Positions 1 through 64,000 of a stretch of 64,000 bases of DNA are shown one piece after another. The notes under the pieces are model-generated. The model saw only the letters and a program-made list of their open reading frames with translations, was not told where the DNA came from and made no database searches. The position numbers and the translations under genes are program-made. The stretch is taken from contig BEXV01000309.1 in NCBI GenBank assembly GCA_003118195.1, forward strand, positions 12,915-76,914, written 5' to 3'. Each line of letters begins with the position of its first letter. Position 1 is the stretch's first letter. Origin of the DNA: Hemicentrotus pulcherrimus. Taxonomy: Eukaryota > Echinodermata > Echinoidea > Camarodonta > Strongylocentrotidae.

Positions 1-160
1 CAATGTATTTGTTTTTGTATGTGTTTGTACTTCAGAACCTGAAGAAGGCCTCACAAGCCGAAAGCTCGCAATAAACTTGTAAAGTACAGCTACGTCTCAC
101 GTTCCTAGACCATTTTCTTCACGCTTACATTTTCTGGAACACCCGTTGTCATGTCAGAGT
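1..160 (+). mobile_element. Retroelement-like 3' tail motif
   Basis: CCTGAAGAAGGCC, a short spacer and GCCGAAAGCTCGCAATAAA resemble a motif that recurs near the 3' ends of many animal non-LTR or Penelope-like retroelements (from general recollection). Only the tail is in the window and no reverse-transcriptase frame is seen. An AATAAA follows at once and a TA run lies at 180-191. Confidence 0.35.
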
Positions 161-2011
161 TGAGAATTCTCGCACTTATATATATATATATCTTTAATAA
201 CTTTCATCTCATTTTGAATTGATAAATGGAAGTTGTTATGCAGCCTTTATATCTAACCATCTCTTGGTTCTTCCTAAATCTATTTTCTCCTGAACCTGCA
301 CATTTAACATGCACTGTGATGCATTTATTAAAGTTTGTAATAAACCATGAAGAATGGATGAAAACTGAGTACGATGTGCCCAGACATACTCATAACCCAG
401 TTGTTGGAAGCTGGTAGAGTTTCATCCGAACGCAATCCTTGCCCGACTTCATGCCCATGTCGTGATCGATGTGGCGTTCCACTTTTACCCTGTTCCAAAG
501 TCGTCACATCGTGTTTACCTCCCTCCCAAATTGAGATCGGGGCTTGGTTTTGTTTCATATACCAAGGTATCTAGTTGCTCGATCCTGGGATGTTATCATC
601 GAGTCAAAACGTGATGTAACACCTCCAGCCAAGCGCTGTCTGCAACTGTCTTATTGCGCTTGTTTTCTTCTTAGGTTCCACGATTATGCTCTTCGTCGTG
701 TTTAGGGTTGGATTACGGAAGTAGGTCGTGATGTTGTCTGACAGAATGCTCTGCACTTTTTTTCATAATATCTATGTAATTAGGGAATTGGGAAGATCTG
801 ATCAGAAAGTAATCATATTTTTGGATTAGCATGCCTGAAAGCGAGGTTATTTTTTTTGCCTGGAGCTTTCAATGATAGTTGGAAAATATCTGATCTTATT
901 TGATCGTGATTGAATGAGACATCTCTACTCATGGTCTAATTGCACATTTTTCTTCTTATAAATTTATTTAAATTTGTTAAACTAATAATACAAGAATAAT
1001 CAAATAAATCAATTATAAAAAAGAAAATAACATTTCCCATAAATGTAGCCTAAGTTATGCTAAATATTATTACATTTTTTGGAGAGAATGGGAAGTTTAT
1101 CTTATTTCTCAATAGGAAACCCGTTTAAGAGGATTCAATTTTCCCTATATCTTTTTCAGTGTATTCTCTTTTATTTTTGATCATCTTGTCCTAGCAAGAT
1201 CTGTGAAGGGTGGTGTTATATGAAGCCAAGGTCCTAGCCCATATCTTCTTTGGTGTGACTTTTTGTAACTGGAATTTTAAAGATATAAGGTTAGGAATAG
1301 AAGGGAGGACATACAAAAGATGCCTTAGAAAAACTGGCCTTGTCACTGTCACTTTAAATCTAGGTCAATTTGACGTCAGAAGTCTCATATTTCTAGGTCT
1401 TTAAAGATGAAGTTGAGTTCTGGTCACGTGATTGCATTGTAAAAGAAAGGGTGTGGAATCTATCAGAAAAGGTTGATCGTCTAGTATACATGTAAGTATT
1501 TGTGTGTATTGCAAGGTTCTGGAATCATCAAAATGATAAGAAATTTGGCCAAATCTTGGCAAGGTTACAAGCACTGTACACAGAATGATGTATATGGGAC
1601 TACACGAGCACATGGCGAAAAAAACCTAACCCCGATTTTTACAATGTTTCATGTCATACTTAAAATATGAAGGCATTTGAAGAGCCGTGCTTTTCAGGGA
1701 GCATGTTTAATCTGATGTTCTTCCACCCTTGCATAATAACAATGATTACGCTCACAAATTATTTTTTTTTACCTTTTCTCAGAACTCAACCTTCTCTTTA
1801 AGTATAAAATGCTGTAAATCAATGTAAAATTATAGTTATGTATTGACAAATATAATCATTCACAAGCATTTGTTTATCATTCTCCAGTAAGACCATGATA
1901 AGGTCAGAGGTTAAGATATATTGTAATGGGTTAAATTATATGACGTTGAACACTTTTTTTTCCAAAGGTCATCTCTATTCATACCCTTGAACAAAAGCCT
2001 GTAATAGCAAG

Positions 2012-2030
2012 CAGAGAGAGAGAAAGAGAT

Positions 2031-2068
<38 letters not shown>
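2012..2068. repeat. GA microsatellite
   Basis: AG/GA dinucleotide run with a few interruptions, about 57 bp. Confidence 0.95.
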
Positions 2069-2070
<2 letters not shown>

Positions 2071-3449
2071 AAACGGAGGCAAATGTTGATTAGAGAAGTG
2101 TGACATTTGCCTCTTTTTTTCTTCCCTTAATCTAGGCCAAACAGTACAAATTGGGATGCAACAATAGCAATCAAACCTGCAGATGAGTGAAATATGATAC
2201 ACGTAGGTGACGTCGTCGAGCAATGGGGGTTTGCCTAGGGTAAAGCTAGCCTGGCTGGCTGGCATGCTCGCAGGGCGGAAAGGGGGTGAGAGCTTCTCCT
2301 GCAGGTGCTTTAAGAATACAGCAATACCAAATCAAGAGAGGTTTACTTGGAACTAGTCCATGTACCTACAAAACAGAAAGAATATTCTAGAATTGCTCAT
2401 TACATTGTGAAAGAAGACACTTCCGTATATTAGGGTATTATGTGTGTATCAGTTTCACCTCCTGGTCCCTGACTTTGGAATTGTTTATTGTAATCCTAGA
2501 ATAGTAAGAATAATATTGGTGTGAGATTTTTGTCAATTGATATCTTGCAGCTTCTGTTAACATAGTCAACCGAGCGCTACAATTTAACAATGACAAAAAG
2601 GAGAAATGGCAATAAAAATGAATGATCTTATTGGCTGTCTTTTCTCTCCTTTGTGTGTGATTAAAAGCAAAAATACTGGATATTATCCACATGGTCAAGA
2701 AAATCAAGTGACTTTGAATGAATTATTTAATTAACGCACTTTGTTTATTTACTCTTGACTGCCATCATTGTTGAAGCAGAATTATATGTGTAAGTCTCAG
2801 TTTTACTCCAACAAAAAGAATTAAACAAGTGAATTGAATAAAACAAAAATGCTAAAGGGTATTGACACCCAGTTTATATATTCATAAAAACATGAAATTG
2901 AAGACATCTTAAAGCAGATATTCTAGGTATGGAGTTACCTCTCACATTGAAAACAGAGCATGAATTGAAAAAATCTAAATAGCTGGAGAAGCCATATACT
3001 GCTCAATTGTCATGGAATGCATTGGGAATAACATTCACAGAATGTCAAAAACATAATTTTGTTTTGATTTTCACAAGTTCTCATTATCAACAATTCACTG
3101 AAAATTGATTTTACAACAGATTTAGGCTTTATAGAGCAAAAAAATTGATTGGTTGATATAACTCATTCACCAAAGCATTATATAAAAACCTTTTCACTTT
3201 GAGGATTAAGAACTTTCTGATAAACAAACCCTCAGAAAATAACACACATAATGTTTGGCATTATGACCCTTCGAAAAAACGAGTGTCTACCTCACGTTTT
3301 AAAATAGATTTTCAATTACATACTTGAAAACCTTATGTGTAGCTTTAATGAGAAAGAATACAAAATGTGTACAATCATTGAGCACTTACTCTACAAGCCC
3401 AACTATGTTTAACATCATGTAGTAATGGTTTATTAAAATAAAAATCAAT

Positions 3450-3467
3450 TTCGGCTTGAAAGCCGAA
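3450..3467. repeat. Short perfect hairpin
   Basis: TTCGGCTT, a 2-base loop and AAGCCGAA. On the minus strand it is followed by an AATAAA-containing AT-rich stretch, reminiscent of a retroposon 3' end, but too little is preserved to classify it. Confidence 0.4.
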
Positions 3468-4113
3468 TTACATGTTTTGTACAATAGAAAAAGCAAACAT
3501 CAAAATTACAGTAAACAAAATAGGTAACAACATGAATCAATCAAACAATGAAATAATAATGACAAAGTTTAAGTGAAAATTATTCAAGTAAAAGTGTTTA
3601 AAAATGAGAATGTACATATATGTTTTAAAGTGAGAAGCAGAACAAATTGTGCAATGTGACAGTACCTTTCCTTTGGCAACGTAGGGCCGCATGGCTCAGA
3701 CTGCTTCTTGACTTTGGAATGATGGTTTATGCAGCTGGAACTAAGAAGCCTTGGGTTTCTTTAACTTTTGGATACATAGTGATATTGATTTTTTTTAAAT
3801 TGTGTCTCAGTAAAGCATGATTTTTTTTCTCTTCTTATAGGGAAATAGAGGGAATCGGACACTTGGAAGCCAGTGAGTGTCTTGAACATCTTGTACATGT
3901 ATGTCTTTTATGTGATGAATAGATATACAATTTGTTGCCCATGAAATTAAAAAAAAACAACAAAATTTAGAAAGAATGTGTTGAATGAATTGATGGAGAA
4001 ATTGTTGGCACACATTTCTTCTTATTTTTTTATGATAACAAAACTGATGATCAAAAAAAATAAATTTACCTGACATTATTTGCTTCTTCTTCCTGCGACC
4101 TCCAAAACTTATA

Positions 4114-4121
4114 GTCTATAG
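4114..4121. repeat. Left target-site duplication of the hAT-type element
   Basis: GTCTATAG is repeated exactly at 4703-4710 on the other side of the element. The 8-bp length fits hAT integration. Confidence 0.85.
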
Positions 4122-4702
4122 CAGGCCTTCTAAACTAGTTTATTAGAAGTGCCAAAACAAAAATTTATTGAGGTTGAAGTGCCAACCTGTATGTTTGGTT
4201 ACTGTGTTGCGAGGGAGTGTAGAGACCGAGCCGATACCGGATGGTGTCCAGCGGTGAAGCCCCCGGAAGCTAGTGGATTTGAGGGCTTTTTTAAGGCCCA
4301 GATGTGGCATTTTTAACACCTGATTCTTCCATTAAATATCAATCATAATTTCTTATTGATGTGAAATAATTAGCTCAATTCCTGGGTAAAATCTACACTG
4401 GAAATATATTTATATGTAGTTATTTTGGTGCAATAAACACGGAAAATGTCAAAATCAAGTGAAAATCAAAAAAACAAAATGGCTTGCTTATACTTTGGGC
4501 TAAACTTCGACTGCGACTTTTTAATTTTGCTGAGTATTTAAGTGTTAAAATATAGTTTTTTTTTATTTTTTCAGTCTTTCTTTAATTTTTAATTTTTTAA
4601 TTTGAATTTATTTTTTATTAAATTTTTTGAAACAGCCACGCGCCACTCCTACTGAACGCAAGCGCCACAAGTGGCGTGCGCGCCGCCAGTTGAGAAGGCC
4701 TG
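4122..4702. mobile_element. Non-autonomous hAT-type DNA transposon
   Basis: Seen: the element begins CAGGCCTTCTAAACT and ends with the inverted counterpart AGTTGAGAAGGCCTG (one mismatch). It is flanked on both sides by the identical 8-bp sequence GTCTATAG (4114-4121 and 4703-4710). Known: 8-bp target duplications and termini beginning CAG are characteristic of the hAT superfamily. The 581-bp interior is AT-rich in the middle and GC-rich near the right end (GCGCCACAAGTGGCG-type palindrome), and has no transposase reading frame. It is therefore a MITE-like internal-deletion derivative mobilised in trans. Confidence 0.85.
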
Positions 4703-4710
4703 GTCTATAG
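4703..4710. repeat. Right target-site duplication of the hAT-type element
   Basis: Exact copy of GTCTATAG found at 4114-4121. The lack of mismatches suggests the insertion is not very old. Confidence 0.85.
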
Positions 4711-5344
4711 ATTGAAGAAAAAAATGAATGGGTTGAAAGAATTGACAGAGCAATTGTTGGCATCTTTGTGATGAGAAAATCTAATCAGGCCTTGTCTACT
4801 CGTCGAGTTAAACAAACAATCTAGCCGTAAAAATTACTTTCACCATCAGTGTTTCAAAGTAGATACTACCCTCTGATGAATAGCAAACATTTTTTTTGGT
4901 AGTGCAAGGAAAATTAGCTCTTCATCACTATTTTGGTCAAGGAAAGAGCTTGTCAAGAATGAAAAAAAAGTAATAATCTGTATACATTGGTTTTTCAAAG
5001 TCTATTTTCATTAATTATAATCCCGTTTTATGTTATTCTCCCCAGCATTTATTTGCTCATTGCCTTAATCACCATAGCAACATGCATTTAATTGAAGACA
5101 AAAAATGGATGAATCTTTTTGCATGGAAAGGTTGTTTCACATATAGAATAGCTGCTTGTCCAAATTGACTCAAGTGTCATGAGAAGTTTTGTTGATATGT
5201 CTGCTAGTTTTTCCAGGATTCAAGTAGATTCTAGAGAAGTTCTGATGAGATTTATTTTTGTTCTAATCTTTTCGACTTAAAGATAATTGGAAAATTTGGT
5301 GTATCTTATAATTTGTTATACAGTAGGCTTGCGGGTGCACCATG

Positions 5345-5367
5345 TGAGAGAGAGAGAGAGAGAGAGG
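5345..5367. repeat. GA microsatellite
   Basis: About 11 uninterrupted GA units. Confidence 0.95.
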
Positions 5368-6074
5368 ATTGAGGACTCCGACTCAAAACAGCTTTGCCTT
5401 TATCATGTCGCAGAAACGTGATTCTGGCTGTATGTCACATTCAAATGCACCTTTTTTGGCGTTACAATATGCCCATGTCTTCAGACTTTTTAAAAATGCT
5501 TTGCGTTTTTCACCTTAAAAATTTGCCTGAAAGACATTTGAGAAACCTGATTCTAGGCAAAAAATTGGTCAATAAATGCACCCAAAGATTACCAAGTGTA
5601 ATGAAATATTAATGACCTTATAGTATGGTATGGTGTGGTATGGTGTGAGAGTAGTATTTATTTAGAAAACTGTTACACAATTCGTTGATTTATTTGTATT
5701 ACCTGAAATAAAATGAATGCATGATTCAAATTAGGATATTTCCAATTCTTTAAATTCCGTTCTAATTCCGTTTAACGTACTGCTTGTCAAAGCTAGACGT
5801 TTTTTTTGTTAATGATTAAACACACTTGTTTTTTACTTATTGTGTAGATTTTTGCTCTGCAATTCAACATTTACAAGTCGGGGCTGACTTATGATGGCTA
5901 GATTTCTTAAGAGTATATAACCTTATATTTTTTGTAAGGGGGTAAATGATGTATCAAATAATTAATTTGACATCAATATTTAAAGATGAAATGAATAAAG
6001 ATTTTCGAGTCAATAATGTCCCAACTAGGGGAGAACCATGCCAGTAGAAAACTGCTGACATTGAACTGTGATAA

Positions 6075-6134
6075 CAGGGCCAGATATACAGCATACCAGT
6101 AAATTAACACCACCCAACTGATGATCTGGCCCTG
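6075..6134. repeat. Perfect 11-bp inverted repeat (hairpin)
   Basis: CAGGGCCAGAT at 6075-6085 and its exact complement ATCTGGCCCTG at 6124-6134 are separated by 38 bases. It may be a small palindromic mobile relic; no second copy was seen. Confidence 0.6.
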
Positions 6135-6835
6135 GAATCACATTTAGTTTAGATACAGTCTCCTCCATATATACCTTACCAACAGATGAACAGTTTTTAT
6201 GACAGTTAGTACAACTTATCCCCTCCTCACCAACATTTCTTGTGACTCATGCATAAACATGATGAGCTGATAAATAATCATTGCCTGAACAATCGATTCC
6301 CACCATGCATCTTAATATATGCACAATCATTGAAAGCTCTAACAATCAGTTTTCAATGTGTGAGTAGATTAAATGACTCTTCAGCTGTTCCTCTATTTAA
6401 ATACTCAAAGAATGATACTGGCAAGACTTGGGCATGCATGATTTGGTAATGGCATTTAAATGTCTTGGAGTGTACACAATAGAGCAAGGTGTTTCATTGT
6501 TATGGAAATCCTCTGCTACTTGATTTACTTTCAAATGCTGTGGAAATTTAACCTTTTCATTTTGTTGGCATGCAAATGGACATAGTACCTTTAATACATA
6601 CTGAAGGCCAACGCAATGTCAGGTAGCTCATCCAAGATAATGTTTGATAAACGTGTTGCATTAAACATGCTTGCTAATATGCATGTGGGCACACAGCTTT
6701 ATAATGAGCCAATCAAGGCCTCAGAAATAATTGGCCTAAGTCCGCTAGTTTTAAATTTAGGGTAAAATACTTAGCCAAAAGCTTTAACAGAAGACAGAGG
6801 TGTGATAAGCACTGTATCTATACATGTAAGCTGAA

Positions 6836-6838
<3 letters not shown>

Positions 6839-6873
<35 letters not shown>
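6839..6873. repeat. TA microsatellite
   Basis: About 16 TA units. A similar run of 13 units occurs at 25531-25556. Confidence 0.95.
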
Positions 6874-6876
<3 letters not shown>

Positions 6877-8745
6877 ATATATAAATGTTCATATTTCTGA
6901 CATAAATGTTTGATATAAAACTTGATCTGAATCTTTATTATAATGAGATACGTGTCTTTAGTCTATTGTACCCCTTTTTCCTCTCTGTGATTTCATTTTC
7001 TATGCAACTTTGCTTCAAGATTGTTAACTCTTAATTTGTACATGATCGTGTATGTTTAATTCAATTTAATTGTATTTTGGATTATAAAAAGGTAATGAAT
7101 TTTAAGGCAGACTGTTTATACTTTATGAGAGGCTCAACATTGTGGTTTATCACTTCTAAGAAATAAATGTAATAAACCAAACATTATATTCCAAGGCGGA
7201 GGAAGATGATATTTCATGGTCAACAATCTCCTTGTTCCGCAAATGAAATCATCTCCTGGAATCGTGTCAAACATTATCTTGTTGACGGATGGGCGTGACT
7301 CAAGCAATATTTCATCACCATGTCCGACGAGTTTGTTGGGCCATCTCAACATAAACTCATAACACGTCCCCGCTATCATCGCCCTCATGACCACTGGCGT
7401 GTGTCTCCTTTTGTGTCTGACCTGCCATGGTTTGTCCTCCATGTACTTTATCATTTCTCAGGATTCATCTCTCTGTCTTTCTCTGNCCATCCTAGTCAAG
7501 ACTTCTTTGTAAAGCTCCTCCTAGAAAAAGAAAAGCCTACCTGAAGTGTTAACCTTTATACAAACTCCTTTCCCTTAGGTTTCTAGCTTTAAAAAAAATA
7601 ATTTCTTGTAAAAATATCCCTTGAAATCATAACCTATTGTCAAAATACACGTACAGGTAAGTTCTGTTCATTAATTTTTTGATTCTTTTCTTTGGTTCTT
7701 AGTTGATCTCTTCGGCTTGTTTACACTATGTCAATACATCAACACGATTTGTGATGAATATCAGGTGAATTGTTTCAAGAAAAACCCACATAAGTACAAG
7801 TTCACGGACATTCCATTGAAATGCATGCATTAAATTAAAACTCATGTTTCAGAATTTAACACATGCTTCAATGGGGTGTTGGTGAACTCACAACGCTTTC
7901 ATGAAACAATGCCCACAACTTTCACTTATCCCTCACTCTCTCTTCTTCTTTCTGTCATATTTTCTTTCTTACTTCTGCCAAGGTTTTCTTCCTTACATGC
8001 CCCTGGGTTATGTCTTTGACTCTTTTATTCTTATCAAAAGTTTCCTGTTTAGATCAAGACTTTTTGTTGCTCTTTATTCGCTAATATTGCATTCTTCATT
8101 GCCATGCTTTGAGTCACTGTCTTTACGCTTCCTGGCTTTAACACATGCCAAGTTTTAGTTTGCAAAGAAATCATATTTGTATTAACTTGAGCAAAGAAGA
8201 CAAAAACACGATTGTGTGTGTGTGTTCACCAATTGCTTGTTTTGTGATGTGTAATATTTTTTCTTTTCACTCATCTTTAGACCAAGTACATGATTACTAC
8301 AGAAATAACAATTTAATTCAGGATGGAGTGTATGTTTCTAGGAACTTCCTGTATTCTTTGTCATACATTAATTAACTTTGTAGTTGCGAGCTTGTACAAT
8401 GACCTCATCATTAAATTGTGACTTGCCAAGGCAGAATAATCTCTAATGTACAACATGCTCCTTTGCAAATGACCTAGCTATCATGAGCGCATTCACTATA
8501 CTCATTCTTTCCTTACTGTCTAATGTGTAATTTGTTCATTTTAAAATGAATTCCTATCCTGAGCCACGTTACACCTACAAAGATAAGGCAGCAAATGATT
8601 GATATTTTGCAATTGACTATGATGTGTTGTGATTGTACGCTTGATCAATCAATCTTCCAATCAATTGCTAACCAAAGGACCCAGAAGTTGTACTCACCAA
8701 GTGTACTTGTGAGGCTTAAGGATCGATGTTGTCATCATGAAGTTA

Positions 8746-9071
8746 CATGCCATCTCTCTCTCACTCACACCAGCCCTTGCATCAGCTCTCAACCTCGCAC
8801 CATCCCCGTCCCACCATCCCCCTCCCACCACCAACTCTAGGCCTGCCGAATGATTATTAAATAATCTTGAATTAGGTTAAACGTCACTGACTTGCCAGCA
8901 GGTAATTTCATGCCATCTCTCTCTCACTCACACCAGCCCTTGCATCAGCTCTCAACCTCGACCATCCCCCCTCCCACCATCCCCCTCCCACGACCAACTC
9001 TAGGCCTGCCGAATGATTATTAAATAATCTTGAATTAGGTTAAACGTCACTGACTTGCCAGCAGGTAATTT
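8746..9071. repeat. 163-bp tandem duplication
   Basis: Copy 1 (8746-8908) begins CATGCCATCTCTCTCTCACT and ends CAGCAGGTAATTT-like sequence. Copy 2 (8909-9071) repeats it directly. Differences are confined to a few bases in the CCATCCCC-rich middle, so identity is very high and the duplication recent, or an assembly artefact. Confidence 0.9.
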
Positions 9072-9812
9072 GGAGCATCAATCAAATTAGCCAGTGAACA
9101 TGAATGAATGGATGGAAGCCAGGTTCTCCAATATATACGTTGGGGGATGCGGTCGGTGATGATAATTAAGAGCTGTATGCTTTCATTGGTCATGCATTAT
9201 GCTGTGCCTTAATGGCGTGCCCGACTTTTGCGTATTTGTGTTCCATGTCTCATTTTTCCTTCACCTGATCAGCAAAACAACAATATACATATATCATCAC
9301 GAGATGGTATCGATGAGGCCCCCACTTATACTTCCTTTGATTAAATATCTTTATTTAGCTCCATAATTGCTTATCGGGTGTGTAAATATCTTTTATTTCT
9401 TTTATCCTTTTCCCTCATTGCAGTTTGATCTTCTGGCTGTTGACCTTTTGAAGCAATATTTAACCTTTTTGCAAGTTTTCTTCTGTGGTGGAATTGTGCA
9501 TAGATGTATATTAGAATATTAAACCAATGCTTGAAACTTTTTGGCTAGATCTTGATTACCAAAAGAGAAATTTGGGAACTTGTGTTTACCTGCGAAATGT
9601 TATACATGTTTGTCAAAAGGTGAGAATACACATTAGGAATGCTTTTTCTTTTTCTTTTTTTCTTTGAATGTTTTGCTGCCTGTTATTAAATTTCAGATCT
9701 TTTCTGTTAGACTTTAAAAAGCAAGTTTTTAATAGATGTAAATGCAACAGACAGAATTGTTCTTTTCTAAAACTTATAAGAGCTCCTTGAACAAAGATCA
9801 TATTGTTTCTTC

Positions 9813-9888
9813 ACCCATTGACTGCTGAAATGTCTCTCTCCCATATGTTTAATACAGGGACCACCTGATTCCTGTAGGAAAAGGGTTA
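9813..9888 (+). repeat. Short repeat family B copy (CCCATT...GGGTTAA)
   Basis: Starts CCCATTGACTGCTGAAATG and ends AAAAGGGTTAA. It aligns end to end with 57172-57248, sharing GACTGCTGAA and TAATACAG/CAATACAG blocks at matching spacing. About 76 bp, no coding capacity. Confidence 0.6.
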
Positions 9889-10399
9889 AATAAGAACATT
9901 GTTTTTTATGAGGAAGGAAGGGGGTTGACTACTGAGATATGTTATATTATATTTTGTCCTTTTAATCTTGTGTAAGGACAAACGTCACAGTGGTTCTCTG
10001 AATATATGTATTTTAAATGGGCTAAAGAGGTTCAGCATAATTCATATCTAGAAAGATATATTGTAACACTCCCTGTAAACTTCAATGTGGTGTAAACTAT
10101 TACGTAGAAGTGAGCAAGAGATGAATTAAAAGCCTAGATTAAAAGCAAGTTTACAGGATCCATATTAATATCAAGTCCTTTGTCACCGGAAAGGGTTAAA
10201 TGTCATGAAAACTGCTTTCATCAAACTCCAATTAACATGCCCATCAGCTTGACTCCAGTGAGGTGGCACTAATATTTGATTAGAAGAATTTTGGTTAATT
10301 TTGCCTGTGAGGTATCATAATACATCATATTACTATCCCATCCATGTTTACAGACTCAAAGGTCAATTGTTCTCTTTGTTAAAGAGCTAAATATGGAAG

Positions 10400-10960
10400 T
10401 TCTGTCTCTGTAGATCTCTCTCTGCCTCTTTCCCTTCATCTCTCTGCCCTGCCTCTCTGTCTCTGTCTTTCTCTCTCTCTCTTTTTCTCGCTTCATTTCT
10501 CTCCTACCTTTCCTCTTGCTTTCTTTCCTTGCTCCCTCTCTTTCTATCTCACCTTCTCTTAATTTCTCTTTCTCAACCCCTCCCTCCCTTACATCTCTAT
10601 TCCTCTCTCCTTCTCTCTCTCTCTCTCTCTCTCCTTTCTCCCCCCCCTCTCTCTCTCTCTTGATTTCTCACTCCCTCTCTCTATCTCTTACTCTTTCCTA
10701 ATACCCCTTGCTTTCATGTGTGTATATTCACTTTTTATCTCACCCATCTCTTATTTTCTCCTCCATCCACCTCTCTCGTTGAACTCTTCCTCTTTTCTCC
10801 TCTCTCTCTTTTCTCCTCTCTCTCTCTCTAGCTCCTTAACCCTCTCTCTGTTTATCTTTTCTCTCTCTCCATCTCTCTTCCTAACCCAAATTCTCCCCTT
10901 TTCACTGGCTTCCTCTCTCACTTCATCTCTCTCTCTCCAATTTAATAGCTCAACTTCATG
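10400..10960. repeat. CT-rich polypyrimidine tract
   Basis: About 560 bp of (CT)n, CCT and TTTC motifs, with hardly any purine on the plus strand. Reading frames through it (Ser/Leu/Phe-rich) are artefacts of composition. Confidence 0.9.
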
Positions 10961-12430
10961 TGTGCACTAGTTATATCAGATTTCATTCTCTCTGCCCATA
11001 TGAATACTACTCTGTTGTAAATGATGTGAATACAAACTTCAAATTGTATGGCATGCGGTAATTCTCAGTCGGCAAAAGCTGGGTAATAAGAAAAATATTT
11101 GAAAATGGTCAAATGATATTGAATTTGCCAGATAATTTCATACAGACTTAGATTTAATGTCATTAATTCAAGAAATCTATAAGAAGTAGAGATGGATTGT
11201 CCATTTTTCCCCAAAGCAAAGTGAACACATGTATACAGCCATAAATCATGTAAGTTTTATTTTCGGTATCAAAATATCCTTTTCGCTTCAATTTCAACAA
11301 GTTCATTTACTGGTAGTTTAATTCATGCTTTTTTCAAGACTCTAAATTTTGACACAGGTCTCCATATGCTTGTTTTCCCTTTTGTGATAAGCTTGTCAGG
11401 CTCGATATAACAATAGATTTACAAGTATACAGCCACTGATCATGTCACTTTTTCTTGTGGGTGTAAAAATAACCTTTTAATGTAGATTTGACTCAAATTC
11501 ATGTAGTACTTCAAATGAATTGCGGTATTGGATAAAAGATCTTCACCCTCCATATTTATGACTATCCCCTATAGTAAACCAGTCAGATACATCTTCTTTA
11601 GATATGAACCCTTTTCATTTTTTTTTTATTTGCATAATACCATCATGTCATCCATCTTTTCTTTGATGTGCTATACCTCATACTGACATTATCTTAAACC
11701 TGATCTTCCCATCACCCTATCGCCATCTCCCTCGCCACTTTCATCTTCCCTCTCTACAGACAAAGCTTAAGATCGGAATTGCTGCTGACATAAAGAGAAA
11801 AAAAAAGGACAATGCCATTCCAGTTGAATTTCTAGACCCAAAAGTGCCAAAAGCTGAAACTTGATTAGGGCTTATTATGGAAGATTGTTTCTGTGGGGAA
11901 TTTATATTTTTCCTACTGTAATGAATGGAACTGTGCCACATTATTCAGCCATGTTTGGGACGTGTTCCTAACTTTGCTTTGTAACGAGTCAAAGGTATAA
12001 ATGTCTTTTGTGTGAAAGCCTCCGTAGAGTCCAGCAGGCATTCACAATGCTCATTTCACACCTCGACCCATCTCGCCTTAGCCAGGTACTTTTCACCCTT
12101 TAATCTCTCCTCCTCTCTACCCGCTACCAATTTTTAGCTCATATTTTACGCTCTCTTCTACTAGCAAGAAGCTTGCGCCAGATTTTCAGGTGGGAAAGTT
12201 TTCCTGACGTGGTATGGTATCCAGTAATCGAATCTTCCCCACATTCTGTCGCAGGGAGCCTGACAAAATGTCAGCCGTTTGAGCCCACGTTGCCAAATTA
12301 GAGAGCGCTACAAATTAGTGGTTTACCATCAGCCCCTGTTGAAAGAGGGGCATATTAAATCAGTAGTCCAAAGGTGATTTGTAATAGACTTGTTTTACAT
12401 GATTATTCAGTCAAACTTTTGCTTTTTTTA

Positions 12431-12447
12431 GGGGGGGGGGGGGGGGG
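12431..12447. repeat. Poly(G) run
   Basis: 17 consecutive G, immediately after TTTTTTTA. Confidence 0.95.
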
Positions 12448-12735
12448 AAGCTTGAGGCAATAATATTTGGTGAACCATTCCATGTTCTATAGGTCTTTTT
12501 AGTTTTTAGTTTTCAGGTAGAATTCTTCACCTATTGACCACACAAAATATGAATAGTATTATTTTCTTTTAAAGTGAAAAGTTAGAAACTACTATAAAGT
12601 CAGGGTGTATGTGATAAGGAACAAATAAAGAGAAATTAATCTCATTACCTTAATTTTCTTCTTGTGTTTAATTTCATTTGCTGTGCTTGGGCATTTCAAA
12701 ATAAAGTTTATTTGGGAATGTTTAAGATAGATACT

Positions 12736-12808
12736 GTCTTGTGAGAACCAGAAGTCTGTTAACGGCTATATTTTTAGATACAGTTGATGCATGTGTGACT
12801 CTCAACAC
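12736..12808. repeat. Palindromic repeat family A, degenerate copy
   Basis: Left GTGAGAACCAGAAGTCTGTTAAC and right GTTGATGCATGTGTGACTCTCAAC (read in two halves) resemble the family arm GAGAGCCAGAAGGGCATTAAC and its complement, with several substitutions. Weakest of the copies listed. Confidence 0.4.
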
Positions 12809-14869
12809 AACAGATAGTATATGGTTAACACATTGCCTTGTGAAACTTTATGAAAACTGTATTCATTCTATGGGAATAAGAAAGTTCAGTATTCAGCAAG
12901 TGAACCTTCTTTGATAGAGCTGTATAATACGTTGCTTATATGACGGGAAAAACCAATCAAATATTTCCACACTTTTTACTAGTCGAACAAAGTGAGATGA
13001 TCCGATAGGAAAGGGATGACATTTTGATTTCTCTATGGTTTTTCAGCTGCATGAAGTGGAATATAGATATAAGTCATCTGTTTAATGATAAAATAAAATG
13101 TATTTCCTGATTGCAATGGACATATTTGGCACTTCTAGGAGAAATAAAAAAATCCTTTAGAGCTGAATTTCCTTGAATTTCCATGAACAGTTGAGGAATT
13201 CAGAAATATTTGCAAATCAAGATATATGCAGAGAGGGTGATGAACATCTGTTAATCATCATAAGAAGAAAAATAAGCAGATCATCTCACCATCCACGAGA
13301 TAAGAGAAAGGAGGGGAAAGTGTTCCAATAAAATTCTGCACTCCCATCTGCCTCCTAAGAATTTATGTTGTAAGTGTGGTAATAAATCATTCATTATCTG
13401 CGGGGGCGTATCAACGTTTATCCCTGCGGATAGTGGCACTCCATCTCGTCATTATTTGGAAAACATCCATCTGTGGCATTGGAATTCAATCCAGGGATAG
13501 ATCGGTTATTGATCAGGAAAGTTTGATATCCTTGAGCTCGATTGGGAGCACCAAATGAAAGATTAGCATTCCAAATGTAATATCATAAATCAAGAATTTA
13601 AGAACACGGGGCTGATGAAAAATGCTGTTATGCATTCTACACAAATTTGACCTGAAATGCCTTCAAGGACAGCAATATTACAACACATTATTATCTCATC
13701 TTTGCTCTTATAATGCATGCTCTTTTCTTTTATGTTTTTTCTTTAAGTATTGTATTTCTAAGAAACTGAATACTGGCAATTCCTTCAATCTAATATTCAG
13801 GGCTTCTATTTAAAGATTTTGTATAAAAAAAGCAATATGTTCAAAAAAATTCTGTTTGTTGCATGTATTTCTTTGTTGTTGCCCTTTTATCAAAACATCC
13901 ATGCATTTTTAATTTTCCTTTTAAAAATTTAAAATTCCATTGTCATTCAGAATATAAAATCTTGTGGATTCTTTTTCATCTAATTACTTCACCTACTTCT
14001 TTAACCCATTAGCAACTTAACCGCCCGAAACCGCCACTCTTTTTTACTCACTGAACCGCACGTCCGTTTTCAACGCGCTATAGCATCCGTTCTAGGGTCT
14101 ACCTTGATAATGTTAAACGTGCCTAATCCTTACGATGTCTACAGTAGGATTCTGCATAGAAAAATAGCGCATGTTTCTAATTGTTCAGAACAGTGTCAAA
14201 ATGAGAGCAATATTGCAACATCTCCCAGTGAGTGTGTTTTTACAAAATCTCTCGTTGTTATTGGGTTAAAATGGTCTCAGGAGAAAACCATCGAAGTTTA
14301 TCCGATTATTGTCATAACCTTCTGTAGATATAGCGATGTTCTTTATGTTTTTAAGAGGACTTATTTTGTAATGATTAGAATCATGCTCGTACCAGGGTCA
14401 TTTCATTTTGATGATAAGAACTATGGGGAAACACTATCTTGTTCTTTTGCATCATTCTTAAGTCTATCTACAGTCTTCCTTTCCTTCTTTAAGTAAAGAG
14501 AAAACCACGTTATATCAATGTGCATTTATTTATTGGTCTAGCTGTTATAAATTGTACCTTGCACATGCTTTAACCTGATAGTGGATCCCAATCTGATGCT
14601 CATGAACCATTTATTTTCATTCAATTTCACATTCATAAATAAACAGAATGGAGATAGCGCTGCTGCGAGGTGGTGAGGCAAGGCTCCTGCTGATTGTCCG
14701 TCGTACCTCGTCCTGTCTTCTGCCTCATTGCTTGTATTTACAATGCAGAGGCGGACAGAATCAATATTGCGTCTACGAGGGGAGGTGTTACCACCCAAAT
14801 TCTCACACCCCAGCCATTGATAGCACTTGCTTGATTAAATCACATCCTGAGACTCAGTTAAGCACTGGT

Positions 14870-15277
14870 ATATCACGCTCATTCTGGAAGGGTGTCTGTG
14901 CCCCTCTTTATTCTTCTCCCTCTTTGTCCTCTGTTTGTCTTTCTTTTCCTCCCTATCTCTCTTTATGTTCCTTTCTATATTTTCTGTCTTTGTCTTTGTC
15001 TCTCTCTCTCTCTCTCTCTCTCTGTTTCTCTTTCTCCATATTTCTCTATCCCTTTTCCCCTCTTTCTATTTCTTCTACTCTCTGTCTCTTCTCTTGTTTT
15101 CTCTCTCCTCTCCATCTTTCTTTTCTTTACCTCTCTTTTTCCATACTCCTCTCTTTCACCTCTCCATCTTTCCCCTCTCCATCTTTCCCCCTCAAGGTCT
15201 CGCCTTTCTCTTCCCTCTCTTTTTGATTTCTCTATTTCTCTTTTCTTCTCATTCTGTCGCTCACTCTCTCCATCTCT

Positions 15278-15308
<31 letters not shown>

Positions 15309-15356
15309 CTCTTTCTCCCTCTCTCTCTCTCTCTCTCTCTGTGCCTTTCTCTGTGC
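14870..15356. repeat. CT-rich polypyrimidine tract
   Basis: About 490 bp dominated by CT, TCTT and CCTC, including two pure CT runs (15001-15023 and 15294-15340). The long open frames here (up to 192 aa, mostly Ser, Leu and Phe) are compositional. Confidence 0.9.
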
Positions 15357-17990
15357 CTTACTCTGCAGTCTTGACGCCTGATTCTCTGAATCGACAGTCA
15401 GCTGCCTAAAAGTCGGGACGCATTCGACTGGAGCCATGTAAGGGACAAAAACTTTAGAAGTCGCGATTGTCTCCACTTACGTCTGCCATTCCCTCACTGT
15501 ACATTAATGTGACTGAAGCAAGCTATTATGGTACTTTCATTTACACGAGGGCTCATTGTAAGGAGTTGTAGTTAGAATTTCCTTGAATAATCGAAGAGGC
15601 AGAATCTGTCCTAGTTGTCCCGTTACACTTGATCCAATTAATCCAAACCTTAATGTTGTGATATACATGATTTATTGAATAGAGTGTAATTGAAGTTGAT
15701 GGAAATTCAAAATATTGGAATTAGAATCTAAACATGAACTGTCCAAAAGCATTTAGGTGTTGGAGAAATAGCTCATCTTATAAAAACTTGACCAAATTCC
15801 TGTTCATGCCATTGATAACACAGGCAACATGATGATTTATTCTCATCTCCTGCCTCCTCCCACGCCCAGCCATTAAAGAGGGGATGAGAAATGAACACAG
15901 GTTGCCGAAAATATTTTCATCGGGTAATGTAGACTACTAATACTTAGAGATTGTAAGGGATAACCTATGTTTCGAGAGAAAAATCCTCCAGTCACTTCCT
16001 TGTGTCACTCTTATCTCTAGCCATTTTTGTGTTTGTACAGATAAGTCAGATTGTCTTGTTTAGTAGAGTGTGTATCAGTGTGGATATGTGGATGTATTCT
16101 TTAATACACCATGCAGCTTTCATCTTTTGAAGAAAAGAAATCTTTTTGAAAGGGGTCTTCAAAGAAAGTTTTGATGAAAGAGATCAAATTCAAGAATTTC
16201 TCTTTGATGTTAGTTTTTAAAAAAAAATATTTGGCTAAACATTTGTAAAAGTTTTCCTCTTGAAATTTGTCACGTAGGCTTGGAATTTCAATGTTCTGAG
16301 ATCAAAACTAATTTGGTGTTCAGAAATAGAAGAATTCTGACTGCTTTTAGCAACCGAAAGATTGGAACTTACTCACTCCTAGTGCATGTTTACATGAAAT
16401 AATGATAGAGCAGGAGTTATTAGAATATCTTGGAAATGTAATGAAATTCTTACTGACGTCAGCATCTGGCTGATTTCAAGTTTTCTTGCTCCAAATAAAA
16501 CTTTTGTAGTATGTTACAGGAATGATGAAAGTTATTCTAAATTCTAGGACACTCTGCTACATTCCCCAAGGACTTGAATTGGCTACATTTTGGAATGTGT
16601 ACTTTTTACATGTGTATATTTCAGTCAATAATGATTGCTTCATTATCAGCTTTTCAAAACAACAAGAATTAGGATATTTATCATATGACAGAATCAAATC
16701 AGAGAGTTTTACATTTGTAACAACATGTTCTCCCGGTGTAATATCAAGTAATTGGTGATTAGACTTTTGATATACATTTCAAGTTTTATTTGTTATGATA
16801 TTGTTGCATTTGTGATATCGATAATTTCTTTACAGCCGTGTTTTTAATATCAATGCGAAATTAAAAACAACTATGCAAGATGTGAAAGCGAATTTGGGAA
16901 TTTGTCTTATCCTAAAGGTTCTTTTTCAGAATGCTTGTAATTCTGAATACAAAATTTTCTTTGCCATAGGGTTCATTCCTCCAAAAATGTATTAGAGTTT
17001 CAGAATCAGGTTCTGGAATCTGAACATTTCTAAACATTTGATGTATTCTTCAAAAGATTCATTCAATAAGTAGTTTCTGTGAAGGTTTGTAACTAAACAT
17101 TGTAACAGGATTTATATATACTTGTATATATATGTATATATCAATTTTTAAAATATTTTTTTAATGAGTAGGGTTTTCTTTTTCTATATTTTCAAAATGA
17201 CAACTTTGTTCCATTTGTGGAAATTGAAAAAAAATGGAATTTTAAACTTTTGGATCATTGAAATAAAAGAACATTGAAAAAGTTAAATCTTTGGAATACT
17301 GAACCTCCGGATAAAATAACAGTTTGAAAAAATAAACATTTGTAAAAAAAATAAGCTGTAAGCATACCTGATGTACTGCCCTCGATCCCTTTACAACTTC
17401 AGGGATGCATCAAAAGGCTTCCCTAGCAAAACACACTTTACTATAAATACAATGGAATATGATATTATCTAATGAGCACATGTTAGGCTCAAAACGTAAC
17501 CTACATCATATCTGTAATTTCTATCATAAGCACCTAAAACATGACCATCACTATGAGGAATTCTGCAATCGACTAAATTGCACTTACGGAATGAAAGCGA
17601 GTAGAGGAGTTTAGGCATGGGTCAGTTGTTGCAATATGCATGGCGGTGATGGAAATGCATTTTATCAGTCTCTATTGTTAAGTAATCCTCCATCTTAAAG
17701 TTCTCATCTCTACCTACATGTACTGAGGAATCTCTGCTTGTACTCTACATATCAAACGCACCATGAGTACATCGATTCTGATTATAGTTTTGTCTGTTCC
17801 TGATGTTTAAGAATCTTTTTCAATTTTAAAATTCATCATCATCTTTTATATCATTTAAAGGTGTTTTTTTTTTTCTCTTCTCAAAATGCTAATGCTGCTA
17901 CATGCAATAATATGTGCTTTAATGTAACATATGATTTTATTTGCAAATAGTGGAGGAATGACATCTTTAATTGTAGTTGTTTTTTCCTCC

Positions 17991-18355
17991 ATTAAAGCCC
18001 CTCTTAAAGTGTTGGAAGACCCCCAAATTTGATGGCAAATTTTCACTGAAATTGTATCATAATGTGAAAGAGGATGACATTTAAGACACATTTCTGAAAG
18101 GATTTTGAAAACAAATGTGTTTAAACTCAAATATTAATGACAGAATACAAAATTTAGGGTTTCTGCATACAACTGAAAATCCAGATTATGTATTCTTTTA
18201 TCAATATTTGTCTTCAAAAACATTTTGTTGGGGAAAATCTTTGCAGAAGTGTGTCTTAAATGACATGCTCTCTCACACTTTGATACAATTTAGGTGAATT
18301 TTGCGATCAAATTTTTAGAAACGTTTGGCTCCCAGCACTAAAGAGGGGCTTTAAT
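17991..18355. mobile_element. 365-bp foldback (long inverted-repeat) element
   Basis: The left arm begins ATTAAAGCCCCTCTT and the right arm ends with its complement AAGAGGGGCTTTAAT. Further in, the arms stay similar: TTTAAGACACATTTCTG on the left near 18080 matches the complement of CAGAAGTGTGTCTTAAA on the right near 18245. Left AATTGTATCATAATGTGA likewise pairs with right TCACACTTTGATACAATT. The arms are roughly 130-150 bp and imperfect, with an AT-rich centre. No transposase frame is present. No clear target duplication was found, so the superfamily is unassigned. Confidence 0.75.
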
Positions 18356-18782
18356 GATAATGTTCATATCTTTTAACATGAAATTTATAATTTTTGAATA
18401 TTTTTTTGAATTTCCTCATATCTTATTTATCTGTGTCTTCATGCCAGTTTTTGATTTTGTCTTCAATGTTTATATTCTGCTTCCTTTGAATGCACCTAAT
18501 TTCATGTCAGGAGCTCTCCTTTATTTCTTAATAAAAGAAGTATGTAATGTTCATCTTGTCCTTAGAAGATTGCACTATTTTCGAGAGGGGTGATGAATAT
18601 TGAAGGATATTAAGCTCCTTAGCCTAATTTGTGATATAAATCCTATTTTTGATCCTGGCAGTGATATCGAATGATGATCTGACCACTGGGCATATTCGGA
18701 AGAAGATGTGGAAGGTTATAAAGATAGAAATGGAGGGTACTTTTAAATGAAGAGAAGGTGAAATAGAATGGAGAGGTAGAAT

Positions 18783-18791
18783 AAAGAGAGA

Positions 18792-18832
<41 letters not shown>

Positions 18833-18838
18833 AGAGAC
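18783..18838. repeat. GA microsatellite
   Basis: GA run with AAAG interruptions, about 56 bp. Confidence 0.95.
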
Positions 18839-19777
18839 TGATCGATTTAGATGAAGATGAGAGAACAAAATATAAGGTTACTTTTTCAGACCTTAGCATG
18901 AGTAGTTTGAGATAGAAAGACAGATAGGAGGAAAGTGATGTACAAATTATAAATATAAGCCAAAGAGGGAAAAATAGAAGATGCTTGGAAAAATCTTATT
19001 TTGTTATAATACCAAAGGTCGGAAATGAGAAACAAAAATTAAAAGCTTGGCGGAAATGGATTAAATGCTTCTGATGGTCTCCGCTTCATTTCATTATCGC
19101 AAGACGGTGTCCTTCTGTAGGAAATCATCGATTAAGCTCTATTCACCTGAGTAGCATTAATCGTATCATTGATTTGTGGAACTGCAACCAACCCCTTTTT
19201 CACAAAATGCATTTTCACAAGTATTTAAGACAGACATGCTGCAACCGAAGAAATTTGCTTTGATCAAATTTCTGTCTTAAATTTTATATTGATTTCATAT
19301 TCATGAATTCATTCATTTTATTCAATTTTCAAATCTGTTTCATTTCACCTCATTATTTCTATTTTTTCATAAAAGAGACCTAATGTGGTTTGTTATTCCT
19401 TGCACTCTAATTTGAATTGAGTTGCACAGATTTTTATAAATGCTCATGATGGCACTTTCACATTAGACACCTATTTACTTGTTGGTCCTTAACCATTCTC
19501 CTCTTATGTTCTGCACTATATACAGTATACTTCCTTCCAACTCCTTCAAACCTTCATCAATAAATTATTTGTAAATCATGAAAACGAATAAGAGCTGGTT
19601 CTGGTTACTGCATCCAGATCATGTGAAACCAGGGCTGTACGTTGATAGGCAGCTAGCATTCACACCTCCATGTGATTCAGACCTTGATCATGGCCCGATT
19701 TTCAGTGTATGTGTGATTCCCATGAGGTGGTTTAATTAAAAATTGGTATGTTAACTAGCACTGTGAGATGATAGCTA

Positions 19778-20067
19778 GGTTCACACGGGAATCCGCCAAC
19801 TTAAGTTTATCCTGTGGTTATGATCTTTGAGGTTATATTGTAGTCAACAAGGACTATGCAACTGCTCATGTGGTTTTGAAACTTTAAGTTTACTCAAGTC
19901 ATTAAATCACAAACAATCTTTAATAATGCAAAAAATATAAGCAGGGTGGGGGATTGGGTCCTCCCCTAATGCATTTTGAGGTTTTGCAAGCCTAGAGTCA
20001 TAACTGCTTGACTTGCCTAGCTTGTAGTCCTAAACTAAAAAAAACTCCTTCTGGCCAGTGTGAACCC
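19778..20067. mobile_element. Possible MITE with GGTTCACAC ends
   Basis: GGTTCACACGGG at the left and GTGTGAACCC preceded by GGCCA at the right form a short terminal inverted repeat 290 bp apart. No coding frame lies between. No target duplication was confirmed, so this could be chance. Confidence 0.3.
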
Positions 20068-20115
20068 ACATCATTGTAAGTAGGTTGACGTTTCAACATC
20101 AGAGGTTTTGTAAAC

Positions 20116-20500
20116 TTAAAGGGATCGGGTAACTTTGTCTCAGATTCTGAAACAAAATTCTGGATAGCTCATGCTGCAATGATAATAATCAAACCTTTAG
20201 GTCAGTCAGGAACCCCATGACTTTTACAAGCCGATCACCTGTCTGATTATCAAGATATTAATGATTACAAATCAAAATCAAATTTTGCGTTTTCCTAACG
20301 GTTTTCATAACACTACAGTCTATCAGGGAAAAAGAGTATGGAAAAACTGGCCACTCAATGATTTTTACTTTTTATGAGGCACTTCTTGATCGTTTTGAAG
20401 TGCAATTTTTTTAGGACTTCAATATTGCACCATATCACAGACACTGACAGCATGTAGGACCGTGTATATCACATATAACATTGTTAAACGATGCCTTTAA
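20116..20500 (+). mobile_element. TTAA-flanked inverted-repeat element, copy 1
   Basis: Begins TTAAAGGGATCGGGTAAC and ends near ATGCCTTTAA, which is the complement of the start with one mismatch. The first ~100 bp match, in inverse orientation, 23156-23253 beside the assembly gap (shared blocks include AACTTTGTCTCAGATTCTGA and CCTTTAGGTCAG). TTAA at both ends would be compatible with piggyBac-like insertion, but the internal tip is not the usual CCC, so the class is open. No coding frame. Confidence 0.55.
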
Positions 20501-21090
20501 AGTTACAACTATGATGATCCCATGTGAATATAGCCTTTGCCGTGCTGTGAGATCAGCCTTGAGATGGCATCCAATTTTGTTTGAGAAACCTAAATGAATT
20601 TATTGTGATTTGACCAAAGTTTCATTGTCCACCAGACTGCAATCTGAAGATTAATTCAGAATAAACAGTGTGATTATATAAAAGAAATGAAAATTTAATG
20701 TAATGTGATTGATTTAGATGGTGAGTTAAATCCAAGAAATAATCACATTCAGGGAGAGAAGGGAGAAGGGGGAAAGGGAAATAGAGAGGGTGAGGTGACA
20801 GGAAGTGAAACCGAATGATGTTGTCTAACAACTAGAAACATTAATATTAAGTTTAATTTGAATTCTGGTACCGTATTAATGTTCTGAAGTTTGCTTGCTT
20901 TCATATTAAGAGAAAAGTTATTATTAGAAGAAGAAGTAAGAAGAAAAGTGAACTGGTTGGATGGTAAAGATGACAAAAGATAAATAGGAGAGGAAATAAG
21001 GAGAATAAGAAAAATTCATACAGAATTTTCTAAGGAACATTTGTGTACCATATGTCAATTCAAAATCAATACCACAATTTTCAATCATAA

Positions 21091-21193
21091 TATCGTCCCT
21101 ATTTTCACGAAGTGATGGTAGTGAATGAAAATCGCATACAATTTGCGTGCAGATTTTCCTCACTACCGTCACTTCGTGAAAACAGGAATGATA
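21091..21193. repeat. Long near-perfect hairpin, ~48-bp arms
   Basis: The left arm contains TATTTTCACGAAGTGATGG and the right arm CCGTCACTTCGTGAAAACA, its complement with few mismatches. Pairing continues through GTAGTGA/TCACTAC and GAAAATC/GATTTTC towards a short loop near 21139-21145, and outwards to TATC/GATA ends. The arms cover about 21091-21138 and 21146-21193. This could be a compact MITE or a hairpin RNA precursor; the sequence alone does not decide. Confidence 0.75.
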
Positions 21194-23096
21194 TAGAGAT
21201 CCATGATGGTTCCCTTATTGTTGCTTGAATCATGTAGTACTCTAATCTTCAGAAATTGTCTGTTTCAGTTTTTCTATCAGAGTCTTTGATTGTGTGGAAA
21301 CCATGCCGTCCTTTGAAATGAGTTCTACACTTTAATTGCAATCCATATCAAATCATATTCTTTTTGATTTACTTGTACTAATTTCCCCCCAAATGATTCT
21401 CTCTTAATAACAGTCAAGATGATGTATGAAAAACATAGAGTGTATACCATATCCTATCATTAATTACCCTGCACATTTAGATTCCTTCTCCTGAAATGAG
21501 TCGGAAATGTCAGATACCGGTTACTATTGACTAGTTTTCGAGAACGGAATTTGGTATCTTGTAAAGCATTGTTCGGTTGTGTTATTACATGTCTACCAGC
21601 GATGTGGAGAGAGTTTCCTCACAGTTGGAGGTTATTTAATTGATCAAAGATGGTTCTTTTGTCAGGGAATATCACTCTCTAGTCTCTACCATGTTAATTT
21701 TTATATTATGATTAAAGTTTTGTATGAAAATAACATAGCTTATTGAATTTTGAATTTCATTGCAATTTCTTCTCATTTCAATAGGTGATGCATGTGGCTT
21801 TGGAAATTGTTTTATGTACATTGACCAAAAAAAAAGTCTTTTTGATCCTGTTGAATATCTCATCAGGAACAACCTAGGAAGTTTGCGTAACATATCAACA
21901 ACTCATGTATGCAAGTACGTGTATGTGTAGCATTTTGACCTGGCAAAAGTTTTTTTTCTTCATTTACTTGCCTAGCTTATTATACTGTTGTATAGTTTCC
22001 CCCGAGGAACAGAAATACGATTCAGAGCAGTGTGTGATATTTAGTTATCTACTGAAGATGTTAAACTGTTGACTTAAAAACTTGCAGGCCCGTTCACATG
22101 AGACTGTAAAGTGGTAAACTTGTCTTCAAGAGACAGTTATTACCACGTGTATTCAAATCTCAGGAATATTTTTTCAACAAGGATGACGCAAGTGTCTTGC
22201 CTGACATGTCAACCACTACTGTTATGGTACCTATGCTCCTTGCATTTTGACATAAGATGCACTTATATAGGCCTACATGTACATTGTAAGTATAATTTTA
22301 ATTTGTGTGCCTTGGATCATATCTTCCATTCAGAGGCAGACGTTAATTTATATCATGTAACACAGGATTAATGCCCTTCTTGTTCTCAACATACATATAG
22401 ACGTATGTGAATTGCCTTCCCAGGTCTCACCTACAGAACCATGTCTTACAGCTGTGATATGATAATTACATAGGCTACCGGTATACACTCATTGAAAGAG
22501 ACTCTCCATAACAGGTCACAAATCTATTTAAGTGTATTATCGTATTCTACAGACTTTTAACAAATTATGCTAGCAAATTGTTTTGGTTCTTATTCCAAAT
22601 GCCGGTAATATATTTTCTCTTTATCCTCTATCTTCTCATCTGCTATGCAATTGATCTACTCTTTGGTCAGCAATAAAGTAAAGAGTATTTTGTTTACTTA
22701 ATACTAAAAAATTGACATTTGCTTTCACAATTATGATATCATTAAGTTGCCAATTTTATATTAAGGAGTCCTAACTGTCAAAATCCGTAACTTTCATATT
22801 CTTAGAAAATTTCTCAAATAATCTTTGACTGGTTTCTCTCATATATCCACTTGTATTCCAACCTGCTTAATGTGAGATCGATTCAGATTGAATGTCCCCA
22901 TTTTGAAATGGCAAGTACTGTGAAAATGTCTTGTCCTGAGTGCAATATAATAGGGATTCAATAGGAGTTGAGTTGAAGTGTCAAATTTGTCCTGCTTTAT
23001 TGTGTGGTCTCTGTGAATGTAGAGATATGGTTTTAACAATCTTTTTTGCTACTAATGGGTTTCCCTCATGGTGTATGCCCATTCTTTACACACTAC

Positions 23097-23253
23097 TTAA
23101 AGGGATNNNNNNNNNNNNNNNNNNNNNNNNNNNNNNNNNNNNNNNNNNNNNNNNNGGGTTCCTGGCTGACCTAAAGGTTTATAATTATTCTATCATGAGC
23201 TAAATCCTGAATTTTCTTTCAGAATCTGAGACAAAGTTACCGGATCCCTTTAA
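23097..23253 (-). mobile_element. TTAA-flanked inverted-repeat element, copy 2, interrupted by the gap
   Basis: TTAAAGGGAT lies immediately left of the gap and ATCCCTTTAA closes the right side. The 98 bp right of the gap match the start of the element at 20116 in reverse orientation. The gap therefore falls inside the element. Confidence 0.65.
23107..23155. other. Assembly gap (49 N)
   Basis: A run of 49 undetermined bases interrupts the second copy of the TTAA-flanked repeat. Its stated length need not be real. Confidence 0.99.
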
Positions 23254-25320
23254 TGCATTCCAACATCAGTGCCCCACTTTTATGGAAGTGTCATTTATTT
23301 GCAGACCCCAAAGAGAGGTAGCTGCTAAAATATTTGAAAATGAAAGTGCATAGAATTTATTTCAGTTGTTTATCTTTACACTGCAACAGGAATAAGGAGC
23401 ATGTTTTTCCTTTATTGACTTTCGAGCTATCCTGAATGTATAGTTGAGGTATTTTTTTGTTTTATGTTTTGTTTCTGGGGTAAGGCATAATAAAGAGATC
23501 AAATAAATTGAAATCAAACTACTCTTCACTTGCAACATTTCATTTAAAAATGTTGAGAGAATGTCATCTCCTGCTCATTTCTTCATCTGTCATGTCTCGC
23601 TGGCTGGGGTCTTTCCGGTTGCAAACTAATAGTACACCTAATACTCGTTTATCCTCACTCTCAACTGTACGGAACGAGAGAAGATCATAAAAAGAGTTCC
23701 ATTAGATCCTTGTAGACACGGCATAAAGGAGAATAAAGCTATTATTTTTGGTCTTTCTGGAAGATATTGCTCTGTAGCAGGCTGGCTTTTTATGGTTTCG
23801 TACTACCGTCGGGTGGAGGTATGCGGCCATAATATGCTTTTTATTGCACAGGATGCGTGCTTCATTATGTGGAATCGGTTGGCATTTTCTATACGGTTTT
23901 CACCATTTTCCTGCCTAGATCATCAATACATTTGGAGAGGATGAAATATGACATTTAAAGGTTACAATACTCCTTGTGAAATCAGCATTTTCACTATTGC
24001 ATTTTGTTAATGCTTGTATGCTTGCATTAAGCTGTATAGAAACGTTGAGGAAGGATTTTAAAAATTGCAAAGAGGAAGTAGAGAGAAAAAAAAATGAATT
24101 GAGAGGACACTTCAAACTGCTAAACATTGCAAACATGGATTTGTTTCATAATAATGGCAGAAACAAAACAATTCTTGGGGAATGGGGTTTGAAATTAATA
24201 TTTGTTTGTATCACAGAACAGCTATTAATGGATACACAAACACTAGTCTTGAGGATTTGTTTGCTCTCACTTGTGGAATGAATCCAGTTGTAAAGCTTTA
24301 AAAATGAATATGGATTTTTGTAATCTGTGCTATTTGATAAAACTTTAAAGAGGGAGAGAGAGAGAGAGAGATAGATATATCAGACATATTCATACAAATA
24401 GAGAAAGAAAGATAGTGGGTAAGGGGAGGAAGGACAGAATATGAATCTTTCTTTCTCTCTTTAAGTGGAATTGAATGGAACAAGGCCAAGTAAGATTAGA
24501 GCAAGGAATATTTTTTGAGGAAGCGGATGAATAATACAAGCTCACTTCAAAAGTAAGGTTTTAACCTGGAAAGCAACAAAATGGAAGGGTAATTGATTAT
24601 CCAATCCAGGAGCTGAGCAATCGAGGACTGTATGAATAACCTAACAGGAAAAGATGGGGCAAGCTAGGCATCGTTGATGGGTGCGAAGGTTATGAATTAT
24701 GGAACGGTTATTGAAGGTTCACCTGGGAAAATAAACAGTGATCTATTCAATGGCTAAAGCCTCCATTGCTCAATATCACCCTGTAATGAAGCAGGCATGC
24801 ATTCATTAGGCTAATTACCCGTAGCTTCTCAGGATTGTTTCACTATGCAATATTTAACGACAAAATAAAAAATGCTTCATCCCGAGGACAAAATCTAGAC
24901 AGATACACGCAGATGGTTGGAAATAAAAATGGTTCATATTTCATGACTCCTTCAGCCAGTGCTTGGAGTTTCTCTGGAGGATTTGTCGTCATCAGAGCTA
25001 GAAAGATGTTCTCATCTTGCTCCGGGCAGCTGCAATTGAATTCAGCTCAGCTGGGGCTCCAATTTCAGCCTTTTTCTAATGTCATTCCTGGTGGTATGGA
25101 TGAAAATCGGGTCCAGAGCAGTGATTGACGTAACGGATTGTCGTGCAGCCACGCAACAATTAAAATTCGGCAGCGATATGTAGTGCAGGTTCGGATAAAA
25201 CTATTCAAACACCCTTGAGGCAACTTTTGGTAGGAATAGCATTTTTGGGGAGTGCATATATGAGAGGGAAAATGGACGGAGGAAAAGACAGATGGGGAAA
25301 ATGAGAATAAAAAGAAGGAG

Positions 25321-25838
25321 GAAAGAGAGAAAGAGAGAGGGTAAAATGAAAAGAAGACACAGGGAGCAAGAGAGGGAGATTGTGAAAAGAGGGAAGTAGA
25401 ACAGCTACAAATATGATTTGTGGGAGAAATTCATAATACAAGGCATAGAATAATGGATGCATGGAAAGGAATGAGGAACAAAGACTATATGTCTACATGT
25501 ATAAAGACATGTCAAAAATGCAGATCAAGCTATATATATATATATATATATATATACATGGATGGCTGTTCTTTTAAAGCAAAAAATACATGGACATGTA
25601 CATGTAATTGCGTGTTTGCTTGTGTGGGAAAAAGAGGATAGAAATAGAGAGAAGATGAAGAGAAAGAAAGAGATACACTGTACGAATAGGAGAGAGAAAG
25701 AGAAAATGGAGAAGGTGAAACAGGAGGTATGTGTATGAGACTTTGTGTGAAAGAGAGAATGAAAAAAAGACAGGCAGAAAGAGAGAAAGAGAGTGAGAGA
25801 GGGTGAGTGATAGAGAGATAGAGAGATAGAGAGAGAGA

Positions 25839-25878
<40 letters not shown>

Positions 25879-25890
25879 GGGAGATAGAAA
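25321..25890. repeat. GA-rich tract with embedded TA run
   Basis: Purine-rich GA, GGA and AAAG repeats, densest at 25676-25880, interrupted by a TA run at 25531-25556 and some ordinary sequence at 25400-25620. Confidence 0.85.
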
Positions 25891-26566
25891 GAGAGTATAA
25901 TAGGTGTTTATCTGTGAAGCACTGGTTTCATTTTTTATTCAAGTTTGTTTTTCTCTATTGATTTAGTGCCACCAATCATCATCTGCGAATTGTTGCCCAA
26001 ACCTCCTGTTTGAAAGCGAAAATAGGCAAAATAGATTTACATCGCAATGTAGTTCTTCTTTTTCTTCATGAGATATCATTTCAGCATTTACGAGCGCTGT
26101 TGAAATATGACACCTGATAGACGTCATATTGCGAAGGGAAAGATTGATCCATTAGACAAATGCCTAGACTAACTTTGATAAGATTGTTAGAAAATGTAAT
26201 GCTTTAAAATTTATTTTCCAACAGGGTAGATTGTCTTTCTCTTGTGTCGTTTTTCCAAGGCTTCTCCCTCAGGGAATGAAGATTTTACACAAAAATCTGA
26301 TTAATAGCCTTCACCCTATAGATTAAATGAACTTAGAATATCAAATGAAAACATTTCCGATGTGACGTTTAGTTCTAGATATAGGACCAAAAGTAAAAGC
26401 TAAACGTTTGTAATAAAATTTAAGCCTCTGTCTGCGTGCACAAACAATGCCATTTGACATGTCAAATTGTATTTCAGTTTAAGGTATTGAGGTAATTGGA
26501 TATTTTATGATATTTATAGATGTTCTTGTAGACAATGGATTAAAAATGGCAGGGAACGACATCATT

Positions 26567-26642
26567 TTAACCCATTGTTTATGGGTACCGGGTGGATCCA
26601 TTATCAGGCCAATGGGAATGAGATAATTCAGAAGTGAATGGG
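26567..26642 (-). repeat. Short repeat family B copy, inverted
   Basis: Read on the minus strand it starts CCCATTCACTTCTGAATT and ends AACAATGGGTTAA, with the inner block CCCGGTACCCA. It matches the 57172 copy (CATTGGCTCAATA, CCGGTACCCA) over its full 76 bp. Confidence 0.65.
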
Positions 26643-27723
26643 TAAAAATCTAGCTGCAACCTCTATAGTGTTGGATCAACCAATGTAAGGGATACAACTT
26701 TGTAAACAAAATCTGGACACTCTTTTAAATGTAGATTTACACTTTATCTACTTTATATAAGGGTGTTTATATACAGCTAGGAAAAGAATACCATTCAAAT
26801 GTCATTCCCACGCTGCGTCTTTTATAAAGATACTCTACCGTATAATAGGTGTACCATTTATGTTAATGAAGAGAGTAGAGACCCTTTTCGAGTGATGGAA
26901 TTCGTAGGATTCGTTTAAAGCTTGGATGAATGACCTCTATATTTTAGCGGTGTCTTTCAAACAGGCCAGCAAGAAGCCTAATTGATCCTCTTCCTTTTTG
27001 ACATTGAATTGGGTCATACAAACAATACTGGCTTAAGCTTCTATAATCATGCTCCGCTTTCTCCAGTCTCGGCTTCATACAGTAATCGATTTACAGAATT
27101 AGCAGTTGCCATTTTAGCCTAGTTTTGAGGAGAGCTGGCTAGACCTTGGCTGTTGGTGAAGAAGGGTCATGAGGCCAATCTGGACAATTCAGAGGAGCCT
27201 TGTACGTGGCCTGGCTTCAATGAGTTTTCTTGCTCTTTGAGTGAAATGGAGTTGACATCGTTAACAATTTCTCTTATACTTCTTCTGTACTGGACCTAAA
27301 TTGGTTCTTGTATATCTGAAGTGCTCTAGTAGACTGGCCTGTTTTGTTTTAAACTGTGCTGCAATTTTAAACTACATAATGCCCTTTCAACTGCCCAAGG
27401 TGTGTGCGAGACTGATGCTGTTACTACGTCAGTCACTACACACATGGATGACCTGGAAGTGACTTCAGATTTCAAATTCATGGGTCATTTAATCCAGAGT
27501 GGCCTGAACACTCAGTGATGTTTTATACTGAGGAACTTCTTAAGTAGCCCTGAGACACCACTTAGAGTATCCTTTTTGTAGTGCACCCTTATATATATTT
27601 GTAATAATTTTTTTTTACACTGGAAGTAAGGCTGCTTCAGGGGCCTCTTTTATATGCTCCAACTCTACGTATGAAAGGGGTATGAGACGAATGAGATATA
27701 GTTCTTATCTCCCCTCATGAGGA

Positions 27724-27748
27724 GGGAGGGGGAGGGTGGAGCAGGGGG
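27724..27748 (+). other. Potential G-quadruplex
   Basis: GGGAGGGGGAGGG followed by TGGAGCA and GGGGG gives four G tracts with loops of 1, 1 and 7 bases. Confidence 0.5.
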
Positions 27749-28703
27749 AGGAGGTGTCATTCTACTTGGAACCTAGATTAATTAGGGCTTACCCTAAATG
27801 GTAGTCATCCAAATTGATATACAGATAAAGCTTAAATTGGCGTTCACCCAAGTTGTTCAACCAAAGACTTAGCTTGGACATGGAGTTAGTAACTCCATGG
27901 CTTGGATAATCAGATATTGCCTTTCATGACTTATCCATCTCCTTTAAATGACCCGTTTTGCCTCAAGATATTGGATGTAAATAAAAACACAGTGATTCCT
28001 GAGGCCTGGCAGTTTATGAAGATTAGAAGCTGAGTTTAAGAATGGGGTTAATCCCTCACCCCTATGGAAAGGTCGTGACCTGAAATCACACCACTACTAG
28101 AGTAAATGGAGACTACCTTAATGGTAGTTGGCTTCAAAGACCTTGTCGGAAATGAAAAGTGAAATGGATTAATTAAAAATCAAAGGAAAACTTATGAGAC
28201 ATAAATTACAGCAATATCAATTATATGCTCTTTTAGTGTCAGTCAGAGGAGTAACAGCTCCCAAAAACTGTAAATCTTCAAGCTAAATGAAAATCGGCAG
28301 TTGTACGTCGACCTAAATATAAGCTATCGATATGATGATGTCATCTTATGTGTAGTATGTATATTCACAATGGCTTTCCATTGATTAGTCACGGCTCATC
28401 GCCTCAGCTATATAGGCGAACCGATCAAGTCCACATGTTATGACATCACCGTAACTGAGGCAAATTAGACCCCTGTTGACCCTTAATGTAGAGAGGTGCA
28501 GAAAATTAGGTTTGAAATTGCTTTTGAGCAAAACTAAAAGAGATTTCCCCCTTTTATTTTTGTATTTTAAGTTCACATAGCTTACTTTCATATGAAGTTG
28601 CATTTTCATCAACATGACTGCAAAGACATTCAAAAAATCAACCATCATATTACTTAATTACCTTGTTGTTTTGACTATTATAATTATTTGATCATATCGC
28701 CTG

Positions 28704-28770
28704 TTGGGAGCCAGAAAGGCATCAATAATGTATAAAAGGTAACGAATTCATGCCTTTCTGTCTTTTAAGA
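28704..28770. repeat. Palindromic repeat family A copy
   Basis: Left arm GGGAGCCAGAAAGGCATC and right arm GAATTCATGCCTTTCTGTC form an imperfect hairpin matching the family arm. Confidence 0.7.
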
Positions 28771-29864
28771 GCTGATATAACAGCTTATTGTAAGTTTGAC
28801 ATATTGCAGTAGGCAATCTACTGAGATAGCAGACAGCATGATTAAAGATTCATGGACACGTTTGTTGTTTGTGATATTTATAACGCTAGAAGTATCGCTA
28901 TGCGACTTGGTTTTGTTCCTGGGAAATGTGTTATGACTACAATACTTGATGTGAAACTTATCTATACAATATTGAATGTGTGTATTTGCACTGTGTTTTT
29001 TTACATTCCAATAAAAGAATAAACCCCTTTAAAGCCTCTTTGCAGACCTCGTTAAGGCTTCATATCCTCATTAAGGCGTCATTGATATGACGCTTCCTTT
29101 CTGTAATGCCTCCTGTGTTTCATAAAGCTTCCCGTAAAGCGATATTTGATATATAGGAGCACGAGATAGAAATCAAAATATGCCCGTTCCCATCTGTTGG
29201 GACCAGCGGAAATGAAGATGCGATCAGATGTGTTGCTGCCCTTGAGCAAGGCTTCCATGCCTGGGAGGCATTCCTTCCAGGCCGGCCGGCCAGCCAGCCT
29301 GCTGAGGGGTGCTTCGATCAGATCGATGCTTGTCGGTGACTGCACCCATGTCAATGAATCTTCAGATGAATATGAATCCCATTATTTCAGTCTTTGAAGT
29401 GGTTTATTAGCCTCAGGGCAGGATTGTGTCCAATTATCCATAACATCAAGTACAATGTTAAAAATGTAATCTCATTTAAACTTGACGCGGTAAACCACCA
29501 CGTATGGCAAAATTTAAAATGATGCAATTGTCATGGTGGGCGTTAGATGTCTTAACATATGTTTACCCATCACAAAATATTGAATAGAAGATTTTTCTCT
29601 ATTGAATAAGAACAACTTACATGTTATATGTGCTGTAATTCTTTGTTTGGAGGATGCATATTCAAAGAAAGTCAAATATTTGTTCATGAAATACATGTAT
29701 ATATTTCTTTTTGTTTTTGTTTTTAGGCTCTGTCTTTTCATATGTAGAATAAAAATGAATTAGCTTTTAGACACTATATGACGAGTGGTTTATTATCTTA
29801 CCGGTACTTCAAAGTATTTGTAAGGATATGGGCTGAATAAATACACTCGATAATTCATTTGATT

Positions 29865-30186
29865 GTTGTTGTTGTTGTTGGGTTTTTTTTTGGGGGGTGG
29901 GGGGTATTCATATTTCTTATGTATATCTCTGTATTCACATTCCTTCATTTCTGTCATGAATTTGTTCTTCTGCACAGTGTGTATACTCTCTCTCTTTCTC
30001 TCTCTCTCTCTTTCTCTCTCTCTCTTTCTCCCCCCTCTCTCTCTCCCTCTTTCTCCCCCTCTCTCTCCCTCTTTCTCCCTTTTCTGTGTATTTCTCCCTC
30101 TCTCTCTCTCTACCTGTCATGTCTATCTATCTGTCTGTCTATTTCTCTCTCTCTCTCTCCCTGTCTCTCATATATATATATATATA
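29865..30186. repeat. TTG run, then CT-rich tract ending in TA run
   Basis: TTG repeats (29865-29880), a T then G stretch, CT/CCT-rich sequence (29988-30170), and a TA run (30172-30186). Confidence 0.9.
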
Positions 30187-30264
30187 ACATTACATTTTAC
30201 TACATATTTGTAAATATAGTTGTTTTTCTGAAAAAGTGGAACAAAAAGATGATAATAAAGAAAA

Positions 30265-30425
30265 GATGAAGTTTAACAAGAAGAGGAGGGAGAAGAGTGA
30301 GTATATAGATGAAGATGAAGTTAAAAAGGAAGAGGAGGGAGAAGAGTGAGTATATAGATGAAGATGAAGTTAAAAAGGAAGAGGAGGGAGAAGAGTGAGT
30401 ATAAAGATGAAGATGAAGTTAAAAA
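30265..30425. repeat. 49-bp minisatellite, about three copies
   Basis: The unit GATGAAGATGAAGTT, AAAAAGGAAGAGGAGGGAG, AAGAGTGAGTATATA repeats with a period of 49 bp (units start near 30308, 30357 and 30406). A partial, less similar unit precedes it. The period is not a multiple of three, so it is not a coding repeat. Confidence 0.85.
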
Positions 30426-30629
30426 GGAGGAAAGATATTAAGACAGAAGAGGGAGAAGAAAAAAAAATAGCAAAGAGGAGGAATAGGAGGAACAAGAGGA
30501 AGAAAAAGGGAAAAAATGGAAGAGGAATGAAAAGTGTTAGTAAATTAATGGAAGAGGAGAAGGAAAAGGGAAGTGGTACGGTTGACAAGTTAAATGTGTC
30601 TCTAGAGATAAAATATGTCACTTCAGATA

Positions 30630-32680
30630 TTTAGAAGAGAAAAAAAAATGAAACGATATCATTCTTTTTAGCATTACTCTCATTAATCTTGTCTCATCCA
30701 ACCAATTCTCAGCGTCCTCACAGACTCATGTTTCCATATGATATTACAAGATTCTTTTTATAACATATCACGTGTGATGAAGATTTATTGGCCCTTACTT
30801 CCTAAGGAGAAAGAAATTATAAATTGAGATAGAAAACTTAGGTATTTATTTTTATGTGTAATCCATAGTCTTCAGCCCCCCCCCCCACCCCCTCAAGAAA
30901 TTACTTCAGGATATTCGTTAACGCTTTAATTCATGAACTTTTTTATGAACCAACATATCCATTTATATATGTTTGCATTTGATGGTTCATAATGTAATAA
31001 TAATAATAAATTGTTTTAAAAAATCCATCACCGAAAGGCATGCAATTTGAAAGAAATATTGGTATTTTTATCTTCTTTCATGGGTCAAATTGAAAGAGAG
31101 ACCACTTGGAAATGATGCAACAAGGAAATAATGATTTCGCTTTTAAAGATGATAGATTTTGTTGTTGTAAATAATGTTAAATTTCCTCAGAACCATTATG
31201 TATCAGCTGTTATGCTTCACCTCTCAGTTGTGTGTTTTGTTTTAGACTCACATAGACAAGACTTTTACTAGAAACAATGCAGGGGTATGTATTGAAATGA
31301 ATTGAGGAGTTTATTTATTTGACATGGTGGAAATCTACATGAGATAAATAGCTACATATGGGAGAATAGTGGAATGAATGGCATACAAATGTCAACAAAA
31401 TTTCAAAAATGATGTTGTGTGACAATATCACACATTATTAACAAAAATATATACTCTGACAGTCTAAAGTTAAAACTTAATAAAACTCTTTATACACATG
31501 CATTTCCAGTCCCTTACTAATAATTTCATTTCATCTGTAGACAATTATCATGAAAGATGTGGGTGTTCATGACATCATCACTTATGTCTTTGCATGTCCG
31601 GTCAGATGTTTGTAACTGTGCTCACTCGAAGGTTACCACAATGAAACATTCACACTTTCGTGCCAAAACTGGCCGTAACATTATCTTTCAAATTAGAATG
31701 AGTAATAACTAATAGTAAATCTTCCTGTCCTTGAAGATAATTCAATGTCAAACTTATGTAGACATAGAGAAGTTAATCTGCTTGATACAAGAAACAATTT
31801 CATAATTTGAGATTAAATGATGTCAGAAATGTTTGATTATTGTCCTTGAAAACTGAGAAGACCCTTAAATAAAATAAAATTATTCAGATCTTTGAATCAG
31901 GGTACCTTGATATACTTGCTCAAAATGGACAGTATTTTGTATTAGGGTACTTTACTAGCTTACAAAACCCTCTCATAGATAATAAGAGCTAGAGAGGTAT
32001 TAGAGCTTTAAAAGTCTGTGAACATATAACCTTCTGGTTCCCATAGATCTGTAAGGAAATCTTTTCTATCTCAATAAAGACCCAATTCTCACTCTAATGC
32101 AGTAGTTTGCTCCAGCCAGACACTTAGTTTCCCTTCTCACTAAGAATGGTTTTTGTGGAGTTTTTTTCCTCGAAAACTTTGAAGTGTCATTGGGAGCAAA
32201 ACATGCCACTGGACTACAAACCATGTGCAATCCAGCAATTTGATGCAGATTTGTTTGGTAAGAAATGTTAGATCAGCGGTCGTAGAGCGCAGTCCAGCTG
32301 AGACTGCCTTGGCATAACGAGTGAGAATTGGGTCGCACAGAGCATCAGAAAACATCTCCCATTTTGTAGCTTTTCGTCGGTACAAAACATGTATTTCAGT
32401 AATCGCTATTGATCAGGTCATCTTTGTATCAAAGCAGGCTTGTGCAAAGATATCCAATTACTTCAAGCATGGTGACCACACTTGAGAACTAGTTATTAAG
32501 AAAGGATTGCTTTGTATTGCAATGCCAGTTCTGATGCATAGCCAAAGAGATCAAGGATAAGGTGCTTGTCATACCGAAAATGACCAAGTCAACATCATTA
32601 TACTGCTTCGCCAATAAAAACAGGGATATTCAAACTCCTTATAATCTTCATACACATCCATCAAAAAAAAATATAAACAA
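30630..32680. other. Gene-free stretch downstream of the EH-like gene
   Basis: AT-rich. No exon or family repeat recognised; short C run near 30878-30893. Confidence 0.5.
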
Positions 32681-32685
32681 AAATG

Positions 32686-32691
32686 TTTATT
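32686..32691 (-). terminator. Possible poly(A) signal of the EH-like gene
   Basis: This is the first AATAAA hexamer on the minus strand after the stop codon of the EH-like gene, about 600 nt downstream. No closer AATAAA or ATTAAA was seen. In AT-rich DNA such hexamers are frequent, so this is only a candidate 3' end. Confidence 0.2.
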
Positions 32692-33296
32692 ACCTTTAAA
32701 AAAATGGACTACTAATGTGTGATGAAGCTTAAAGCTCAAGATGTATAAATGAAAACTAAAGGTCTCAGTCATGAATGAATATTTCTAGAGCAACTCTGTA
32801 TTTACATAATTTTGATAGGTTACTTTTTTATACAAATATTACAAAGGAATTCACAATGGACAAATTGAGAAATTGAGAAAAATGCGATTACGTGCAATAT
32901 CTAGTAAAAGGTGCTTAAACATCTAACTAGAAATAAAGTTAGGAAACTCATAACCAACCACCTCTAGCAAAATCTCAAATCAATCTACACTTTTAGAAAT
33001 TTTAGGATGTGAAAAAATCAAAGAGGGGGAATGAAAGTCGTCTAGATTTCAAAGTAGAGAATGAAAGTGCAGGTAGATGGAGGAGAAGGAGAATGACAGT
33101 TGACAAACCCCCCCCCCTTGTGTTTTTTCGTGAAAGTTACGTGGAAGAAAGTGAAAATATGCCCCAAACTGTGCAGACTATTGCAAAATGAGAGAGAACT
33201 GAAATAGAAATGTTTGAAAACAGATTAAAGAATGTTTTTATCATCTGCTTTTTTTGGTGAGGGATGGATGAAGTATGATTTTTTTGTCTTCTTCTC

Positions 33297-33608
33297 TTAA
33301 CGCCCACTGTGGAGGTACTTGTGGCAGGCGTTGTATGCCCTTGCCTGGCTGGGATCCCTTCCTGCGCTTTGGCATCCGTAGATACACTCCGGCATCGTCA
33401 TTTGGGTGTTTTTGGAGCAGGCCAGACATGTGTAGATGCAACTTTTCTGCATCATGGCGCTTCGCTTTACCGCTGAGTCATCCTTGAAGTTGAGGACGGG
33501 TTCCATAAGGTCCATTGCATCTTCGTCAAAGTAAGGGGCGGGGGCGGCCGGGATGAGCTCTGCTGTTAGGAGGAGCAGGCCCATGACAACCAAGATAAGG
33601 GAATTCAT
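33297..33608 (-). CDS. Secreted eclosion-hormone-type neuropeptide precursor (103 aa)
   Basis: Seen: residues 1-25 form a signal peptide with a strongly hydrophobic core (LILVVMGLLLL) ending in an Ala/Pro-rich cleavage region. Residues 26-47 are an acidic spacer. Lys48-Arg49 is a dibasic convertase site. Residues 50-103 hold six cysteines (57, 61, 64, 75, 79, 95), spaced C-x3-C-x2-C-x10-C-x3-C-x15-C. Known: insect eclosion hormone has C-x3-C-x2-C-x12-C-x3-C-x10-C with three disulfides, and EH-type precursors have been reported in echinoderms. In insects EH acts through a receptor guanylyl cyclase; the echinoderm role is not known to me. The protein ends Ser-Gly-Arg-stop, so the mature peptide may be C-terminally amidated (inference). 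The start is chosen because the signal peptide begins there and a strong splice acceptor (pyrimidine tract then CAG) lies directly upstream, placing the 5' UTR in another exon. The EH family assignment is likely; a secreted cysteine-rich peptide is near certain. Confidence 0.8.
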   Translation of the reverse strand: MNSLILVVMGLLLLTAELIPAAPAPYFDEDAMDLMEPVLNFKDDSAVKRSAMMQKSCIYTCLACSKNTQMTMPECIYGCQSAGRDPSQARAYNACHKYLHSGR

Positions 33609-34113
33609 CTGGGAGAAACAAAAGAAGAATGGTGTAAATATCTATGATGATAATCTAGATACCAAAGTCATGTAGCAAGAGAAAATATCCTTCAAGGGGG
33701 CTGCATTAACATGATCTCATCAATAATATCTAACATAAAGCTATTCATGATATGATAGTCAAAGTGTCCATATGAGGTCTATAAATACTCTTCTGATAAT
33801 ATTCCTTTTTTGCATGTAGCTGTTCACATTTTTTTGGAGCCACATTACTTATTTGCAGCTCTACTTCACGAGCATAAAAACAAAAATTATAAGCCTTCAA
33901 AATAAGGGTGAAAAACATATCAACCTTTTTGTCTACTATGATTGATACATTCTGCAACTAGGGTTTTTTATGAATATTGTAATGTTATTTTGTATCTCAC
34001 TGTATGGAAGAGGCTGCCCCCTTCCCCCATCCTCCATGAGCCCCTGAAATGATAGCTCTTGGTGATGGAGAGAATAACAAAATGAATGCATCATTCATCC
34101 TGAACAGATTTTT

Positions 34114-34176
34114 TGCCGGGAGCTAGAAGGGTGTTCAATCATTTTACACAGAATTAATGCCCTTTTGGCTCTTTTA
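34114..34176. repeat. Palindromic repeat family A copy inside the EH-like gene intron
   Basis: Left arm GGGAGCTAGAAGGGTGTTC and right arm GAATTAATGCCCTTTTGGCT. It lies 35 bp inside the 5' end of the predicted 603-bp intron, so the primary transcript would carry the hairpin. Confidence 0.7.
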
Positions 34177-34211
34177 AAAGAAAGTGAATAGTTTGATGAT
34201 GTTACACTTAC

Positions 34212-34291
34212 CTTTATGGATGCTTTTTCACGTTGCTATCTCAAATTGGAGAATTGTTTGGTTCGAGGATGAGGTTATTTGCCAATAATTT
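34212..34291 (-). other. Candidate 5' UTR exon of the EH-like gene
   Basis: On the minus strand an 80-nt segment is bounded by a pyrimidine-rich acceptor ending GCATTAG (AG at 34293-34292) and by a textbook donor, AAG followed by GTAAGTG (GT at 34211-34210). It contains no ATG, which suits a non-coding leader. Splicing to the acceptor at 33610-33609 would remove a 603-bp intron (33609-34211) and join the leader directly to the start codon. Because this exon has its own acceptor, the transcription start would lie further upstream. A weaker donor-like CAG/GTATGA on the minus strand near 35030 could end a first exon, but I cannot support it further. Read from splice signals only. Confidence 0.5.
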
Positions 34292-37200
34292 CTAATGCAA
34301 AAGAGAAAAGAGAATAGAAAAATAGATAAGTACTGATATTTAACAAGATTCATCGTCTGGGCTATATCCAAACTATGCTTATATGATCATTGCACAGAAC
34401 GATCACTTTGCTTCAAGAAGTGATTTGCAGTTTGTCAAAAATCATAGATATCCACGCAAAATATCCAGTCAAACAAAATGTCAACACCATAGAAAAGATT
34501 AAAATGTTAATTGTAATGTGATCATTGCAACACCATAAACCAATCTCTGCATGATATCACAACAGTTAAATTGGACCATTTCAAGACAAGTCGTCAGAGC
34601 TTCGTTTTTCAGAGGAGACGCAATTTCTAGACCAATTTGTAACGCTTAATGCTGCCGATCATATCCAATCACTGTTTTTTTTTGTGTGAGCAGGATCGAC
34701 GGCCATGCATATATCATATCAAAATTGGATTACAAATCATCAGCCGACTCTCCGAGTGCAAAAGTGTTATTTCTTCATCCTTTCACCAAGGAAAAGGATC
34801 CTGCTCTTTTGCGCACTCACATTTTCATTATAATTTCCCCTTCTCGTATTCCTTGCCTATTTTTTGTTTGTTTTGTTGTTGACTTCAAACGGAGAGCCGA
34901 ATTATGATGGCCCGTGAGGATTTCATGAGAACTTGCGTCATTTCTGAGAAAGAATTATTAACATGTAAAGCTGTGGTGCAATTTGATTGTGACCTCATTT
35001 GACCGGTGGAAGAATCTTTGTAATTTCATACCTGTTTTGTAGATATAAAAGAATAGTAAGGGAACTTAAGTTTTCAAGCTATGAAAAAAGTACTAAATCA
35101 TATCAAGAGTAGAAGAGAAAATGTTTAAATCCTGTTTATTATGATTATATCTGTCATTCATTGGTGTTTTATCCAGTCCATGGTGGTGTCAGTGGGTGTA
35201 CTTTGTAAAAGGATGTTCTCTATTCATGTGTCTTATTATACAGAGAGTCCAATCCTTGCGTCCATTCGGAGGCAGATTTTTGTCTCTCATCATTGAGAAT
35301 GGGGATCATTTCTTCCTCCTACCCCCTCACTTTCCTGCATCCATTATGTAACACATATGTACAACTGGCCTACAGTCTAATGGGTTAGGGTCTCTAACAA
35401 GGTGTAACCCAATGCCAACTTAAATGTTGCATATTCCCCCCTTATAGTGGTTCTTATGCCTTCTAGGAATCCCACTGTCTGTCTACATATCCTAGTATAC
35501 TGATACTGAAACCAGAATGTAAGAACAATCGAGAAGCACATACATGTAAACATGTTCACATCTTATAGTTGTGATTGATGCGGGACATTCACTGCAAGAG
35601 CCAAAATCAAATTTCTAGCCCATTTCCAAATTGATTCGCATTAGATGAGAAAACATGTATTTTTAGATTTACTGTTCATTTTAAGGCCCCGAACCCCGTG
35701 CGTTAGCAATACTTTTCATATCAAGCCAGTACTTAATGCCAGAATCCCCAAATTTCCCGCCGAAAAACAAATCCATGACTCTTTATGAAAGCACCGACAA
35801 TGGCACTTTATGCCATCTCACCGTTAGACTTTATTGAGGGGAAAAGCTATGTATGTATTTTACAAGTCTTTTAAGTTGCGAAATCTTCAGAATAGGTCAG
35901 AGAGGGTTTCTCTTATTTTGGTTGTTTTTTTTTTAACCTAGATTGTGCAATCGAGAATCATTACCAGAGTTTTGATGCAAGCCAATAATGTTCCTCATAA
36001 ATTGCTCAATATTGCAGAAGGAGGGTGCTGTAAAGGGTCAGATTGTAAAGTGGTTGTAAAACAAAATTTAGTATGAAAAGTTTAGCATGGATTTCATTGG
36101 ATTCTGTGACTAACAGAGAAATCAGGTTTTCATTTTAGGTTCATATCAAATATTATAACAGTGTTTTTTGTTTCAGGAATGTCTCTTTCTTTCTGAAAAT
36201 GATCTTGGGCTTTTGCTCTCGAGTCTTGTGGACTGCTTTTGTCTCACTAATGGTTCTTCCAGACCAATAAAAGCAAAGAAAAACATTTAAAAAATAATGT
36301 TGAGGTATATCATTAATAACTGTGACTGAGATAACAACAGGTTGTGCACCTGCAGTTTTTCTGGCTACCCCCACTTACAGACTCTGCCTTTATATTTCCC
36401 TTATCTTTCTCAGACGGAAGTTCTGAAAAGGAAAAGCAATATCTTAGGAGCCGATATTACATACCGTGTCATTAAACATATACGGGATAACGGAGTATAC
36501 CGGAGTATACCTATGTTCACAGAAGTCAGTCCAATTACTTTAGAGATCAGGGTTACAAGAGATACTAAATGCCTTGTGCTCAAGGCATGGGCTATACAGT
36601 TTTTTTAATAATAGGAATAAGATCTAGGGAAAAGGTGCCTTGTGATGCAGCTAATGTATACTTTAATAGGAAGAGAGGAAGCGCTGGTGGATCTTTAGTA
36701 TTTCGTGGCTTCTTTTGTTTCTTTTTTGTTTCTTTTTCAATAATGATTCAAAAGGCAGACAATGATGAGGTGGTGGGAAGTGTGAACCTAAGGCTTCTGA
36801 TAGTACTGACAAGATAAGGATAGGAAAAGTAAAATTTACTTTTTCACATTTTTTTCTTCTGACTTCACTCTCGCTGTGAGATAAATAATTGAATACTCGT
36901 GCTATTGCACTTTTCAGATTACCATGCCGCAATATGAATTTGAACAGAAAGATATATTTCCCATTAAATTGTTGATACAGAATCTTGATAATTTGATTTG
37001 TAAGCAATATAAAGAAATTAATCAATATGTTTCAAGATAATTTTCAATCACTGCTCTTTATAAAGAAAACCTTTTCAATTGTTTTACTGTAATTTTTAAA
37101 TTTAAAAAAAAAAAGAACTGTAGTCATGCTTTTATAACTATGAATGTTGCTAACAGAACAATGTGAAATTAAAAAAAAAAGAAAACGAATGCAAGAAAAC

Positions 37201-37636
37201 TGAAAATTCTCAGAATGGCATTGATATATGGGTTACAAAATTAAATTCAATGTGTGTTGCATCACTTGCGTGTAAATGTGAGCTTAGATAATGTTCAAGA
37301 TAGTTTGATTGAAATGCCTGATTGTAAAACTGTTGATCAGTTGATGTGATTCTCTGCATCTTATAATAGCTCTTGCATGGAACCCTTGCTTTTTGTCCAT
37401 TCTTAGGATCAACCCAACATTCATTTTATATACCACCTGAACTCCAAATATTCAAACATTCAGGGAGTCTCAGATGTGTTTAGTCTCTTATCACATGCCA
37501 AGCGTGAAATTACGCAGGATACATAGCGATGAGCAGCGGTCACTCTAGCATTTGATACTGTGTCTGTTTTGCTCCTGGGGCACATACATGATCGGTCAAG
37601 TACATACAGTAAACAGAGACTTGAGTGTAAATTGCC

Positions 37637-37707
37637 TGCTGAGAGCCAGAAGGATGTAAGTACATATAGAGTTATACATTGGGTTTAATGCCCTTCAGGC
37701 TCTCAAA
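37637..37707. repeat. Palindromic repeat family A copy
   Basis: Left arm CTGAGAGCCAGAAGGATGTA and right arm TTTAATGCCCTTCAGGCTCT form an imperfect hairpin. Confidence 0.75.
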
Positions 37708-37861
37708 GACACCAGGAGTATTCCTATACAGGTACAATGATGTCAGTATAGTTCAAAGAGAAAGAAAGAAAGAAGGGACAATAGTATAGTTAGAAGGCTA
37801 ATGGGAGTAGATGGATGTAAGTGTTTTCATATCAGGATTAGATAATGAGGGAGGAAAGCCA

Positions 37862-37959
37862 AGAGAGAGGGAGAGAGAGAGAGAGAGAGAGCAAGATATA
37901 TATAGGGGGAGAAATAAAGTGTTCATAGTGTGTTCATATCAGGAGTAGATAAAGAGGGA

Positions 37960-38009
<50 letters not shown>

Positions 38010-38050
38010 AAGGGAGAGTGGAAGAGAGAAGGGAATGAAAGAGAAGGTTG
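37862..38050. repeat. GA microsatellites (two runs)
   Basis: GA runs at about 37862-37891 and 37967-38005, separated by a short unit in which TTCATATCAGGA..TAGATAA-type sequence is also duplicated (near 37828 and 37933). This suggests local duplication. Confidence 0.8.
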
Positions 38051-39099
38051 TAAGGACAGGGAGGGAAAATAGAGTAACAAACAATTCCTTATTTGGCTAT
38101 GAACATGAGACATTATTACATTACAAACGATTAAATACCAGAAGTTTAATGCACATTGTGTACAAGAAATTCAGCTGCTGCTGCTTATACTTGTTTGTAA
38201 ACTTTTGTCAACCAAAAGGACTCATGTGATGTTTGATCAAAGAAAGCATATTGATACTAGATTGATGATGAGATGACAAGACATTTTAAAACACCTTGTC
38301 TTGTGATGTTGTCATTTAAGTGAGCAGTTAGCCTACGTTATGTGACGTCAACCGAATGTTTCCACAAGGTTGCCTCGTTCCATCCCTAAACTTGTTCCTT
38401 CATCCTCTGCCTAAGTCCCCGTGCTTTATCGTCCCTCCCTATCAGGTGGCAATCTACCAGAAAACATCCACAACTGGGGGTTTCCTAATCGCAGTACCGC
38501 AACACACGAGGGATGTGTTAACTACCCATGTAAAACACATTCCTCCGCTTGCCCACTTTGCTTTATTTCCTTGGAGAGGTCGTGTTCACGCTCTCCCCTC
38601 TCAGTCTGAACAGCACTAGACTAATCAGGTTAGACTATGCCCTTGCATAGTCATGGGGCCCAACACACTTCCGTAATTCTTCAATTTTGCCGGTTAGGGA
38701 GAGGGCTATCCCTAAAGTGCTGCGCTTGCCTGGCCCACTACCAAGTCTAATGAAGATGAAGTTAATGAAACAAAAACATGAGATGGAGGGGTCGGGTTGT
38801 CAGGCGAGACGTGGTATGAAAAGGATGTTTCCACAAATGCATCGTGAGCAAACAGCTGTGATGTTGCACTTAAATGATTTTGAAACACCTCATTTATTTC
38901 CCTTTGGCATGGAGACTCTCTTGTGTGTTTCATTTATTATCCATGTAGTTTATTAGAAACTTGGTAGACAACAGATTGATCAAATTGAACAGAACAGATA
39001 CAATTAAAATGACAATGAATGCTTCCTTTGTGGTACTTAACAGTCAATAAAAATTGGCTTGGCACCAGTTTGTAAAACTTGAACAGAACTCGATGAATG

Positions 39100-39286
39100 A
39101 AACTGGCAATGCACTCTTTTTCTTTAGCATAAACACACTGTTCTTTTCTCTTATAATCTGTAGTTTTAATCTTATTCTTTTTATCTGTTTAAAAAAAAGT
39201 GCAGTAGGGTATATTCATACAGTAGCTGCACTATATAAATGGACATATTGTTATTATTATTATTATCATAATTATTATTATTAATG
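39100..39286 (+). mobile_element. Possible retroposon tail ending in an ATT run
   Basis: The block GCTGCACTATATAAATGGAC followed by an ATT microsatellite (39248-39283) resembles the tail of invertebrate SINE/CR1-type elements, which often end in short trinucleotide runs. No body or promoter box was identified. Confidence 0.35.
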
Positions 39287-42200
39287 CCATTCATCAAGAA
39301 ATGTTTACAAACCAGAAAATGTGCCTTGAAAGTCATCATGTGCTTTCATTATTCCTATTCAAAAAAACACACATTTCCAAATATTCCCCCCCCCCAAAAA
39401 AAATTCTCTTTTGTCAATTGTATTGAATATTTTCTTGATTTGTTTTATTTTCTATGTATATTCTTATAGATCAATGAAATAAACAATATTATTCATACCA
39501 GTGTTGTTGTTTTCACTGACTTATTGGAAGTAAGCAAATTTATTCAACCGATTCCCCCAGAAACTTGTTGGATAGAAGTATATAGAAAAGGAATTCAGAA
39601 GGATTTACAAAAAAACTTTCATAGGTCTTATACTGCTACATCAGAAAGCAAAGACATTTTGATGTGTTGACAGAAATTGATATCTAAATGTAAAAATGTG
39701 ATTGAAATAAGACCTGATCAGATCAAACTATAGAAAAAGCCATATGGACATGTTCTATTCTTTCTTGCTCAATCAAGCTTGATGATGTATATTTTGTAGT
39801 TTCCTGTGTATGCCCCCCGTCCTTGTCACTACTATGTGAGTGAGTGAGCGACCAAGCAATCAAGCAACAGTTTTGCCATTAAATATTCATGCTCCTCTTT
39901 AACGCCTTGGAGAGAAATGACAGAAAGGGTGCAAAAATGGTTCCTTGAGGGGATTCAAGGAGGACACTGATGTTTACTCAGAAATTTCTCAAAGTGAACA
40001 TAATGGAGAAGCTTGGTATCTACCAAGAGATTAATGGCAACCCCCAAACAAAAAACCCAGAAACATATTACATTTTTTCAGAAATTAGATAAATAAAAGG
40101 TATATTAAAAAGTACAACTGTTTATTTTTTGCCGATCAGACATCAAAAGAACAATGTTATTTTCTTGCAGTAATTACATCTTAACTCATCTCATGGTATT
40201 ACAAAACTATTTTGTCTTTGTTCTGAGACGCTGTTTAGAAAATCCATGTCTTAGCCTTGATCCGCCATTTTGAATCATTCTTGTGGCAATTTGATATTTG
40301 TGTTTCAGTGACTGTTGTAAGTGATATATTGCTCTATGAATTTAATTGTAGAAGTGATGTTGCTATGTAATTAGACATTCCAAAATAATATCTAGACTCG
40401 TGATCTCGATAAAACCTTGCCTTGATGTCTTGATATACAACATGCCTTATATCACTGGATCGATGTGTTGCTATGTTTATTTTCAGTGGGAACTGATTAT
40501 CTGCTGGTGCCATGGAAGAGCTCTCCATAAATTTACTCGTAAATAGCTTTAATGCATTTTTTTTTCTTTACAATTTCATAGACTTTTTAATGGAAATGGA
40601 GCTGCCATTTTGTAGTTGGTAGAAGCACTTTAATTGCTTTTTTGGAGCAAGCGCTATCATTTGACACCAAATTTTGCTGAAGGATATAAAAAATTGATAT
40701 TTCTTTGAAAACCTGGAACCTTCTATATTGAAACTAATGCAAGAATTGAATTTGTTTATTCAATATTACTTATAATCTATAAACTTTCCAAAACTACTTT
40801 ATATATTTTATCTCAATAGCAGATGATTAAATTTTAGTTTATTTGAGGATTTGATTGAATATTGATTTTTATTTGAAAAAGACTGATTAAAGCCTACTGG
40901 ATTGTTAAGGTGGTTCATGAATATCTGTTTTCTCTCCCTAGTGTGATTGTGGTATTATAAAAGACTATTCATTGCAGATTGATTTGAGTCCATGAACTAA
41001 AAAATGTTATTAATGTCTTTGTTTTTGTACCCTCTTTTCATGGTAAACCCTTTTTTCTTTTTTTAATATGGAAAATGTGAGCAACAAGTTGAGAGGAGCA
41101 GAGGAAAATAGGGCTTGCTTGTTTAATAAGTTTGCTTGACTTGACTTGCTAATGTAAAACGTATTCAATGTAAACAAGGTCATTCTGCAGTATGGAAATA
41201 ATTTTGCTCCTACATCTACTACTATGTTATATTCGGGTCAGTAGACCTTTTATGGCCCATGAAATATTCATGGTGTGATTTTTAAAATGTATAATTGTAT
41301 ACATTTTTGGCCTTTGCAATCAGAAGTCAAATAAAATTTGATTCTATTTCCAGTTTCTAGCAGTGAATGATAATACCAACAATAAACATTCAATTGACAT
41401 CGCAAGTCATTTAGAGCAATTCATTGTAATACCATTTTTATCTCCATGCTTTATCAATATACATAAAATTAATATGTGCTAACACACTATTAAATCTATC
41501 ACATAATTAAAAAACAGGAAAATTAATATAATCTCATGATCATCACTACTTTACTTTCAAAGGGAAATGCTTGCACTTCAGTCTATGAATGCATTTGTTT
41601 AGATAGCACACTGAGAAGCCTGTCAGCTTCATGTCTGAATAGGAACCTGTCCATGGCAATATGTAGGTCATTTGTTTTGATTTGCAAATCCCCTACCCCT
41701 CCAGCAAGTCTCCTCACTTTGTTAATTTTTTTGTTTCCATTGGCCACAAATCATCTCTATTTATACCTCTCTATCTTATTACCAAGGGTCTAGATGGACG
41801 ACAGATGATTTTCTCCTGATCTTTCTTTTTTTCCCTTCATTATTAAACAATAAATTTTGCAAATATCATTGTATTCCACCGGGGAAATTAACCTTAACTA
41901 GATTCACATATCAGATAAATATAGAGAAACCGGTTTTACCACCTTCTGGTCAATTTGCTGGTTGGAATAATAGTTTAAGATGATTGTTTTAAAATTTAAA
42001 TCATGTGTCAGATTCTGAAACTCAACAAACTTTTTGTTCTTCATTGAATTGAATCTGAATGAATTGCAAATACTTTTTATCATTACCAAGTTTGTTAAAA
42101 TTCGGATGAAAGGAAGTCAAGAATGCCCACATGCAACAGACATGTGTTTAAAGCTAGGAATAGTATGAACATGGACGTGAATGAACCTCTGTGAGATGCC

Positions 42201-42948
42201 AGTGTGGTGCGCCTCCACTGCAAACCTGGCCTTTAGCTACTATTCAGGGCTCCCTTAAGATATATACCCCACAGTCCATTGGAACTCAAAACTCCTAGAC
42301 AGAACATGAACGTATCTGGCCAATGTATCTTCTGATGCAGGAGTATCATCCGGAGAATGTGCTCCTCAAATTTTATTTCAACTTCCTTTTTGCTACCAGA
42401 TCTGTATATATATATATTATTGTTTTATAGGGCCTCTTAGGGTACTTTGGAAATGTCCTTCTCTGTGAGGACATAAAAGAGTGTTAGTAATTTGCTTCAA
42501 ATAACTTTTTATTGGTTATTTTATAGTTTGAGGAACTTGGAATTCAATCAATTGGTGAACTCCATGCCACCTTTATGCTTGGTATTGATGGTTGGCTGGC
42601 TAGACAGATCTGTCATTATTGGTTTTGGAAGAAATTTCAATGAGAATGCCGAAATGTTATCTAGAATGAAATAAACCATCCCCGGATATTGCGTTTTGTC
42701 GGGAATAATGTTTATTTTCAGTTGTAGTTTGAGGGGAAAAATCTAATTTTTTTTTTTTTCTTAAAAGATTGCGAGTGAGCTGTACCCATCAGCTAATGAA
42801 ATTCATGAAATTGAAAAATGTACCTGATCCGATTGAAAAATGAAGATGGAAGCTACATGTATTAAAGTTCACAACCATACTCATTTCCCGGCCCCCCACT
42901 CATGTTTCGAAATGTACCGCATGCTTGTTCCAAGACGCTCCGGCTCGT

Positions 42949-43088
42949 AACAAAAGAAAAAGGTCGCGCCGCATTGACTTTACACACCGGACTTTTGCTG
43001 AAAAGGGGGGGATGCTGAAAAAGCTTGTATAACAAAAGAAAAAGGTCGAGCCGCATTGACTTTACACACCGGACTTTTGCTGAAAGGG
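42949..43088. repeat. 82-bp tandem duplication
   Basis: AACAAAAGAAAAAGGTCG starts at 42949 and again at 43031. Both copies continue through CCGCATTGACTTTACACACC and GGACTTTTGCTGAAA into a G run, with one clear substitution. The second copy stops after its G run. Confidence 0.9.
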
Positions 43089-46000
43089 GGGGGGGGGTCG
43101 GTTGGAACACACATATGCGTACCCTAAATAACACTGAGTGGGGTGGCCGGGACTCATTTTAACATGTAAATATTCGCCAAAGTGGAAATTGATAAATGAC
43201 TATTCATCAGTCATATGTTGAAAACCAGTCCATCACCAATCCAGGCTAATTAGCAATTGATTACAAAATTGCAATACACAGGTTTACTGATTTTCCACTA
43301 GTAATCTACTGGAGCCCAGTCTAAAGTTTAATGCACTTGCTTGCATTACAGAGTATTAGAAACCAAAGTTAGTCAACTGGTGCAAGCTAATTCTTTGAAC
43401 CATTTCCCTACATTTGTCCATAGGGAGGCTTTGTTTTGGAGGGTACAACTTCCATGTAAACCGGATAATGTATAATATGATTTGAAACTGCAATCATTTA
43501 AAGTGAAATTAGGGGTCAGCTTTGATACTGCATGTTTTTACATAATTTATGTAATTCGAATATGTATGGCCTTGCTTTTTCTATCCATGGTGGTTTTTTA
43601 ATGATATACATGCATGTGTTTTTCGATAAGACAAGTTCATTATTGTATTAAAAAGATGGTCAAATGACTAGTTTTCTTTCCTTTATTTAAACAAAAATTG
43701 ATACTATGAACTGAAGACATTAAAAAATGCTGTCATGTTTACTCGCTCCAGCAGGCCATTGAAATTTGCACATTAGGTTTGGCATGCAGTGACGTAGTTT
43801 TGCACAGTTTTCTAAATCTATCTCTTTTCCTAAATTGGGACATTTTGATCATGACTACCTTTGAAAATTGTCCGCCTGACAGATTTAACAAAGCTCTTCA
43901 TCTTACGAGGCATGCTCTTATGTGCAAATTTGATCATCACGGATGTTATCGGCTCCTGAAATCTTTGAAACTGTTTACTCCTATTGATGCAATCTGGCTG
44001 TGAAGTCTGATACGATGATGTATATCATTTTACTCATTTTTGACTGATTCATATCGTGCAAACTACACATGCCTGTCTTTACTGAAGGGCTCATGCACTT
44101 TTACAATGCACTTTCTGGTCTCAACAATAGTGACGATATAGCACCGTCAGCATATGGCAAGCTTACTTCCTTTTTCCTTATATGGAAGAAAATAATCTAT
44201 ACAGTTGTTCATCACTCCTTTCGTTCTTCTAACCTTTTAGCCTTTTTTTTAATTAGTGGACTTTGTGTGAATATAGCTTTTTTCTAGTAAGGAAAGTAAT
44301 TAAAATGAAATGTTTGAGTTTCACCTGTCAGTATGTGCGAAGTCAAAGGGGTATTTAGACATACTCATTTTTAATTGAGGAGATGGAAAACTCCAAAACA
44401 ATAAAGATGACAGTCATGATACTAGTCTTAGACATGAAGCTTATGAAATGTAGGAACATTGAGACTTGAACACAGAGGATTAATAAATCTCTGTGATATG
44501 AAAAGAAAAGTTATAACAAAGCAGTTTTGTTGTTTCAAGATCATAGTCAATTGAAAACTCAAATTATTTTAATTGATATTTAGTTCCAGAAAGAAAAACA
44601 AATCATAATACTTAAGACTTTGAGTCTTGTTTCTTTGTATAACTCAAGAACACAGATTGTACAAATGGACTATTATTCTCCCGAGCCTGTTGTAGGTGTA
44701 AAGAAAAATATAATTACATTTGATCCTAAACACCTTGTCACGTAATACTACAAATATGATAAAGCTCATCTTTCATGGGGGATACTAATGGCTTTTGGTT
44801 CTTTTCTGATGCTATTGTATCGTTATTCAACTTGTTTGAACGGCTCTGTCATGAAGCCATTCAATAAGATTCTGTTCGTGTACATCAAACACCATTTGAG
44901 TAGGTTAGAAGTTATCACATTGCCTAGCAATAGCACGTGTGCAAGCACTTTAGCATATTTTGCTGTTGGATGAAGAGACACAATTTGTCTGACTAGTTAC
45001 ATATGCAGCTCTAGCATGGTATCCTTAGCAATGGGAGTACAGTCACGTTTCTGAAGAAAGACACTTTCTTTCGAGCAGGATTTCTCTCACCTAAAACAAT
45101 TGTCCTACTAAAAGTGGGGTGCACTTGAATTCTAATATAACAAAAGAGAATCATTAGTAGCTATATGTGTAGAGTAACATTGTGTCAAAGCAAACCATTA
45201 GTAGTCTGATAGAAGTATTGCGTTGCTGCCTGGTGGTGAAATGGGACCCTAAGAAAAGGTTGGGCAGACCGAGGTACACAACCTCATATCCCACCGTAAA
45301 ACATACAAACATCCGTGGACAGCCCTTGCCTCCTTTCCAGCCACACAACCTAGAGCATATCAAATAAATATAGAAGCCTTGCGTTCTAAATCACAGTCAT
45401 GCATGACTCCCTTGTCTACCGTTACCATTCCACTGAGTATGAATTATGCATGACGTATTTCATAATTTTCGGGAAGAGGAAATGGACAGAATGCCTGTTT
45501 TAAAATCGTATGGTAGGCATTTTTTAGAAGGGGTACGAACACAGTCATTTTAAAATGTCCTTTCGTCCTGAAATGCACTAAGTGGGTAGATGGAATATTG
45601 CAACTAGTACATAAAAGGTGAATCTTCCTGTAATTGCCTCTTCTCCAACGAACAAAAGATGGAAGAGGGAAGGGGATGAAGAAAAAGGCGACCTTGGCTC
45701 ATGAGTAATGGAATGTAACATTTGCAGAGCGTTGCCTACATTTTAATAGTACATTTCATGAAGAATTGATGCCGGGCTGTGAAATTGAGTTTAAAGGACC
45801 TCTTCTATCTACTTGGTAATCATGAATACAACAATAAATTTAATTATATAGGTTAGCTGTACTCTTAGACATTCTGTAGTTAAAATGAAAATGGTTAAAA
45901 TCAGGAAAGGAATTCTGTTTTGGGTCATATTTTCACTATTAGTCCCTCCATTGCAGCAGGGATTTGATATAATGTGTCCCATACAGTCATTTATGTCAAT

Positions 46001-46114
46001 CCAGATTGTCATGGTGGACTTTACTTTGTCTTCAATGTTAGTTTTATAAATGCTTTATTTTTCATTAAAAACTTCAACATTGTATTTTCATTCAGATTGT
46101 AGCATTATCAGTGG

Positions 46115-46330
46115 TTCATGCAATCAAGCGGTTGTACAACACTTGCTCCTGCAGCAATTGCTCCAGGATGATTTCCTCCACTATTGCCAAACTTAACTTC
46201 AATCCTGAATCCAACAGTAAACCTAAACCGACCTCTTTTCCTAAACCTACCGTAAAATCCTATAGCAACTCTAACCCTTACCCTACACTTTTGAAGAAAT
46301 AAGCCTTGAGCAGGAGTTGCCAGAGGAAAG
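46115..46330 (-). repeat. Dispersed repeat family F with telomere-like core, copy 1
   Basis: On the minus strand it reads GGCAACTCCTGCTCAAGG, CTTATTTCTTCAAAAG, then TGTAGGGTAAGGGTTAGAG, and later GGAGCAATTGCTGCAGGAG. The same order of blocks occurs at 56915-57095. The short plus-strand reading frame across it (46111-46302, rich in Pro, Lys, Ser and Asn) comes from the repeat and is not treated as a gene. Confidence 0.55.
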
Positions 46331-46577
46331 ATTTGAATACTAATTCAGCAGCTGTTGACAAATTATGTCATGATATTACGAAATAATGAATAATGGAGGC
46401 AGGCAGTATTCATTTTCTTTTTCAGTATACAATTAGAAAGGGGCGTAATCTGCATGGTAAGGTTTGGACTATCAAAAAATCCAGATATTTGTTTTATTGC
46501 TAGGCAACAATACTCTAGGGATTTGGGGGCGTTAGCCACAAATATTTAGATTTTTTTTCTTCAAAAGAACACAGCGT

Positions 46578-46646
46578 TCTTTGGAACCAGAAGGGCATTA
46601 ACTCTGTCTAAAGTGAAATGAGATAACACCTGTCTGGCTCCAAACA
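46578..46646. repeat. Palindromic repeat family A copy
   Basis: Left arm GGAACCAGAAGGGCATTAAC and right arm GATAACACCTGTCTGGCTCC, followed by AAACAG, fit the family arm and its complement. Confidence 0.75.
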
Positions 46647-49600
46647 GACGACACATTTTATAGCTCGGTTCAGTGTTGAGATGAGTGATCTGGTCATTAC
46701 CTTTCCCTTCTCATTTTTGGAGTGCTTTAATTGCAAGCAAGGCATGAATTATGAACTAGCTTTTAGACTACACAATGTCATAATAAGAAGTCATCTATAT
46801 TCATTCTTTGTGCCAACGTTGGATTGCATTTGATACTAATTTGATTAGTTTCGATGGTGTTTTTCATGCATTTTTATTGAGAACGACCTTTTGGTGTTTC
46901 AAGTTGAAATTGCATTAGCAACTATAGAAGTGCTTTTTTTATGCAAGATGTATTCTGAATTAGTAATTCCAACGTAAAGTGATCAATTATACGCTAACTA
47001 TATTTTTTTCATCAGATCATAAATGGATGTTTATCAGTAATGATGAATAATGTTTTAAAATTCAAACTAATTCATAAGTTAACAGCTACAAGTTTTATGA
47101 AATGAATAATGCATTGTATTAAGTCTAAGTTTGATGTCATGATGAAACATGCAAGCACTGTAAATGGAATTCACTCAGGAAATACCTTTCAAGAAAAGCA
47201 TGTACTAACTAAAAAGTAAGGTAACAGCTTTCAAGGATTTCAAAAAACTTAAAAGCAAAATGATTTACTCTTAGTTTTATGATAAATTTTTAGGTATATC
47301 ATGAATGGGATAAAATGCAATTGAAATCAAGGGGATTTTGTGAAAAAGTTAGAAATGCGAAAAGAATATCAATCCATGTAAAATACTAACTAGGATATAT
47401 CCTTTAAGTGCTTTCACTGAGCCATTCCGTGCATACAACCAACTTCCTACATTTCTCAAAACGCTTTTCCATCCTTTCAATAAATATTGCCTAAGAAGGG
47501 GATGATGTAAATTTATTACTACCGCTATTCTCCCCTTCATATCTATTGTTATATCGCCAGTAGAATTTTAACGACATTGACTACAGATAAGTAGGCAAAA
47601 TAATCCTGTTGGATTAGATTTTGTGACAAGTTTGTTGATTCTGTCAACCTTTCATTACCAAGCTGTGAATTTTTCAAAAAGTTATATGTCTTTGTCAACT
47701 TCCCGTGTTGAAGGAGGATTAAGACATGACATTAGAAAGAGGCTACTGTAGAAGAAAGAAATCTTAAATGGAGATTAGACAGAGTTGGGTGGTTTTGTGT
47801 GTGTGGGAAGAGTAAACCTCGAGGCACATCAGAATGGATTTTCACAACCCACTCACGTTCTTTAATGCAGCTAGATTTGTTATCCATCAGAAAGTGGTGG
47901 ATCGATTGAGGATGTGTTTCTTTGTACTTTCTTCCATGTCAGTTTGTCCTGCTTTCTTTAGCAAATAGTGGAAAGCAGGAAGTGATATGGGAGAGAGTCT
48001 AAAAAATGAATGAAAAAGTGATTTTGAAGCATGTTTGCAGGCCAACATATGACTATCTTGTTACCACCAACTTAAAAAGAAGCGGTAGTATATTCTCAAT
48101 GTTGTTTCTTTTTTACTCTATAAAATTACAGTATTCTCAAAACAAGCTAATTACCTCTGCATCTTGAATTTGAACAAGAAAAAAGTTAGTTTGTCCAAAA
48201 GCGAATAAGGGATATGCAACTTGTCACTAACATCTAGGACTTAAAACTAGAGGTCTTATGGTTGCATTCCTGTGTACATGCTTGCTGAATTCAGCCCTTC
48301 GGGTCAGGATGATGTCAAAAAGAATAGCTTAAATGAAAGAAGTGTTGAGAAATTTGATAGAAAATCAGACATGAAACCCAGTTCAAGACATGTGAAAGTA
48401 CTTTTGAAAGTGCCTTTGAAAGTTTTGAACTATGCAATCCTTTTTAAGGTGAGGTAGATCTAGTCAGATCTCCTAATCACATTGTCTTCATATAGGTAGA
48501 AATTATCACCTGACTTCGAAGAGGTGTTAGAAGGTATTACCTGTACAGATTGATGGCACCGCATGGGGTCTTGGCAGATTGGGCTCAGAACATGAACCCT
48601 CACATTAAACAACAAAACCCATTCATTCACTTTGAGTTTTCATCATTTCTGCTCCGCTAACCATGTGTTTCTCTCATTCAGTCTGTTATCATATTATTAT
48701 CAAAATACAACGATAAGCAAGCAAGCTTCACCGTGGATTTGCAGTGAAAGGCAGACTGCATGTGTGGGCTGTTATTTCATAATTTCATAAATACTTAATT
48801 TGCAGAGTGACAAATTTGCAGCAGCGAGCGGAATCTATGTGGGAATTGTATTCCTTCTGATGAATATTAAATGATTTAGACAAGCTAAAATCCCCTTTAT
48901 CATCAATCTATGTAAACTTTAAAAAAGCATTGAATTACATGTGTAAGAAAGTAAAGATGTCAAAGTGACATGTTGTCGTGCGATAATTGAGTGAAAACAT
49001 ACTTTTGTTGATCTTGTGGGAAGAGCAAATCTATTGCAGAATACAAATCGATTGGTATTTTGGACATGCCTGTCTACCAATATTTTCTCTAGGGGGGAAA
49101 GTAATCATGTACCTTTGCTTTCGGTTTCCTGTTTTTCAACTCACATTCATGCCAGCTTGAATATGACAATGTCTCTCCCCCCCAAAGAATCGAAAGTTAA
49201 TTAAAATGCTAGCAACGAATAAGTCAGAGAAAGAGGTAGAAACTCCTAACAATCTTGTCTACATTCTATTCTCACGACTGCCCCGTCTCGGAACAACAAG
49301 TCATGTCTTATTTGCCAGGTAGCCCCCTCCATCAATATTATCCCAATGCAGGCTTGGTAAACATCAGTGTTGTAAGGACTTACGACCGTGGTTTGGGGAA
49401 TCACAATCACATGCGTGTCTCTCTATCTCGAGGGGGCTAAAATCATGAGGACCGTCTTCAGTGCTAGCATGGCTTTTGAAAGGAAAACACCCAATGACCT
49501 AATTTGAAGGTGGCAGGACAAATTTGCGGAGGTTTAGTAGTTTTTTCACTTAATACCAAATACAAACAGCATCCTGCCAATGCTCATATCCTCTCCTCAC

Positions 49601-49923
49601 AAGATTCAGAGATGAAATTAAAAGAAAAAGAGGGCATTTTGCTTTATTGAATGAGAAATACGTCATTACTCTCTCAAAGAGTCTCCCACATTGCAAATAT
49701 TCATTGAAATAAAACAAACTTAAAGCCTTGTATGAATAGTGCCACCATTAGTTTATAAATACAATTAAGCTAGGTTTTCCTATAAACAAGTGTTCATTAG
49801 AGTTGACTTCATTTTTTACTTTATAGATATTAGAAATAGAGCAAGGTGTAAAATTTACTCATCAACAACATCTTATATTTTCACTGCTGCATTAAAAAAT
49901 TAATATATCCACTACATATCACC

Positions 49924-49992
49924 TACTGAGAGCCAGAAAAATATTTGCTCATACCCATACTATAGAGTTTGTGCCATTCTGGCTTTCAACAG
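49924..49992. repeat. Palindromic repeat family A copy
   Basis: Left arm CTGAGAGCCAGAAAAATATT and right arm GTGCCATTCTGGCTTTCAAC form an imperfect hairpin. Confidence 0.7.
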
Positions 49993-52900
49993 AGGATCTT
50001 TAGTCAGGCGACAAAACTTTCACGAGTAGCAACCATCTCTGCAGCCACTCTTCCGCTGATTTATTCATTATGTTTGTAGAGAAATATGAATAGATAAAAT
50101 ATACAAATAAAATTTCAAATGTGAAAAAGCAGAAATACTGCAGCAACAGCATACTGCTTCCCTGTGCATTTACCCTCAAAAGGTGCCTTCATTTCATAGA
50201 CATCCATTTTATTTTCAGGAAGCGTGTCTTTGGTTTGGCAGTATTATTGCCTTTCATTGCCTTATCACATACCACCATGGATAAAGCTACTGAATTTGCA
50301 AGGTGTATTGATTTTCATCATTGAAAACTCAGCAGAAAGCACAGAATGAACTGTTTAAAATAAATAACATTGGTTGAAATTTGAGTATTGATATGAATCG
50401 TTGCCAATCTTATATTTTAATCTAATGAAGACAGTGCTTGCAAGCATGTCAACCAATATGTCAGAAAATATGTCAGACTTTAAGAATGAATAACAAACAG
50501 TACCGGTATTTATTACTACTGGTAATACTTGATGTAAATGTTGATATAGAGACCTTAATCTAGGATTTGCTATATGTGATGTATCCTGCTTATTCAATAT
50601 TTTAGAAAAATTAAGTATGCAAATTTGATTAACATTTCAGTGATATTTAAAAGAATCAAATTACTTGCTTTTTCCCTTTTTTCATTTTCTATAAGACTGT
50701 GGAAACATTGACCTGTTCGTTTCCCTGTGAATGTCCTGAAATAAACCAGAGAAAATAACCTACCTCATGATGGTGCAAGCTCAAATGCAAAGCCCCCATG
50801 GTTAATGACATAACCATTATAAATGTCTCAGTTTACACTCAGGTGTTTTCATTTGAAACATGATATATGTGTATATTCATATATTTATCACCTGAAATAT
50901 CTTAAGACAGGTAAATGTTTAGTAGGTTTTTTGAAAGAGCATCGATTATTATGTGTCCTTGGTTGGAAACCACTTTGTAGTATAATACTATCATTTAAAA
51001 GCTTCAAAGTCCATGTTTGCCCTCAAGCAAGAGAGATGATTTACTTCCATGAGAGGAAGTTGAACATGAACTTGCATTTACATTCTTTGGTCTAGAATGA
51101 ACAACATCCCTAAATTTACAATAGCTCATGGCTCATATCACAGAGTCAACATCCTTGCAGTTCTCAATAACCAACATAGTTGTGATGGTTAAATATACCT
51201 TTTGTTCTTTTTGTTAAAACATTGACCCCATGTGTGCTGTGTGGCAACTCACGCCTTAAAGTTAAAGGTTGCATTTTAAGTTCAGATTGGAAAAAATTAT
51301 TCTTGAAGTAGAAGCCTTTACAAGTATTGTCATGTTTGTCCCTGGGGAAGAGTTATCTAGCAAATTTAAATTTGAAGCAAAGAAGTAAAACACAAAAGGT
51401 TTGCTGTTGGCATTTTATGTAAGATGATTGTTTGTAAAGTGGCACATTACGGGGTTAAAGTAGAGAACTTGATCTCTTTTTCTCATATTAGAATTCCTCA
51501 ATGAGGAGATTAATATCTAAAATGAATAATGCATTTGCAATCGAATTGCAAAATGCGTAAGGTTTTCGTTTGGCAAAATTATCCCTCAAGTCATCTCAGC
51601 TCTCCTTATAGTATAATCTTTAGAATATGGGTAATCCTTTCAGGGTGAAAGGTTGTAATGGAAAATATTGCCATAGTCATATTGAGGATGATAATATCAG
51701 CTTGGTTTGAAGAAGGGAGAGGGTCATTATCCGTAATAGCTCCTGCCTTGACTGCCGACACGATCCTTCACGACGGACATTAATGTCAGACTTGATAGGA
51801 TGGGTGGCAGTATTTTTGTTGCTTATGTTACAATCAGAGGCCATAGATTGATTATCTGTTCTTGCAAACGGATATTATCCTGGCTCATTTGATACGCTAA
51901 TACAAGCCAAGTGTACTTTACACCCACCTTTCATCCTTCCTCCGTGCAGATGCCTTTCCGCATCGCTTTTAATTTTCTTTTAAAAAGATCTTTCTAGGTT
52001 GACACTTGGTGTAAAGTTTTTCCTTGCCTTCATCTTTTCATACATCGACAATATATGTGTAGCCTTCCCTTATCTGCGTCCTTTGAATAATGCAATCCTC
52101 AATTACATTACAGTGTAAAAGTGCTAATCATGACTCTGAAGTTGGTAGAAATATCCATCCTTGATATTATTTCTGAACAATATTTGAAAGTTTGATTGAT
52201 TTAGGGCATGGATCAGGACACTAAAATATAAAGTGACAGTTTTGATTTACATGCAAAATTAGAAGTGCATACTAAGTAAACATGAACAAAATTTGTTGAA
52301 TAAGTAACAAATATCAGTGATCTTTAGTATTGTACCATAATAAAACGGCATGTAATATTTAGGAGCTTTCCTTTTGAGACTTTTAGAGCTCTGATGCGAA
52401 ACAGAAAAAATCCAATGAAATTATCGGAATGACAATGTTAAAAATGAAAGCTTTCTGTTCCATCAGAGTTGCTAGATTTCCAATTCATTTCCCCTAAAAC
52501 CAAAGTTTGAACATTCTGATATATTTCTATTTCCTACTTTTAAAAAGTGCAGTTCTTCCCCATCCCTTAAGTATGATAGTACGGAAGTACAACGTAGATG
52601 CAGGGTCATCGCTCTTGGTATTCAGACTGGCGCTGTGGGGAGCGAGCTGCACTCTATTAATCCACTCAGTTGGATTTCGTTGTCGTGGTAAACAGTTAAA
52701 TTTCTTGAACTAACAAACATCTGAGAGAGCTTACTATCGGGTCTGGCTGATTTGGCGCAGTTGCACACAAATCCCAAACCCTTTCCGCTAAATAGCACCA
52801 GGACACGTAGAGACCACGATTGCCTATTTTCTGTCACTTAACTAGGCATTCTTGTGACAGTATGTCATTTCAATATGCATTGATCACATCAGATGGAGTT

Positions 52901-53579
52901 ATTTCAGAAGATATATCTACTTTGTTTGCATTTCTCTCTCTTTAGTTTTTAGTTTTTTAACATATGAGAATATAAGTGCTGCAACCTTGTAAGGATTTTA
53001 GTCTGAATATATAGAAACAAAATGTCTGCCACATTGTGACCAGTTTAAAAAATGTTGTTAACTTTTTTTGTATTTTCAAAAAAAGAAAGAATCTAATAGA
53101 AATCAGTACATTGTCCTTTCAAAAAGGTTATGTGCTGCAAGCTTGCCTAGTGGTCATTTATACAAACAGATTTCATTGCAAAGGTTAAAGGACAAAATTA
53201 AATGTTAATATACTTCATGATCAGTATCACAAGAAAAGGTCATTTTCATCAGCAGTTATTAATAGCCATCCAACCTTTGAAATTCTAGTCTTAACAAATT
53301 TTTATATTACACTGTATCAAATGGATTTATATTGGTTCTTTTCAGAACCATTTCTGATGACATATGCCATTTTGAATCACTTTTGGTGAATGGTCTGATT
53401 GTAGTCTCGTGATGTTGATCGTTGACTTTTAGAACAGAGTTATACCGATTGATGCTAGTTTGTTGACCTTTAATTCCTTGTTCCCGTTTGACCCCTTTTA
53501 TCCAATGCCTTTATAGAAGTAGTTAACCAATAACAGCTGAATTCTGGCATTCTGTTGGCAAAGGGCTAAGTGCATTTTT

Positions 53580-53692
53580 AAAAACAAAAAAAAAATAATA
53601 AAAGGGAAAAGACAAAAAAAAAAAAAAAAAATAATAAAAAAAAAAAAAAAAAAAAAAAATTTATACCCAAAAAAATAAAAAAAAAAAAAAAA

Positions 53693-53752
<60 letters not shown>

Positions 53753-53753
53753 A

Positions 53754-53797
<44 letters not shown>

Positions 53798-53829
53798 ATA
53801 AAAAGAAAAAAAAAAAAAAAAAAAAAAAA

Positions 53830-53865
<36 letters not shown>

Positions 53866-53894
53866 AAAAACAAAAAAAAAAAAAAAAAAAAAAA
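53580..53894. repeat. ~310-bp nearly pure poly(A) tract
   Basis: Almost uninterrupted A with scattered T, G or C and one island TTTATACCC near 53660. It is far longer than a retroposon tail and would be very hard to sequence accurately. The length and interruptions may be partly assembly or base-calling error. Confidence 0.9.
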
Positions 53895-54112
53895 TATGAG
53901 CCTCTTTCTAGAGTTCTTTTGTCGGTGCTGTTATACCTCTCTAATGAGGCTTAACATTGGAGTGGTGCTGCTCTAAGTAGTACCCAGTTCATTTTTTTTT
54001 TCGGTCAAGAACCTTCAGATGTGTGTCATCAAGACCTTAAAGATGGGTTAAGATTGTGGAGACTGAGAGGAGAGCTTTGCAGCAGTAAATCTCCGCAGCC
54101 AATTAGCAAAAT

Positions 54113-54132
54113 GGGGTGGGGATGGGGAGGGG
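54113..54132 (+). other. Potential G-quadruplex
   Basis: Four tracts of four or more G with loops T, AT and A, followed by a further G5. A strong match to the quadruplex consensus. Confidence 0.6.
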
Positions 54133-55849
54133 GAGATGTGAGGGGGACCACTGGCATAATTCTGCAATTGATGCACCATTAATATAGGTCTAATAAATTC
54201 CTTGACAGTGTCCCCTAAAACAATATCTGAGGCCAACAAATATTTAGGTCCACCAGGATTACATTAACGAGACAAATTTAAAGGGCACAAGTCATCAAAA
54301 CAGCAATGTTTACATCCATCATGTAGCATTAATTACAACTGTTTTGATTAATTCATGGTCAATGAATAGGAAATCCTTTAATACTGCATTGGTCAGATAT
54401 ACTCATTTATCTTCCATAATTGTTTTCAAATGTCTTATTTAAGACCAACAATTAATAAAAATGAATCAAATGTCTAATTTCGGTCCGCTGTTTGTAGTAC
54501 AAGTACCACAGTGATATATTGCTCATGAGGTGATTTTGGAGTTTCCTGGGGTTCGGGATTTGCTGGCAGCATGGCTTTTGAGCTATTCCTAAGTTACTGT
54601 TATTGATTCTGTTGCATGAATTTACCACTGTGTGTGTGCTCTTCATTTTGTGTGTGGATCCATGTCAGAAAAAGCACATCAGAATTTGACAAATTTGATG
54701 TACATCAAATAATCTTTTACCATACAAAATATTTAATTCCCATCTCGGTGTGTGTTACCATATCCATTTCACTTCACCATGTTCAATATTCACACCTGCA
54801 AGGTGCACTTGTACCTAAAAGCATGTAGTTTGGTTCAGACTATGTTGTGCCTTTTTGCCTCTAATGTGTTTGATATCATCCATGCACTAACTTTGACCAA
54901 CAAAAGATGATTGGTAAAGAAATACATTATGGAGTCAATAGTAGATGAAATTCTTTTTGATTTGCCTGGCTATGAGCTATGCGATTGATGTATTAGGGTT
55001 CTTTTTTTATAAATACATTTCTCATATCATATCTGGCAAGTATACCTGTGATAAAGTAAAAGCACAGTAGGTGGGATTGATTTTTTTAATGATATCTTTC
55101 CTGAATTCGAGGTCATGTAAATGAGAGGACACATGCTTAGATATGCATTGACATACCGGACCTCCCAGAACTCCTGGCTGTGTTCCTCTGTAAATGCGGA
55201 CACGGTTGGTTGAAAGAGTTTCTTTTTTTAGGATCATATTAACACACACCTGCCACGGATATACATGCATTTCAAAAAAAATAATGTTAACTCACCCAAG
55301 CCTCCCTCAGAGTACATCCACTACTTTCAAAAAGGTGGATCAACCTTTCATACCTGTAGTACTTTAGACTTAGCTAGTCCACCCTGAGTAGTCACCTCTG
55401 AATTTCTATCGATCAATCATGACAACTCTTGGACGAAAATTGTCATCACAACTCAACTAGTCATTAAAAGAGTGAACCGTGGTGGAAAAATAAATCTGGA
55501 AGACATCTGCGTGCACTGTGTTTCCAGTTATACGCTGACCCCATTTACTTTTTCTACCATTGTTGGCGGCATGAGCCAAAGCGTAAGCAGACACCAATAA
55601 ATAAATCTCTGGCTCGCTCTAATAAGTGTCAGTGTTATTCATCATATCAACATCATAGTGCTGGGGTCCATAAAATGGGATTCATTTTCAGAATGAGGGA
55701 GAATTTATGAGAAAAGGCTACAAAACTGGCTTTAACGCAGGTTTAGAGTTATATGGGATAAATTATGGAAGGCTATGCGACCTAGGAGTTCACAGTTGTT
55801 CCATATCTTCCTTAGATGTCTAATGTTAAAGTATATTCACTACTTAATC

Positions 55850-55877
55850 AGAGTTAATACCCTTCTGGCTCCGAACA
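55850..55877. repeat. Palindromic repeat family A, half copy
   Basis: The right arm GAGTTAATACCCTTCTGGCT then CCGAACAG is well preserved. The expected left arm upstream (about 55795-55830) is hardly recognisable, so this is a decayed or half element. Confidence 0.6.
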
Positions 55878-56914
55878 GATAATTTTGATCTTGACTAAAA
55901 TCAAATTCATTAATCCATATAAAAGGCCATGGGTGAATAATTACATAAATACTATTCTTAGATTGGATGGAACTGGTATGTTTGATTCATTCATTTCAAA
56001 GGATTTACAATCTTGTTAGGAAATGATGAAGAAAAAAAAAAAAAATATATCAAAAACTATTGACATCTGACTTTGAACTATTCAATTGTAAATTCTTTTC
56101 ATGGAAAATTACGTTTTGTCGTTTGTGATTTGAGTTCACAGGTACTTCTGTCATTTCTCAAATTTGATTTTGTTTTGTGAAGGTGGGCGATATAACTGTT
56201 TTTCTCAATAGAAAGACTATTGATGGCTATATTTGAGAATGAAAATCCTTCAAAGTCTAAAGATATATGTTTTGGTCAATATGTCTATATAGTCTGCTAT
56301 GCAATATTTGATATTTCAATATCCGGACAGTAGTAGATCCCACGTGTAATGAGAAAATTGGGACATTTGCAATCAACTTCTCATCAACTAATCAAAGAGC
56401 AAACAACCGGTTTTAAACATGTTTGAGTGCGTCTATAGCTTGATGCCAAACGTTTTACTCTGCAAATCAATGCCCTAGCTTATCAAATCAGTGATGTCTA
56501 CCAAGAGAGATATGGTGGGAATATTGAGACATTTGCAATATCTTTTCATCAACAAATATGATAGAGTTATCGAGGCATTTGATTTACAAGCCCTGAAGCT
56601 TGGAATCAGATACGAGGAGGGAGTGTGAATGTGCGTTTTTATTCTTCTGAGCATGATGCTTTCTTTAAGATGATGGTATGTGGTGTTGAAGGTGTTAAGG
56701 TTTAATTGACCTGAGATGAGGCCAAACCAATAAAGTCCTCACTATCTATTATAATATTTGCACTCCTAGTTGATGATTGTGAGTATGTTGGTTGATTGCG
56801 AGAGGGCAGATGAAGCGATTAATGAATGTGTTTATGGTCTTGTCATTCAGAGCAGGCTTGCCTGCTTTCATGTTTGATTTTTTAGGGTACTGGATTAAAG
56901 GGTGATCCATCAAT

Positions 56915-57095
56915 GCTCCAGAGACAATTGTTTGAGGCTTTATTTTGCAACATGTAGGGTTAGGGTTAGGGGTGTAATTGGGTTTAAGTGTATGTTAAGG
57001 GTTAGGTTTAATGTTTATGCGGGGTTGCAGCCAGGTATTTACCTAGAGCAGGAAATTGTCTGTGTAACGATTGTTGCAGGAGAATGTGTTTTATA
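56915..57095 (+). repeat. Dispersed repeat family F with telomere-like core, copy 2
   Basis: Contains AGAGACAATTGTTTGAGG, CTTTATTTTGCAACATG, then TAGGGTTAGGGTTAGGGG and a second GGGTTAGG near 56999, ending with GATTGTTGCAGGAGAATG. Two to three TTAGGG units sit inside a longer conserved frame, so this is an interspersed repeat and not a true telomere. Confidence 0.6.
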
Positions 57096-57171
57096 AATGT
57101 TTAAAGAATCTCTGATCAACTAGAATAGATGCAATGTGTATCAATCACTTTCCACCTATTACGTGATATTG

Positions 57172-57248
57172 CCCATCGACTGCTGAATTCTCTCAAGTGT
57201 CATTGGCTCAATACAGTATCCAACCAGTTCCGGTACCCAATGGGTTAA
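57172..57248 (+). repeat. Short repeat family B copy
   Basis: Starts CCCATCGACTGCTGAATTC and ends CCGGTACCCAATGGGTTAA. The outer CCCAT/ATGGG form a short terminal inverted repeat. Best preserved of the three copies. Confidence 0.65.
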
Positions 57249-57943
57249 GGATACTTTGGAGGCATTATATATATGTCTAGTAATTTCCTTTATTATTTTG
57301 ATGAATAGTACCTTGTTTGATATTGGCAAAAATGTTTTGTTCATCCCCTAATGACATTATTACCTTCAATGTCAATTTACTTAATTTATTCACAAACAGG
57401 GTTTGAGCAACCCAATCCTGCTCTTTTACTATTTTGTGTTGTCCAGTGAACTCTGGCAACTGATAGTTTGTTGGCGATGACTCAAATATTAATGATAATA
57501 CTTTATGTTCATGCTTGTTCTAAAGTCTATTTTGTTTCACTGTGAGTGTCCTTTTATATGATTAAAGCCCCATGCCGCCATTATGGAGTGTAACAAGATC
57601 AATAATCTTCTTTTCTTTCAGAGTGTTTGTGGAAACCTATAGAGGGAAAGGAAGTGCTATGAGGTTGATTTAAGGCTAATGAGGGAGCCGAGAAATTGTA
57701 TGAATGAATTAACTAATTTACTGTACTGGGATTTTACTTCATTCTTTTGTTGGATGGTGGATTATATTAATAACAACCCTTAATTATGAGCTAGCGATTG
57801 CAGTTAATCAAGGACAGCTAATTTGAAATAAAGAAAGGGTTTGGTAATGATGATTGAAGGACACTTTATGTAAATAAAGAGATTATAGATTAACAATCCT
57901 AACAATATGTGAGAGTGTTTGAAAGAATGAATACTTTACATCA

Positions 57944-58017
57944 TCTGTTGAGAAACAGATGGGTATTAACTCTTAACTTAAATTATATAAATTAACGCCC
58001 TTCTGGTTTTCAACAAG
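57944..58017. repeat. Palindromic repeat family A copy
   Basis: Left arm CTGTTGAGAAACAGATGGGT then ATTAACTC, right arm TTAACGCCCTTCTGGTTTTC then AACAAG. Confidence 0.7.
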
Positions 58018-58844
58018 TGACATGTGGAAACTTTTCGCAGAGGTCAGTGTGCTTTTAGAATGATGATGTACTTTTCTAGGGGTCAGAAGTATTCTTTTCA
58101 TTTTCCTTCTGAATGCTAAATGCTAAATTTTTTAATCTATTAAATGACCAATTCAATTAAATTTGAGTACTTATTCATCATGTCATAAATATTGAATCTG
58201 CAAAAAGTATGCGTATGGACTTAATTTATCAACATTTTTAAGTAACCAAAGGGCTATACATCATTTAAAAGGGTGCTTTGCCGTGTAGTAATTGAATATA
58301 CATGTATCAACATAATCTCAAAAATCTTTTGCTGCAAAAGAAAATTACAATTACCATTCATGAGATATGCACGATGGTGTCTTCATTCTATTAGAGACAC
58401 AGCAGAAGTGAAGTAAATAAGTAACAATTTCTCCCATGATATGATGAAGGAACTTAGAATGCCATATAATGGACAAGTTATACAAACCCATTGGATGCAG
58501 TTTGATTTGATGTAGACAGATTTTGTTAAGGCATCATTAAATCACAGTTATGGATTATTATTAAACTACACAGAAACACAACACAACCATACAAGATTGT
58601 GTCTCAACCATTAGCCCATGAAAACAGAGCAAAGATTATTCTTTTAGCGGGGTGAATAGAAATTAGGACAATGTCTAAATCAAGCTCATGTGGTGAACTG
58701 GCTTCTAATTTGATTAGACGAGAGCCTCTAGCAAGCCTTCTCGCCAAACATTTAGAAATAATCTGATTTCAATTATTGTTTGATGGCTATCTCCAGTGAT
58801 TGCCGTCTAGAAAGTGTCCACACGCTCTCGTGATATTATATATC

Positions 58845-58880
58845 TCTCTCTTTCTTTCTCTTTCTCCCTCCCTCCTCCCT

Positions 58881-58926
<46 letters not shown>
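58845..58926. repeat. CT microsatellite
   Basis: TCTT and CCT motifs, a C run, then about 18 CT units. Confidence 0.95.
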
Positions 58927-58929
<3 letters not shown>

Positions 58930-59366
58930 TCTTGCAAGCCCAGTCATCTGCCCAGGGCTATTAGAGACTCCTAGTAATAGGTATACTAGTCATTGCGGAC
59001 AGGTTACTTGGCATAATTTTTTTTTCCAATTTAAAAAAGGGGACAGAAAAAGGAGAGCTGTTTGAAGGACATACCATAAGCTGAGTCAAAAAATAAAAAA
59101 ATACTCTTGAGATGGGCCGGTTGGACGAATGCTGCCAGAGACGTGGCTTTATTACCGCAGAGCAAGTTTGGAATCATGTCCTATTCCACTCACTAGCTCT
59201 GACTGAGCTGATTGAGCCTGTAATACCTATGTGGCGGACTTCAGGTGGGCAGGTTTGGGAGGTGTATGATGGGTGAAGCTGGTAACCCATAACTGCTATT
59301 GACAGTCCCAATCCCTCCTTTAATGATGTAGGCTGCCCCGAGCCTCTAGACAATATACCACGTATC

Positions 59367-59443
59367 ATCTCCTCAGAGCCAGAAGGTCATCAACTCCATG
59401 ATGCAAGACATGAGCTAATGTCCTTCTGGCTCTCGGCCGATGA
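59367..59443. repeat. Palindromic repeat family A copy
   Basis: Left arm CTCAGAGCCAGAAGGTCATC and right arm GCTAATGTCCTTCTGGCTCT, with outer pairing of ATCTCCT against GATGAG. One of the best preserved hairpins of the family. Confidence 0.75.
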
Positions 59444-62400
59444 GACCCATAATAGCGGGCAACGGGGATCAGGATGGGATGGAAGGTTCAAGACATCAAG
59501 AAACTAGAACAAGGATAAGTCATGACAAGCACAAGAAAGAGTGATCAAATTTGTCCATTCCGGTTAAGATCACTGTACTTGCCTCTTTGACTGAAAAACC
59601 TGAATTTTCTGCGATGAGCTATACTTTTGAAGGGGAAAGGAGTTTTTCAACATTACTCCTTTATTGGATTTCAATGCCTTTACATCATAAACATGAGAAT
59701 ATGATCATTTTTCTTAGTACTGTAATAACAGTTTACACTTTTGACAAAGGGCAAGTCTGTAGTATTTGGTCATGTGATGCCCCATTTATTATAGTGTATT
59801 TCTACACATAGACAATGTACAATTTTACCTCCTATTTGATCTTATCTAAGCTCTTTGATGTGCTTTTGACTTGATGCAATGGTCAGATTTTTCAGATGTA
59901 CTAAAATCTGAGATCTTATGGGTCTGTAAGATACTGGACACGATGGCTTGAACTTGCACCAAAAGACTCTTTGGGATGTATCTAAATTGTGTAGGTAAAG
60001 AGCATTCTTGACTGTAGTTGTTCCAGGGCAGCATATAGATAGATGCCAAGTCCTGATAATACTCAACCATGATTACGCGTGTATTTGCCTGTATTTTGTT
60101 ATTCCCTAATGGATGAGCCCCTCCATTATACATGCACTTTGCCCAGATATGGAAAGTAGCAAGAAGAGAGTGTTGGCATATTGGGGGATTATCATGAACA
60201 ATTTTAGGCATACAAGCATATTAGTCTTGCAAATCCCAGTGCAGGGAAAAGGCCGAGCACTTTGGCACTCCCTTTGTTTGAAATCCATGTGCCTCTGAGT
60301 TTAAAGTGGTGCCATGCTGCCAGAGATGTGCACATATCGTTGTAGATATCTCAGGTCAAAATTCAACTTTTTAAAGAGCTAAAATAATGCCTATGCTTCA
60401 TATTTTGGATGAGTAGAGGATAGATGATTCTTAAAAACTGCACATTTATTCCAATTGAATTGTGCCTCCTCTTAAAATCTGCCCCTGTGATCTACTTCTG
60501 TTAATGAATGAATTCTTAATTGAACAAAATTAGATTAAAATATCCCACTGGATTATGATTTTTCTGGAAAACAAAAGGGCTTTGCGAAACGGTATTAGAA
60601 CTGTCTGGTCGACCAGGGATAGATGGAATCAAATGTTCGGCATTCATGATTAAAAGAACATTAGCGACCGTGCTCTCTGAATTCATCATTCATTAGTCCT
60701 TTGTCGGGCTGGATTAAGAAGTAATGAACCGTTATGTGGAATGGTACTGAACTTCAAATCGGTCTGGCAATCGTTCTACTCACAAGCATTTAATTTTGTT
60801 ACTCGAGTGTCCTCTAAATTCCTTTTGTTAAAATCCAGCCATGCCTCGAGGGATTTCATGAACTAAAACCGTAAAATTGTAGGCTTATAGAGGGATTTAC
60901 TATGAAAGGAATCAACGCATTGTGACATTTAAATGACTTAAGATGCCTTATGATAAAAATGTGCACATATTCATCAAATTGTGGCAGAGTATATGATGCA
61001 ATTTGCATGGTGAATCTGTTTACATTGAAGGTTCATATTACAACTTCAAAGCATTAATTATCATCCTACATTTATTAAATTTCTATTTATGTGAAAAAGA
61101 AAGTGATGAAAGATCCATAGAGGGATGAATTTTAAATGGTTAAACATCAGTACATAAGGAGAGTGATTCATTCTGTTACAGGCAAATATAATAAAGCAAG
61201 CCATTTATTTGAAGAGATTTCATCAGAATTAAACAAAAAACAACAACACTTTGTCCAAAATAAAAAAGCAGAGACATTTCACTTAGGTTGCTCCTTATTT
61301 CGAAAATGAATTATTTTTTTCCTTTTCTGTTGCCAAGATATACTACTCAACCTAAATATTTGCCCCGCTAACAATCACTTTGTTGCATGAGTAATGAAAT
61401 TCTTATTAGATTTTGCCAATCTGTGTCAAAAACGATTTGGTAGTTGATCGTTATAAAATGAATAATTAGACTTATTTATGGGAAATGATAATGACCCTAA
61501 TGGTCAGATCGCATAATCTAAGTTTCCAAACCCTTTATAGATTATACTGAAAGAGGAGAGGGGGTGGGGAGTGTTGTCAGTGACTTAAAATTTAAAACAG
61601 ATACCGATTTTGTTATTGTTTCTTGTTCTTTTGGGGTTATTTGTTTGATTCTGATAAGTATCCTATAAAAAATCACATTCCCCTTTTTAAAAGACAATTT
61701 ATATTCTCATCACACAATGTTTGTGCTAGAGTTTTTCAATTTGACATTGATTTGGTTGATTGGTTTTAGGGTATATGAATGGATAAAGATATCAGAGCCG
61801 GATACGTGATATGAAAGTTAATTGAAATGAAATTGAGTAAATAGGGGGAAGAAAAAATCTTTGAATGATATTCTCTCCATTTTCATTACTGTAGCTCTAA
61901 GACAACTGTACTTCTTTCTTGCTATGTTACAGAAATTCGGATTTGACTTTTTTAACTACCAAGGCTGGCATATTCATGAAGTTGAATAAATGATCCAATA
62001 TGTTGCCATAGGACTTCTGCTATGACATTCACCGTCTTCCAGAGTTACTCATTAAATTCTTTACTCTGTTTCCCTTTGTTCTTCTTTGTCACAGTTTGAC
62101 ATGTCTTTGATTTTATTTCTTTGTAATTGTTAATTAATGTTTTTGTTCACCTTCAAATACATTGCTGGGTACAAGTTGTAAGTCTAATGATATTCTTGAT
62201 TATTCGATGAATTTGATTTGTTTTTTTTTTCCTCTCCAAATATTTGATTTTAGATATTTAAATTTGTTCTATATTTGTTTGTCAATGCCATTGTGTTCAT
62301 TTAAATTGTTTTTTAACAATGTGCATGAACTTGCTTGAAAGCAGCCTGTATTGACTGATTGTGAGTTTTATACCGTGAATAAAGAAATAAAATAAGTAAA

Positions 62401-63451
62401 TACAGTCCACTTGATATAGTCGCAGAAACGGTCTTACATGATGGGTCAATGGAGAGTGGCAAGACCAGAGACTGCACACCATTTGAACTGGAAGTAAGAA
62501 ATAATTTGCAAAGGGCAGGTGTTTTGCTTTCCATGAAACAAGCAAGCAACGATTGATCCCTTCCAATAATTGTTTCTCCACTGCGGAATCACATCGGAGT
62601 CGCTGTCCATCCACGCAATTTTTCTCTCTACGGTTCGAGGAGGAGGAGGTGTCGGGCTATGGGAGGCTTGTCTTACCCTATCTCTTGACTCAGGGAGAGA
62701 GAGCGAGCGATGTGAACGACAATAAGAAGCAGATATTGCCCTTGACTCTTGTCACAATCTGGCATTGTTACAGTTGAGGGTCGGAGGATTGAGTGATCTG
62801 ACGAGATCGGGTGTAAAGACACTAATGTATTCTGTTGCCCAGAAGGAACTAGCACCTGTTTTAGCAGTTAATAGGAAACTTTGCTCATTAAATTTGTGTA
62901 GTATGATAGCTAACCTTGATGCCAAATCAATCATGGGACCTGTTTTTTTTTTTTTAAAGAGGGGAGCCTTGGAGGAGCATTTCATTTTTAACAAGTTCAG
63001 TTGAAAGCCAGAAAGAAAAAAAGAACAAGTAGGCAGGATTGTGGTGGGGTGAATATCCAACTTGAACAAACTTCTGAAAGAACTCCACTAATGTGTATTC
63101 CTTTCTCTAAAATAGGCAAGAAATATCATGTCCAAAACATTTTCACCTTTGTTACTTCAAAGATGATTTGAATATAAAATGTAAACAGTTCTTATTTTTC
63201 ACTGAATAGATGAAACAGAAAATTTCATTTCCAGGCGAATTTTCCTGTGCATCTTTTCATTTTTTCTTTTTCATGATGATGGTCAAAGGTCGGAATATTA
63301 ACCTTGTTCTCGTAAATTTAACAAGTTTCTTTTCTTACTTATAATTCAAAATAATTAACATGAATGTGACTGTGCAAAAATATTCAGAGCATACACAGTT
63401 TGTAATTTTGGGGTTTCCTTTTTCACCAATCACATATATTGATTATTAAAC

Positions 63452-63508
63452 CACCACCCCTACCACCACCACCACCACCACCACCACCATCAACATCATC
63501 ATCATCTT
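63452..63508. repeat. ACC/ATC trinucleotide microsatellite
   Basis: ACC units followed by CATCAACATCATCATCAT-type units. Confidence 0.95.
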
Positions 63509-64000
63509 CATTATCAGTGGCACATATGCCAAAATCTTTTATCAAGGGTTAGTTCAATCTGTTTCTAAAAAGATTAAAGCTTTTTTTAAAACCTACATTG
63601 AGGCCCTGTTACTAATTCACCTCTTTTTGCTGTGTAACTGAGTGCCCATGCCTGTACGTCCCCTATTTGAATTTTCCATCATTTTCAGGAAAGAAAACCC
63701 AAGACGGCGGAAACGCTTCAAGGACCATGATTTGTGTCTAGCACAGGAAGACTAAGAGTGCGTTATAACTGTAAAGATTTAGTTTGCCAATCACTCATTC
63801 GAGTGGGCATCCACTTTCGTGCAGCTGCAAACTTGCAGATAAAAAATACAAGGCTTTGAAAAACTATAGAAGAAAGATAAGAAAACCAAATCGGCCCTCT
63901 TTGAAAGACATTCATCATCAGTTCAAAACGTCATGCAAGATAGATTTTCAGTTCACTGACATGCGTTTCTTTGCCTTTCATATTTTGAATTTGTTTTTTT

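Follow-up and report, generated by a model that had tools for sequence, protein, structure and literature searches.

A probable eclosion-hormone-type peptide precursor gene in the sea urchin Hemicentrotus pulcherrimus

The first precursors resembling eclosion hormone (EH) in deuterostomes were reported from sea urchin, starfish and brittle stars by Zandawala et al. in 2017 (PMC5627052), in a paper that gave the sea-urchin precursors Spnp11 and Spnp15 the new names EH1 and EH2. As described there, the echinoderm proteins keep the cysteine positions of insects and otherwise show little conservation, and their assignment is backed by clustering and by guanylyl cyclases that group with EH receptors (PMC5627052). 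In the account of Semmens et al. (2016; PMC4772807), the starfish precursor Arnp11 has 103 residues: a signal peptide of 21 residues comes first, then an acidic spacer, and the dibasic site at 45/46 precedes the 57-residue Arn11, which runs to the precursor end; sea-urchin Spn11 has 54 residues and six cysteines, and Arnp15a and Arnp15b have 111 residues each, the peptide proposed for Arnp15a stopping three residues before the end. Expression of Sp-EH2 is described as higher at the 70-hour pluteus stage and falling later (Wood et al. 2018; PMC6209648). The family has been extended to cnidarians, acoels, hemichordates, lophotrochozoans and onychophorans (De Oliveira et al. 2019; PMC6660194), and papers on oyster and crinoid describe further members (PMC8398477 and PMC9793003). 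EH-type precursors are therefore already known in echinoderms, and the gene described here is most likely an ordinary further member. An earlier sequence-only reading of this DNA proposed that the gene would extend the sequence diversity of the EH family, a novelty that the 2017 publication of echinoderm EH-type precursors takes away (PMC5627052).

We analysed a window of 64,000 nucleotides from contig BEXV01000309.1 of Hemicentrotus pulcherrimus. Its minus strand carries, at 33297..33608, an uninterrupted frame of 103 codons that starts with an ATG at 33608 and closes with a TAA ending at 33297, consistent with a single uninterrupted coding exon; the same stretch has no open frame on the plus strand. 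The product has the parts that the sequence-only reading listed, on what is now seen to be the minus strand: a leader, an acidic spacer, a Lys-Arg site and six cysteines at intervals of x3, x2, x10, x3 and x15. Because 13 open reading frames of at least 100 amino acids are listed in the window, this one among them, its length is not significant by itself, and the 12 others are what could be said for a spurious or decayed frame. We find such a reading scarcely credible, contradicted as it is by a Lytechinus pictus homologue, conserved over its full length and including every cysteine and the cleavage site, and by base composition: the coding stretch has 54% GC (67% at third codon positions), against 34–35% in two 1-kb flanks. 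A looser version of the cysteine pattern (x3, x2, x8–14, x3, x8–16) is found at a single place across all six frames of the window, against none in 60 order-1 Markov replicates.

When 5.8 billion proteins were searched with the window protein as query, two of seven candidates matched at E ≤ 1. One, here called P0002, is the product of L. pictus LOC129265913, named 'uncharacterized', which aligns over the whole length at 82% identity (E = 1.5e-50); the other, P0001, is 83% identical (E = 1.4e-52). A second search, with an alignment of mature parts as query, returned the L. pictus protein alone (one of two candidates, E ≤ 10), and no Strongylocentrotus purpuratus protein was among the matches of either search, at E ≤ 1 for the full protein or E ≤ 10 for the mature-part alignment. 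P0002 has the same cysteines, Lys-Arg site and Ser-Gly-Arg tail as the window protein; it differs in being one residue longer and in ending Gly-Arg-Lys. At the level of sequence, this full-length homology is decisive for a real gene at 33297..33608. Together with the precursor architecture, the echinoid homologue also bears out the proposal of a neuropeptide-type precursor outside arthropods. The locus offers, with its coding exon complete, what is likely an EH-type hormone gene of an echinoderm, and it ties this gene to an uncharacterized one of L. pictus, a laboratory sea urchin that provides a way to test the role of such a hormone in an animal that never moults.

The gene is probably single-copy: in its own genome (414 Mb, 4189 contigs), a search with the full-length protein scored two candidates and at E ≤ 0.001 matched nowhere but at the locus. 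Directly before the ATG, a pyrimidine-rich tract ending in CAG (33609..33629, minus strand) forms a candidate 3′ splice site, from which we infer a non-coding 5′ exon, with a plain 5′ UTR as the alternative. In P0001, 55 residues precede the methionine that matches the one encoded at 33608. Aligned by tblastn to the window, this upstream part matches 33609..33716 on the minus strand over 36 residues at 78% identity (E = 2.3e-15), and in the window this conserved sequence is broken by an in-frame TAG, which favours translation from the ATG at 33608. Conservation is high across 33543–33716, from just upstream of the ATG through the leader, and the leader exceeds the hormone in this respect; a regulatory or splicing element may overlap the start codon.

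The precursor begins with a putative signal peptide (residues 1–22; 33543..33608), hydrophobic in character and with a cleavage site judged by eye, in which 1 of 22 columns varies among the three homologues. It is followed by an acidic spacer (residues 23–47; 33468..33542) with seven Asp or Glu residues and 11 of 25 columns variable, and by a Lys-Arg prohormone convertase site (residues 48–49; 33462..33467) that is invariant in all three. The predicted mature peptide (residues 50–101; 33306..33461) contains six cysteines, at positions 57, 61, 64, 75, 79 and 95, every one invariant, and the precursor closes with Gly-Arg (residues 102–103; 33300..33305), a predicted amidation signal that reads Gly-Arg-Lys in both homologues; all these parts lie on the minus strand. 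With 1 of 25 variable columns in residues 1–25, 11 of 22 in residues 26–47 and, for the mature peptide, 17 of 52, conservation is higher in the leader than in the hormone (Fisher p = 0.004, a descriptive value given three sequences and non-independent sites). Within the mature peptide, 3 variable columns fall in the C-terminal 20 residues and 14 in the first 32 (p = 0.04, from three sequences). Of the 15 residues in the lengthened fifth interval, 13 lie in this best-conserved C-terminal part, so that a free loop is improbable there.

By the usual rule, a glycine followed by basic residues is an amidation signal. Because the Ser-Gly-Arg tail is conserved in all three proteins, with a lysine added in two, an amidated Ser101 is predicted, and this C-terminus could be checked by a mass spectrum. 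Insect EH is not known to be amidated. For echinoderm EH, amidation goes unmentioned in the sections considered here of PMC4772807 and PMC5627052, but by their legends the figures there mark amidation glycines or give amidation precursor by precursor, and it may already be in print.

We hold it to be fairly probable that the locus is a single-copy echinoid peptide-hormone precursor gene, most likely the orthologue of EH1 (Spnp11) or EH2 (Spnp15), an orthology that we infer because the precursor architecture fits the published descriptions. On this reading, the leader would be removed in the endoplasmic reticulum, a prohormone convertase would cut after Lys48-Arg49, and a carboxypeptidase would trim Arg103 and leave Gly102 exposed for conversion to an amide. 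The predicted product is a 52-residue peptide (residues 50–101) with three predicted disulfides, which may fold as a small helical bundle. By analogy with EH1 and EH2, and following from the proposed orthology, its receptor would be a membrane guanylyl cyclase.

For comparison with insect EH itself, a set of EHs was gathered with a Manduca query; 120 of 160 matches were listed, and those that carried names were from insects. The window protein shares with arthropod EH (PF04736) the cysteine order C-x3-C-x2-C...C-x3-C...C. The sequence-only reading had taken the longer last interval as the sole departure from insect EH: the last interval is indeed longer, x15 against x10, but the third differs as well, x10 against x12, the spacing being 3, 2, 12, 3, 10 in all 120 EHs listed and 3, 2, 10, 3, 15 in the window protein. 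A hidden Markov model (HMM) built from these 120 EHs gave the window protein 0.4 bits, a score reached by 151 of 300 shuffles with the cysteines held fixed; of 300 such shuffles each, 166 reached the score of the L. pictus protein and 154 that of P0001. With hhalign, the alignment to a profile of 24 EHs was confined to the part C-x3-C-x2-C, over 11 and 12 columns, at probabilities of 1.5 and 1.0% and nominal P values of 0.034 and 0.053, and 50 of 120 shuffled profiles matched the real score. The Pfam Eclosion model matches 24 of 24 EHs scanned but is absent at E ≤ 10 from the scans of the window protein, of its mature part and of the homologues P0001 and P0002. The profile comparison with insect EH that had been proposed as a check gave a score typical of cysteine-fixed shuffles and no Pfam Eclosion match. 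Apart from the order of the cysteines, sequence comparison measured no resemblance of the window protein to insect EH, and the controls show how little else ties the two together, although these HMM, hhalign and Pfam tests may be too weak for a true distant relative.

Insect EH pairs its cysteines 1–5, 2–4 and 3–6. For the window protein, structure prediction placed helices at residues 45–65, 72–81 and 86–99, each with cysteines, a layout as expected of a compact three-helix peptide in a model of low confidence (pLDDT 58.5). The model of EH is equally weak (58.5), and a sequence search of PDB chains with the EH profile gave no match at E ≤ 10.

These results bear on a different account, in which the product is a sea-urchin-restricted six-cysteine secreted peptide, neither an orthologue of EH1 or EH2 nor a relative of EH, whose cysteine arrangement is of independent origin, a parallel to other helical disulfide-rich peptides. 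The EH HMM score of 0.4 bits and the hhalign score, both so often reached by shuffles, agree with it, as do the two of five intervals that are unlike those of all 120 EHs listed and the finding of just two homologous proteins among the matches. Weak EH scores are, however, expected even of true members, because the published echinoderm EHs, too, are described as having little in common with insect EH apart from their cysteines (PMC5627052), and precursor length, spacer and 54-residue product fit the description of Arnp11 and Spn11 (PMC4772807). The hhalign P values also stood near nominal significance before the shuffle control. We regard this account as unlikely, although with a real chance of being right. 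It is quite unlikely that the gene belongs to an echinoid family of amidated hormones, strongly conserved in the C-terminal motif AGRDPS-x-ARAY-x-ACH-x-YLHS, that merely converged on the cysteine arrangement of insect EH; were that so, the 'EH' label of such echinoderm genes would rest on cysteine order and not on common descent.

Membership of another known six-cysteine family, of the crustacean CHH/ITP type or that of the N-terminal cysteine domain of vertebrate opioid precursors, is very improbable. The N-terminal domain of the opioid precursors also has the order C-x3-C-x2-C...C-x3-C...C, and the cysteine arrangements of both types overlap in part with that of the window protein. Some relatedness of EH to ITP/CHH is noted in an oyster study (PMC8398477). 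Neither type appears at E ≤ 10 in the Pfam scans of the three homologous proteins or of the mature part of the window protein, an absence that is weak evidence because few matches above about E = 0.1 pass the HMMER filters. A better match to another cysteine-rich family had been named in advance as telling against EH. The sole Pfam match was NCD3G, with 12.2 bits for the window protein (E = 0.17) and 15.9 bits for P0002 (E = 0.012); this lies far below the cut-off of 38.9, and the family was dropped. A pedicellaria toxin was likewise dropped, as nothing pointed that way.

Apart from this gene, which the sequence-only reading took for the one gene in the window, 30 open reading frames were picked from a longer list; none of them reached the curated cut-off of a Pfam model, and four matches fell far below it. 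About 370 bases at 17990–18356 align to their own reverse complement at 74% identity, an imperfect palindrome that looks like a fold-back or MITE-type element. A shorter self-complementary stretch (21090–21194, 82%) is flanked by an inverted pair of about 100 bases at 20116–20215 and 23156–23253 (85%). Tandem arrays occur at 8746–9071 (two copies of a 163-base unit, 97% matches) and at 30263–30428 (about 3.4 copies of a 49-base unit, 96% matches). A 315-base run at 53580–53894 is almost wholly A (85% matches to a one-base unit in TRF), unusually long for a genomic poly(A), and could be either a degenerate satellite or a feature of the assembly.

For the preferred reading, orthology to EH1 or EH2, the closest comparison is with the published echinoderm precursors. 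The 'EH-type' label of the sequence-only reading stands in the sense in which the literature names echinoderm six-cysteine precursors (PMC5627052) and falls short against insect EH, to which nothing rises above cysteine-fixed shuffles; the tie to insect EH consists of the cysteine order together with published clustering and receptor data, not of measured sequence likeness. The window precursor has the echinoderm EH layout of a signal peptide (by eye), an acidic spacer, one dibasic site and a six-cysteine peptide, published peptides being about 47–57 residues long. By description, EH1-type precursors (Spnp11, or Spur EH1, and Arnp11, or Arub EH1) resemble it in the 103-residue length (Arnp11), acidic spacer, single dibasic site and six cysteines. 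Its dibasic site at 48/49 leaves 54 residues, as in Spn11, whereas the peptide of Arn11 runs for 57 residues to the precursor end, with amidation unmentioned in the section that describes it (PMC4772807). EH2-type precursors (Spnp15, or Spur EH2, and Arnp15a/b) share the layout and the six cysteines, and the peptide of Arnp15a (EH2a) ends three residues early, as a Gly-Arg-Lys tail would imply; the starfish EH2-type precursors differ in their 111 residues and in spacers of 34 and 37 residues, against 25 in the window protein. The window product fits Arnp11 and Spnp11 best in size, its Gly-Arg tail recalls Arnp15a, and EH1 is slightly favoured over EH2 as the orthologue.
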